Made by a program: the position numbers and the translations under genes
The notes under the pieces: model-generated
Databases searched by the model: none
What the model was told of the DNA's origin: nothing
What the model saw: the letters and a program-made list of their open reading frames with translations, nothing else
Source of the DNA: Branchiostoma lanceolatum
Lineage: Eukaryota; Chordata; Leptocardii; Amphioxiformes; Branchiostomatidae
Length of the DNA: 64,000 nt
Reading direction: 5' to 3'
Assembly: GCF_035083965.1 (NCBI RefSeq)
Contig: NC_089724.1
Coordinates: forward strand, 2,322,501 to 2,386,500
Shown: piece after piece, positions 1 through 64,000 of the stretch
How positions within the stretch are numbered: position 1 is the stretch's first letter
Layout of the letters: each line of letters begins with the position of its first letter

Positions 1-317
1 ACTTGATGTTTTCTGCTTTTGAAGACGCATCGTGTTGCTTTGATTCTAAGTTGAGCCCTAATCGGTCAATATTACGCTGTAGAAAACAACATCTTTATAG
101 ACCGATTTCATTGGAAACCGGATCAGAATCGTAGGCGTGGTCATCCATCTTTGGCAAAAGAAGGTGATAAAAGATTTGGGTCTTTAAAACGACTTGGACT
201 CCGCTCTGCCATGCTCGACAAGAACCTGTGGCGTCATCTGTGTCACCTCACAGAGCTGACTGAACCGAGGTTCGATCAGAAACAGTATTTAGTCTATCAC
301 TAACGAGGATATTGTAC
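1..317. other. Intron sequence of P0; no exon seen
   Basis: This stretch lies downstream (minus strand) of the lectin exon that ends at 318. By analogy with P3, P4 and P5, the next exon should code the second half of the lectin domain (tryptophan-serine motif, then a CDLC-like motif). I found no such exon here, so it probably lies beyond the left edge of the window. No RNA gene or repeat is evident. Confidence 0.5.
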
Positions 318-3300
318 CTGAGATGGCGGATCCATCGCTGTACAGGAACGCCGGCGGTGCGGCCTTCATCGCCAGCCAGTTGGAAGCTCCACTGGTGGCC
401 GCGATCTTGTCAGCGAGGAAACTTTGCTGCCGATCGTCTTTCACGTCCACCATGCGGCCGGAATTGGCACTGCAGGCCCTTGTCGCATCTTGGTGGGTAA
501 GAGCGGTGGGCGAGAACTGGTAGCATTCTCCCGCAAAGGTCACTGGAATTTAGAAGAAGGTGAAACAAACATTTTGATGTATTGAAAAAATTGGGTCAGA
601 AATGTAAAGAACGAGGTAATGATTATTTGTGACCAAAACTAATCAAACTCTCAAAAATCCTTTTTGGGTTGCTTCGCTTTATGATTATCACAAGCATTAT
701 TAAAATCATCGATGACATCATATATCATGCAGTTTAGGCTAAATTTAAAGCTAACCTACCAGTCTTGTTTATGGGATGATTTTGATATGAGGTAGAGATG
801 GTTGATGATGATGACATGAGCAAAACTATAGACAAACAAAACTGTAAGACAAAATGTAGTAAAATTCATACCTGTTTCACAGTGTTTTCCTGTGGTGTCT
901 TTAGGGCAGACGCAGCTGTAGCCGTCCACGTGATCCAGGCAGGTCCCTCCCAGCCAGCAAGGGTCGCTCGCGCACTCGTCGAAATCTGCATTCAGACGTT
1001 TAATCTAATTAAATTTTACTGTATTTAATTTAGATTTGATTAATCTAAATCTGTTTTATCTAATCAGATATGAAACGTAATCTTAGACATTTTGAAATAT
1101 CTATAGCTTCTGTTCTGTCCAATGACTATACATCTTTTGGCAATCATTTGTATTATGATTTTGAGGCCTCTGTCTTGTGTTTCTCCGCAAACAAGCAACA
1201 CAGTGCTAGCTCCTCACGGTATTGAGCAAATTAGAGTAGTATCCGCAATACCAAATGCAATTAGATCGATACTTAGGATTTAAGATGATGAACACATTAA
1301 TTATGAAGCGTTCGAGTATTAATTGGGTAACTAACTAACCTTGGTCACAGTCGGTCCCTTCCCAGCCGTTCTCACAGCTACAGGTGTAACCCGCCTTACC
1401 GTCCGTACAGGTTCCGTGTGCACATGGGGAGGACGCACAGTCATCGATATCTGAAGGGAAAGAAAATAGATAACTCGCTAAGTTCAAAAGATAGGATTCT
1501 TCTTTTTGGGTTAAGATAAATCAAAACAAATGCGACTTCTTATACCTCTGGATTCATTGATGGCTACATGGATAGAGAATTGAAATAGAAAATAACGAGC
1601 CCATACTCAAAGTTCCCTTTCATGTATATAACAGAAACAAAACACTAACCTTGATCACAGTTGGTCCCTTCCCAGCCGTTCTCACAGCTACAGGTGTAGC
1701 TCAAGTAGCCGTCCGCACAAGTTCCGTGTACACATGGGTAAGACGCGCAGTCATCGACGTCTAAAGCTCATGTGCAGGAAAGGAAAACACAATCATCGAA
1801 ATGCATGAATATCAGAAAGAAACATTTTATGCTGTTGTGTGTATGAAGTTGTTTTCAAACGTAACACCACCAAAATGTTTTGCAACTTGGAATCATATCC
1901 ATACGCAAACAGGATGTCAAGGTTGACCGATTCTCTCAGTTTGCTTTGCTACTTACCATCTACTCCAAGTAACTCTATCCTCAGTCTTGGAGCCCCGACG
2001 AAAGATTGAGGGTTGACGAGGAAATACCGTGCGTAGATGTACGGGTTGAAGTTCTGTTGGACGATAGTTTCGTTGTCGCTGTTACCGCTGAAGATCTGAG
2101 GAAGAAAAGTTTGAAGTACAGAAAAATGTGAAGCAATTTTCTATATAAACACAGGTTTAAAATGAAGATTTGCTGTTCTTCATCTAAATCGCCTTCATTG
2201 TCATTGCTAAGCCGAAAACAAGTCTTTCAGACAGTCTGATCAACATCGTACTTATTTCTTCAACAGGCTATTGATATACTTTTGATTATACAGTGTATAT
2301 CTGTATACTTACAATAAAATTGCAGTTTTACATTGCTAATTCAATAAAACTTTATTTGTTGGATCACTTTGGCCGTAATCTTTAAAAAAATCTTCAAAGA
2401 AAAGAAGAGAGTCCCTACCTACCAACCCTATTTTTTTGCAGAACCATAGCCGGAAAAACAATATTCACACAATCTAGGCCTAACCCTGGTAAGCTACTAT
2501 GTGAGGTGGGGCTACTTGTGATTGTCTTCTGGTGTGCGACCACTGGTTTGCTTGTCACGCTTGGCAAGTAAAGAAGAGATATGTTCTTCTCTGTGCACCA
2601 AACCATGGGCAAACAAGGGTAGGAAGCCAGGTATAACCTACCTCCATCAACTTTACGAGGATGCATGCTCACGTTGAAATAAAAGGTATAATCTAGAGCT
2701 TTGCGGAAGATATTATTAATGTCTCCCAAAGTTATATATTTCATTTCAAAATGTATGATAATGTTGTTGTATCGTTAAAGTGTTTATCATGTACGATCTA
2801 CTTACCGTCTAACTAAATGAGACCTACGCTCGGTACAAATCAAATGTATTGTTATTTTTTTTTTTTTCGTTTTCTGTTCAAGTCGTCGGCGAGCAGGTTA
2901 TAACTATGACCCTATGTCAAAGAATGTTGTATACTGGACGGTTGAGAGAAGAACGGCTAGCTGGGCAACCCTGGCATGTAACTACATGCTGAACCTATGG
3001 ATAAATAAATAGACTGGTTAATCCAACAGTTGCCATTTAAACACTAACCTTTGCGCTCCCGCCATTTTCCGAGTAGAAAATTAAAGCCGATGAGTTGTCC
3101 GTCTGGTATCCAATCCTGTAGGTGCTGACGTAGCCATCTCCCTGTCCCTGGGTCTGGATAGCATAGATGTATCGGTTGTACTGCAGGTCCACGGCCAGGA
3201 AGTCAAAACCTTGTCCTGTGCCCTGCCACGCACCATCGCCGTTCAGACGGCCCCTGTACGCCTCGGATCCGTCTAGTTGGGATGAAGCTGTCATACATCG

Positions 3301-3570
3301 ATCCGGGATGGTTGTATTATCCTGCACTCCGAAGGGTTGGTACAAGCCGGGTGACACGCCGCTCACTGTAGTAACAAGAAAAATTACAAAGTCTGCTGGT
3401 TGACGATCATGCACATTTTGTGCAAACATTTTCTGTTTTCTCTTCTTATGCATCAATTGACTCATCATCACCGATCAAAGGAAAAAGACAGGTCCACTAC
3501 TTTTATACAAACCTTGTGAAGATGCCAGCCTGGCGATCATTGCCACCATCAAGACCAACAGCGTCCGCAT
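318..3570 (-). CDS. P0: secreted discoidin-EGF-C-type lectin protein, 3' end outside the window
   Basis: Exons, minus strand: 3570-3513, 3365-3049, 2095-1957, 1760-1650, 1450-1340, 985-872, 542-318; the rest lies beyond the left edge. All junctions have GT/AG ends and matching phases. The start ATG (3570) opens a hydrophobic signal peptide (MRTLLVLMVAMIARLASSQ). Residues about 20-171 are an F5/8 type C (discoidin) domain: PDRCMTASS, RLNG, FLAVDLQ, a TQGQGDGYVSTYRI stretch, and ARYFLVNP near its end. Three EGF repeats follow, about 37-38 residues each, with DVDDC/DIDDC/DFDEC calcium-binding starts and the Asp-hydroxylation pattern C-x-D-x4-Y-x-C-x-C. The last exon seen is the first half of a C-type lectin domain (ECYQFS, ATRACSANSGRMVDVKDD, WLAM), 358 residues in all so far. 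Discoidin and lectin modules usually bind glycans or lipids, so a recognition or adhesion role is inferred. The EGF-lectin part is paralogous to P3-P5; the N-terminal domain differs. Confidence 0.85.
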
Positions 3571-5340
3571 CTTTGCCAAGTTTAGTTTAGACTGGGATGC
3601 GAGTGGAGGTTGTAACACAGTTACTGGTCACCGGGCCCGCTGTTTGGTCTGGGCCTGGGGAGGAATACTGTATCACAAAATAAACATCACATCCTTGACA
3701 ACAGCGGCGCGTGCAGAAACTTTCTAAACTTGCACATTAAAATGTAGTTTGACGTACTAACAGCGGCGTAAGGTGGACATGGTAATGCCACTGTTTATAA
3801 AGACTGAGGGGTAACTTAGGACGGTGAACGACCGAACGGTCGAATGACGTCAGGTGCAAAATGCAGAAAATGTTGTACTTTGGAGTTCTTAGAGTGAACG
3901 ACTGAACGGTTGAATGAGGTAGGGTACACAAGAAAACAAATATTGTGTACACGATGAAATTGCTACAGCCTTAGAAATAAATAAAAAAAATAATTCTTTA
4001 TCGACCAAAATTAATCTCGACGTATAGACCTAAGGAGTTGACGAATTATTTGGCATCAGGCCCGATATCGCCCTTTGTAAATATCGGCTGACAGTTTATA
4101 CAGCTACAGTTTATAGAAAAAAAATGTTCCAAACTTGTCACTACTTTCATTCCGACGTAATCGGTAGCCTTAATTAAAATGCATGTACCTTGCAACAAAA
4201 ACCTTGAAGATTCTTTTTCAAGGAGTGATGATCAATAACAAGAGAAGGGTACACATGTGTACGTGTATGCTATTCAAGTAACACTAAGTACAAATGTTAC
4301 CAACATGTTTGGACATTGAATGTAACGTTAATCAGAAAAATGTTGTGTGTCCTACAATGTTTCAATTTTATTGTCCAGCTATTTACAATAGCAATGTTGT
4401 GTGAACCAATAAAAAAGCATCAATCCCTATTTCCTTCTCAGTCAGAACGCCATAAGCATGAATTTATGAAGAGAAACGTCTTTAACAAAGTCGTTGAGCG
4501 GTCAGCTGTGTTTTTTATGTCACCTGTTTGACTGAACTAACATTTTATTGGCTAAAAATTGAAACGCAGTAATTGTATTTTTTCAACCACATCGACGACT
4601 GGTGGGCATAAGTGCATCAGCATATTAGATTACAAGTAACATGAAATCAATCTATTTATCTTTTGCAAAACGTAGCAAAATGGAAAAAGCCTAACGTGCT
4701 ATCTGAAGTCAAGTATTTCGCATGGATAATCAGGTGAACAATTTCACCCCTGACCCACGTTTGTGTTCACCTCTGACCTCACCACGGAAGGGCAGGTTAC
4801 ACCTGTTTACGTGGAGAGAAAAGAAAACACACCATAGGAAGCAGGTTAGACTTTGAAACATGTATGCAAGTATTTGATACCTAGTGTGGTAGTATGAGTT
4901 TGTTTCTGTGGAAAATGTATCACCTCAAGGTGATATTTTTTAGGCCTTTTAAGAATGTGAACATGGTAAAAGTGAATGGGGAGGGGGAGGGGGGCGAAAA
5001 CAAACACACCTGCGACCTAGCTACAAGTACATACTACAGACAAAGTGGCCGGTTTTGAGGGAATGAAATGCTATCGAAAATGTAGTTTGTATATTTATGA
5101 GGCATTAATAACCAATATGGAAGCACCTAGAGGTTACTAGTGAAATCGACCAACTTCAAGTTGTTGGGAGGGGTGTGTGGCTGATTGAAACAATTATTAG
5201 CCATGGAAGTTAAACATGGAGTTGTTCTGCACTTGATAAAAATCTATGATTCAAAATACTTTGTTTCTGTTATCTTGATTCTATCATCAACACTAATAAC
5301 TTTTTATTCTTTTTTTATTATTCATCTATTTTCTCAATAG
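3571..5340. other. Intergenic region between P0 and the zinc-finger gene
   Basis: This is the divergent interval between minus-strand P0 and the plus-strand zinc-finger gene, so promoters of both should lie here, perhaps with a 5' exon of the zinc-finger gene near its right end. I see no convincing TATA box just upstream of P0, and the block shared by the P1-P5 promoters is absent. Short ORFs here have no recognisable motifs. AT-rich, otherwise featureless. Confidence 0.4.
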
Positions 5341-5436
5341 GCAAGGGCAGGATGTGGGTATCCCACTCGAGTTTCATCTGCTAAGGTCTCCCACCAGGTT
5401 GACTGCAACAGCAAGACAAGCTATGCTGAAGACCAG

Positions 5437-6612
5437 ATGGCAGCTCAAGAAATGAATCTGAATAACGTTGGTAGGAAACCCTACATGTGTGACATGTGTG
5501 GGTATAGGACGGTTAGGAGATCTGAACTGTTAGCACATATAAGAATCCACACAGGAGAGAAGCCCTACAAGTGTGACCAGTGTGACTATTCTGCTGCACA
5601 GCGCTCCACCTTGAATTACCACAAAGCGAAGCACACTGGCAAGAAACCCTACATGTGTGGCGAGTGCGGGTTCAGGACAGCCCGAAAATCTACCTTGACT
5701 ACTCATATTAGAACCCATACAGGTGATAAACCCTACAAGTGTGACCTGTGCGACTATTCAGCAGTTATTAAATCGTCTCTGGATGCCCATCTCAAGAACC
5801 ACACCGGTAAGAAACCCTTCATGTGTGGGGAATGTGGATTCAGGACGACTCGAAAGTCTAACCTATCTGCACATATGAGAACCCATTCAGGAGAAAAACC
5901 CTACAAGTGTGACCAGTGCGACTACTCTGCAGCAAAAAAATCAAACTTGGACGTTCATATTTTAGCAAATCACACCGGTGAGAAACCCTACATGTGCGGG
6001 GAGTGTGGGTACAGGACCGCTGTCAGAACTAACCTATCTCGACATATGAGAAAACACACAGGAGAGAAACCCTTCAAGTGTGACCAGTGTGACTATTCTG
6101 CAGCAAGTAAATTCTGTTTTGACAAGCATCTAGCAAAACACACTGGAAATCAAGAGAAACCCTACATGTGCGGAGAGTGTGGATACAGGACGGATCAAAA
6201 GTCTCACCTTCTTCAACATTTGAGAATCCATACTGGTGAAAAACCCTTTAAATGTGACCAGTGTGATTATTCTGCGACACAGAAATCTAGTTTGCAGGGG
6301 CATCTACTAACTCACACTGGTGACAGACCTTTTATGTGTGGGGATTGTGGATACAGGGCACAGAGAAAGTCTGACTTATCTCGACATATGAGAACTCATA
6401 CAGGAGAGAAACCATACAAGTGTGACCAGTGTGACTATTCTGCTGCACAGAAATACAGTCTGGACCTGCATCTAGCTACTCACACTGGTTACAAACCCTT
6501 CAAGTGTGGGGAGTGTGGGTACAAGACAGCTCGAAAGACCCACTTAACCCAACATATGAAAACACATGCAGGAAATTTAGGAGTCCATAGAACACTAACC
6601 TCTGTGAAGTAG
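5437..6612 (+). CDS. C2H2 zinc-finger protein, 13 fingers
   Basis: This 391-residue ORF codes 13 consecutive C2H2 fingers (C-x2-C-x12-H-x3/4-H) at about residues 16-376, joined by TGEKP-type linkers. It is likely a nuclear DNA-binding regulator. Two finger types alternate strictly until the last: odd fingers read (Y/F)MC(G/D)xCG(Y/F)R, even fingers (Y/F)KCDxCDYSA. Finger 13 mixes both (FKCGECGY). This points to growth by duplication of two-finger units. There is no KRAB, BTB or SCAN domain in this exon. The frame stays open upstream from 5341, directly after a splice-acceptor-like TTCTCAATAG, so this is probably the last exon and an upstream exon is likely; the ATG at 5437 is the first Met in the open frame. 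Finger 8 has a phenylalanine-rich middle (SKFCFDKH) and finger 6 a three-residue-longer His spacing. Confidence 0.85.
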   Translation: MAAQEMNLNNVGRKPYMCDMCGYRTVRRSELLAHIRIHTGEKPYKCDQCDYSAAQRSTLNYHKAKHTGKKPYMCGECGFRTARKSTLTTHIRTHTGDKPYKCDLCDYSAVIKSSLDAHLKNHTGKKPFMCGECGFRTTRKSNLSAHMRTHSGEKPYKCDQCDYSAAKKSNLDVHILANHTGEKPYMCGECGYRTAVRTNLSRHMRKHTGEKPFKCDQCDYSAASKFCFDKHLAKHTGNQEKPYMCGECGYRTDQKSHLLQHLRIHTGEKPFKCDQCDYSATQKSSLQGHLLTHTGDRPFMCGDCGYRAQRKSDLSRHMRTHTGEKPYKCDQCDYSAAQKYSLDLHLATHTGYKPFKCGECGYKTARKTHLTQHMKTHAGNLGVHRTLTSVK

Positions 6613-6827
6613 TGATATGTTTTCCATTTATGATCAGGTACCATTTTATTACAACATTACAGTAGCTAGCTGACAATGATAGGTGTACTGCCCTTTATGT
6701 GAATTGCTGTTAATTGTATTTTCTTCTGAATATACTAGAATTGCCGTTAATTTTTTTTAGGAGAAGACCTCTCTACCAAGAGAAGAGTTCCCAATATGTT
6801 GATAAAATGTTTGAGGTATAATGATTC

Positions 6828-6833
6828 AATAAA
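6828..6833 (+). terminator. Poly(A) signal AATAAA for the zinc-finger gene
   Basis: AATAAA lies 216 bp after the zinc-finger stop codon on the same strand. Position and sequence fit a 3' UTR of about 240 nt. Confidence 0.5.
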
Positions 6834-6975
6834 TTTGATTGGCAGATGTGATAAGGTTGGCACATTTGTATGGTTGTTAATCGGATTGGATTCATTTGGC
6901 TGTATAGAATGACATACAGCCATGATGGTACATGTTGGTGTAAACACCTGTCGTTGCTTATCCCATGTTGGTCCT

Positions 6976-7292
6976 CTCTCTCTCTCTATCCAATTTAACG
7001 TCTTTTGTTCCCCATCATCTGGGGGTTAGACGTGCTTGCACATGGATGGGGAAGCCCCAGAACTCCTCATCAAGTGCAAGTCCTTTTTTGTAGCAAGAGT
7101 TTTTACGGCTGGATGCCCTTCCTAACGCCAACCCAAACCCTGCTGCTGGGCTTAGGACATGGGAAATGTGTGTTAAGTGCCTTTCCCAAGGGCACAACGT
7201 CTGGGTGCATGTCCGGACATGTCTGGGTACTCCACTGGAGATTGAACCTGGGTCTTATTGGTTCATAGCCGGATGCTCTGCCACTGTGCTGA
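6976..7292 (-). mobile_element. tRNA-derived SINE
   Basis: On the minus strand the element starts with a tRNA-like head: an A-box-like TGGCAGAGCATCCGG and a B-box-like GGTTCAATCTC about 30 bp apart. A shared core follows (TTGTGCCCTTGGGAAAGGCACTT) and it ends in a GA-rich tail at 6976-6995. The core recurs at 23,390, 41,955 and 56,240. This is a retroposed SINE, not a tRNA gene. Confidence 0.7.
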
Positions 7293-8210
7293 CGCCAGTC
7301 AAAGACATGTTTGGGATATCCAGCAGACGAGTAGTTTTGCTTGCGACCAGTTTGAGATATCCCATATGGAACTCATAGCGCATCTGGGATATTGACCTAT
7401 TTGGGATATGACCTCCCCCACCTCAACTACCAAGGACATCGTGTTTGCCACCAGCTTAGTTCATATGTAGCAATGTTTGTGTAGGAGTTAAGCTGCAAGT
7501 TTAACACTAGAGATTTCTATGGCAATAAATCGATCGAGTTTATCGATGAATCTATCATCTTCCTGCAAGAATCGTACAATCTCGTGAGGAAATTTCCTCC
7601 CCAAAACCTCATATATTCCATGCTTTGACACCCCCCTTTCAACACCTCCCCCACAAAAATATGAATAAGAGTTACACGTTTCTATGAAATAAGAACTGTA
7701 ACATGTGACGACAACTCATATTGCACAGAGAAACGAGACGTTCGCATTTATGCTGTGAAGCTTTATTGCAATGAGAATTGTAGGTACAGTACGTTTTCAC
7801 TACTGCATCCGCAAATCTTAGTGAATGCAGTCCTTTGTTGATAGTATGATTTGCATTTTCAAACATTGCAATCTTTGTCATTGACATGTTACATATCTGG
7901 AATTGTGTCGAATGAAATTGGTCAACTTCCGTGTGTCTATTATCATCTGCTTCATTGATCACATAAATCTTTAATCTTTTTTTCAAAATTCTAAAACAGC
8001 TCATCATATACCTATGATAGGTATACATCATACCTATAAGCAATGACTGTAATTGTTACACTCGTGCGGTTGGTATATTGTTTTATGTGAAGTTTCCTTT
8101 GGGGGTTGGGGGGGGGGGAATTCAGCAAGGAAGGGAAATGTAAGAATCAAAAGAGTGGATAGAGCTGAGCTACATTGGGTTCCTTGCAGGCGTTGTGGTC
8201 ACGGTTAGGC
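7293..8210. other. 3' flank of the thrombospondin gene; no further gene seen
   Basis: This interval holds the probable thrombospondin 3' UTR (8210 to about 7745). Left of it is sequence with repeated TTTGGGATAT-like words (7310-7410), probably a decayed repeat. A G-rich tract lies at 8101-8119. Nothing else is recognisable. Confidence 0.4.
7762..7767 (-). terminator. Poly(A) signal AATAAA for the thrombospondin gene
   Basis: TTTATT on the plus strand reads AATAAA on the minus strand, about 445 bp after the thrombospondin stop codon. It is a plausible polyadenylation signal but could be chance in AT-rich DNA. Confidence 0.4.
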
Positions 8211-11200
8211 TCACATCTGGCTGTAGTCAGAAGGCACGTTGTCTGAAACACACATCCATCAAGCTAGAGTTAGTATTTACTGGTGACATGTTAAATTCTT
8301 CTCAGAAAGAATAATAACAAGTTAATTAAAGTTCCTTGTCAATATCGATTTGTATATGTCAGTGTTTACTAGTGTACAGCCATAATCTTCTCGAAAAAGC
8401 TGTATCATTGTTTATTATTTATTGTTTCGCATTTGTACAAGTATTCTAAAACAGAAATACAGGGCAAAAAAATGCAACTTAACAATAGGAATTATATCAT
8501 AAATTGTACATAACTCAAAACTAAACAAAATTAACGATGAAAGATAAGTTGAACTTATATCATAAATCCTAATAGACGAAAGATACGAGGGAACTCAAAA
8601 TTATAATGTTAAGGTATTTGACATAATGAGGTACGTTAATATGACCAATGGTAATCATAATTAACAAGTGAAGAAATATATCAAAAATTAAACAAAAAAT
8701 TAATTATCAAATACTAATGATCTAACATTTAGTATTATGATTATACTGTACAAACATGTACTTAAAATCCGACAGCCGGGGTACGAATAAACACGAATAT
8801 GTAGAAAACATCTAGTTTTAGCAGATAATCGTGTTGCGACAATGACCTACCGTTGCACTTTGTGACGAGATCCGACCAGATGACGTCCTGCTGGGAGTAG
8901 CAGTACACCCCGAGCCGCCCGCCACGCAGGGTGACGTCATGCAGGTTACCGGAGTCCACAACCAGCTGGCTGCCGGAGTACAGCTTCAGCCTGGGTAAGT
9001 TTACATGAATATTGATATTTTCTCATCTACATCTTAAGGAGAGACACAGGACTCAGAACAGTTACGAACGCTATTTGAGGAAGGGATTACCGGCGTAAGG
9101 CATCCAATCATGTCCTTGACGACGACGAGGAGGTATTGAGTCAATGTTAAAGTCAAAAGCATCCTGTCATTAGTGTATAGAGTAACAGAGAAGAAAATAA
9201 ACATGATTTTTTTTTTTACAGTGGATAGTGCGTACATGGTACTAACAGCAGTTCTAACCACATATCATTCTCATGCTTTCGAGAAGGTCTTCTAGAAGAC
9301 TGATGGCACAATCAAGTACAAAACATGGTGTTTTGAGCTCAAGGCACTTTGACATTGAAACATTGCCGTCCCTGATACACCTGGTCTTCCTGACTGGTAA
9401 TGTATACCTGATGAGTCCGATGTCGGGAAGATGCTTCAGCTCCCAGCGGTAAGCAGTCTGGTCACTCCAGCCGAGCTTGTTCGGGTCTTCCCACAGCAAC
9501 TTTGTCTGGGCAGAAACGTGGAAAAGTGACCGTCACTTCACTATGCTATCATTAGACAGATGTAAACAATCCTGTATTCAATTGCGACAAAGTATTAAAA
9601 GGATCATTCGTTGGCTTTAAAAATCTTAAATCAATATTACAGCTTCTTAAATGGCGTTTAATACTTATAATAACAAGTTAAACTTGCAGACGATACTCTT
9701 CTTACCTGTCCCTGCACCTTGTCTGCCGTCCACAGAGCCGATGCCAGGTCCTGGCCGGGTCCAGTTGTCGAGTATACCAGCTGTCAATACACCACAGGAT
9801 TAGCATTGTATCAATGTTTGTTGCGCCAAATAGTGGTCAGAAACTGATGTTGCGTGTAAAACGGTGGATATCATCATCATAACCATCATTGTTATGTTTC
9901 GCGCATGTCAGAAGCTGCTTGCAATTAGGCGAGCCATCAATTAGGCGAGCCTCCTACCCACACAACATGTCAGCAAAGTCTCGTTCCACAATCTTTTTTT
10001 CCAGCTAGTTCCAGTTCAGAACAGTTATGAGCAGTTGCATCCGCGACCTTGCATCCGTGACTTTGCGACGTGACACAGCCAATTTAGCAGCCACAGCCTA
10101 TGATGAGAACATACCTTCAGCTGAACACCCGCCTCTCCACCGCTGCCGCCCCCTGCCTGCTTCCAGGACACCAGGTAGAAGCGAGAGTTGCTCTGGTAGC
10201 TGAAGACGAAACCCACAAAGTCGTCATCAACCTGGGTGTTTACGAAGAAGGTTCCACGATACTCCACACTGCCGAAGTTGGTCATTCCTGCGATGTTGAG
10301 AGTAACATTTATATGTATCATCAACATACTGTATGCACCATGCAGACAATGATCAGAACATTTGGATGAGAAACAACTACTGGCGCTAGCGATTTAGCTT
10401 TGGTCACAAAAGACCTATTAGATTAGACATCACTTTCTGAAATCCCTTCTGTTAGATACTTTCAATGTGAAGACAATTGAAACCTAGACTATTATATAAG
10501 TAGATGTGTGGTATTAAAGCTGTTACCTTTACTTCACTGTAAAATCATCGATGTAAAACATCGAGAATATCCGAAAGATCATACATAAAGCACGACACGA
10601 TGATGCAAATGGAATGATACGTACCGAGAAGGATTCCAGGATCACTGTTCAGCTTCTGGGTGATCTCGGCACCCTGTGGGGAAAAAGGAAGGATTTGCAC
10701 AACTTACTGCTGGTTTTGTTTGAGAATAATGATTTTGGTGAAAGGCATCCATAAACGAAGATCTCACCTGGTTACTGAACTCCCAGTGTGGCGGGCTGTT
10801 GGAGTTGACGTCTCCAAGGTTGACGGTGAGATACTTCCTGAAGTCTGTGCTGCTGATGACGTTATTTGCTGGACACACGTCATCGGCGTCTAACACGCCG
10901 TCATTGTCAAAGTCAAGGGTGCAGACATCTCCTATACCATTTCCTGTAAAACATATCAAGAAACTGGTAACTAGAAGCACATATATATAGCTCTGTTATC
11001 AAATGATGTACTAGAATATGCATCTGTTTTTCCCAACTTGCCACACGGATGAAAACACAGATGGATTACCTACACATGTACAGAAATGAAAGATCATTTC
11101 AACGACAGAGAGATCTGAGGGCATCAAGACAAACTTACCGTCGAAGTCGGTCTGGTTCACATTCGGCAGGAGGCGGCAATTGTCAACATCATCAGCGACA

Positions 11201-14200
11201 GTGTCGTTGTCATCGTCATCATCACACTCGTCGCCTGCAGAACGGAAAAGTGATTTATCGTAACATTTTCCTATCTGATGAAGAAGCAAATATTGATGTA
11301 GAGATCACGTCTTATGTTTATCTAAAAGCAAATGATCTGATGATATGCAGTTGCAAATACACCTGGCGTTTTGACTAGCTGACGGTCTCTGTGAATGGCA
11401 TGTACTCATCGTTGCAAATTAACGAAAGAAAGTAAAACATATACCGAGGCAAACTATGGAGTCATTTTCTACCCTTAGTCGATAAATCATGTATTCAGCA
11501 AGTATGGCTATAATAAACCCAAGATGTATCAGCAAGTGGCTTAAATGGTTAAGACGATTTACCTTGACCATCATTGTCTGTGTCGAGTTGTGCGCTGTTG
11601 GGCACCATTATGCAGTTGTCTAGGCTATCCGGATAGCCATCGGCATCACTACAAAGACGACAAGAAATATCAGATTATCAACTTGCATCCTAGCATTTCC
11701 ATAACTAGGATGACAATAAATCTATGTTTCCAATAAAGGACACAACAGAATTCAAGTTACGTCAAGTAATGCAGGGTGAGCTTCTATACCAGAGATAGAT
11801 AGATCAATGGATGCATCGCACAAAGATACAATTAAACGTACCTGTCAATGCCAATTGCACAAGCGTCCCCTATCTCATTTTGGTCCGCATCAATCTAGAA
11901 TAGCACCGAAGACACTGAATGTGTAAAACAGGGGTCGACGAAATCCACAAACCACAGAGCAATACCACAATGTAGTAAGAGTGTATCTTTAAGAATAAAA
12001 ATCCTGTATAAAGATAACGTTATATGAACCTGATCAGCATTTGGAACGTCAGGACAGTTGTCGCATGCATCTCCAACGCCGTCTCCATCTGAATCAGTCT
12101 GGTTGACATTGGGCTGCAAGGGGCAGTTGTCATTGTGGTCGTGCACACCTGTTTGTGTAGTATATTCAAGTATAAAGGGTCTGTCATTTTTATAGGGTAT
12201 TAGACGAAGAAAAATAGTACTAGTAACGACGTCCTCAAGTCTACAAAGCTATGTTGACGACACCATTTATAGATACAAAGTTATAAATAGACACAAGATA
12301 CATGAATTACTAACAGAAATATAACGATGTACGATCGGAAAGTTTTGTCATTTGATGACAGCAAAACATTTATCTGGTTTCCTTACCTTCGCCATCGCTG
12401 TCCTGATCACAAGCGTCACCCCGCCCATCCCCGTCGGTGTCCTGCTTGTCAGGGTTGATGTCCGTCGGACAGTTGTCACAGTCATCACCGACTCCATCCC
12501 CGTCGCCGTCCGTCTGGGCGACGTTAGCAGCCAAGGGGCAGTTGTCCTTTTTTAAATATAATTTTTTAAAATGTATTGGTCAGCATTGGTTATAATGCAT
12601 TAAGAGATTCAGATCCTAAAGACCCAGAGACATATCATGAAATATCGTGGCAATCCATCTAGATCTTTAGCTTTTAAATTTTGTTTCTATCAATCAAAGT
12701 CACAGACACACAAACTAAATCACATACGCTTCCGAAAACATAACATTCTTGGCTAGGCTGGGTAGTGAACAGTGTGCTAAAGGTGCCAATAGATGATTTG
12801 GAAATAACTGAATTCAAGATAATGAGTTTTTTTAAAGAGACTAGTTGATAAAATGCTTCAATTTGTAGATTTGTCAAACATAACAATATCATTATGTCAA
12901 TAGTGTCTATTTTACATTAGTTATGTTATAGACTAGTTGAGGTATGGCTTGGGTTATTACCAGAGTGTTTATAACGCCATCATTGTCCATGTCATAGTCA
13001 CAGGCGTCCCCTGACCCGTCGTCATCTGTGTCCTCCTGCCCGCTGTTAGGTGTCCATGGGCAGTTGTCCTAGAATGTTGAAACAAAAGACCCATTACAAA
13101 CAGGCAACGTTCGTGATTGAATTACTTTGTATGAAAGGTCACAGTGAATGGCGCATTTCAATATGTACAACAGGTGCAAACATTCTATGATGGCAGAAAC
13201 AGTCATTTATTGAATTTTGAAGTAAACAGTGAATTTTTGCTTTAAGAAACGAAAGCACAGATACCTGTTTGCAGGTAGTATCGTTACAGGACAGGGAAGC
13301 ATCAGGATAGCCGTCCTGATCACTGTCCAGGCAGCAGGTCAGTCCATCATTGGAGCCAGCATAGCCGACCTCGCACTAAAATGCGATAGGCGTAAATAGT
13401 GACGTTTTGCAGTACTTTTTGAATTCATTTGACCTAACGCAAGAACAACATCGATTCTGCAATAACGGATATCTAGAATACAAGGCCCTCACCTTGCATA
13501 TCAGCTCTGTTTTCTCGTAAGCACAGATGGAACACGGACCGTCGTTCCCAACACAAACTGTAATGCCAATGAACACAATAAGGTTGGCATCATTCGATGC
13601 TCCTATTTCTTTAATGTTTCATGACACTTTGGTCATCGTATCACGGTAAAATACAAAACAAATCTATGAACTAGGGAATTAAACTTTACGTCCAACACAA
13701 GAATGAATTGCGACTTACCCAAATTTTCGGCTGACTCCGTTAACCTTGTTCACGGAATGGACCCGTTTACTCCTGGAACGTGACGTCAGAGACGCGTGAC
13801 CGTAGTAGCGGGTCATTCTTGTGTTGGACGTAAAGTTTAATTCCTTAGTTCATAATGACTTCTACCAACACAGATGAACTTTAATGCTAAATAAAACAAA
13901 GTTAGTACACTTACTCGCGACGCATTCCTCCTGCTCCACAGATCGAGGAAACACCGTCCAGGTGTTGTCAGGACAAGCTTTACAGGTGACCTGTGCAGGT
14001 AGGTCCTGGTATTGTCTCACAGGACAGTCCTCACATGTGTCGGTAGCGATGTTGTGGAAGGTACCGGCAGGACAGTCAGCTGTATGAGACGATGCAGTAC
14101 ACGATCATTTATCATATGTACTATTAAGTGCGTTTGGTAAATCTTTAACCGAATCTGTATGACGATAGGCTATGAATATTTGTAGGTCTTGAAACATAGT

Positions 14201-15132
14201 GGGTGTAAACAAATCATGTCAAGTCTAAGCATTGCCAAGTAACGAACGGTAACTTCACGATTGTTTGTATATCATCAGAATGTACTTACTGCAGTATGCC
14301 TGAAAGTCGTCCTGGTACGCGTGCTGTCCGTCTGTGCAGTTGACCTGTATCTCTGCGAAGCCCATTTCGAAAGACGCAGCGCTCAGAAGCTGTCCTCCGA
14401 TGGCCTGGTTGAACTGATTGGCAGCAACCTTCTCTTCGATCTCGTAGTAAACATCGTCCAAAGCGAAAACCAGGTCAAGCTGATGATTTTCGGTGACGGT
14501 TTGCGCGGAAGTAATGGCGACTACTTCAAACTTGATGGTGAAACCACTTGTGCTTTCCAAAACCTGTAGGTTAACAACGGACCTCTTGTTGTCGCTGGTA
14601 ACTCTGGCAGTAGCTCCACATTCGATGTCGACTGTTCCCAGCTGTGTGGAGATGCCAGCACCAGGTTGAGCCGACTGTAAGTCGCTGAAGATCTGCTCAA
14701 AGTTAGTGATGATCTCCTGAATGCTGCTCTGGCAGTCTCCGTCGTAATAGTAAAATACCTCCCCTTTGATATGTGCTCTTCCAGGGCGGTATCTGCCTGT
14801 TGATGCACATGGGTCATGTTATTAGATGGCATATGCTCAGTCTTCGATGAAATTTCACTGTGTGCTTCATCTTCTGTGTAAGGCTTTTGCAAAACTAGGG
14901 AGCCCAAACCTACACGACTCACTCCTCCTCACAAGAGCTATCTACCACAGTGACTGAAAAATCATGACCATAGCATGTCCAGAATAGGAGATATCAAAAT
15001 CATGATTTCCGTTGCAACTATCATCATAAGCCGCTAGTTAGTCCGAGCTTTGATCAGCTCAAGGTCTCATCAAGACCTACCCACATACCAATATATCAAG
15101 ACAATCCACCCAGGCATTCTCGAGTTATCGTG

Positions 15133-15205
<73 letters not shown>

Positions 15206-18200
15206 ACAGACACACGCGCGCGCACGCACGCACACACACACACACACACGCACGCACGCACGCACACACACACGCGCAAACATAACGTTTTGGCAAAGGT
15301 AACTACTAACCCGTGCAGTCTGGCCAGGGCCTAGGCCCGGGCGGCAGCGGCTGCGGACCGCTGGACGCTGCCGACAAGGCACTCCAGACACCGAGTGCGT
15401 TACACGTGTAGGCATCTGCCGGGCGTCCTGCAAACTCCCTGTCTCCCTCGCAGAACAGCGTGCACATCATGGAACCCGTTGTGACGTCAGAGGTCGTACA
15501 TACCTTCCCACCGTACTGGGGAGCGTCGTAGTCTTCGCTGCAAGGGGCTGGGAATGGTCACATGGTCAATGTTCATGCTTCGATTATTTACATCATGTTT
15601 GATATAGCTCCCCTATTGATTTTAGACTTTCTTGAATTGTTGTAATGTGATTCGACTGTTAAATACATTTTCTTTGATATGTGTATGTTTTTAAAAATTG
15701 GTAGTACAGTTGTATCGACATCATATGACATCGTCTGCGCCAGTGGCAATCGGTGTTATCAATGAAATAAAGGGAAAAATGATCTTAACATGATACTATA
15801 GAAGGCTACTTGTCAATTTTTGTTATATTGTAGAAAAAACTTGAAATCGCTTGAACTTACGTGTCTGGCATCTTTCTCCCTTGTATCCCGTTGGACACGT
15901 GCATGAGAAGGTGGAGTCCCCATCCACACAGGTGCCGCCATTGTCACAGGCGTCCGCAAAGCAATCATCCGCGTCTGGAAACAATATGATAATTACAAAT
16001 CTTACTTTAAGAACACATTTACAGATCCCATACTTGTAGAATGCATGTACATTTGGGAGAAAAGTGTAACGAAATATTTACCAGTTCATGTGACAAGCTG
16101 CTTAAGCTTGTCATTTAAAAGTAGGTATCTATTGCTTTGCTACTCATCTTAGCACCAGTTTTAGTTAAACAAGTATTTAATCATTATCATTACCTATGCA
16201 GCTGCGAAGATCGTCCTGAAGCTCGTATCCAGGTTCACAGTGGCAGTGGTAGCTACCCGGGGAATTCTGACAGACGCCGTGGAAGGGGTCACATAAGCCA
16301 TGCCCCCCGTTCGCATCACATTCATTCTCGTCTGGGAAGAAAATGATGGAAACCAGAAATAAAGCAAGCAGTAGTTTAGTGTATGCGACGAACGAATATC
16401 TAAATCTGATCTGCACTTTCGTCTGAAGGAATAAACAGGTGCAGGTTACAGGGAGGAGATACTGTCGCCACATCAACAGCAAGTGAAGTGCTGGCTCCAA
16501 TGAAAGGATTATCTGCAACAAATGTATTTCAACCTTAATGAGTTAGCAGCATATGCAACACCTTACCAGCTAAAACGTAATTTTGGAATTTTCTAAAAAA
16601 AAATGTTACCTAAACAAGACTTCCCGTCGTCAGCGAGAGAGAAGCCATCGTCACATCCGCATGAGAACCCACCGTGGGTGTTCAGACATCGTTGTTCGCA
16701 GTCATGAAGTCCTTCGGTACAGTCGTCCACATCTGTTAAAAAGGATTGAAGTATTTTAGATATCGGATATCTAGATACTGTGATACTGAGGAATCTTCAA
16801 AAGTTTTATCTGAAATTCTTTCAAAGGACTACAATTCGAAAATGGAAAAATATACATATACCTTATAAGGAATGTGAAAATAAAAGTAGTGCTCGGATTG
16901 CATATTTTTTGTCAAAAATGTTTAAACTCGAAACAGCTCCTACCGGTGCAGGAAAAGCCATCTGAGTCGAGCTGATATCCCGCCTCACAGGAGCAGCGGT
17001 AGCTTCCGTCAAGATTGGTGCAGGTTTGGTCACATGGTCCTCGTCCTCCATTGGTCAGGCACTCATCTGCGTCTGTAAAAGTGTACTGTCAACGACACTC
17101 AAAGCACCCAGTACAGCAACTATAACCTGATTTCACTTAAACATGCAACAACATGCAACAACATAATGTTGCCGATATTAGCGTGAAAAACTCGGGACAC
17201 CAACCCGTGGCATTTCTCTGTTTCCTTCGCTGCAGGTAGAAAGGAAGTCTTAGTCCACCTAGGTCCTACCCGCAGAATAAAACAACAACAACATCAGCAT
17301 TCGTTAATTTTATCCAGACAAGGTCTAAGATGTTCCTACCGATGCAAGAAAAGCCGTCAGCATCCAGCTGATGCCCCGCCTGGCAGGAACAGCGGTAACT
17401 GCCGTGCACATTGGTACAGATGTGGTCACATGGACCTCGCCCTCCGTTAGCTTGGCACTCATCTGCGTCTGCAGGAAATAACAGGACACGATGGCCGTAA
17501 CCATCAACTCTACGCTCAATAACATTGTTGCATTCGAAGTATTTCATAGTTTGGTTAACCCATCTTTATGACTAACAAACCGTTGACTTCATGCCAAGCC
17601 TCTTCTAAATTGTCAAACACTAGCGACCAAATTCTTGATACCGTTGCTTTGTACCATCCAGGGTCAGGGTCAGGGATAAGAGTGGCATATTAGCTGTCTC
17701 CATTAATTACGCTCCTTTGCTAGCACCATGTTGTTTAAGTTCCGTCGTGTTTTCTCCTTAATATCATCCATCGATTACAATACTTGATGAACAGATCCGG
17801 GTATGCCTAAACACCTCACCCGACCTCATCCGACCTCACCCGACCTCATCCGAGTCTAAAATGCGGTGTATACGGGACAGGGACATTATCTGACGTTCTG
17901 GATACGTTAAATATGCAATTATAAATGCAAAACAAGCAGCAAACTTGAAGTATTTACCAGTTTTATAGGTAATGGGAGGTCAAGACGGTCGGCGCAATGA
18001 ATACACACTACGTGCGTGTATTCGAGGCTGAAAAACACTTTGTGTACAGTTATTGTGTACAGATACTGTGTACAATTATTGTGTACAGTTACTATGAGTG
18101 GTTTGTGATAAAAATGTAATTAGTATCCACCGTCTTATCGTCCTGTCGGACAAAAATAAATAAAAAAGGTATGAAGAACTTCCCCATGTAGACCCCAACA

Positions 18201-21200
18201 GTGGCATGATCCAATATGGCGGCCAGAAATCTTCTATCTTGGAAACGAGCGGAGTAACTTATAAAAACTGGTAAATACTTAGTGTTTGCTGCTTGTTTTG
18301 CATTCATAATTGCATATTCAACGTATCCAGAACGTCAAATAATGTCCCTACCCCGTATACACTGCATTTTAGACTCGGATGAGGTCGGGTGAGGTCGGAT
18401 GAGGTCGGTTGAGGTGTTTAGGCATACCGAACAGATCCTATTGTTGGATATTTGAAGTTATAAAATAAAGATGACATTTTGAGTCATACGTATACCGCGC
18501 CAGGCTGGAGGCCTGCTCGCCTTAGCCTAGGACCTCCCCCCCCCCCCTACTTTGCCCCTCGCGGGGTTATCTGGGGGTATATCAAGTTGAAGTTGAAGTA
18601 CAAAATAGCGCGTACCAACACAAGAGACGCCGTCGGAAGCCAGCTGGAAACCCCTCCGGCACGAGCATCGGTAGCCCCCGTGCAGATTTGTGCAGGTCTG
18701 CTCACATGGACCTCGTCCTGCGTTAGACGTGCACTCATTCACGTCTGTAGACACGGCAATGAAAATTAACATATCCATTTATCTATGATGCACATATTGT
18801 TTTTTGGTCGACTGATTTGGATGAAGACCACTCCCCAGGTATATTTTAATCTTACTTGTATAATTAGATCGATAATAAGGGCAAATCATCCTCAGTATAT
18901 CTTTAATATTGGCTCACATTTTGCAAGTTCCAGAGTTAGCCTTATTTGAATATCCTCAGAAAAATGTACAGCCCCTTAAATATATCACGCTGCTTACTAG
19001 CCTGTATTTACACAAGCTCTCGGCCGGAGGTTAATGACCCCCTTCTAGGGAGATGGCGGTTACAGGACCGGCTGGCCACTAGGAGCGCGATTCATCAGGC
19101 TAGCTGCTTTCAAGCGTCTTCCCGCCCTCTTCAAATATCAACCCATGAACAATCAACTATGCCTCCCATGTTTTTCGTTTAATTCACTATCATGATTTCA
19201 AAAAAGGTAATAGTGGTTAGAGAAGGACAACGGCACTTCACCTGACTGACAATTGGTACCAGTCCATTCAGGTTTACAGTGACACCTGTAGCCGTTCATC
19301 AGGTTCTGGCAGGTCCCGTAGTGAAGGCATGGATTGCTGTCACACTCATCGACGTCTGTAACGAGACACGATTAAACTCGTTTGCAATACTGTGCCCGTA
19401 GATCGGGTGTCACATTGTGATGATGGTTGCTAGGCAAACTCCACTTTGCCTTCTTGAAACGTTGTTGTAAACCGTAAATTCGAAGGACTCTGTTGGTATT
19501 TATTCGAGTTGGCCGCACGTGGGTTTGCTGTTTCCCTTGCAGTAGCTCAACTCCATTAGTTGTAATAGAAATGATCTAACAATGAATTTGCAAGAACAAT
19601 GATATTACAAGTAACAGATGATAAAGTCAGCAACCTAATCCTCTAGGATTTTTACATCTTTCCACGCAACTTTCCCTACCTTGATTACAGTTGGTACCTC
19701 CCCAGCCGTTGCTGCATCTGCAGGTATAGCCGCCGATTGTGTCTGTACAGCTTCCGTGTTCACATGGGGAGTCAAGGCACTCATTTCGATCTGGAGAAAC
19801 AATGGGAGTAGTGTCAATTACTTTCGCTTTTTTTTTTCTACAGACCTGTATTTTAAATCTGTCAGGTACATAACACATCAAGTTTTCCAGATGAAAATTT
19901 TTATTTTCAAAATCAAGGCCCAAAAGAAGAAAAAACTTATTTCTAAAAATACTACTTGCTTATTGTTCATTGGAGACGTATCGGAATACGTTAGAAGGTT
20001 GTTTTACACGCATGGAGGCGCGACAAAGAGGTGAAACCTTGGTTCTAAAATATGTTTCATAAAAAAAGCTAGATTTTAATTGATATGTAGACAGACCTAC
20101 CAGCTGCAGCAAATCCATTAAAAATCTTTTTATTTCACCTTCTTCCTTTTTCTGGCCATCGTCTAGATCTGCGTCGGAAAGCCTGCACCGAGGTGAATGA
20201 TTGCCTAATTTGACCAGTCAAGGGACTGAGCAAAAGCGATTGCCCACTTTTAGTAGACAAGGGCTACTGTACATACACAGACAAGTAGTCTCGATAGACA
20301 GGTTTCCGCCGGACCAGTGGTGGGAAGGACTTGATCACTGATGTTGTGCGTTACGCGGCCTACTTCCGAGCGGGCGGAGAAATTGCGAAATGAAGCAAAC
20401 ATAAAAGCAAAGTGGAAACAATTCACCGCGTTTTCCTTCCATTTATTGCAAAAAAGTACCGTGGACACAAACTGGCGAATAGCTCAGTCATTTTAGGTAT
20501 TGAAAAAGGAACTTGCGATCCCCAAACCAAACTCTTTTTACTTACATTTTAGTCATGGCCCCCGGTACACTTGCGCCCTCCTCACACGTCTTCGCACCGG
20601 CACGTGCAGTCTTAACCAAAGTTTATTTACACGTAATTTAGTAACAAGTCAAGCCTGCATTTGTGAATGTCGAAGCGAAAGCGTTGTCCATTATCTTTTG
20701 TACTGCCCTATATACAGTCAACAAAGACTCAACCTTCTGGGCAACCTACGGAACCTTTTAGCCCCCATACTTGATCTTTATCTGATCAAGCCTTCATTCA
20801 TTTGTTATTAAGAGGCTCATCCTTTGTTTCGTATGATTTCAATTGTAACATTTTAGGCACTATATTGCGACAAGCAAACGTTTTAAAACTTAGTTCAGGT
20901 GTGTTCATATATTCACTGTTTGTTTGATAGTTTGTTTGTATTGGACGGCCCAATTGCTGTTTCTTATTGTTATTGTACTTGTCTATGTAGTTGTAATTTT
21001 TATTTCCAGAGGTGATGTTTAATATTAGCTATAGCTAGAGTGTCCTGTATATTCTTCTGCTGCTTAATAAAAAAAAATTAATAACCGTGCTCATTGCGGT
21101 CGTGTTAACCAGGTGGTCCTTCGTGATGCCTGTGACTATTGGAAAAATGACAAGAGACAGAGAGGAAGCCCCCTTGGGCAGTTGGTTGCCTTGGGGAAGT

Positions 21201-22902
21201 GGTCGCCTTACCAGGTTTGACTGTAAATTGTTCCCTAAATGCCCCAATGAACCTGGTCTACAATATGATGACGGTAAATGAACCAAGCCTGTATTTTTCA
21301 CAACACTAATTACCTGCACACAGAGCGTATTTGTTGGAGTAGTATCCCCCTAACAATGGCCATCTGCAAGTGTCGGCGTCTATACCAGAAGTGCTGTCAA
21401 TACTGTCGACGATGTTAGTTGTAGCAAGGTACACGAAGGTGTCATCCAGCTGCTGGCAGCACGCGAAGGCTGGGTGACCAGTCAGTTTATGCGCGAGGAC
21501 ACCAAAGGTAGTACAGTGGACGCCGCCGTCGTCAAAACGGATGCATTCTGGGCCCCAGTAGATGCCGTCACACGCAGTGGAAAAGCCGGAGTACCAACAT
21601 GGAAACTCCATGCCCGCCGCTTCACACGTGGCTCTGACGTTTGCACGGGTCATATAACCCCGTGCGCGAACTTTATAAAATTTCCATCCATCGACCGTGG
21701 CCAGATACACTTGCTCACCTAAAACAGAGAAGGATTTAATCAACATCTAGATTTGCATCTAATAGTCTACATTATTAGATGCAAAATATTACCATCTATT
21801 GACATAAAAACGATTCCTGATTGGCAGAAGAAAATATTTCTGAAGACTTGCCTAGACATGACAATAAACAAACCGTATTGCTTAACCCACAAACACCCGA
21901 ACCTTTTTTACGACTAAAATGACTCAACTGGGTCAAAAATGACTCCAAAATGTTTTGTTTAGTAAAATCTCCCTTTTTTTTTCTTTTTTCGCTGATTGTT
22001 ATCCGTACATTGCTTCATCAATGTAAGAGGAATGTTTTGGCATGTTTAGGTATGAATAACTCCCGTTCATTATCATAATTTATGCAAAAATATCAGAAAG
22101 ACAACGTTTTGAACTCTCCCTATTTAGACCGTGAGGGGATTCAGTTTGAGGCCCACGCCAAATTTCATGTTGCGTGCGTAACTCCTTAGCGGCTCACGCT
22201 AGAGCCACCAATCTTGGTGACTTTTTAGAAAATATCCTTAACAAAGATTTCAAATCAATAAAGTAAGTTCATCGTTTTTTGTGTTGCCATGGCAATGGGT
22301 TTTTGACAGGCATATCTAACAAATTCTGCTAATTTTAGTTCAACCAATGACGTTTCGAGGCTTTGTTGTACACAAAATTTATCATGGTAATACTAATTCA
22401 CATGTGAATTATACTCAGAAATTTGGTGGTCATACAACAAGTAGTTAAGGAGTTACAGAGGGCAGGTCTCAAAAACAGCACATTATTTATAAAAATGACC
22501 CCAGTCGGACTCGACAGACTTTCTTCTATAATGTCAACAGTATTGTGCCAATCTCTCTAGAAATTAGGAGAGCTTTGAATAGACGTCTACTGACAAAGTC
22601 ACGGAAGAAATTTCTTTTCCGATCAAACATGTTCAAATGGCACATCAAAATCCACGCCTGGGGTAAAAATGACCCCGTTCGGGTGTTTGAAGGTATGTTC
22701 TTGATTATATTGTGTATATAAGATGTAGCCCTTCAATGCCATACACCTCATATTTGTGCCAAACACAATGTACTTCATTTTCGCCAATGTAGTTACTTTT
22801 TTACATTTTGTATGAATACAAAAAACTACTTCTCTACTTACCCATGGAAAGGGCTGCCAAGGCGACCACATCCATCAAGAACAGAAGAAACGTATTTGCC
22901 AT
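8211..22902 (-). CDS. P1/TSP: chimeric thrombospondin with unknown Cys-rich domain, EGF, sushi-like and Ephrin_rec-like modules
   Basis: 28 exons (minus): 22902-22842, 21718-21314, 19790-19680, 19355-19242, 18744-18616, 17468-17340, 17072-16944, 16732-16610, 16331-16194, 15974-15861, 15547-15311, 14796-14290, 14079-13915, 13557-13493, 13375-13265, 13068-12961, 12546-12387, 12148-12030, 11894-11842, 11648-11563, 11234-11139, 10943-10768, 10673-10625, 10287-10115, 9780-9706, 9505-9408, 8990-8851, 8242-8211. All phases agree: 3,903 nt, 1,300 aa. Order: signal 1-20 ([20 protein letters not shown]); unknown Cys-rich domain 21-155; eight EGF repeats 156-484; sushi-like 485-563; unassigned 564-732; Ephrin_rec_like 733-787; degenerate EGF remnant 788-809; TSP type 3 repeats 810-1082 (DNCP, DxDxDGxGDxCD); TSP C-terminal domain about 1083-1295 ([29 protein letters not shown]). 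Secreted calcium-binding matrix glycoprotein by family. The TSP half is certain; joining the first two exons rests on phase, exon order and lack of another start exon. Confidence 0.82.
13666..13853. mobile_element. MITE with about 41-bp terminal inverted repeats
   Basis: The ends are inverted copies of each other: the left end ATGAACTAGGGAATTAAACT matches the complement of the right end with one or two changes, and the pairing continues through TTTACGTCCAACACAAGAATGA. The 188-bp length with no coding capacity fits a MITE. It lies in a thrombospondin intron. Confidence 0.7.
15040..15300 (+). repeat. Copy of a dispersed 'TACCAAATATCA' repeat with a long (CA)n tract
   Basis: The stretch reads AAGACCTACCCACATACCAA, then AATCCACCCAGGCATTCTCG, then a CA/CG-alternating tract (15135-15277), then TTTTGGCAAAGGTAACTA. 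The same order recurs at 27,146-27,570, 54,060-54,425 and 55,575-55,715, so this is a dispersed repeat whose internal tract has become a microsatellite. It lies in the intron between the sushi-like exon and the next exon of the thrombospondin gene. Confidence 0.65.
17800..18428. mobile_element. Foldback/Mutator-like non-autonomous element with a 10-bp target duplication
   Basis: The two ends are long inverted repeats of roughly 170 bp, starting GGTATGCCTAAACACCTCA and ending with its complement. Each arm carries tandem CTCACCCGAC/CTCATCCGAC words and an arm-internal TTTTGCATTCATAATTGCAT-type block. The element is flanked on both sides by GAACAGATCC (17789-17798 and 18429-18438), a 10-bp target-site duplication. 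Long TIRs with a 9-10 bp duplication are the Mutator (MULE) hallmark. The middle has short TGTGTACAGTTAT reiterations and no transposase. It lies in a thrombospondin intron. Confidence 0.8.
20500..20870 (+). mobile_element. 3' fragment of a non-LTR retrotransposon (LINE) ORF2
   Basis: The frame reads [19 protein letters not shown], then C-x-C and [13 protein letters not shown]. This matches the cysteine/histidine zinc-knuckle region found near the C-terminus of Jockey/I/CR1-like LINE reverse-transcriptase proteins (…C-x-C-…-ExxxHxxxxCP…). Reverse-transcriptase motifs are absent, so this is a truncated 3' piece. It lies in the intron between the unknown-domain exon and the first EGF exon of the thrombospondin gene. 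Confidence 0.55.
21890..22689. mobile_element. TIR-bounded 800-bp element of unassigned superfamily
   Basis: CAAACACCCGAAC at 21890-21902 is exactly the complement of GTTCGGGTGTTTG at 22677-22689. Next to each end are matching words (TAAAATGACTC near the left, TAAAAATGACCCC near the right). No clear target duplication or transposase was found. It occupies intron 1 of the P1/thrombospondin gene. Confidence 0.45.
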
Positions 22903-22949
22903 ATGTTGAGTTGAGCCCAGACTCTGTTTAATGTGTGTGAGGCTTGTGC

Positions 22950-23090
22950 TGTGCGCGGCAATTAATACTGTGTACGGTCCCAAGGCCATGGGAACCACAC
23001 AGCTGACCGGTAGGGACGGGTACTATTAATATTTCTGCGGACGAAAGGTCTTGGCCTGACGCGAACACGGGCGTTGCTGATTGGTGCGAA
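22950..23090 (-). promoter_or_regulatory. Conserved family promoter upstream of P1
   Basis: The minus strand carries, in order towards the gene: a CCAAT box (complement of GATTGG near 23,080), CCGCAGAAATATTAATA, a CAGCTG E-box within ACCGGTCAGCTGTGTGGTTC (TGTGGTT is a Runx-type site), CCATGGCCTTGG, and a TATA-like AGTATTAATTGCCG near 22,960. The start codon is about 60 bp further on. The block recurs upstream of P2-P5, so it is very likely the shared core promoter; here the TATA box has drifted to TATTAA. Confidence 0.65.
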
Positions 23091-23317
23091 CCAAAGGATG
23101 CAGATAAAGAAGTCAATATTTTCTACGCGACGGCATCGCAATGGGCTTCAATGTCTCAAAAACAACTTCGTCATAGGCTCCATAAAATACATCACTTATG
23201 ATCTTTATACACATTTATCTGTTAAGTACGATTTTTTCTTTCAAAGTATACTCTTCTCCAAATATATAAAACCACTTTAAAGTTCTTTCATTAATTAATA
23301 GTACCTATCGAGTTACT

Positions 23318-23540
23318 TTGTCCTAATGATAAGGTGAATGGTTGGGTTCGAATCCAGTGATATGCTCCGATGATGTGCTTTTGGGAAAGGCACTTTACAC
23401 GAATTTCCTTACTGCATAGTTAGTCGGGGACGTCCCTCTGATAGTACGTTAAATGCAGGTCTGGGGAGAGCTACACCTTTTGGAGTCGCATCTAAGCTAG
23501 AACAATGTAGAAATGCTGGTGGCAGCGGAAAAAAAAAGAC
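23318..23540 (+). mobile_element. tRNA-derived SINE
   Basis: The element has a B-box GGTTCGAATCC (23,345-23,356), then TTTGGGAAAGGCACTTTACACGA, and ends in an A-rich tract (23,529-23,538). Its middle matches the SINE at 41,866-42,132. Confidence 0.6.
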
Positions 23541-23719
23541 ACCAACAAGCGTTGTACTTTGTTCGGTGGCAATTTTCATACCTAACGTATGAAAATCATC
23601 AATTAAGTTTTATTTAATTGACACTGACGAGTGTAACTGAAGATTCGTAATCTGTAGCATATCGTGTATCACCTATAGGGTTTCAATACCGGCTATTAAA
23701 AAGGAAACAAAGGGAAAAA

Positions 23720-23880
23720 AAGTATACGGTTCTTGGTGGCAAATGTGCTAGATGTTGGCAACCAAATCCGTAGTGTGTTTTGTTGGCACAGTTTTTAAAC
23801 AGATTAGCCAAAGAGGCTTGGTGAGCGTAACTTCACTGTATCGAACCCAGGACCGCTCTAACCGTTGCGCCTGCAAATGT
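23720..23880 (-). mobile_element. Partial tRNA-derived SINE
   Basis: On the minus strand it starts with an A-box-like GCGCAACGGTTAGAGCGG and a B-box GGGTTCGATAC, followed by sequence matching the SINE at 56,090-56,336 (CCGTAGTGTGTTTTxTTGGC on the plus strand). It lacks the central part of that copy, so it carries an internal deletion. Confidence 0.6.
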
Positions 23881-24221
23881 CGATTTTTGTGTGTCCAACA
23901 CTCAGACACTGCCGATGTTACCTGTAAACTTTTTGTGACCCAGCCGCTACTCCAACAAACTCTGACCCTATCACCCTTACTATTGACACGCGTACTGCAG
24001 GACTCTATAATGGTCAACAATTCTCTGTGGCCACCATGGGGGCGGTGGTAAAGATCTGAGCAAGCACAGGAGGCATTGAAACTAACAGCGGTCGTTTTGG
24101 ACGGTATCCTTTTTAAAATCGTTCTATTTAGCATAGCTTCCTTTAACCAAGGTGGCTCTTTAAGTTATTTTTTATTCCTTCTTTCCAAACAGACCCCGAA
24201 AACATTTGTGCAACTATCAGT

Positions 24222-24252
<31 letters not shown>

Positions 24253-24421
24253 ATTAATTATCCGTTGTTGAGCTTATGTACGAAAAGAAATTCGCATAAA
24301 AGTCAGGAAAGAGCAGGAAGCTTTGATATAATCTTCGAAGCGCTTGATTTTCTGTCATGTTCAAACAAATTAGAATCAGCACTCGGCTGACATTTGCGTG
24401 CACGAGGATTAGGCTGTGACG

Positions 24422-24524
24422 TCACACAGCCTTGCATGAGAAGGACGCGACGCTCCCCTCGGTGCAGTACATGCCGTCCGGACAGGAGGCGCTGCTGCAC
24501 TGGTAAGGGGTAATCCTGCTGGTG
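24422..24524 (-). pseudogene. Detached last-exon remnant of a P3-like gene
   Basis: The minus strand codes the family's terminal four-cysteine module ([16 protein letters not shown], then SFSCKAV and a TGA stop), nearly identical to the last exon of P3 at 29,808-29,693. Homology stops abruptly at 24,524, so the first 11-12 bp of the exon and its acceptor are missing. The flank to 23,880 also matches the P3 3' flank (29,230-29,690). I see no intact exon to which it could splice, so I call it a remnant; it marks the former 3' end of P2. Confidence 0.7.
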
Positions 24525-25747
24525 CACCCGCGTTACAAGTACCGTTTACAGTCATAAGTGGTTAACGGTGACCACCGTTAGCTAGTTATAAGTGGGCCAG
24601 GAGACGTCTCCTGGCTCTTGAGAGACAACGGTTAACAGTTAGTACTGGCCGGGAGAGATGGGTCAGCGATGGAATGGTGAGGCCACAGATAATGGACTGT
24701 AGGACCGTGAACGCTCGCGAGATTTGGGGACGTGAGGGCACGAGGGTACAGAACGGTGCCGGAATATCTGAATTTTCAGGTCCGTATCTTTCGCCGACCG
24801 GCCCGAATCGATCGCCGTTGGTCGTCCAGCAGCACAACTCTGCATTTTCCATGGCGAGGTGAGCAACTTTGGTTCATTTATACCGACTATTTTTGATTGA
24901 ATAGGTACAGGTCCTCGTCAATTGCAACTAGCTCGAGCCACGCGCCCACGCCCGGTGTGAAGGGGGAGGGGGGCGGTGCACATCACCGCAAGAATTGGGC
25001 TGTTAAAAAAAATACTTGAAAAAGGCTGGATTGGAAGGGGGAAGGGTTCAAGCATCTGGATTAGGAACCAGGGAGGGTTTGGGCAATTTTTGACCCGGAA
25101 CTAGGGTCAGTTGAGCCATTTTGGATTAGGAACTAGGCCGGGGGGTTGACCAATTTGGCCGGACCAATTTCTGGATTGGAGCAAGGACATTATAATGTCC
25201 TTGATTGGAGGAAGGGTAGGGTCAAAACCTGATTAAAAACCTAATTGAAAAGAAATCTTTCAGCGATTCCAAGTTACAGCCTACGTTAGGAAGGCCTCAA
25301 TAGAAAATTTGAAGTAAAAGCAACAACTATGGTGTTTATGGGAGACCATATCAGATACGAAGCGAGAAAGTTGTTCAGCCTTAGAGGAATGACTTTTGTC
25401 ATGACACTTTTGACACGTTTGTGATCCAATTCAATCAATCACCTATTGATGTAGGTTATCAGTGTAGCCGTGGCGACTAACGAAGGGAGTTTTTGCTTGA
25501 TATTACATAATATACTTTCCCTTCTTAGCCGTGGGGCACGACACAATCCCACATCTACTCGTGCGACGCCAGCCTTCTAACTTGCACGCCGGGCCCGATT
25601 CTTGTTCTCCCTGAACTCCCAACGCACTTACCTAGGTCGCCGGGCCTTTAGCGACGCCGGAAACCCCAAGTTAATCCACAACAGGGCTTGTTGCGGCAGA
25701 AGTCAATGGAAAACAGCATCGGGGCCGCCATTTTGGTTCAAAATACA
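24525..25747. other. Intergenic region; CpG-rich patch and degenerate short repeats
   Basis: 24,600-24,870 is rich in CpG, has a CTCGCGAGA word at about 24,714 (a known promoter palindrome in vertebrates), and is open in one minus frame of 88 codons (24852-24586) with no recognised domain. 25,010-25,210 holds degenerate GGATTAGGAACTAGG-like words. No P2 body exon (EGF or lectin) was found anywhere here. Confidence 0.4.
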
Positions 25748-25828
25748 ACGTCATGGCTTGTACAGCCTGATTGGTCAAGCCCAGTCATGTGAGTGAACGC
25801 ACCAATCAGGCTGTACAAGCGATGACGT
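25748..25828. repeat. Near-perfect 28-bp inverted repeat with CCAAT and CRE sites
   Basis: The left arm 25748-25775 and right arm 25801-25828 pair with one mismatch around a 25-bp loop. Each arm contains TTGTACAGCCTGATTGGT or its complement, that is an inverted CCAAT box. The right end forms TGACGTCA, a CRE palindrome. It may be the end pair of a small foldback element. Confidence 0.65.
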
Positions 25829-25870
25829 CACTCTCCTCGTGGGCCCACATTACATTGTTGATAGCAATTA

Positions 25871-26391
25871 GGCTGCACCAAGTAATTTTTATGGATGACG
25901 TCCGCGCGCGCATTGATTTTGGTCTGTTCCCAGAAAAAAAAACAAGAAATTACGCTCCCTGTAACTATGACCAAAGAGCTACGACAGTGCCGCAAATCGT
26001 AAGATTAACGTAAAACTCGTCCCGCGAAATGCATAAATAAACGCCTAAGGCTATTGGCAGGATCATCCTGTCAGCAGTAGAAAAAAATGCACTGCTGACA
26101 GGATGATCCTGACAGCAGTGGGATATGGAAAGAAACAGGACAGGACAACAACTGCTGTTCAACTTCAATTGATTTATTCAAATTATTGCTGTTTTCATGA
26201 TGAATAAAAGCATTGTTAGTTGTTACACTGTGTTCTCTCATTCAATTTGTGTCCTAACATGTGTCGTCGACTATAATATTTCAAATCTAGGCATCTTGTT
26301 TTTTTCGGCCCGTCTTGTTTTTTTTTCGCGCTCTCGCATTAGATTTAGGGTCTCCAAAGGACGTCATCCATAAAAAATACTTGGTGCAGCC
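25871..26391. mobile_element. Harbinger-like MITE, copy 1
   Basis: TIRs of about 35 bp start GGCTGCACCAAGTAATTTTT and end in the complement. The element is flanked by TTA on both sides (25868-25870, 26392-26394), the TWA-type 3-bp duplication of PIF/Harbinger elements. Inside is a perfect 21-bp hairpin (26058-26078 with 26091-26111, 12-nt loop). It carries no transposase. A shorter second copy is at 28,080-28,482. Confidence 0.75.
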
Positions 26392-26500
26392 TTAATAAAA
26401 AAAGCAAATTACGTTACAACACGACGTCATGGCTTAGTAACACCTAAATGTAACAGTGATTGGAGGAAGGGTAGGGTATAGTTACTGAAGCGCAGCTTAC

Positions 26501-27501
26501 CTACACACAGAGCCCACTTGTTGTAATAGTGTGCTCCAAACAGACCCGAGGTGCCTGTGTCTGCGTCCATGCCGGGGGCACTGCCGTCACTGTGCCAGTT
26601 GGGGAGGTATACGAAGGTGGCATTGAGGGGCTGGCAGCTCCCGAACCCTGCCGCACTGCCGCACAGTACGTGCGACAGGACGCTGAGCGTGAGGCAGTGG
26701 ACGCCGCCATCGTCGAACCTGATGCAGCCCGAGCCCCAGTAGGTGCTGGTGCAGGAGCCCGTTCCTGACCAGTAGCACGGATACCTCATCCTCGCTGCCT
26801 CGCACGTGGACTTGACGTTGGCATTGGTCATCGCCCCGGAAGCACGAACTTTATAAAATTTCCATCGATCGACCGTGGTCAAGTTCACTTTTTCACCTTA
26901 AAGAGATTGAGAGATGATAGCCACTTTTTTTCGCATGTGTGTGTAATTGGGTATTGGTGACCACGATAATTTGGGGAAATTGGATAACATATGCATTTCT
27001 AGTCAAAGCAGATGATGATCAAATACATTTGTACGGTCAAGTACGTTAGCCTCATTCAATGTAAAATAGTAGTACGCAAAGTCTTCTATAATGAAATGTC
27101 ACCATGAGGAAGGAATTTTAGCTCTAACGCATTCAATGGCTCCATTTGTCATCAGCGCTTGAAGTTAACGTTACATGCCTTTGTCTGACAGGCGCAACTA
27201 TTCCCGTCTTGAAAGTCATTTACAACTTACAACAAGGGGGCCCAAACCTACACCAATTCTTCATTACATCAAAAGCTATCTGGCACCAAAAATTCAAGAC
27301 CATAGCACGTCCGGTCAAAAGATTTAAAAAAACGGAAGTTCTGCTGCAGTACCAAGGTCACATACCAGGGGACCCGAAATCGACCCTGAATTTAGGCTTC
27401 ACAACACCTGCCCATGCCACATACCAAATATCATTGTAATCCATCAAGAGGTCATTGAGTTATGCTGTCTACAGTAGTTCGGAAACACAAACACACAGAC
27501 A

Positions 27502-27543
<42 letters not shown>

Positions 27544-27937
27544 GATATACCCAAAACTATATCTCCATTTTTAATGGAGGTAATTAGTCATTGGAAACGT
27601 ACAACCACCATCAAAACGTAATAATGCAGACAATATTGGCAACAAAAAGAGTAAGTGAACTTAGCAAAGCGTCGATAACCCTTCAGCTGAAAATGAATAG
27701 AGCTTAAATGTCTTTATATTCTACATCGCACATCTACCGACGCATTGAGTATTAAGCGAACATGACATGGGTTAAGGGTTAATCTAAGAACAGTCAACTA
27801 TTTTGTGTGTGCAGATTTTGCCAATTATACTCTACTGCATCAATCCTCAAAGCAGTTATTTCGCATATTTAGTTACCTTGAGCGCTCAGTATCACCAGGC
27901 TCGGGCAGGCGATGATCCAGAGCAAAAACTTCCACAT
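26501..27937 (-). CDS. P2: signal peptide plus unknown Cys-rich domain, without a body of its own
   Basis: Two intact exons with consensus splice sites: 27937-27877 (signal peptide MWKFLLWIIACPSLVILSAQ) and 26896-26501 (132-residue unknown domain). Both are phase 1 at the open end. The usual family start codon is mutated (ATG to ACG in the CATACGG context), so translation would begin at the next ATG, 27937, still giving a good signal peptide. The domain is closest to that of P1: both share [19 protein letters not shown] and DADT. Downstream I found no EGF or lectin exons, only the truncated last exon at 24,524. Either P2 is a decayed gene, or its exon splices to the thrombospondin EGF exon at 19,790, which is in phase. 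I cannot decide between these. Confidence 0.6.
27146..27570 (+). repeat. Copy of the dispersed repeat with (CA)n tract
   Basis: It reads TTCTGCTGCAGTACCAAGGT, then GCCACATACCAAATATCATT, then GAGTTATGCTGT, then a CA tract at 27,485-27,544, then TTAATGGAGGTAAT. The order matches copies at 15,040, 54,060 and 55,575. It lies in intron 1 of P2. Confidence 0.6.
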
Positions 27938-27993
27938 TTTACCGTATGGTGAGTTCAGTCAAGGCTCTGTTATGGGTGACTGTGAAGATAACT

Positions 27994-28076
27994 TGGTGCG
28001 CGGGAATTAATACCCTCTCACAAGGCCATGGGAACCATACAGCTGACCGGTATTGACGGGCGCTATTAATATTACA
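27994..28076 (-). promoter_or_regulatory. Family promoter upstream of P2, cut by a MITE
   Basis: The block matches the P1/P3-P5 promoters (CAGCTG E-box, CCATGGCCTTG, TATTAATTCCCGC). It differs at the Runx-like site, where AACCACA has become AACCATA, and conservation stops at 28,076, exactly where the Harbinger-like MITE has inserted. The CCAAT part is therefore displaced or lost, which fits weak or no expression of P2. Confidence 0.6.
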
Positions 28077-28079
28077 TTA

Positions 28080-28482
28080 GGCTGCACCAAGTAATTTTTA
28101 TGGATGACGTCCGCGCGCGCATTGATTTTGGTCTGATCCCAGAAAAAAAAACAAGAAATTCCGCTTCCTGTAACTATGACCAAAGAGTTGCGACAGTGCC
28201 GCAAATCGTTAGATTGACGTAAAACTCGTCACGCGAAATGCATAAATAAACGCCTAAGGCTATTGGTAGGATCATCCTGTCAGCAGTAGAAAAATTTGCA
28301 CTGCTGACAGGATCATCCTGCTGCTCTCTCATTCAATTTGTGTCCTAACATGTGTCGTCGACTATTATATTTAAGATCTAGACATCTTGTTTTTTTCGGC
28401 CCTTCTTGGTTTTTTTTCGCGCTCTCGCATTAGATTTAGGGTCTCCAAAGGACGTCATCCATAAAAATTACTTGGTGTAGCC
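28080..28482. mobile_element. Harbinger-like MITE, copy 2, in the P2 promoter
   Basis: It has the same TIRs as 25,871-26,391 (right end GGTGTAGCC with one change) and TTA duplications at 28077-28079 and 28483-28485. It is 118 bp shorter because part of the interior right of the hairpin is missing. It sits directly against the conserved ATTAATATT of the P2 promoter. Confidence 0.75.
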
Positions 28483-29692
28483 TTACACGTGAAGACCTTG
28501 ATTACAAGCTAATGCGAAACAACGGGCATTTGCAAATGCACTTAACGAATAGACACCACCTGACAAGTCAATTAATGTAAAAGCTAATTTGTGCTGATAT
28601 ATAACATCCTCGGATAGATGGTTGGTTTGGTTGTCCAACACAATGTTCACGTTATTCAGTTAAAAAACGTCTGAAGGTAATAAATGATGGGTTGATCACT
28701 TATTTAGATTGGTGGTTGTATACCATTTTATTTGGCAAATTAGAATTGCTTTATCTGTTGTTTAACGTGAAATATCAAATCTTGTAATGCTTTGTGTAGA
28801 CACAAAATAGATGGTTTGCCAGAGGTTTTGATTTAAACTCTCTATAGAAAAATATCTTAAAATTCTTCTCTTTTTACAAGAAACCTGATTTTTTAAAAAT
28901 TGACTTGTCTTTTCAGGCTACTTTTGATTTAAAAAAAGCGTCTTAAACGCTATCAAAATTGCAACTCAGTTTTGGAAATAACTACTCGCGGTTGTACTAT
29001 TATTAGCCTTGAAAAGAAGCTGCAAACATCGCTTGCAAAAAGAGTAAGTGAACTTAACAAAGCGTCTATAACCCTTCAGCTGAAAATAAGTAAAGATTAA
29101 CTGTCTTTTCGGTGCTGATGAGAAAATGGAAACAACTCAGTTCTGGAAACAACTCAGTTCTAGAAATAACTTCTCGCGGTTGTACTGTTATTAGCCTCGA
29201 AAAGAAGCTGCAAACATCGCTAAGTCAAATATCGGTTTTTGTATCATCAAACGCTCGCACGTCGCCGATTTTACCTGTAAACTTTCTGTGACCCAGTCGC
29301 TACTCCAACAAACCCTGACCCGCTAACCCCTGCTATTGGCACACGTACTTAAGGAGTCTATATTGGTCGACCGTATTCTATGGCGTAAAAACAAACAGCG
29401 GTGGGCTTGGACGGTATCTTCCATAAGTCGTTCTATTTAGCATAGTTTCCTTTAACCAATGAAGCTCTCTAAGTCATTCAAAGCTACGATTCCGACAGAT
29501 CGACTTCTCAAACACATTGATTCCGAGTTGCGGAGCTTATGTACTTATAATTCAAGAAAAATCGGCACAAAAGTCAGAAAAGAGCAGAAACCATTAATAG
29601 CATCTTCAAAGCGCTTTATTCTCTGCCACCTTTAATCAAATTAGAATCAGCACTTGGCTGACATTTGCGTGCACGAGGATTAGGCTGTGACG
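28483..29692. other. Intergenic region between P2 and P3 with internally repeated 3'-flank units
   Basis: The block CTCGCGGTTGTACT…TTATTAGCC…AGCTGCAAACATCGC occurs twice (about 28,985 and 29,173). A block containing AAGTGAACTTAACAAAGCGT (29,045) also occurs inside P2 intron 1 (27,655). 29,270-29,370 holds the family's reiterated ACCCTGACCC unit. No exon was found. Confidence 0.45.
29615..29620 (-). terminator. Poly(A) signal AATAAA for P3
   Basis: AATAAA on the minus strand, 73 bp after the P3 stop. The same GCGCTTTATT context occurs after P5 (49,864) and a similar one after P6 (63,169); P4 has ATTAAA at the matching place. Confidence 0.65.
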
Positions 29693-32600
29693 TCACACAG
29701 CCTTGCATGAGAAGGACGTGACGCTCTCTTCGGTGCAGTACATGCCGTCCGGACAGGAGGCGCTGCTGCACTGGTAAGGGGTCATCCTGCTGGTGATCGG
29801 AGCCGGATCTGAAGGTGCATATTGAACATGTAGTATGAAATTCGCAACGTAAAACTAACGATATTTCATGAACATTGGAACGTGCGCGTTGATGCTATAA
29901 TTTTGATTATGATAGCAATCTAAAATGTTCATTGCAAACAACAAGCATTTGGGATCAACTGAATTTAGGGCCGTTCTTAAAGATTATTGGGTGCTTGAAA
30001 GTTTGCACCACCCATTACAGATTTTGCAATGTCAATTACTGATTAAAAAATCCCAACTATAAATGTGTGTTCTAGACATATGCTCGTAAGCGACTGAAAT
30101 GGAATAATAACGGCAGAAAATGTAGAATGATCGCATTGAAACATGACGTTTATTTAAGTATCAATAAAGGCTGTATCAATCATTAACACTTACAAACTTT
30201 TGAAACCAAAAAACAATGCTATGAAAAAGACCTTCATGTATAGAGCCATATCTGTGTGGAACAGTTTGCCGCATCAGATACAAACCGCAACTCAGAGCAG
30301 GTTTAGGCAGGAGATGTCAAGGAATGTGTGTATCAGTTAGCTAATTTTAATGCAGTAATTTTAAGTAGTCTGTAGTCAATTTTATGTGGTCTGTCTTATG
30401 TATTTTCTGATGTACTCCAGGAAGATTAGCTACATACCACTCATGGTATGTAGCTAATGGAGGAAATCAAGTATCCAAAGTATCCAAAGTATTAAATCAT
30501 TTCAAAGAGTTTTTTTATTTTATATTCGCTTCTGACTGTTTCACAGTTACATTGAAATATACTGCATTATCAAGTAACTGGTCTCGCTACCAGACTAACT
30601 ATGCCGGCTATAGTCTGGGGTTCATTTGTGATCTTAACCATGGACTGACTCTACTGGCTAATTATACCTTTTTCTGACGAATTGTACGATCCACACGCCC
30701 GTAGGAGGACCTGGTGGAGGCTATCAAATACCTGCCATTCAGTCAGCATCGATCACATTCAGCATCACTTTTGAATGTTGTACATTGCATGCATGGAGTG
30801 CGCGACGACTTTCTACAAATAACATAGTAGGAACTATACTCACGAACGCATTGGAAGTAGAAAACGTAGTCCTGACAATTCCAGCCTTGCGGACATTGGG
30901 CTTGGGAACACCAGTCCATGTCTAGATAAAACAGATCAAATCAGACGAACTGTGGTAAAGGTAAACCATCAATACGCCAAAAACCGTTCCTCAAGCAACT
31001 TGATATGTTTTTAACTTACATCCACTACCTTTCAGTGTGAAGGAACTTACGGTAGTGCATGCCACCTGAAACTGAAAGGTATTTTCCAAAGTCGCATCCA
31101 TTTCCTTGAGGAACTGTTTCTGGCGTATCTTTTTGCCTGGATGCCTAGGCTTCATCAACGTAAGCTATGAATAGTAGAGAGAGTTTCAATTGATATCTAA
31201 AACGTGCAAGAAGAAGGAAACACATTCCCCCTACCGGACTCGCAGTGGTCTCCATGGTATCCGGTGAGGCAGCTGCAGCTGTAGGAGTTGATGCCGTCCT
31301 GACAAGTTCCGCCATTTTGGCACGGATTAGAGGCACACTCGTCAACGTCTGTAAAAAAGATATTCGAGAATCCAGTTGTCGACAACAGGCGGGCACAGCT
31401 ATAGGAGATTCTACTCCGTTTGTTATTTGCTATCACCATGAACAATCGTATGATAACATTCAGTATGATGTAAATTGAACTGGCAAACATTTCAAAACAA
31501 ACGTTCCCGTTTTCGTACTGTAATATTCTACAAAATTACCATTACATATTTTTGTTATGGTACTGTACAACTATATTGTATCGTTTTATGTGCATGCAAT
31601 TCAATATAAAATCTAATATAAAGATATCCACTATCTTTTTGCACATGTAACTACAAAACAGTTTTCTTCAATATTTGCGTGTTCTGTCAGAGTAGTCAAA
31701 GAGTAAAGAATATAAGGGAAAAAAGTACAATTGTAAGAAACAGTGTCTTATGCAGACCATAAAAGTACCTACTTATCTCACAAGTCTCCCCGTCAAACCC
31801 GGCAGGACACTCGCAGAAGGCGGCGGAGTCATTGAAGCAGGAGGTGCAGTAACCACCGTTCTGGCACACGTCTTGTCCACAAGGCTTCAGGTCTTACAGA
31901 TTTAAAAAAAAACAAAAACACAATGAACATTTCAGTCGTTCCAGTTTACATTCAGCTACTGGTTGGTTAGTAGTAAATGTTAGTTAGTAGATGGAATGCA
32001 GTGGTGGACTGCATTGTGTCAACCGATGAACGCGGGGATGATGATGATGATGAGTAGTAAATGTAGCCTCTTTTCCTATCATTGAGTACTGCGATGTTTC
32101 CTATTCGTAACATCTATCACAGTTGGAAGTCAATCGAAGAATAATGCATACAAATGCTCATATTGAATCTGCATATTCTGCTGTTGTACAAAATACGCAA
32201 GACAATATGCTTGCTTTATTTTATATTGCATTTTATACGTTACACGCTGCACGGTTCTCGTTCACCCTATCTGCACATGTACATACAATTTTGTTTCAAA
32301 GTACAAAGCTAGCTGTATTCCTCTTAGGTCTTACTAATTGACTTCAGAACATTTATGTTAAACTTCCTTACCAGACTGGCAGACATAGTTGTGTTGCTCA
32401 CTGCACGGCGCTGTTTTTCCCAGGAAGTTGTCAGAGCTGTCCAGGAGAACACACAGGTCACAGGGAGCGGCGGGTTCACTGGCAGACCACTGCATTGGAC
32501 CTGATATCAAGCAGTATTAATATGCTTTTTTTCAACCTTTATTTAACCTTGAGAGTACTGGATACAGATACACTCTTCGGCCGAAGCCGTTCTTCCAGAG

Positions 32601-35600
32601 GTCAGGGGTCCATTTATTCATTTAGGTTGAATGATTCTGAAACTGTGTAATAAATTTCTGTATCTAATATATAGCCTGTATAACCGCCCTTCGATGTAAC
32701 ACTCTAGGTTTTGTAATAAAAAAAGGCAAGGCATTACTTAAACTTCCTGTTTCATAAATAATGCGCTTTGTTTATGTTCGAATAGTCGACAATCATTAAA
32801 AAAACACTTCTTGCAAACCTCAACTTTGCAGATAATAATTTATCAATGTTCAAAAATATTGTTACTTTTTTGTCACTGACCTGAAAACGGAGATCCATTA
32901 CTGTTGAAAAACGCAACTGGTGCTGCTTTGGTCGCCAGCCAGGTGGAGCCGCCGGCGGAAGCCGACATCTTGTCAGCGAGGAAACTTTGCTGCTGGTCAT
33001 CGTTCAGATCCACCAAGTGGCTGCCCATGGCGCTGCAGGCTTGTGTTGCGTCCTGGTGGGTTAGAGCGGCGGACGAGAACTGGTAGCATTCCCCGGCAAG
33101 GGATGCTGGAATTTAGAACAAAAAGTCGTACGATTTCTTTGGAAGTCTGCAATTGCTTTAAGCTAGGTATTTGCTTTACATAAAATTTTCAACATCTTTC
33201 CAGCACTTGCATTATAACATTTTATAATCTTTTTTTTTCTAACTGCGGCTTCTACAAACATACAAACTCAATGAAAATGTTTATATCCTTATATTGCTGA
33301 GATTTGAGAAGTTCAAACATTTGATAAACAACTGCCAAGTCTCAGATTATATGTAATACCCGTTTCACAGTTCTTGCCGGTAGAATCCTTAGGACAGACA
33401 CAGCTGTAGCCGTCCACGTGATCCAGGCAGGTCCCTCCCAGCCAGCAAGGGCTGCTCGCGCACTCGTCGATATCTGAATGACACACCAACACAATGTCAA
33501 ACATGATGATCACGAAATCTTCAAAAATGTGCTGATTTTAGTCATAGATAAATCACCAAATCGTGCTAAGGTTTGTAGTTAGCTCATTGCAGCGCGTGCT
33601 GAGAGCATTGACCTTGTACCCATTAGACTTTGTTGTCATTTTTTTGGAGCTGTTTCAGTCTGTTCAGTTGTTTTAAATAAGTGCATTTACTAACCTTGAT
33701 CACAGTTGGTCCCTTCCCAGCCGTTCTCACAGCTACAGGTGTAATTCATATGTTCGTCCGTACAGGTTCCGTGCGCACATGGGGAGGTAGCACAGTCGTC
33801 AATGTCTAAGAAAATAAATCCAACAACGATTAATGATAAAATACTGACGAAACTAAAATGATTTAACAACGACAGGACCAATAGCACTAAAGATAATTGG
33901 CCTCCACTCGCCGCGAGTTATATCGCGATCGGAAATACAAATGTATCATTTAGTACACGTCCTGACTAGTAGAACGATGGAAAATAATTACTAGTACGTC
34001 ATTATATTGAGTTTAATTGCAGCGTATAATAGATCATTACAAACTTTGATCACAGTCGGACCCGGTCCAGCCGTTCGCACAGCTACAGGTGTAGCTCGCC
34101 AAGTGGTCTGTACAGGTTCCATGAACACACGGGGATGACAAGCATTCGTCGGTGTCTGTAGTTAGCAGTTATACAGCAGAGTACACGTAATTATTACAAA
34201 TTCCCACAATTGATATCAACCAATGAAACAAAGTAATTAAGATATAGAAGACCTGATTACAGATACTCAATCCGGAGTACACTGCTAGGATGAAAGTTAT
34301 TTACTATCAATGAAGCATTTGTACACTCTTTGCTTCATTTACTAACCTTGATCACAGTTGGACCCTTCCCAGCCGTTCTCACAGCTACAGGTGTAACTCG
34401 CCTCACCGTCAGTACAGGTTCCGTGTGCGCATGGGGAGGACGCACAGTCGTCAATGTCTAGGAAAAGAGATTCAAGTTAGTCTACGATATCATCATAGCA
34501 AGCAATGCTGACAAAACTAAACGTTTTTTTCCTGACCGTTTCCGGGGAACAATTGCTAGGTTAGTCGCATTAATCTATGCTAGCCCTAGCACATTTTGTC
34601 ACGATGCAATATTCAAACCAGTGGTCTGTATCCAGTATCCATATCTAATTCCTACTGGTGGTAATTCAAACGAAATGAAAATAAATGTGATAGACGATAG
34701 CCGATGAAAAAGAATCACTTGCATCCATATGATTAAACGTTACAAACCTTGATCACAGTCGGTCCCCTCCCATCCGTTCTCACACGTACACGTGTAGCCC
34801 CCGATATCATCGGTGCAGGTTCCATGAACGCAGTGAGATCTCGCACACGTAGGAGCTGGAGAAATGTTGTTCAGGAAGTGGGTTATTTTTCAGTTGTTAA
34901 TGGAATTCTTTTGAATTAGACGCTAGCTCACAAGTGATTTATAATATCTATTATTGTTATTTTCAAATGCATTCATCCATAATGAGGCAAACTACCTTCC
35001 AGTGTCCTTATCTAGTTTCTATGTATAAGAGGAAAAGGAAGAAACTTGTCCTTTAAGCAATAATGTATTGATATTTCATGCGCCAACCAATTGCTAACAT
35101 GCACAGTAATGATGTATCCGACTTGTTTAAATTATCACCTTTACTTACACAAAATATTTATTCTTTCCTAATAAAAGTTCAGCTATACATATCTTTGAAA
35201 GGAAATCCACAGCTACATAGTTAATAATGCAATAGCTTCAACCATCCCCGCAAACAAATACTAAGCTGATGAGAAATTCAATAACATGAAAAATACCTTT
35301 ATTCATGTTAAATGCATTTATTAAGATATTGATAATAATACAAGCTATTTTGTTGATTACAACATAAAAATCAAATTGATGCTCTATGTGCGGGTTGACT
35401 TTGAACAATATAAAGGCACCAAAACAGTAAGATTTGCCACAACATCCTGTTTTGTGTAACGAAAACGAGGCTGCATCCTTACCTGCACACAGGGCGTACA
35501 TGTTGTTATAATCTGCTCCCTGCAGGGTCCAGCTGTGAGTCTCGTAGTCCACTCCCCAGGCGCTGTCACGGTCACCGCCCCAACAGGCAAGGCAGTACAC

Positions 35601-37453
35601 AAAGGTGTCATCAAGGGGCTGACACATGCTGCCCAACCCGTTAGTTGTTCCACACAGGTTTGCCGAGAGGACATCGTGGGTATAACAGCTGACACCGGCG
35701 TTGTCATACGTGATGCAGCCTGAGGACCAGTAGGTGCTGCCGCACCCATCACTACCTGACCAGTAGCACGGGTACCCCATCCCCGCCGCTTCGCACGTGG
35801 CCTTGACATTGGCATTGGTCATCGATCCGGCGGTGACAATTTTATAAAAGGCAAATCCGTCGACGGTAGTCAGGTATACCGGTTGACCTTGGATATGAAA
35901 AGGTTTTATTAGTATTTTTTTCCTGGACCTTTCAAAATAACTACCAGGGATCAAGTTAGAAACTTAGATTCAGCAGTCGTCTGATTTCCAGCATTTAAGT
36001 ACCAGATAATAATATGACATTCAGTCCCAAAACCACATGCTTCAAATTAAGAAAGATTTTAAAATTATTCTTAATGGGAAACACTAAAAGAAATAATAAT
36101 ATCTTCATCTGCTTTTTATTCAAACGAATATCACAATGCGAAAGTCTATAATTACCTACTTTAATACACAACTTCTTTTCCTATCTGGTTACTTAGATTA
36201 TCTGGTGACTTTTTTCACTAACTATAACATATTTTTCCCCTTTTACAAAAACTTTGATCTTATATGCATTGCTTTCCGCGTTGGTTCAAATTTCAACAAC
36301 AACTGCAATATTGCAAACACGGCGCACAAGCTACGTGAAAATATCATGTAACGGTACCTATCTACATAGCTATAACTCAGGGGACCTGAGAATATCATCC
36401 CAGCAGACAATTTGCACATATATCCATAGGGTGAATTAGAAAAACAGTTTATCAAACAAGGTGCCAATAAAAATGGCCCACAACTGTTGAGTTTATAGAG
36501 AAAACCCATTAGTGATGTGCCCTAGGGCACTCTAAACTAGTGTTCGTGGCCTTAGTAAACATAACAATATATACAGTAGACATACAATGCCAATGACACA
36601 ATAACGAACAGCATGCCAATATAACGTAACATTGTGAACAATAAGATGCTGTGCTGGGTACTTCTTTAGTAGAAGCCAATCATCTGTTTGGAAATGGACG
36701 CAGTAAAAAGACAGGAGAAACAGGTTATCCACGCATCTGCTTGGAGATAGATAGTGTGCTAACGCGTTGTGCCTATTCTACACATTACATTCCACCCGTC
36801 TAGACAAAGTTTTAGCTAGCCTGGGTGCCATCCCATTACCAGCGGCCGCTCTTACACTCGCTACCCTTAAAATATATGATTGCGAGTGTAGGAGCTCTGG
36901 TCGAAAAAAGAATGGCACCCAGGCTAAGCATTAGCAAGCCGGGTAAAAAAAGTATTAGCCGTGAAAAGAATAGCTCTTTTCAGCACATCGGTAGAACGTA
37001 AGCGTTTAAGGTCGTGTTCGCGTCTTAAAAGGTTGATATCTCGTATATAGGTTAATTAAGTTGTGTCCAAAGACATATTTTATGCAACGGCTTTACTCTG
37101 ATGCAACGTTGACCGAAGAGAACAACATAATTCTGCTGTTATAATAGGTTCAAAAAGCAAGATACGCTTAGGTTCTGCCATCGTGCTACCCTTTGCTGAC
37201 TTCACAGCTCCGTTTAGGTCACGTGGGTCATTTCAGAAGGATCAGTGGACCGAAAAAAGTTAGTAAGTTCTTTACTTTATGTGCGGAATAGCGTATAAGA
37301 ACTCAAAAGAAGCAGTATCCATTTGCCATGACATATAGTTATCAAGTAAAAAACTTCATACATATAAGTAGAGATCATATAGTCACCTTGTGCCGATTCC
37401 GGCCAGGCGATCACACCCGAGAGGAAGAGCAGAAACTTCCAAATCTTTGCCAT
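29693..37453 (-). CDS. P3: secreted unknown-domain/EGF/C-type lectin protein, 602 aa
   Basis: 13 exons (minus): 37453-37387, 35887-35483, 34855-34748, 34457-34347, 34155-34045, 33805-33695, 33473-33360, 33105-32881, 32500-32372, 31892-31773, 31348-31235, 30921-30844, 29808-29693. Phases agree; 1,809 nt. Order: signal peptide 1-22 ([20 protein letters not shown]); unknown domain 23-157; five EGF repeats 158-342; C-type lectin domain 343-460 in two exons; two EGF repeats 461-538; two four-cysteine modules 539-602 ([13 protein letters not shown] and [14 protein letters not shown]). The lectin domain keeps the disulfide cysteines but has EPA instead of EPN and no WND motif, so calcium-dependent sugar binding is unlikely. 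It has the most EGF repeats of the family here. Function unknown; extracellular recognition or matrix role inferred. Confidence 0.9.
30170..30500 (+). mobile_element. 3' end of a CR1/L2-like LINE
   Basis: The frame at 30,220-30,340 codes [18 protein letters not shown], then FRQEM and a stop, the typical C-terminal end of CR1-, L2- and Jockey-like ORF2 proteins. A 3' UTR with GGAAGATTAGCTACAT and a TAATGGAGG end follows. It lies inside a P3 intron. Confidence 0.6.
36817..36926. mobile_element. Small MITE in P3 intron 1
   Basis: TAGCCTGGGTGCCATcCC at the left end pairs with GAATGGCACCCAGGCTA at the right end, 110 bp overall. Internal inverted words (CTTACACTCGC and GCGAGTGTAG) extend the foldback. 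The same element sits at the same place in P4 intron 1, so it predates the P3/P4 duplication. Confidence 0.65.
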
Positions 37454-37499
37454 ATGGTGAGTTGGGTCCAGACTCTGTGGTGTGTGTGTGAAGCTTGTT

Positions 37500-37700
37500 C
37501 TGTGCGCGGCAATATATATTGTGTCCCAAGGCCATGGGAACCACACAGCTGATCGGTAGGGACGGGCGCTATTAATATTTCTGCGGAAGAAATGTCTTGA
37601 CCTGGGGTGACACTGCGGACTGCTAATTGGTGTGAACTGCAGTAAGAAGATAAAAAGTCAACATTGTTTACGTCAGTGCAGCACCGTGCGCCTTTACCCC
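37500..37700 (-). promoter_or_regulatory. Conserved family promoter upstream of P3
   Basis: A TATATAT-type box at about 37,511-37,519 (minus) is preceded by CCATGGCCTTGG, TGTGGTTCC, the CAGCTG E-box, ATTAATAGCG and an ATTAG-type copy of the CCAAT region near 37,622. The start codon lies about 60 bp downstream of the TATA box, implying a 5' UTR of about 30 nt. Confidence 0.7.
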
Positions 37701-38241
37701 ACAAAACACGTCCAAGTAGATGTAGGGTTACAGTTTTTTTAAAGATTTTAGGCGTCTTTCCAGTTTAGTGTCTTTGACGAGGAACGAGCTCGAGGTGAAG
37801 AAAAAGACTTTATGTGATCTCAGGACTCTACTAACATTGCAGGGGGAAGTGTCACTTTTTCCTTTATTTTCCATTTACAAATTCTTACAGTTGGATTACC
37901 CTACTGTATGTTGTCCCAACAAACCCTGACCCTCTCAACGTACCTGTGGACACAAGTACGTCATGAAATTATTATGGTCTAAAACTCCATACGGTCATAG
38001 GTGGAGAGGAATACAAGCTGGGATGGTTTTGTAACATTTTCTCTTATAACTCCTGAAATATTCTAAAAGCTTCCATTTCGATATTGAAAAACGTGCAAGA
38101 CGCGTCGACATACACTTATTTCCTACCTACTTGTGCGTCTTTTACGTCTGTGTTCAATACAATGTAAATTTCAAATCTTCTGTATTTGTTTATGCATACA
38201 TGTCTTATGTAATGACGTGTGTACACATACATTGTTAGGAC

Positions 38242-38273
<32 letters not shown>

Positions 38274-39714
38274 GTGTGTGTGTGTGTGTGTATGTGTGTG
38301 TGTGTACGCGCGCGCGCTCGTATGCGTGTGTGTTCGTGTGTGCATATGCGTGGGAATATAGAAAATACTTTACAGGATCAAGATCCCGTTCGGCAACCTC
38401 TCATTTTTTTTCTTTATCAAACATTGTCGTTTTTTGTTCATGGTAATTCTAACAATCTTATAATACATGTATATCCATGTTGCTAATATCGATTAGTGAC
38501 ACGTATCTACGTGTACTTTTAACTCGCAGGCATAACCCATGTTACCTGAAGTAACCTTTCCTTGGCCCTCCCGCTGTTCCACCAACCCTGACCCCCTCAC
38601 CCTGCCTGTGGACACACCTACTCCATGAGCTCACAAGATTTCACCTTTCCCTCTTTTTAAAAGAAGGCAGCGTCTATGAAATGAACAAGTGGGGGCAGCC
38701 CAGCCAACGACATTTTGAAAGATTTCTACTTCACTCATCTTTGTAAATAGAAGTCATTTTGATAAGGAAATAAAGGCAATAATCAAGAGTTGACGTCCAC
38801 AATTTCTTCTTCTAGCATTTATCAAGACCCTCTTCTTTTGATTCTTTTAATTGAAAGTTCATTCAAGTCAGTTGAAAAAATGTAGGCAGGTAAAAAATTA
38901 GGTAGCTACTTATTTAGACTGGTTTGGTGTATGGCATTTCAGGTGACGACTTCTGTGAAATCTGTGAAATCATTTGTTTCACCAAAAAAGCAATCCGTGT
39001 AGTGCCTGACATATGAGAGAGTCTCTTTGTCTTCAATTTTTTAAAATGAATCATTTTTATTCCAAGTATGTGAATCAAAACCAAATTCAAGAACTAATGT
39101 CTTGCTTCTGTACTATTTATCGCCTCAAAAAAGCTTCCAATATCGATCAGACTTACATCGATTTTCATATCGTCCAACGTTTGCATATCACCGATGAATT
39201 GAACGTGTGAACTTTTCGGGACCCTGCCGCAGTCCCAACAAAGCCTTACCTTTTCACACTTACGTTCTTCAGGGGTCTATTTTAGTCGGCAGCTCACTGC
39301 GACTGCCAGAGGGTGGTGACTTAGAAAATAACAGGTACTGGGCGCATTAAACCAAACAGTGGTGTGTTTTGCAATTGACGATCTTCTTCTTAACTCGATG
39401 TACAACATTATGTATCATATTATAAATCTTGATGTATTTTGTATTACGTAACCTCATCAATTGATGCATGTATCCATCTCTACTTTTCGTGACCAGTGTG
39501 TTTTGTTCAGCCTGTCAGATAGGCCCTGAAAACATATCAGTGAAACTTTCAGACATTGAGCTTATGTCCTCATAAAGTGATTCTTAAAAAGGTCAGGAAA
39601 GAGCCGAGACCGTGAGTGTCATGTCTTTGAAGAGCTTTAATTGCTGCCATCTCTAATCACATTAGAACTGAGTATTAGGCTGTTAGTTGCGTGGACGAGG
39701 CTCAGGCTGTGACG
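37701..39714. other. Intergenic region P3-P4
   Basis: It contains a (GT)n tract (38,240-38,344) and several degenerate copies of the family 3'-flank unit with CCAACAAACCCTGACCC and CTGTGGACACA words (37,915; 38,545; 39,215). Just 3' of P4, an ATTAAA signal lies near 39,627 (minus). No other gene was found. Confidence 0.5.
38240..38344 (+). repeat. (GT)n microsatellite
   Basis: An almost uninterrupted GT run with a CGCGCG patch near 38,307. The apparent cysteine-valine ORFs here are artefacts. Confidence 0.9.
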
Positions 39715-42700
39715 TCACTCGACCTTGCAGGAGAAAGACGCGACGGTCTCCTCGGTGCAGTACATGCCGTCCGGACAGGAGGCGCTGCTGCACTGGTAAG
39801 GGAACTCCCGAGTAATAGGAGCAGGATCTATAAGGAAATGCAACACTCATAAGCATACTTACTTGATACTCTTAAGCATAAATGTTGCAAAAAGTGTTTC
39901 GTGTTACAATAGTGATGGTGTTTAAGAATCTAAGTACTAAAATCTCAGGCAAAGGTTAATCTGAGTTTGCTCGCATTGTGATAATCTGCATGTATGCTGC
40001 CAAGAAAAGAAAAAGAATATGAACCAGTCTGGTAGTAACAGCCTTCCCTACAATGACTGACCCACTACTGACCCAAACAGCTTGGTTACATTACCTTACC
40101 TGAAAAGATTTTTAAAAGTCTTGCAGTTGTTTAGTAGCTGTACTTGCCAACGCACTGGAAAGAGGACGTAGAAACCTGACAGATCCAACCGAATGGACAC
40201 TGGACAAAGGAACACCAGTCCATTTCTATTGAAGATCAACATAGGGAAGAGAGACAGGAACATTTGAGATGTGGTTATGACAAAGAAATACAACATGCAA
40301 TAATTATATTCAACAATATTAGTATTTCTCCTTGTACAAGGATTGACGTGTTCAAAAATTCGTATTGGCCGAGAACCATTATATAGTACTAGAATGGAAC
40401 TCGTTGTCATCAAGTACCGTAGAAGCATCCTCACTGAATAGCTAGAACGGTTGCAGTCAGATATGCAAAGATTAGATGTAACAGACCGTTCAGTGTAATA
40501 TATTCGGAGCACTTGCAAACTTAAGCCATAACGCAACTAGTGTTGTATATTACAATTGTATGAAATGATCGTGGTTGGGCATGTAATGTCTTTTCTCAGA
40601 AGTACGTATCTTTGTGTTGTATCCACTTGGAAAACAATACCATTCCATTACTTGAATAACAATAGCTGTAACAAAAATATGAATAAGTCGGTTCACTATT
40701 TGTGCTGCGTATGTGCCATTAAAGTGAGACTCCTAACTAGTGCACAGTTCTGGTCTGGACCATGGGTATTCAAAAGTGTTATTTTCATGTTTAAATGGCC
40801 TTCGCATTTTCCATATACTACCCGTAATACAAAGCGCAGGGCATGCAACGTTCTAATCGTGAACTGACTAATAGATAGCACACAGACCTGTTTCACAGTT
40901 GTATCCCAGGAACCCGGTTGGGCAGCTGCAGCTGTAGGAGTTGACGTCATCCTGACAGGTTCCGCCATGTTGGCACGGGTTGGAGGCACACTCGTCAATG
41001 TCTGTGCAAATATCAAAGTATCGGATGGTCATCGAACTGTGACACTGTCCAATTGCACATATTTGTGTGGTGAGACAAAAAGAATATAAAGGACGAACTA
41101 TGCAGGACATTTATTCCCAATGTTGTCTTGGTACACAGTAGTATTCAAATATTTTGATGAATTATCAAGTTGTTGTTTCTGCTGTCCTATGAATTGTAAT
41201 GCCCGAGCTCCAATTCAGCCAATGGGCTGGCATTGTTCGCGACATGTGTGAATGTGAATCAATCAATAAACCATTACTACTATATTTGTTATAGATACTG
41301 GGTAAGTAAAACAAATAAAATGTAAAAAACACAGTGTGTGCTTGAGCACTTACTGGTTTCACAGAAGTTTCCCTGGAACCCATCAGGACAGTCGCAGAAC
41401 GTGGCGGTCTCGTTGAAACAGGAGGTGCAGTTTCCGCCGTTCTGGCACACGTCGGATTGACACGGTTTGAGAGCTGAAATTTGAATGTCAGATAAATCAT
41501 GAGAATAAGTCTCGGCCCTGGGCTTAAGCAAGGATGTTATATAATCTCCTTGGTTAAAGCTGACGTTCCTTACATTTTAGGTCAAATTTCATTAAAGAAG
41601 TACTGTGCACAGAAAGAGCTACATACCAGACTGGCAGATGTAGTTGTGTTGCTCCGTGCAGAGTGCTATCTTCGCTTGGTAGTTGTCGGAGCTGTCCAAG
41701 AGAACACACAGGTCGAAGGGAGACAAAGGCTCACCGGCTGACCACTGAAAATGACCTGGAAGCGGTAAATGAAAATTCATTATTGGACCCTGTCACCACG
41801 ATGAACCAATGTCGTAAATGACAAACAAGCTGTCCATTACACATAACGTTAAGACTAGTGGGGTTGTGCGTCGTAACGCCAGGGTGTTTGGCCCAGATCC
41901 CGGAGGTCCTGGGTTCGAATCCTGTCATATCACCGATCTTGTGCCATTGGGAAAGGCACTTTACACGACGCTCCTCACTCTACCCAGGTGTAAAAATGGG
42001 TAACTGACTTTGGTTGGCAGAGGGAAGTGGTGGAAGGAGATGGTTGGGCTCCGCCTTCCAATACTGTGCCCTAGATACAGTGGATAACAAGCCACGGCCC
42101 GTACGGCCTAAAAAAGGCGATGGGACTACCTTTTTCTTTCTTAGCTTTAAAACCAAAACCCCAAAATATATGCATGGTTTGTGACCGCTCATAATTCAGG
42201 TACATATTTTTTGACAAACATTTAAGCCTTACACACAACATAAAAAAAGATTGCTCTGGGGAGCTTTCGAGACGAATTCTCTGTCTCTTCGTCTACCCGG
42301 TAATAAAGCCAGATCTCGTCTTGGAGTTCTCTTGTCACGTGACTTGATGTTGATCGTCACGTGACAAGAGACAGTCATATACAGGCTTGAGATAGTGACG
42401 CCCCCTGTCCCTGTTTAAGGTTCTGCGTTGTCTGCGGATTTGGATCGCCTCCCGAACACCCCTAGAACACCCCCAGGTACACCCGCTGCGTTGTCTGCGG
42501 ATTTGGATCGCCTCCCAAACACCCCCAGGTACATATTTGTGGTGTGTCAGACACCTGAGAAAGGCGACCCATCGCTGGTCAACAGCGGCAACGGTGCGGT
42601 TCTTGTCGCGAGCCAGTTGGACACGCCGCTGCTGGCCGCGATGTTGTCGGCGAGGAAACGCTGCTGCCGCTCGTCTTCCACATCCACCAAGTGACCTTCT

Positions 42701-45009
42701 GTAGCACGGCAGGCACGGGCCGCATCGCGATAGGAGACGGCGATGGACGAGAACTGGTAACATTCTCCGTCAGAAGACGCTGGATCATTGGCAATGGATA
42801 ATGGACAATAAGTTGTCGGAACGGCAAATAAACTTACACAATAGAATATGTTTGTATTATCAGTGAATTAAAAAAAGAAAATCAAAGGCTACATGATCTT
42901 TGGGAACAGAAAGATGGAAATACCTTGCTAACGGTATGATAGCGTTAGGATCATTCCAGTCTAACCTTTCAATAAGATGAACGATTGTTTCATCCATTTG
43001 AAATTTGTAACGAGAGGCGGGGGGCTGGTGAAAGAGACAGAGAATGGCGGAGAGAGTCTGAGGTGTGGTTGATGTTTGTTGGCAAAACAGTATTTTGCAC
43101 ATGACACAACATACCAGTTTCACAGATCTTGCCGGTAGCATCTTTAGTACAGACACAGCTGAAGCCGCCCACGTCATCCAGGCAGGTCCCTCCTAGCAGG
43201 CACGGATTGCTCGCACACTCGTCGATATCTGAATGATAAGCCAACACAATGTTATACATGCTAACGGCGAAATCTACTAAGTGAAAGGATGCCCGAGCGC
43301 AGACTCAAGTTATAAATCACTAATCCTATTAAGGTTTATAGTTTGCTTACTTCATGCAGCGCATGCTGAGAGCGTTGTCTGTGCACCGATTAGACACGTT
43401 GTCACTCTTTTTGACTGGTTACAGTTCAATTGTTCTATAAATGCATTGTAAAAACTAACCGTGATCACAGTTGGTCCCTGTCCAGCCGTTCTCACAGCTA
43501 CAGGTGTAATTCATATGGCCGTCAGTACAGGTTCCATGCGCACATGGGGAGGACGCGCAGTCATCAATGTCTAGGAAAAGTAAGTAAAGTTAGTCTACGA
43601 TTAAATCATAGCAAGAAATACTATTCCGACTGAAATATTTTGGCTGAAATATTCTTTTATCTTAAGATAGTTATAAATTATTACAAATTTTATGAAAACC
43701 CTCTCGGTGACTTGGCATTGACTCTACTTAACCTGTCACACATGGAGGCTGGAGAAATGTTGGGTTATTTTCAGCTACTCTATTCTATTAGAAGAGCCGC
43801 TAGCTCATAAGTAATGGCAGGTATCTATACTAGGGGTGGGTACAGTACAGAAAATCCAGGTCAGGTCCAGGTCCAGGTCCAGAGGGTTAGGGCCATGTCC
43901 GGACCTGTACCTGTACCTGATTATAGTAGTGCAGCAGTACATCATATTTAGGAGAGCGAGATACAAGTACAGGTCTCTGTGAGTCCTACAAATTAAGTTC
44001 GAATTGTATATTATAACGAGTTACCCACTAAGAAACAAACCGACAAACATAAAAGGTCCACTGCAGCACCAAAGGAAACCCCCAGAAGATCTAGACCCAT
44101 CTTCAAACTTGACCTTTGTCTCCCCAACAGAAACTTACCTACCAAAAATCACCAACATCCGTCCATGGCATCAAGAGTTATATCGCCAAAACCATCACTC
44201 CACAAATCCCGACCAAAAATATACCCTTCTGCCTACGGCGAAGGCAATGATATAATTATTTTAGTGCACACTAATGTGCAGAAAGGAAACGATGATGCAA
44301 GTTTTTACTCCAAGGTAATTATAACTTTTATCTCACAAAAAAAAGAGCAAACTTTCCCTTCTTGGGGTACAATGTAGTTGACAACTAAACATTATGATAA
44401 GCAAATAATCCTACTTTAGAGGCTTTAAGTTAATTGTTTTTAGCAGTTTTAAGCAAAAAAGGTCAGTGAAATAAGCAGACTATGGCCACACAAGAAGGAA
44501 ACGCATATCGGTTAACTGATTCGTGTTTGTTTGTTTGTTTGTTTGTTTGTTTGTTTGTTTGGGTGTCATTTTACCTCGGGTGTAAATTTACGTGAGTGCA
44601 AGTGTATGCATGTGTCGGATCACTAACTCTGGAACGATGTAATTATTTAGGTTCAGACTTTGCCTCATAACTAACTATACTCGCCTTGCCGTCTGTTCAC
44701 TCATCATTTAAAGGTTTCTAGTTATCCACAGCTTACCTCTTCGAACGAGAGTTTATATATTTGAAAGAAAATCCAAAAATATGAGGTTCACTTCCGCTTC
44801 CTCATTATCCGATTTTTTTACCCTCCGCAGATGAATGAATGAATGGTTTATTTGCACATAGGCATTATAAAAACATTTCGCAGCCAGTAGGCTGAATTGC
44901 ATGTTTTTGTACCGACTTATCGTTTCTACACATGGAACTATAAAATTACAAGTAATAAAAAACGACTTACTGCCTATAAATATTACGCATATACTTTAAA
45001 CTGACACAC

Positions 45010-45048
<39 letters not shown>

Positions 45049-45062
45049 TTCATCATCATCAG

Positions 45063-45098
<36 letters not shown>

Positions 45099-47334
45099 AT
45101 ACTTTAAACTTACATATACTTCATCATCATCATCATTCTTCCGGGTTTCCGAATTTACGATTCTGTTCAGATATATCCTATTCTGTTGAGAAACTCAATA
45201 AAATGCAAAACAACTGCATTTATCTAGATATGAAAAATGAGAAAATTATTCTTTTGATTATCGCACAAAATTAAAATGACACTAAATGTGCACGCTGACC
45301 TTCAACAATATTAAGGTTCCCTAACATTTATATTTGCTCAGACCCCCACCCCCCTCCCCCCGTGTTTTGTGTAACGGAAGCGTGGCTCCAACCTTACCTG
45401 CACACAGGGCGTACATGTTGGTGTGGTATGCTCCCTGCAGGCCGTAGGTGTGAGTCTCGTAGTCCACTCCGAATGCGCTGTCACGGTCACCGCCAAATGA
45501 AAAACAACCAGGGCAGTACACGAAGGTGTCATCAAGAGGCTGGCAGTGACCGCCGTGCCCGTCAGTAGTTCCACACAGGTTTGCCGAGAGGACATCGTGG
45601 GTATAACAGCTGACACCGGCGGCGTCATACGTAATGCAGCCTGAGGTCCAGTGGTAGGTACACCCATCACTACCTGAGTAGTAGCACGGGTACCCCATCC
45701 CCGCTGCCTCGCACGTGGCCTTGACGTTGGCACTGGTCATCGCTCCGGCAGTAACAATCTTATAGAATGCAAATCCGTCGACGGTAGTCAGGTATACCGG
45801 TTGACCTTGAATATGAAAAGGTTTAGTATTTTTCCTGGACTTTTCAAAATAACTACCAGCTCAGGGATTCACTTAGAGTCAACGCTCGTATGTATTCAAG
45901 CACAATATATTGATATGGCATTCACTCCCCGAACACCACATCATCTAAATTAAGAGAGATACTAGAATTCTTCTTAATGGGAAACATAAAAGAACTTAAA
46001 CAAATAATAATATCTTCATTTGCTTTTTATTCAAACGAATATCACAATGCAAAAGTCTATAATTACCTACCTTAAAATACAACTTCTTTTCCTATCGGGT
46101 TACTCAGATTATCTGTTGATTTTTGCAGTACCTCTAATATATTTTTCCCATTTTACCCCCCCAAAAAAGATTTTATATGCATTGCTTTCCGCGTTGATTC
46201 AAATTTCAACATCAACTGCAATATTGCCAACACGGCGCACGAACTACGTGAAAATATTATGTAACGGTACCTATCTACATAGCTATAACTCAGGGGACCT
46301 GAAAATATTATCCCAGCAGACAATTTTCACATAGAGCCAAAGGGTAAATTAAGTACCAATAAAAATGGTCCACAACTGTTGAGTTTATTGAGAAAACCCA
46401 TTAGTGATGTGCCACTAATGTTCATGGCCTTAAGTAGTCATAACAATAAATACAGTAGACATACAATGCCAGTGACACAATGACGAACAGCATGACAATA
46501 TAACGTGACATTGTGAAAAATAAGATGCTGTGCTGGGTACTTCTTTAGTAGAAGCCAATCATCTGTTTGGAAATGGACGCAGTAAAAAGACACGAGAAAC
46601 AAGTTATCCACGCATCTGTTTGAAGATAGATAGTGTGCTAACGCGTTCTACCTATTCTACACATTACATTCCACCCGTCTAGACTAAGTTTTAGCCAGCC
46701 TGGGTGGCATCCCATTACCAGCGGCCTCTCTTACACTCGCTACCCTTAAAATTTATGATTGCGAGTGTAGGAGCTCTGGTCGAAAAAAGAATGGCACCCA
46801 GGCTAAGCATTAGCAAGCCAGGTAAAAAAAGTATTAGCCGTGAAAAGAATAGCTCTTTTCAGCACGTCGGTAGAACGTAAGCGTTTAAGGTCGTGTTCGC
46901 GTCTTAAAAGGTTGATATCTCGTATATAGGTTAATTAAGTTGTGTCCAAAGACATATTTTATGCAACGGCTTTACTCTGATGCAACGTTGAACGAAGAGA
47001 ACAACATAATTCTGCTGTTATAATAGGTTTAAAAAGCAAGATACGCTTAGGTTCTGTCGACGTGCTACCCTTTGCTGACTTCGCAGGTCCGTTTAGGCCA
47101 CGTGGGTCATTTCAGAAGGATCAGTGGAAGTTAGTAAGTTCTTTACTTTGTGTGCGAAATAGATGATGAATATCAAAAGAGCAGTATCCATTTGCCATAA
47201 CATATACAATTATCAAGTGAGAAACTTCATACATGTAATATGGGATAAGTAGAAATTATGTAGTCACCTTGTGCCGAATCCGGCCAGACGATCGCAGCCG
47301 CGAAAAGTAGCAAAAACTTCCACATCTTTGCCAT
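39715..47334 (-). CDS. P4: secreted unknown-domain/EGF/C-type lectin protein, 492 aa
   Basis: 10 exons (minus): 47334-47268, 45805-45398, 43570-43460, 43228-43115, 42779-42555, 41755-41627, 41473-41354, 41001-40888, 40225-40148, 39827-39715. Phases agree; 1,479 nt. Order: signal peptide 1-22 ([20 protein letters not shown]); unknown domain 23-158; two EGF repeats 159-233; C-type lectin domain 234-351; two EGF repeats 352-429; two four-cysteine modules 430-492. The intron after 40,148 begins GC (GCAAGT), a known minor donor type; the exon is the same 78 nt as in P3 and P5, so I accept it. At about 43,740 a stub of about 20 bp (CACACATGGAGGCTGG) matches the 5' edge of the P3 EGF exon 34,855; the rest is deleted, so P4 lost at least that EGF repeat. 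Closest relative: P3. Confidence 0.88.
41866..42132 (+). mobile_element. tRNA-derived SINE
   Basis: B-box GGTTCGAATCC at about 41,911, then TGGGAAAGGCACTTTACACG, and a TTTTTCTTTCTT tail. It lies in the P4 intron between the two lectin exons. Confidence 0.65.
42329..42370. repeat. Perfect 15-bp inverted repeat carrying two GTCACGTGAC sites
   Basis: CTCTTGTCACGTGAC (42329-42343) pairs with GTCACGTGACAAGAG (42356-42370) around 12 bp. Each arm contains the palindromic E-box recognised by USF/TFE-class bHLH-zip factors. Confidence 0.6.
42423..42535 (+). repeat. Two-copy tandem repeat, period 63 bp
   Basis: CTGCGTTGTCTGCGGATTTG starts at 42,423 and again at 42,486, followed each time by GATCGCCTCCC and AACACCCC(C). 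It lies just downstream of the P4 lectin exon donor. Confidence 0.75.
44030..44260 (+). repeat. Diverged copy of the dispersed repeat family
   Basis: It contains CTGCAGCACCAAAGGAAACC, CTTACCTACCAAAAATCACC, CATCAAGAGTTATA and CTGCCTACGGCGAAGG in the same order as the copies at 54,060 and 27,146. It lies in the P4 intron before the unknown domain. Confidence 0.5.
44524..44561 (+). repeat. (GTTT)n microsatellite
   Basis: About nine uninterrupted GTTT units within a P4 intron. Confidence 0.9.
45011..45098 (+). repeat. (CAT)n microsatellite
   Basis: About 29 CAT units with two interruptions (CTT, CAG) within a P4 intron; a short second tract is at 45,122-45,135. Confidence 0.9.
46696..46805. mobile_element. 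Small MITE in P4 intron 1, same insertion as in P3
   Basis: It matches the element at 36,817-36,926 in sequence and position, with a few changes (for example GGGTGGCAT for GGGTGCCAT). Both copies lie in the long intron-1 block shared by P3 and P4. Confidence 0.65.
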
Positions 47335-47380
47335 ATGTTGAGTAAAGTCCAGACTCTGTGATGTGTGTGAGGTTTATTCT

Positions 47381-47740
47381 GTGCGCGGCAATTTATACAT
47401 TGTTCCAAGGCCATGGGAACCACACAGCTGACCGGTAGGGACGGGCGTTATTAATATTTCTGCGGAGGAAATGTTTCAAACCTGGCGCGAACATGCGGAC
47501 TGCTGATTGGTCCGAGCTGTTGGAGAAAGATAGGAAGTCAACGTTGTCTACGTCGAGAGCAGCATCGTACACCTTTACCCGGCAAAACACGTCCAAGCAG
47601 ATCGATGTAGTGCTATAAACTAGTTTAATGAGGAAATGTCTTGACCTGGGGTGAACCTGCGGACTGCTGGTTGGTCCGAACTGCAGTAAGAAGATAAAAA
47701 GTTAACATTGTCTACGTCAGAACAGCACCGTGCGTCTTTA
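47381..47740 (-). promoter_or_regulatory. Conserved promoter of P4 with a duplicated upstream part
   Basis: TATAAAT (minus, 47,397-47,391) is preceded by CCATGGCCTTGG, TGTGGTTCC, CAGCTG, ATTAATA and a CCAAT box (complement of GATTGG near 47,507). The upstream part (GGAAATGT … GCGGACTGCT … GTCTACGTC … CCAAGCAGAT) occurs again at about 47,630-47,790, so the distal promoter is tandemly duplicated. Confidence 0.7.
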
Positions 47741-49976
47741 CCCAGCAAAACACCATGCTTAACATCCAAGCAGATGTAGGGTTACAACTTGTTTATGCGT
47801 ATTTTCGCGGCCTTTTAGATAGTCTGTCTAATTCTGCACGTTTTTATGCCTTTGCTATGGGAATAGCTCGAGATTATTTCAGCGTCAGCGCTTCAAGGTC
47901 AAACAATCTTTCAAAAAGATTTGGCAGATACTGCGAGTCTGTCTCTTCTTTATTCTCTGGGGTAGTTTGATTCCAATGTTCTTTTCCTGAAGGTTAACGT
48001 ACTCGTAGATTTTTACATCTGGTTGTTTTTGGTCATTCCAATTCATGTCGCTAACATCTATTTGTTTGATATCGATTTTTGTATATCCAACGCTCGCACA
48101 TCACCGACGTTACCTGTAAACCTTTCGTGAACCTCCGCAAACCCAACAAACCCTGACCCCCTGAACCTGCCTGTGGACTCACCCACTCTATGTATCTACA
48201 ATAGACCACAGCTCCCTCCGGCTGCCGGACAACACGTCATCTGGGAACAGAACAGGTACTAGGTGAAAGGGCCATAGTTGCTCAGACATTACCGCATCGA
48301 CAATACCTGAAGTAAACTTTCCATCGCTGTCCCAACTGACTCTGAACTCCTTACATTCTTCATAAGCTTATGATACATGTTATTCACTCTTTCCTCGGGT
48401 TACAAGAACGCAGCGTCTATAAAATGAATAGGTGGGGAGCAACCCTGACGATGTTTCTTTGTAAGATCCTGAAGTAACCTGAAGTAAACTTTCCTTGCGA
48501 CTCCCACCCTGACCCTGCATGTGGACTCACGTACTTCATGTTTCTATAACGGACCACAGCTCCCTTCGACTGCCGGACAACATGTCATGCGGGAACAGAA
48601 CAGGTGGGAGGGCCACAGTCGCTCAGACGTTACCGACGTTACGTGAATTTAACCCTTGTCCTGCTGGAGTTCCAGAGCAAAAAATCTACCCCCACTGCTG
48701 AAGTGCGCATAAACCCTTGAAACAAAGGGTACTAGGTTGATATTGACTGATTTCAGTTGCTTCGCTTTACAGCAACCACACGGGTGCAGCATACGCATTC
48801 TAGAAATACCCCCTACCCGACTATTGTTAGGGCTAGCATAAAGAACAAGAATATGCGACCCAACAATTGTCGGGCGTAGCAGGACTAGGTTTTTCACAAT
48901 CCTTGTCCCAACAAACACTTACCACCTGACCCCGCCCACGTAATCCATGAGTTTATTCTAAAAGTTCACTCCTCCTTTCGATAACAACGCGGCGTCTGTA
49001 CAAAAAAAAACAATAGATGGGGAGCAACCCAAGTAATGATATTTTGGAAAATCATTCTTCACTCATCTTTGTAAAGAAAACTCTTTTTGATAGCAAAGTA
49101 GATCATATGTAATCACTAGATTTAAATCTCATTAACTTCTGTTCTCTCTAAACAACAACATTTTCTGGTATACTTATATTTAATTAAACTTGGTTTTAGA
49201 TACTGAATAGATACTTTGTCGAGAATAGGGAATATAACATAGAAACTGTTTACGTATCTCTCCATCTAAAAAAGAGAACCCGTTAATTAAAGAGAAGACA
49301 CTCATCTTATAAGTCTGTATTTAATATAAAGGGTCTGAAAATACTTTTTATCCTAATGTAGAAGTACAAATTAGTTTTAGAAAAAAAATTCTTATGACTG
49401 TATTTTTAAAAAGCTTTAAAACATCTGCCAACATCGATCAGTCCAATATCGATGTTCGTGCCTGCAACACTCAAATACCTGTAAACTTTCTGTGACCCTA
49501 CCACTACTCCATAACTAACCCTGACCCTCTCACCCTTACTATTGGCACACGTACTGCAGGAGTCTATTCTGGTCGACAGTTCTCTGTGGCTGCCTAGAGG
49601 GGGATTGGAGGTATCAAAACAAACTTCCGTGGTTTGAGGATCACTCTAAAAGTCATTAATCTATCTATTTCCACTTTCTTTAAGCAGAATTCGAATGGCT
49701 CACTCAATTTTTTGGGGGCTGTCTGCTTTTCAGCAGATACTGAAGACACGTCCGTGTATGCGCACATATAAGTAATCGACCTACGTAGAACTGAGCTCCT
49801 TAAAACTGAATAGGTACGGAAGTAAAAAAAGTACTGAAATCGTGGACGTCATCTTTGAAGCGCTTTATTTTCTTCTGTCACTGATCAAGATGAGGCATTT
49901 CAAGGCAGCTGCTAATACCGCATACAGCCTTTCTCTACCAGCCCTGTGTGAGAAGAAGACTTTGACCTCTCTTTGA
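47741..49976. other. Intergenic region P4-P5 with many copies of the 3'-flank unit
   Basis: Degenerate copies of the CCTGAAGTAA…AACCCTGACCCC…CTGTGGACTCAC unit lie near 48,100, 48,305, 48,475, 48,900 and 49,490. The blocks GACCACAGCTCCCTxCGxCT and CTGCCGGACAACA occur twice (48,203 and 48,553). No host exon was recognised; the short ORFs here lack motifs. Confidence 0.5.
49864..49869 (-). terminator. Poly(A) signal AATAAA for P5
   Basis: AATAAA on the minus strand, 108 bp after the P5 stop, in the same GCGCTTTATT context as after P3. Confidence 0.6.
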
Positions 49977-52900
49977 TCACTCAGGTTTGCAGGAGAAAGA
50001 GGCCACGCCCTCGGTACAGTACATGCCATCTGGACAGGAGGCGCTACTGCACTGGTATCCCACGATCCGATTGGCGGAGGCCGGATCTACGTAGGGGCGC
50101 AAAATTTACAAGGATGGTGAGCCATTGATTTTTACATATTGAATGTTCTGTATTATTTATTGGTACGAGACCTGCGGAATCTCAACATCTCGCTATCCCA
50201 GGCACCGCAGCTGGCCGAGAATAGAGGAAGATGGCGATTCCTAGTTAACCTAGTCGGCTCTACGTGGAAGAGGATGAGTGAGTGAGTGAGTGAGTGAATG
50301 AGTATTTTTTACACAGCTACGATGTTTTTCTAGACTTTTGTTTTTTATGTAGTCAACTTGTAAAGACATAAATGTCAACAAAACTGAATCAAATAAACAT
50401 GATTCATTGATATGTTTTACATGGATGCTGCAACAGACGTTTACTCACCAATGCACGAGAAGTGCACGATGTGATCCACGCAGGTCCAACCGGACGGGCA
50501 GAGGGATTGGGAGCACCAGTCTGGGGCTGGGCAACAGAGATCAGAGGCAGGGGAAGTTTCAGATGTGGTGTTATTTTTGTTGTTATTTTTGTTGTTTGTT
50601 TGAAACTTTGTTTATTCGAAACTCAAATCGACAAGTGTGCTGCTTATCAATGAGGTCATAAGGGAGGAGGTAGCAAATATAAAGATTACATGTGTAAAGT
50701 CCTGATAGATATGGAGTGGTATCCTTAAGCATACATAGTATCACACGGCGTAGTGAAGCTGTCCATGTAAGGCGTATTGGCATTTTCTATAGATTCGCTT
50801 CACAAGTTCGATTCTTGTTACGACGTTTGCAAGTTATCAAGTCCAACTCTGGACGCATTGAATATACAAATGGCTTCCGGAAGACTTCCTGGTTATGGCT
50901 CAATGCTAAAAAAGTGGTATTACACTAACTTGATTCGCAGTGGACGCCCTGGAACCCGTTGATGCAGCGGCAGCTGTAGGAGTTGATGCCGTCCTGACAA
51001 CTTCCGTGATTTTGGCACGGGTTGGAGGCACACTCGTCGATGTCTGTCAAAAACGTTTACAGGTTGAGTTCGTAGCAAAATATTCTCATTTAAAAAAAAG
51101 ATAGATGTATACAATTGATTAAAAAGACAATGAAAACATAACCACAATACAAATGTATCTTCAGTGATCTCTCGAGGAACACCTTGGCTAGAAAATTATG
51201 ATAATGAAGAGACCCGTGCGGGTATCTTGCCTGCATCTCAGTTAAGACCATAAAAGTGATGTAAAAATACACAATGATTATGGTGAACAGGAAAGTACTC
51301 ACTGATCTCACACGTCAGTCCATCGAACCCATCCGGACAGTCACAGAATGAGCCGTTGAAGCAGGAGGTACAGTTTCCGCCGTTCTGGCAGACGTTTGCC
51401 TCACACGGTTTCAAAGCTGGAATGATCAGATAGCACCTGATAATAAATGACGTCAGGTCAATATTAACTCTGATGGATTGAGTGAAATTTTCTATTTGTT
51501 TCTTCACAAGCAATTGAGTTACGTGTAATGGTTTGTTTTTTCTGACAGCTTTTCGTCTTTTAGGACCGTTTATTTATCAAGGTTTTATGTCGTCAGAGAA
51601 TCGTTCAAGATTGGTGATGATTCAACATAAAATAGAATAAAGGATGACAGTGATTATACCGTATCTACAATATCTTAAGAAAATAGATACAGATGCGTAT
51701 TTACCAGCTTCGCAGACGTAGTTGTGTTGCTCTGTACAGAAAACAGTCTTTGCCCTGTAGTTGTCGGAGCTGTCCAGGAGAACACACAGGTCCAAGGGTG
51801 AAGAAGGTTCGCCTTCCGACCACTGCAGTGAACCTGGCATGGAAGAAACATCAACATAAAGGAAACAGTTTGCTCAAATACAATTAACATTCTGGGAGCA
51901 GGCAATCTCTACTGCCGTTTACGACACGATGTCTAAGACGATTACTAGAACTCTTTTATCAATTAGGTTTAATTGGTATCGAATTTCAAGGACTTCGTAC
52001 ATTACACTGTATTTTTCATCATTATATTTCACTTCCCATACCTAGAGGTATGGGTAGAGTGAAATATATTGTATTTGTCTGGTTCTTCTTCTTCTTCTTC
52101 TCCTCCTCCTGACAAATCTTCAAATGGCTTCTTCTCCGCCATTTCTTAACCAACCGACCTGAAATTTGGTGTGGAGGTTGAGATGGCAAATACCCCAAGG
52201 CCCTTTTTAAATCGTTTTGAAACAGGCCTTAAAATCATTTTTATGGAGGTTTTTTGGGGCATTTTTAGACAATTTTTATATTTTGGGCTCCTGTGCCCTG
52301 GTATAACAAGCAAATGACCTGGAATTCGGCACAAGGGTGCCTTGAACATGTCCCTACAGGATTTCAATCACATTTCCGGTGTACATCACTTCAAAATGCT
52401 TCGTTTTGGGGACTTTTGGACCCATTTTCAGACTAAAAACGCGTCAAAAGTGCTGTCCCCGTTCTATGTTCTATCTAAGAATCCATGTTCTATTTAAGGT
52501 TCCGGGCGTTCCATTTGGTGCTGGCCAAAGAACATGTGTTCTTTTCAGGTTACCTGAGGTCATGTTGCAGGTAAACACGCAAGCCTTTGCACTAAGAAGC
52601 TCTTGGCGTCTCGCAGAACTTGAATAGAGAATTTTTTTTGCACGGGTGATTTTGAAACAGTCAATTTATGCATCGAGAGGGACTCCGAGGGAGATTGGCA
52701 AAGTATGATGCTCTCGCAAATGTTGCCAAATAAACATGGTTTTGGGGGCATGGTCAAATTTAATTATGGCGGCTTCAACCACTAATAAATCACGACTTGA
52801 CGACGAGAAAAATGCAATCCGTCTCTGAATTAGTTGTGTCGCACGTATATAAAACTTATAATTAAACCCATACCAACGATGATGATACCGGTATACCACT

Positions 52901-55900
52901 AGGCCGAGGTAGGCCGATCTGATCGATTGCGAGCAGGTTTGCATGCAGTTTCACTTTCCGCACCAACAACCTTTGACATGTTTGACCCAGGAAGTAATAC
53001 TTCACAAGCGCCTCTCAAAGCGCGATCGTCTACACATGATGTGAATGAATATCGGCAAACTTTTTAATTGTTGAAATAATTTTACTGTAAAAAAGACAGG
53101 CATTTATGGCTTTTTATGCGGTAGTTATCTAGCACGTTTTTAATAGTTCATTTTGCGTTGTAGGGGTTCAACACAACTTAAATTGTTAATACTTTTTGAA
53201 TAGCAAGGTTAAGAATAGACTAGAAATTTCGTATGCTATCTATCTCATAATAGTTCACATAGTGTTTTATATAAAACTAGAGTTCCACGACTTCATACCT
53301 TCGTCAAATGATTTTAACCTTTATGACTGACGTAGTAGGAGTGTCTCTCATCAATTATAAATCATACTAGGTGATCGTCTTCACCCAAATAAGAAACGTT
53401 GTCCAAAGTATAAGCTTAACAAAGAAAGTTATGCTAACATCATCAATTATGCAAATGAGGTCCTTATCAGCATAATTTGATTCAACTATGTTCACCTTCA
53501 CATAACTTCCAAATGCCACAACTGTGAAATTGCCATCATTTACCTGTATGGAAATAACGTAGTTACTCATTAGTTATGCAAATAAGGCCTACAATTGCAT
53601 AGTTTCTATCTATCAACATCCCTCTCTTCCTCAGTTACAAATGTCACATATTTGAATAGTCATATCATGGAACACAGCAGGTTTTAGAAATTTTGTCATT
53701 AATTATGCATATCAGAATCTGATTTGCATAATTATCGTCCAATCATACAAAGTATCACGTCAGCTATGTACATACCAAAATTTATGACCATCCATCAAGC
53801 CCATCTTCAGTTATAGTATTTTCTCATTAATTATGCAAATGAGGTCTTCATTTGCATAGTTGATATCTATTAATATTTCTCTCTTCCTCAGATACATATG
53901 CCACATGTTTGAGAGTCATACCATGGAATTTGGCGGCTGTATAAACTCTCCTCATTAATTATGCAAATCAGATAATGATTTACATATTAAGTATCTATTA
54001 AATCATGTACGTCATCACTCAGACAAGCTATCTACTTACCAAAATTCATGACCATCCATCGTGCCCTTCTTGAGTTATTCCCTTTCAAAGTCTGAACCAA
54101 AACCTGATCCTGCAGTTCCAAAAAAGCCGCTAGGGGGCCAAACCCCATACCACTTACTCTCTGTCCAAAGAGCTATGTACCACTCAAAAATCAGTTCCAT
54201 AGCTTGTCCAGAACACGAGATATCAAAACAGGAAGTTCCGCTGCAGTACCGTAACAAGCCACTAGGAGACCCAAAATCTAATCATTTCTTAGTCTCATCA
54301 AGATCTACCCACCTACTAAATATCAATACAATCCATCCAAGCCTTCTCGAGTTATGCTGTACGTTACACACAAACAAACACACAAACGCTACCGTCTGCA
54401 TAACCTTCTCGGCGAAGGTAATAAACCAATGTCGGGTCGGCCTTTGTATGTGCCACGAAGCCCTTCCCCCTCCTAATAGTAATAGAGTTGTATAGTTTTG
54501 TATATTTGCATAGTGCATGTTTGCGCATTTTTCCAGGGTGATGTATAGTATTGTACTTTTATATATAGTGTATAGTATTGTTGTGTATCTTTGCATATGT
54601 TCAAGCATGTTAATGAATGTAGATGAAGAATAAATAGATCTTGGGACAAGTCTTCTTGTGTTTAGATGGAATTCTTGGATGGTCAATTTCGTCAAAAGAT
54701 CAATTATTGCATGGGGGGGGGAAGTGAAATATGCTGAATTTGCTCTTAAAGCAAATGACGGCCAGTCTAGTTCTAAATGATTTCTTGAACGAGTCCGTCT
54801 AGATGCTGTTTCAAGTAATAGATAAACTGACAACGAAATGTGATCTTACCGACTTGTGGGATGTCAGTAAGATATAAAAAAAGGCGTTCCACCTGTACTA
54901 GAAGATCCATCGCTGTAGTATATCGGCAACGGGGCGCTTCTCATAGCCAGCCAGTTGGAATCAGCGCTGGTGGCCGCGATCTTGCCAGCGAGGAAACGCT
55001 GGAGCTTGTCGTCCTTCAAGTCCACCAAGCGGCCGTCATTGGTGCTGCAGGCCTCTGTCGCCTCACGATGAGTAACAGCCACGGTTGAGAACTCGTAGCA
55101 TTCTCCGGCAAAAAGCGCTACGATTTTTAACAAAAGTTGATCAAAACCCCGCTATTGTACATAAACTTTTTAACTTAAATCTTGCTTAACATGCGTTTTG
55201 TTTGTAACGATTGTGACCTTGTCCTCCAACGACCTGGAGATCAAGGGACTAGATTATAGGTGAGAAGAAAAAGAAGGGATAAGGCCGACAGAGCATTTTT
55301 CCAGTCTAGATAAAGGGTTATTTAGTCATTGATTGTACGTAGGTGACCTATGGCCTGTTACGAATCAGTGTGTTGATTTTATAGACCGGAGGGAAGGTGT
55401 GGTTTCTATATATTAGCTTAAATAGTAAGCCCTGGTTGGTTACCGTGATTGGTGAGAAAAATGGTTATCTTTGACAGCTCAGACGATGTCCTTAATTAGG
55501 CAGCCTAGACCTTGGTTCGACGTACGTAGGCGTAGACGTGTACTTAATTTCTTTCTGCACATTATGGATAGATATTTTTAGGTCTCACCAAGACCAACCA
55601 ACATACCAAATATCAAGACAATCCATCCAGGCGTTCTTTACTTATTCTGGTCTTCCACATACATCCAGACATACAAACGGTACCCTCTGCAAAACCTTTT
55701 TGGCGAAGGTAAATACTACTATGGCTGAAACAGAGTTTAAGCTTAGCAGTATTTGTTCAGCAACAATCTTGGAGTACTAAAGTGGTACCTGTTTCACAAT
55801 TCTTTCCGGTTGCGTCTTCAGGACAGACACAGCTGAAGCCGTCCACGTGATCCAGACAGGTCCCTCCCAGCCAACAAGGGTTGCTTGCACACTCGTCGAT

Positions 55901-58900
55901 ATCTGAATGATAAACCAGCACAATGTTATACATGCTAATTGCGAAATCTACAGTCACAAATAACTAATACTATGTAGGTTCATAGTTCGCTTACTGTGTG
56001 CATCGCATGCTAAAAGCGTTATCTGTGTACCCATTAGACACAGTTGTCACTCTTTTTGACTAGTTACAGTTCGTTCAATTGTTTTATAAGTTTTTTTACG
56101 GTTCTCTCTGTGGCAGATGTGCTAGATGTTGTCACATCGGCAACCGAATCCGTAGTGTGTTTTTGGCGCACATTTTTGACAGATTAGCCGAACAGGCTCG
56201 GTGGGCGTCACTCCACCGTCAGGGAAGGTCGTGCAAAGTGCCTTTCCTAAGGGCACAACATCCGGGCATGGTGAGTATCGAACTCGGGACCTACTGATTC
56301 CGAGTTCAACGCTCTAACCGTTACGCCACGCCGACGTCACTGGTTCGCCGACGTCTATAGTATAAGTGCACTGTAAAAACTAACCTTGGTCACAGTTGGT
56401 CCCTACCCAGCCGTTCTCACAGCTACAGGTGTAGCTCGCCAGACCGTCCGTACAGGTTCCGTGTACACATGGGGAGGACGCACAGTCGTCAATGTCTAGG
56501 AAAAGAGATTTAAGTTAGTCTACGATTACCGTTTCCGGGGAACCATTGCTTAGTAAATTGGTCGCATTAATGTATACGAGCCCTGGCACATTTTGTCACG
56601 ATGCAATATTCACACTGGTTGTCTGTATCCAGTATCCATTTCCAATTCCCACTGGTGGCAATTCAAACGAAATGAAGATAAATCTAATAGACTATACATG
56701 ATGAAAAAGAATCACTTGCATCCATATGATTGAACTTGACAAACCTTGATCACAGTCGGCCCCCTCCCATCCGTTCTCACACATACATGTGTAATTTCCG
56801 TTGTCATTGGTGCAGGTTCCATAGACACATGGGGATCCGCCACACATAGGGACAGGGGCTGGAATAATACATGCATCCAACATTATCATATCAAGGCAAT
56901 TCACCTTCCATCCTTCCAATTGATCTCCTAAGTAATTTAGTTTCTGTCCATAAGAGGAAACGAAATTAGAAGTAAGAAACTTTTCCTTTTCCCCCGTTAT
57001 CGATTTTTCACCAGCCAATTGCATGAGAAGTAATTATATATCCAATCTCTGTCTCATAAATCATTTTTACTTGAGTCATAAAATGGTACCTTCCCTATTG
57101 AAGGCTCAGCTTTTTAAACCATTGGAAGAAAATCCAAAAATATGTAGCTACATCCTTCTCATTATTCAACAGCTTGTGTTATGTTGATTACAATACAACA
57201 ACAAAGTCACGTCACGCTTATGCGCCCTCTGACTTTCAACAATATAAATTCTCCCAAACAGTTAGATTTGCCCACACCCCCCTGTTTTGTGTAACGACAA
57301 CGAGGCTGCGTCCTTACCTGCACACAGGGCGTACATGTTGTTGTAGTTCGCTCCCTGCAGATTGTAGGTGTGAGTCTCGTAGTCCACTCCCAAGGCGCTG
57401 CCATCACTCTGCCAGCCATGGATGTACACAAAGGTGTCATCAAGAGGCTGGCAGTGACTGCCGTACCCAGAAGTTGTTCCACACAGGTTTGCCGAGAGGA
57501 CCTGGTGGGTACGACAGCTGACACCGCCGGCGTCATACGTGATGCAGCCTGAGGTCCACGCGCTGGTACACCCAGCACTACCTGAGCGGTAGCACGGGTA
57601 CCCCATCCCCGCTGCCTCGCACGCGGCCTTGACGTTGGCATTGGTCATCTGCCCGGCGGTGACAATTTTATAAAACGCAAATCCGTCGATAGAGGTCAGG
57701 TATACCGGTTGACCTTGAAGATAAAAAGTTAATCATTTTTTACTAGACATTTTTCAAAATAACTGCCAGGGATCAACTTAGACACTTAAATTCAACAGTC
57801 GTCTGATTTCCAACATTCAAGCACCAGATTATATGATATGGCATTAACTGCCCAAACACCACATCATCTAGATTAAGAAAGATGTTAAGATTCTTCTTAA
57901 TGGGAAACATTTACAAAATAGTGACCAGCCAGGTAAACAGAGGAAAATAATTACAGTAGTCAATTTGCAAATATGTATGCATATAACTTTTTTAAATACA
58001 AGTCAATGGGGGAAACAATATAATCAATATGGTACCAATGAAAATGGCTCTTAGCTGTTCACCAATCAACAATGCTGGTATCATGTCACATTTTAGTAAA
58101 CTTTGCGTTGTAGACGGTACAATTAAATTTGTTCTATAGACTTGTTTAGCAGACGCAAAATATTGTTTTGGAAATTAAAGTAGTAAAAAGACATGGGAAA
58201 CAACTTATACGCGCATCTGCTTGGAGATAGATAGTGCTCTAACGCGTACGGTCTTTCCTACACATTACGTATCCTCTGTCTTATTAACTATTTGCAAGCT
58301 GGGTGAGCAACAAAAATCCATGACATTCTCAAGAGATTGGAAGAGAAAGATAAAGTTTTGGATCATGTCACCTATCTAAGGCTTAATCCCACTACAGAAC
58401 AACCCCCAGCATTCTACGGCCTTCCCAAAATCCACAAACCGGGTGTCCCTCTACGACCCATTGTCTGCAGTATAGGATCAGTCACTTATAACCTAGCAGG
58501 TCATCTGGCTAAGATCTTGGGACCATTAGTGGGGAAGTCTCAGCATCATGTACAGAACAGTGCAGAGTTTGTCCACAAAATCAAAGACATCATTGTAGCA
58601 GAAGATGAAATCATCACTTCATATGATGTGTGCTCGCTTTTCACTTGCATACCCCCTAAGGAGGCAGTCTCAGTAGTCAAGTGTGTCGTCGGCCTCCAAC
58701 GACACAGCAGATAGAACCAACCTTTCCGTTAAACACATATGTGAACTACTAGACCTTTGCCTAGGGTGCACATACTTCACGTACAAACAACAGTTTTTCC
58801 AGCAAGTGCACGGCTGTGCTATGGGATCACCATGTTTCACCCATTGTAGTGAACCTGTACATGGAGAAGTTTGAGAACAAAGCCCTCAGTACTTTCAATG

Positions 58901-60265
58901 GCCCTCCCCCAGCAAACTGGTTTCGCTATGTAGATGACACTTGGTGTAGGTTAAAAGAGAGAGTAGCGGACGACTTCTTTGACCATATAAACCAGGTAGA
59001 TGACAACATCAAGTTCGCACAGGAGTCGTGTCAAAACATCAGGCTCCCCTTCCTAGACACCAAAACCATCATAGAGAAGGATGGCAACCTTCAGTTCGAA
59101 GTGTACGGAAACCGACCCACACTGATCAATATCTGGCCTTTGATTCCCACCACCTTTTGGAACACAAACTAGCAGTGATCAAAACTCTATTCCATCGGGC
59201 AGACAATGTCATCACCTCAGACGAAGCGAAAACAGACGGACACAGGCATCTCCGTGCGGCCTTAGCCAAGTGTGGCTACCAAAATTGGACCTTCAAGAAA
59301 ACCTTCTGACCAGTCTAAGAAAACACTCAAGTGCAAACCATTGACCAACAGAAACAAGGCCAACATTACCATTCCCTACGTCCAAGGAGTATCGGAAAAA
59401 CTCAGACGAATATTCCAAAACTTCAACATTGCCACTAACTTCAAACCTCACTCAACTCTCAGGCAGAAATTGGTCCATCCAAAAGACAGGCCTGAAAAAG
59501 GCATCAAAGCCAATGTCATCTACAAACTGAAATGTGAGGAACCGAACTGCAATAGCATGTACATTGGGGAGTCAAGTCGACCACTGAAAGAAAGGTACAA
59601 GGAGCATTGCAGAAAGAGCGCTAACCGCTACTCCTCTGCCATTTTCCACCATCTAAAACACGACCAGGGACACTTATTCAATCTCGATTCCACGGACATC
59701 CTAGATCGTGAAGAACGCTGGTTCAAACGGGGAATCAGAGAAGCAATATATGAGAGGATGTACAACCCGGCCCTCAACAGGAAAGGGGGTCTACGCGTTG
59801 AACTTTCAGGCACTTGGGATAATGTACTGGTGTTCTCAGTCCTACCGTTAGTCACTAACGAAAGACAGTGGATGCTGTCTGAAACGTCTGACTGTTTCAA
59901 AATTTTATCCAGTTGCTTGAGTAATTATTTTTGGCGTATCTTACTACCTGGATGTCTAACTTTCATCAAGCAACAAAAATAGCCTTGAAAAATGGCCATT
60001 TGCTGACTTCACACTTCCCGGTACAGGTCACGTGGGTCCTTCCAAATTGATCAGTGGACCGAAAAAGCTTTGATAGCTTGTTACTGTGTGTACGAAATAG
60101 CTGATAAAAACTCAAAAGAAACAGTATCCATTTGCCATGACACAGAATTATCAAGTGACTAACATCAAATACATGTAATGTGGACTAAGTAGAATCACCT
60201 TGTGTCGAGTCCGGCCAGGCGATCACAGCCGCGACGAAGATCAGAAACTCCCACATCTTTGCCAT
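49977..60265 (-). CDS. P5: secreted unknown-domain/EGF/C-type lectin protein, 523 aa
   Basis: 11 exons (minus): 60265-60199, 57713-57318, 56858-56745, 56495-56385, 55902-55789, 55117-54893, 51833-51705, 51416-51303, 51043-50930, 50526-50449, 50086-49977. Phases agree; 1,572 nt. Order: signal peptide 1-22 ([20 protein letters not shown]); unknown domain 23-154; three EGF repeats 155-267; C-type lectin domain 268-385; two EGF repeats 386-461; two four-cysteine modules 462-523 ([13 protein letters not shown] and [14 protein letters not shown]). The unknown domain lacks the extra cysteine pair seen in P3 and P4. Intron 1 carries a Penelope-like element, and the 3-kb intron between the lectin halves carries a composite repeat. 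It is an intact-looking gene; function unknown. Confidence 0.9.
50276..50304 (+). repeat. (GAGT)n microsatellite
   Basis: About seven GAGT/GAAT units in the last intron of P5. Confidence 0.8.
53400..54055 (+). repeat. 128-bp tandem repeat (five units), each with an ATGCAAAT octamer
   Basis: TTATGCAAAT-type words occur at 53449, 53576, 53705, 53833 and 53961, spaced 127, 129, 128 and 128 bp. Between them recur TTGCATA, CCTCTCTTCCTCAG and ATGGAA(T/C)-type words. The third unit has ATGCATAT. This is a diverged minisatellite. Confidence 0.75.
54060..54425 (+). repeat. Full-length-looking copy of the dispersed repeat family
   Basis: It contains TTCCGCTGCAGTACCGTAAC, AAGATCTACCCACCTACTAA, CCTTCTCGAGTTATGCTGTA, a short ACA tract, CTACCGTCTGCATAACCTTC and GGCGAAGGTAATAA in order. 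This tail is the best reference for the other copies. Confidence 0.6.
55575..55715 (+). repeat. Partial copy of the dispersed repeat family
   Basis: It reads AAGACCAACCAACATACCAA, AATCCATCCAGGCGTTCTTT, TACCCTCTGCAAAACC and TTTGGCGAAGGTAA, matching 54,290-54,420. Confidence 0.6.
56090..56336 (-). mobile_element. tRNA-derived SINE
   Basis: On the minus strand the head reads GGCGTGGCGTAACGGTTAGA (A-box region), then CGAGTTCGATACTC (B-box), then GTGCCCTTAGGAAAGGCAC. It resembles a lysine- or glutamate-type tRNA head but is followed by a long SINE body. It lies in a P5 intron between EGF exons. Confidence 0.7.
58290..59985 (+). mobile_element. Penelope-like element: reverse transcriptase plus GIY-YIG endonuclease, broken
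   Basis: The frames code, in order: [19 protein letters not shown] and [12 protein letters not shown] (reverse-transcriptase motifs 1-3, 58,337-58,714), [11 protein letters not shown] (motif 4 region, near 58,800), FRYVDDTW (catalytic motif, about 58,920), a linker, then a GIY-YIG nuclease (VIYKLKCEE…[17 protein letters not shown]…, 59,500-59,800). This domain order defines endonuclease-bearing Penelope-like elements. The reading frame is broken about four times, so it looks inactive. It has replaced or interrupted the part of P5 intron 1 corresponding to 36,300-37,190 of P3. Confidence 0.85.
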
Positions 60266-60310
60266 ATGGTGAGTTTGGTCCAGACTCTGTAATGTGTGTG
60301 AAGCTTGTTC

Positions 60311-60445
60311 TGTGTTCGGCAATTTATAGACTGGCCCAAGGCCATGGGAACCACACAGCTGACCGGTAGGGACGGGCGCTATTAATATTTCTGCGGAGGA
60401 AATGTTTCAAACCTGGCGCGAACATGCGGCCTGCTGATTGGTCCG
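60311..60445 (-). promoter_or_regulatory. Conserved family promoter upstream of P5
   Basis: TATAAATT (minus, 60,328-60,321) is preceded by CCATGGCCTTGG, TGTGGTTCC, the CAGCTG E-box in GGTCAGCTG, ATTAATA and a CCAAT box (complement of GATTGG, 60,436-60,441). The start codon at 60,265 is about 57 bp past the TATA box, so transcription probably begins near 60,295. Confidence 0.72.
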
Positions 60446-60549
60446 AGCTGTAGGAGAAAGATAAGAAGTCAACATTGCCTACGTCACTGTTCACCTCTAC
60501 CCACAAAAGAATAATCTGTCCAAGTAGATGTAGGGTTACGTTTTTTATG

Positions 60550-60785
60550 AGTGTTTTTGCAGTCTTTTAGATGTCTTTTGGACGTCAGATGTTGCATGGA
60601 TATGATATTCCTATATATGATGTAATCTTCGAACTTTTCCCCCAGTTATCCTGTATTAATGTAGTGTGGGACAGTATTGTGAAATGCTTTATCGATGTGT
60701 ATGTGTATTTGTTTAAAGACTTCAGGAAGAATAGCTACATTCATAATGTAAAGTAGTTGTGGATCCCAAATAAAGTCAATGTCTC
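60550..60785 (+). mobile_element. Probable LINE 3' UTR fragment
   Basis: CAGGAAGAATAGCTACATTC near its end resembles the LINE 3' end at 30,420 (GGAAGATTAGCTACAT), followed by CCCAAATAAAGTC. No ORF remains. Confidence 0.4.
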
Positions 60786-61102
60786 TTAGCGGTCCACATT
60801 TTTGTGTCTTTGCCCTGGAAAGAGATCAACATACCCCCTACCCTCCAAAAATTGAATGACCTCAGTGCTTGCGCTACAAGGTCAAACTCTAGAACACTCG
60901 GCAAGTAATTATCTATTTGTTTGAACGTTTGTTTATTCATGAAAATCTCAAATCGGCACGCATAGACAGGCCGCAGTTATATTGATCTTTGTGCCATTTA
61001 CTACTGAAGTAATACTATATCGTAAAGTTCGATGATCCGCTGTTCCAACCAACCCTAAAACCTTCACCTACCTGTGGACACACGTACGTCATGAGCTCAT
61101 GA

Positions 61103-61265
61103 TACTGTAAATGCATTTAAGTTCACGTGGTTTTTATTTCGCGCCAAAGCGAAATGAAGTGTTCGCGGTGGTTTGCGACAGCGCTATAGTCACATACTGC
61201 TATAGCTAAGTTCGCGGTGAAATACTGTCGCCGCGAAAACCGCGAACATTTCTGAATTAACAGTA
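61103..61265. mobile_element. Small MITE with TACTGT…ACAGTA ends
   Basis: The ends TACTGTAAATGCATTTAAGT and the complement of TTCTGAATTAACAGTA pair imperfectly. The interior is rich in TTCGCGG/CCGCGAA words (GTTCGCGGT, CCGCGAACA). It is 163 bp with no coding capacity. Confidence 0.55.
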
Positions 61266-62032
61266 ATTCAAATAGTACACAGGTGGGGAGCAACCCATCC
61301 AATGTTATTTTGAAAAATCCTTCTTCGCTCATCTTTAGAAATACAATTCATTTTTTATAGCAAAACAAATGGACGTATCAAAAGATGACCTCTACCAGAA
61401 GCCGTTTTACCAACACAAAGTTCTCCCAAGTCAGTTGAGAAATGCCAGCAGGTAAACACTGAGTTAGTCGTTTATTTAGACTGGTTTGTTGCATGGCATT
61501 TCAAGTGACGACTGGAAATCTGTCATACCTTTTAAAAGAGCCTTTCAGCTATATATATCACAATGATCTTTGTTGTGTTTTACGTTCATTTTATATACTG
61601 AATACTTAGTAAATAGCTTACCACGTGTTAAAAGAAATGTGTTCAAATTCTCCGTTAAGAGAAAACCTAAGTGTTTTACCTTTAGGACAAAATTGATTTT
61701 GATAGGCTGTAGGTGATAAACAACATCAAAACTCTTTTAAACTCTAGCTAAAAACAAGAAATAACTTCTTGCTGCTGTACTTTTATTTGCCTCAAAAGAC
61801 GCTACAAATATCGATCAGTCGATCGAATATCGATTTATGCGTCGCCAGCGCTCCTACGTCACCGATGCCACTAGTAAACTTTCTGTGAACCTGCCGCTAC
61901 TCCAACAAACCCTGACCCGCTAATCCTTACTATTGGCACACGTACTGACACGTACGCCAGGGGTCTGTATCGGTCGACGCTTCTCCTCGGCCACCAACAA
62001 GGCGGCGACTGATCATGAGAATAGAACCTGTA
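61266..62032. other. Intergenic region P5-P6 with a 3'-flank unit copy
   Basis: 61,800-61,990 repeats the ATCGATCAGTC…CTGTGAACCTGCCGCTACTC…CCCTGACCCGCTAA unit also seen 3' of P3 and P4. Nothing else was recognised. Confidence 0.45.
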
Positions 62033-62904
62033 AGCCTAGGTTACACATAGCCGAACATGGCCTCCCGACTCTCCCCCGACCATGGTTGGAGTGATTCGGG
62101 AGTGATTCGGGAGCTAGCTCGGTTGGCGTTCGGCCGAGTCGGCTGGCGTTCGGCTGAGTCGGCTGGTGTTCGGCTGCGCCAGCCGAATGTTTTGAAAATT
62201 TCGAAACATTCGGCTCTGGACGGAGGGTCTGAAATGGGTCGGCTGGTGTTCGGCTGGTGTTCGGCGCGGTCGGCTAGTGCTCGGCTGGTATTCGGGATTG
62301 AGTCAGTAGTAAAATTAGAACCTTAACCACGCCAGAAACACTACTGACTTACTCCCAACTAGCTTCCAACCTACCCATAACTCACCCCAAGGCCGTAGAC
62401 AAAACTCTGCTAACTAATTCTCAACCAAGTGACTACTATCGGAACGTGGGCGAATCACCCCCGACCTTCACACGACCAAAAACAAAGAAGAACGCTAAAA
62501 GCAGTATTAAAGCTAGCCATGATCCGAATTCGATCTCTCGGTGATGTTAACAACATAATAGAATGGATTATTTTAATTAAAACCGAAAATGACCCCTATT
62601 TTGAAAGTCGCTGAATATGTCCATTTAAATTCGTGAGAGGGTCTGCAATCGGTCGGGGTTTAGTCAGGAGAGATTCGGCAGTCTACGGCTAGAGGTCGGG
62701 GTGGTTGGGAGTAAGCTAGAAAGCATTCGGGGCCCATTCGGGAGTAATTCGTGTACTGGTTAGGAGATGATCGGCGCATCTTCGGCGCATGTTCGGCGCC
62801 AAAGATAGGCGTGGCCCAAAAACTGGTCAGAATGCTCCCGAACTACCGCCGACCTGAGTCGGCTTGCGTTCGGGAGCCATGTTCGGCTATGTGTAACCTA
62901 GGCT
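62033..62904. mobile_element. 872-bp TIR element with GTTCGGCTG reiterations
   Basis: AGCCTAGGTTACACATAGCC at the left end is the exact complement of the right end; the pairing continues through GAACATGG for about 28 bp. GTA flanks both ends (62030-62032, 62905-62907), a possible 3-bp target duplication. Subterminal arrays of GTCGGCTGG/GTTCGGCTG (62,125-62,290) and GATTCGG/ATTCGG (62,640-62,790) occupy both arms. No transposase; non-autonomous. The 89-residue ORF inside is a product of the array. Confidence 0.75.
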
Positions 62905-63168
62905 GTACTAGAGGAATTTAAACAGTGACGGTTTTTGACGATAATCTTCATGATGTAAAGTCGCTGAAGTTTATAAATCAAGTTGAAACATTTATATGCT
63001 TATAACTGTTTTTTTTTCATTAACCAGTGTGACTCACTCAGTGTTAAATAAATGTATGCTAGATACCCCTTTAAATGCACTAGTTGTCGAGCTTATCATA
63101 ATTGTAATTATACACTTTGAAAATGGATTGGAATACAGTAAAGACAATGAATATCATTATTTAAATGC

Positions 63169-63174
63169 TTTATT
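63169..63174 (-). terminator. Poly(A) signal AATAAA for P6
   Basis: AATAAA on the minus strand, 107 bp after the P6 stop, in a TGCTTTATTTTCTTC context like that after P5. Confidence 0.6.
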
Positions 63175-63280
63175 TTCTTCAGTAAATGATCAAAAAGAAT
63201 ATTCGCAAGGCTCTTTTGATAAGGCCGCATACCAGCCTTTTGCTGCCAGCCCGTTGTGGGAAGACGCTTTGACCTCTCGG

Positions 63281-63688
63281 TCACTTAGGCTTGCACGAGA
63301 AGGAGGCCACGCCCTCCTCAGTGCAGTACATGCCATCTGGACAGGAGGCGCTGCTGCACTGGTAGGAGACCATGCGATTGGCGGAAGCCGGATCTAGAAA
63401 TGGATGCAAAATTTACAAACAAGATTTTAAGCCTTCGATAATGACACGAAGCTGGAAGGCTGTGGCATTTTCAAAATGTTTTGTTGCATTTCTGGGAAAC
63501 CTTGCAAAGACAAATAGCAAAGGTGTTAGATCAAATCACAATGGTAAGTATTGTTCATCGATATATTTCACACGGATTTAACAGTTAAACAGAAGCGGAA
63601 GTTTATTCACCATTGCAGTTGAAATAGAAGGTGTGATCCACGCAGGTCCAACCGAACGGACATGGGTCAGGGGAGCACCAGTCTGTGG
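63281..63688 (-). CDS. P6: 3' end of a further family member, 5' part outside the window
   Basis: Two exons: 63688-63611 (WCSPDPCPFGWTC module, 78 nt) and 63393-63281 ([14 protein letters not shown] module, ending SFSCKPK and TGA). Sizes, phases and cysteine spacing equal those of the last two exons of P5, its closest match. The upstream EGF exon expected next was not found before the right edge. The array therefore continues beyond the window. Confidence 0.88.
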
Positions 63689-64000
63689 CTGCAAAACAGA
63701 GATCAAAGTAACAGATATAACGTTAGCGAGATTTAATTTGCCAATTCATTTCCGTGGGCTAATTGCAAGGGTACAAACGGTAACAAAATAACAAGGGCCT
63801 TATACATAGACATCTACATAGTAAACTGGGGAGGGGGACGAGTTTTGTGATTTTAGTACAAATGTGTTTTTGGGTGTTTTATAGAGAGCTCGAAAGCTCG
63901 GAAATAATGTTTGAATTGTTCACAAAAGCTTATTTATTTCATACTCATGACTAACGCCCATAGATATGGAACTTACAGGTTATGGCCTACCGCCATACAG
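63689..64000. other. Intron sequence of P6; nothing recognised
   Basis: No EGF-like exon, repeat or RNA gene was seen in this last stretch. Confidence 0.4.

Follow-up and report, generated by a model that had tools for sequence, protein, structure and literature searches.

A thrombospondin gene embedded in a tandem array of lectin-like genes very probably encodes a single chimeric protein, with its promoter, signal exon and N-terminal domain of the array's kind and its C-terminal half that of a thrombospondin. The thrombospondins are an old, well-studied family of cell–matrix proteins in which the N-terminal half has been altered again and again. Relatives of the chimera's front end still adjoin the gene in the same array, so that the exchange can be followed exon by exon and in the promoter. 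The locus offers a testable case of promoter capture combined with module grafting, in which a recognition-type domain is set on a matrix anchor. Exon shuffling in lancelets has been reported as extreme (PMC4284660), and the chimera would be an individual case of such shuffling.

Rebuilt from the sequence, the gene runs from 22902 to 8211 on the minus strand of the window (the whole 64,000-nucleotide stretch analyzed, on which all features given here lie) and comprises 28 exons, with a coding length of 3,903 nt including the stop and a product of 1,300 aa in one frame. The exon count, summed length and consistent phases claimed in the initial annotation were reproduced, and the coordinates 8211, 19790, 21314 and 22902 were recovered. 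All 27 introns have GT..AG ends and matching phases, and the only stop in the frame is the last codon. Introns 1–13 are all phase 1 and exons 2–13 all phase 1-1; genes of this kind often have phase 1-1 exons, and agreement of phase is by itself weak evidence for a chimera. In 26 of the 28 exons, a codon-usage score favors the frame of the model, the exceptions being exon 1, which encodes the signal peptide, and exon 25. The three-frame comparison is the fair control for this score; the intron control is biased since stop codons are penalized. An assembly or haplotype artifact joining unrelated segments is highly improbable: although there is a single assembly, and the locus holds repeated genes with mobile-element fragments, the window contains no Ns, the reading frame stays unbroken across 3.9 kb, and introns 2–4 have no second copy in the window (E 1e-3) to cause a false join. 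Rfam and tRNA scans (the latter with the bacterial code) found nothing, and a bacterial promoter scan is uninformative for an animal gene.

By its sequence, the C-terminal half is that of a canonical-type thrombospondin, and it is complete. Exons 14 and 15 (13265..13557; exon 14 is phase 1-0) encode the last, irregular EGF of the thrombospondin, whose EGF-type matches are weak and below cut-off, and the start of the type 3 repeats. These continue through exons 16–22 (10768..13068), with an RGD at residue 924, and exons 23–28 (8211..10673) encode the C-terminal lectin-like domain, ending at the stop at 8211. A whole-protein Pfam scan returned TSP_C (5.3e-76, one stretch), TSP_3 (4.9e-46, six stretches) and EGF_CA (1.3e-37, seven stretches, against eight EGF exons), so that the unit of EGF-like domains, type 3 repeats and C-terminal domain that defines the thrombospondin superfamily is present. 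The nearest solved structure is COMP (E 7e-169). COMP/TSP-5, a canonical thrombospondin of subgroup B (PDB 3fby), aligns over its EGF end, type 3 repeats and C-terminal domain (494 residues, 566 bits), and has DDD and RGD at the same places; the DDD motif of canonical oligomeric thrombospondins lies at residue 1149 of the chimera. Unlike COMP, the chimera shows no clear coiled coil: in a crude heptad scan the best windows fall in exon 12, where those of 21 and 28 residues equal the 95% mark of shuffles and that of 35 residues exceeds it. Also unlike COMP, it carries in front the array domain, eight EGF exons, two unrecognized modules and an Ephrin_rec_like module.

The start of the gene belongs to the array. 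An array-type promoter and 5′ UTR (22903..23127) is homologous to the promoters at 37672, 47552, 60483 and 28073, to which its DNA is 74–80% identical. Within it, a 61-nt core block (23040–22980) is 95–97% identical to array members B, C and D and 82% identical to the fourth member. The core contains CAGCTG, which we take to be an E-box, and TGTGGTT, presumably a RUNX-like site. Since silent sites of exon 2 differ by 53–58% from members B, C and D, and the signal exon is only 56–62% identical to theirs, the core appears to have been kept by selection or conversion; the supporting binomial test takes the silent-site difference as its neutral rate and is compatible with gene conversion. A 32-nt promoter pattern taken from the thrombospondin gene's own copy and allowed up to three mismatches occurs five times in the window and in none of 100 shuffles.

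Behind this promoter, exon 1 (22842..22902) supplies the ATG and a signal peptide of 21 protein letters with a phase 1 donor, and exon 2 (21314..21718, phase 1-1) the array's unassigned domain of 134 aa, so that the gene has the promoter, signal exon and domain that mark the array family. The domain is 49–59% identical to those of four neighboring members, with silent sites differing by 53–65% and dN/dS of 0.21 against member A and 0.38–0.52 against members B–D, and these comparisons indicate that it is under constraint. It has no match beyond chance in Pfam, NCBIfam or the PDB; member B's copy reaches Pfam DUF6416 at 0.086, below that family's cut-off. Pattern searches retrieved 94 stretches from IMG/VR and 72 from GTDB genomes, none of which was confirmed. 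The silent sites approach saturation and give no date for the exchange event.

The point at which array sequence gives way to thrombospondin sequence was sought among the EGF exons, comparing 16 from the array with the eight of the chimeric gene; array EGF exons of a further type, three or more of them (near 51.4, 41.4 and 32 kb), stood outside this comparison. Exon 3 (19680..19790), with four residues between Cys 2 and Cys 3, is of the array type by these comparisons. Among the other 23 exons, the nine array 'a' EGFs are the closest to it in nucleotide sequence (63–69%), after which identity drops to 56%; it groups with them at moderate support (80/89 in the DNA tree, 92/93 in the protein tree). 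Exon 4 (19242..19355) is perhaps of the array 'b' type: its nearest exon by nucleotides is b43229 (63%), and it joins the 'b' EGFs in the DNA tree (89/88), a grouping absent from the protein tree. Every branch that holds either of these two exons falls short of what the program marks as strong support, and both exons sit on long branches. In members B and D the intron between EGF-b and the lectin is, by eye, phase 1 at both ends, like intron 4 (18745..19241). With exon 3, and perhaps exon 4, belonging to the array as well, these sequence comparisons place the graft point probably at intron 4 and not at intron 2. The initial annotation had proposed that the array's promoter, signal and domain exons run in phase into a thrombospondin, by exon shuffling or gene fusion that placed it under the family promoter; at the level of sequence the shared promoter, modules and phases bear this out, and the join itself moves from intron 2 to, probably, intron 4.

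Polyadenylation-type hexamers in intron 2 (seven) and intron 4 (at 19183, 18907 and 18850) make early transcript ends possible, and an ATG at 18778 opens a reading frame that crosses the acceptor of exon 5 in frame and encodes a short hydrophobic run. Both would suit two separate genes, a truncated array gene of exons 1–4 or 1–2 ending in intron 4 or 2 and a thrombospondin gene starting near 18.8 kb, but we regard this arrangement as quite unlikely: the exon 5 acceptor is intact and splits its codon in phase 1, as the neighboring exons do, the leader from 18778 is short (11 protein letters) and acidic, and intron 4 spans just 497 nt and lacks the family promoter pattern. A strict scan of the window's minus strand for single signal exons of 13–40 codons with a phase 1 donor gave 12 starts. 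Seven of these belong to the five array signal exons and one to member E; the others are the read-in at 18778 and three more at 56889, 44100 and 4861. Between 22902 and 13557 it found only exon 1 and 18778. A relaxed scan gave 41 starts, six of them in that interval. An alternative first exon between 19,800 and 21,300, which the initial annotation named as the result that would overturn its model, did not emerge with a good donor from these scans; the sole candidate there is weak (20442, from the relaxed scan, donor 3/6). The single chimeric gene remains the preferred reading.

Four other promoter–domain units occur in the window; by eye, three lead into a lectin, member A into nothing found, and none into a thrombospondin. 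Members B, C and D share with the chimera the promoter, signal exon, array domain, EGF 'a', phase 1 introns and perhaps EGF 'b', but go on into a C-type lectin and two further EGFs where the chimera goes on into a thrombospondin. The lectin of member D, its two halves joined by eye, matches Lectin_C at 9e-8; no Lectin_C match is listed for the chimeric protein in the whole-protein Pfam scan. In member A, promoter and signal exon are followed by a domain whose phase 1 donor is good, and no further modules were found behind it. In member E, which has lectin and EGFs, an F5/8C domain sits where the array domain would be. The most likely origin is exon shuffling by recombination between phase 1 introns inside the array, which united a lectin-like gene's front (promoter through EGF) with a thrombospondin gene, probably at the present intron 4, the point at which array genes continue into their C-type lectin exon. 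The graft would have run from array to thrombospondin. The reverse history, in which the thrombospondin first had the promoter, domain and EGFs and its front half plus a C-type lectin gave the array genes, finds room in a domain comparison that is unrootable and places member A between the thrombospondin copy and members B–D in distance; the fates of the four other units and the makeup of member E argue against it, and we consider it unlikely. A single chimeric gene, grafted by recombination in the array and with the function proposed below, is as a whole a probable explanation.

Between the array front and the thrombospondin end, exons 5–10 (15861..18744) encode six more EGF modules, each phase 1-1. 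Exons 3–13 matched 117 distinct PDB sequences, the best 60 of which are EGF proteins such as Notch 1 (5.1e-31); among these 60, no best stretch extends past residue 333 of 632, roughly where the EGF exons end. Exon 11 (15311..15547, coding by codon usage) encodes a six-cysteine module that is sushi-like by eye only, with no Pfam or PDB match, sushi included. Exon 12 (14290..14796) encodes a second unassigned domain of ~169 aa, which scores 64 bits in frame for codon usage, the other two frames being negative and holding stops; Pfam, NCBIfam and other searches gave no family match above chance. Exon 13 (13915..14079), searched alone, matches the cysteine-rich Ephrin_rec_like module of Pfam at E 6.1e-12. 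The whole-protein scan omits this module despite that value, so absences in that scan are not proof.

By sequence, the gene represents a new architecture within a known superfamily. No description of it appears among the thrombospondin literature matches listed, a set that does not include Bentley and Adams 2010 or Tucker and Adams 2024. Sushi-thrombospondins, known from sponges and anthozoans, have three or more sushi domains and one EGF, and resemble the chimera in length (1,000–1,300 aa), in having no clear coiled coil and, for most, in a DDD in the first lectin-like domain (PMC6526912). The chimera differs in having no recognized sushi, eight EGF exons and one C-terminal lectin-like domain; we rejected membership in this class, and the likeness suggested earlier does not fit. 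Mega-thrombospondins, listed for two Branchiostoma species, also carry the thrombospondin C-terminal region behind other modules, in some an Ephrin_rec_like-related cysteine-rich module (PMC6526912), but they lack the DDD motif that the chimera has. Their leucine-rich repeats, cadherin and MAM domains and second C-terminal lectin-like domain gave no hit at E 0.01 in the whole-protein Pfam scan, and the multiple tandem TSR (type 1) domains of poriferan thrombospondins are likewise not listed in that scan, which also omitted Ephrin_rec_like.

Transcribed as one mRNA, the gene would yield a secreted protein comprising a signal peptide, the array domain, one array EGF (perhaps two), six EGFs, the six-cysteine module, the second unassigned domain, the Ephrin_rec_like module and the thrombospondin C-terminal region. 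Judging from motifs and family knowledge, we tentatively suggest a recognition protein that is matrix-bound or bridging and may do without the canonical coiled coil: the N-terminal domain might bind a ligand of its own, and the calcium-loaded tail, with its RGD-bearing type 3 repeats and DDD lectin-like domain, might tie the protein to matrix or to integrin-bearing cells. Expression would follow the place and time of the array. A more doubtful extension is that the thrombospondin was recruited into the array's regulatory program, the conserved core promoter driving a single binding domain in two forms together, one lectin-type and one matrix-anchored; member A may be a second set of first exons of this gene, giving a two-domain isoform.

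A script that joined the exons from the raw sequence reproduced the chimeric thrombospondin gene (22902 to 8211, minus strand) as it had been initially annotated, with 28 exons, consistent phases and an open frame that, stop included, spans 3,903 nt and encodes 1,300 residues. All 27 introns are GT...AG. Every one of exons 2–13 is of phase class 1-1, exon 14 (phase 1-0) is the first of the thrombospondin block, and later exons have mixed phases. In 26 of the 28 exons codon usage favours the frame of the model, the exceptions being exons 1 and 25; exons 11 and 12 are among those favoured, though neither matches any family model. Exon 12 (14290–14796, minus strand) encodes a second match-less domain, of ~169 aa, with a six-cysteine module on one side and an Ephrin_rec_like module on the other.

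The full thrombospondin end claimed for this gene, type 3 repeats plus C-terminal domain, is borne out by Pfam (TSP_C, 5.3e-76; TSP_3, 4.9e-46, six stretches) and by solved structures. The C-terminal 512 residues align with COMP (3fby; E 7.1e-169 over 494 residues) and also match TSP-2 (1yo8, 2rhp) and TSP-1 (1ux6), so that thrombospondins account for 4/4 structure matches at E 0.001. Both the RGD in the type 3 repeats and the lectin-like domain's DDD lie at positions equivalent to those in COMP. According to PMC6526912, which defines the superfamily, mega-TSPs lack DDD, most sushi-TSPs have it, and it is highly conserved among canonical ones; by this distribution and the placement of both motifs, the tail is of the canonical type. 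The front fits none of the superfamily kinds described there.

At the front, alignments to members A–D of the neighbouring tandem array of lectin-like genes agree with the proposed family promoter, signal exon and unknown-domain exon. The domain encoded by exon 2 (21314–21718, minus strand) has four relatives in the window, on the same strand at 26.9, 35.9, 45.8 and 57.7 kb (59, 51, 50 and 49% identity), and the splice ends of the domain exon are in register in all five copies. Its dN/dS (0.21 against member A, 0.38–0.52 against members B–D) indicates that the exon 2 copy is constrained. Searches of Pfam, NCBIfam, PDB sequences, IMG/VR and GTDB genomes returned nothing above chance for this domain.

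The strongest new evidence lies upstream, where the alignments show the promoter to be an array promoter, its core nearly unchanged while its surroundings drifted. Identity is 78% to member B (23127–22860, 275 columns), 80% to member D and 79% to member C (23127–22895, over 234), and 74% to member A (23033–22895, over 145). A 61-nt core is 95, 95, 97 and 82% identical to members B, C, D and A; for the signal exon the values are 62, 56, 62 and 55%, and the divergence at exon 2 silent sites is 56, 58, 53 and 65%. A 32-nt pattern taken from this gene's own core, allowing up to 3 mismatches, occurs five times in the window, once per member and nowhere else, and in none of 100 shuffles. The core contains CAGCTG, which we take to be an E-box, and TGTGGTT, presumably a RUNX site. 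The near-unchanged core is most simply read as the result of selection on shared regulation; gene conversion may also have produced it.

The array-derived front probably extends beyond exon 2. We compared exon 3 (19680–19790) with 23 other EGF exons, 16 from the array and seven from this gene, exon 4 (19242–19355) among the latter, leaving out at least three array EGFs of another type. At the nucleotide level its nine closest exons are the array's nine EGFs of a single type (63–69%; the next is at 56%), and within the alignment only these ten have four residues between the second and third cysteines. Exon 3 clusters with that type (bootstrap/SH-aLRT 80/89 for DNA, 92/93 for protein, the latter over 38 columns only) and exon 4, in the DNA tree (89/88) and not in the protein tree, with the second EGF type of the array; all these branches fall below the program's strong-support mark, and the program marks both exons as long branches. 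Reading by eye puts the intron that leads from the second EGF type to the lectin exon of members B and D in phase 1 at either end, as is intron 4 (18745–19241) here. Together with the exon groupings, this match makes intron 4 the best candidate for the swap between array and thrombospondin parts, beyond which array genes continue into a C-type lectin, whereas this gene continues into further EGFs and then thrombospondin. The junction 21314/19790, where the initial annotation had joined the two parts, would then fall within array-derived sequence: the array front does run in phase into EGFs there, but the junction is probably not the join, since exon 3 itself groups with the array type. Intron 2 contains a reverse-transcriptase-like fragment (20497–20811, plus strand; zf-RVT 0.0024, under the family cut-off), away from the inferred graft point. 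Intron 5 holds a foldback-type element, an inverted repeat (18428–17800) with 165-nt arms 94% alike.

The one serious alternative is a separate thrombospondin gene starting within intron 4. Screening for single exons that open with ATG, encode a hydrophobic core and end in a phase 1 donor recovers the signal exons of all five array copies and of member E (3570); across 22902–13557 it lists exon 1 and, besides it, just one ATG, at 18778. No other first exon with a good donor was found between 19,800 and 21,300, where a competing start had been envisaged. The open frame from 18778, the start that the separate gene would use, reads through the exon 5 acceptor; the resulting leader is acidic and short, and the acceptor of exon 5 is still a normal one, with a split codon. 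Hexamers of polyA type occur in intron 2 (seven), intron 4 (three) and elsewhere, so some transcripts may end early.

The protein joins a front of recognition type to a thrombospondin tail, with the modules and motifs described, and would be a secreted multidomain protein. Tails of known thrombospondins bind calcium, cell-surface receptors and matrix (PMC6526912); secretion, matrix binding and expression together with the array are what we infer here. Chimeric genes assembled from phase 1 exons are an already known kind of event. Two reports describe extreme exon shuffling with a 1-1 phase bias in lancelets (PMC4284660) and, in flies, chimeras with changed expression arising via tandem duplication (PMC5460883). 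This architecture was not found among the thrombospondin or wider literature matches listed; the literature covered also took in passages of PMC1464143, PMC11401434 and PMC4224354.

Member A (27937–26501, minus strand) has the array promoter core, signal exon, an intact domain exon and a good donor (GTAAGC); no EGF or lectin exon was found up to the thrombospondin promoter at 23127, and member A may be a gene with one domain only, a remnant or an alternative set of first exons for the chimeric gene. Member E (3570–1, minus strand) is a second front-end difference within the same array: where members A–D have the unknown domain, it has an F5/8C domain (5.8e-15, two half-exons joined by eye) between its signal exon and array-type EGFs with a C-type lectin exon. 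It lacks the shared 32-nt promoter pattern. Also within the array, fragments at 58307–59982 (plus strand) look like a Penelope-type element, with a GIY-YIG stretch (0.0018, under the family cut-off) and a reverse-transcriptase-like stretch seen by eye, without a Pfam match. The stretch separating the chimeric gene from member E holds an open frame of 423 aa that runs opposite to both (5341–6612, plus strand), with many C2H2 zinc fingers recognized by eye.
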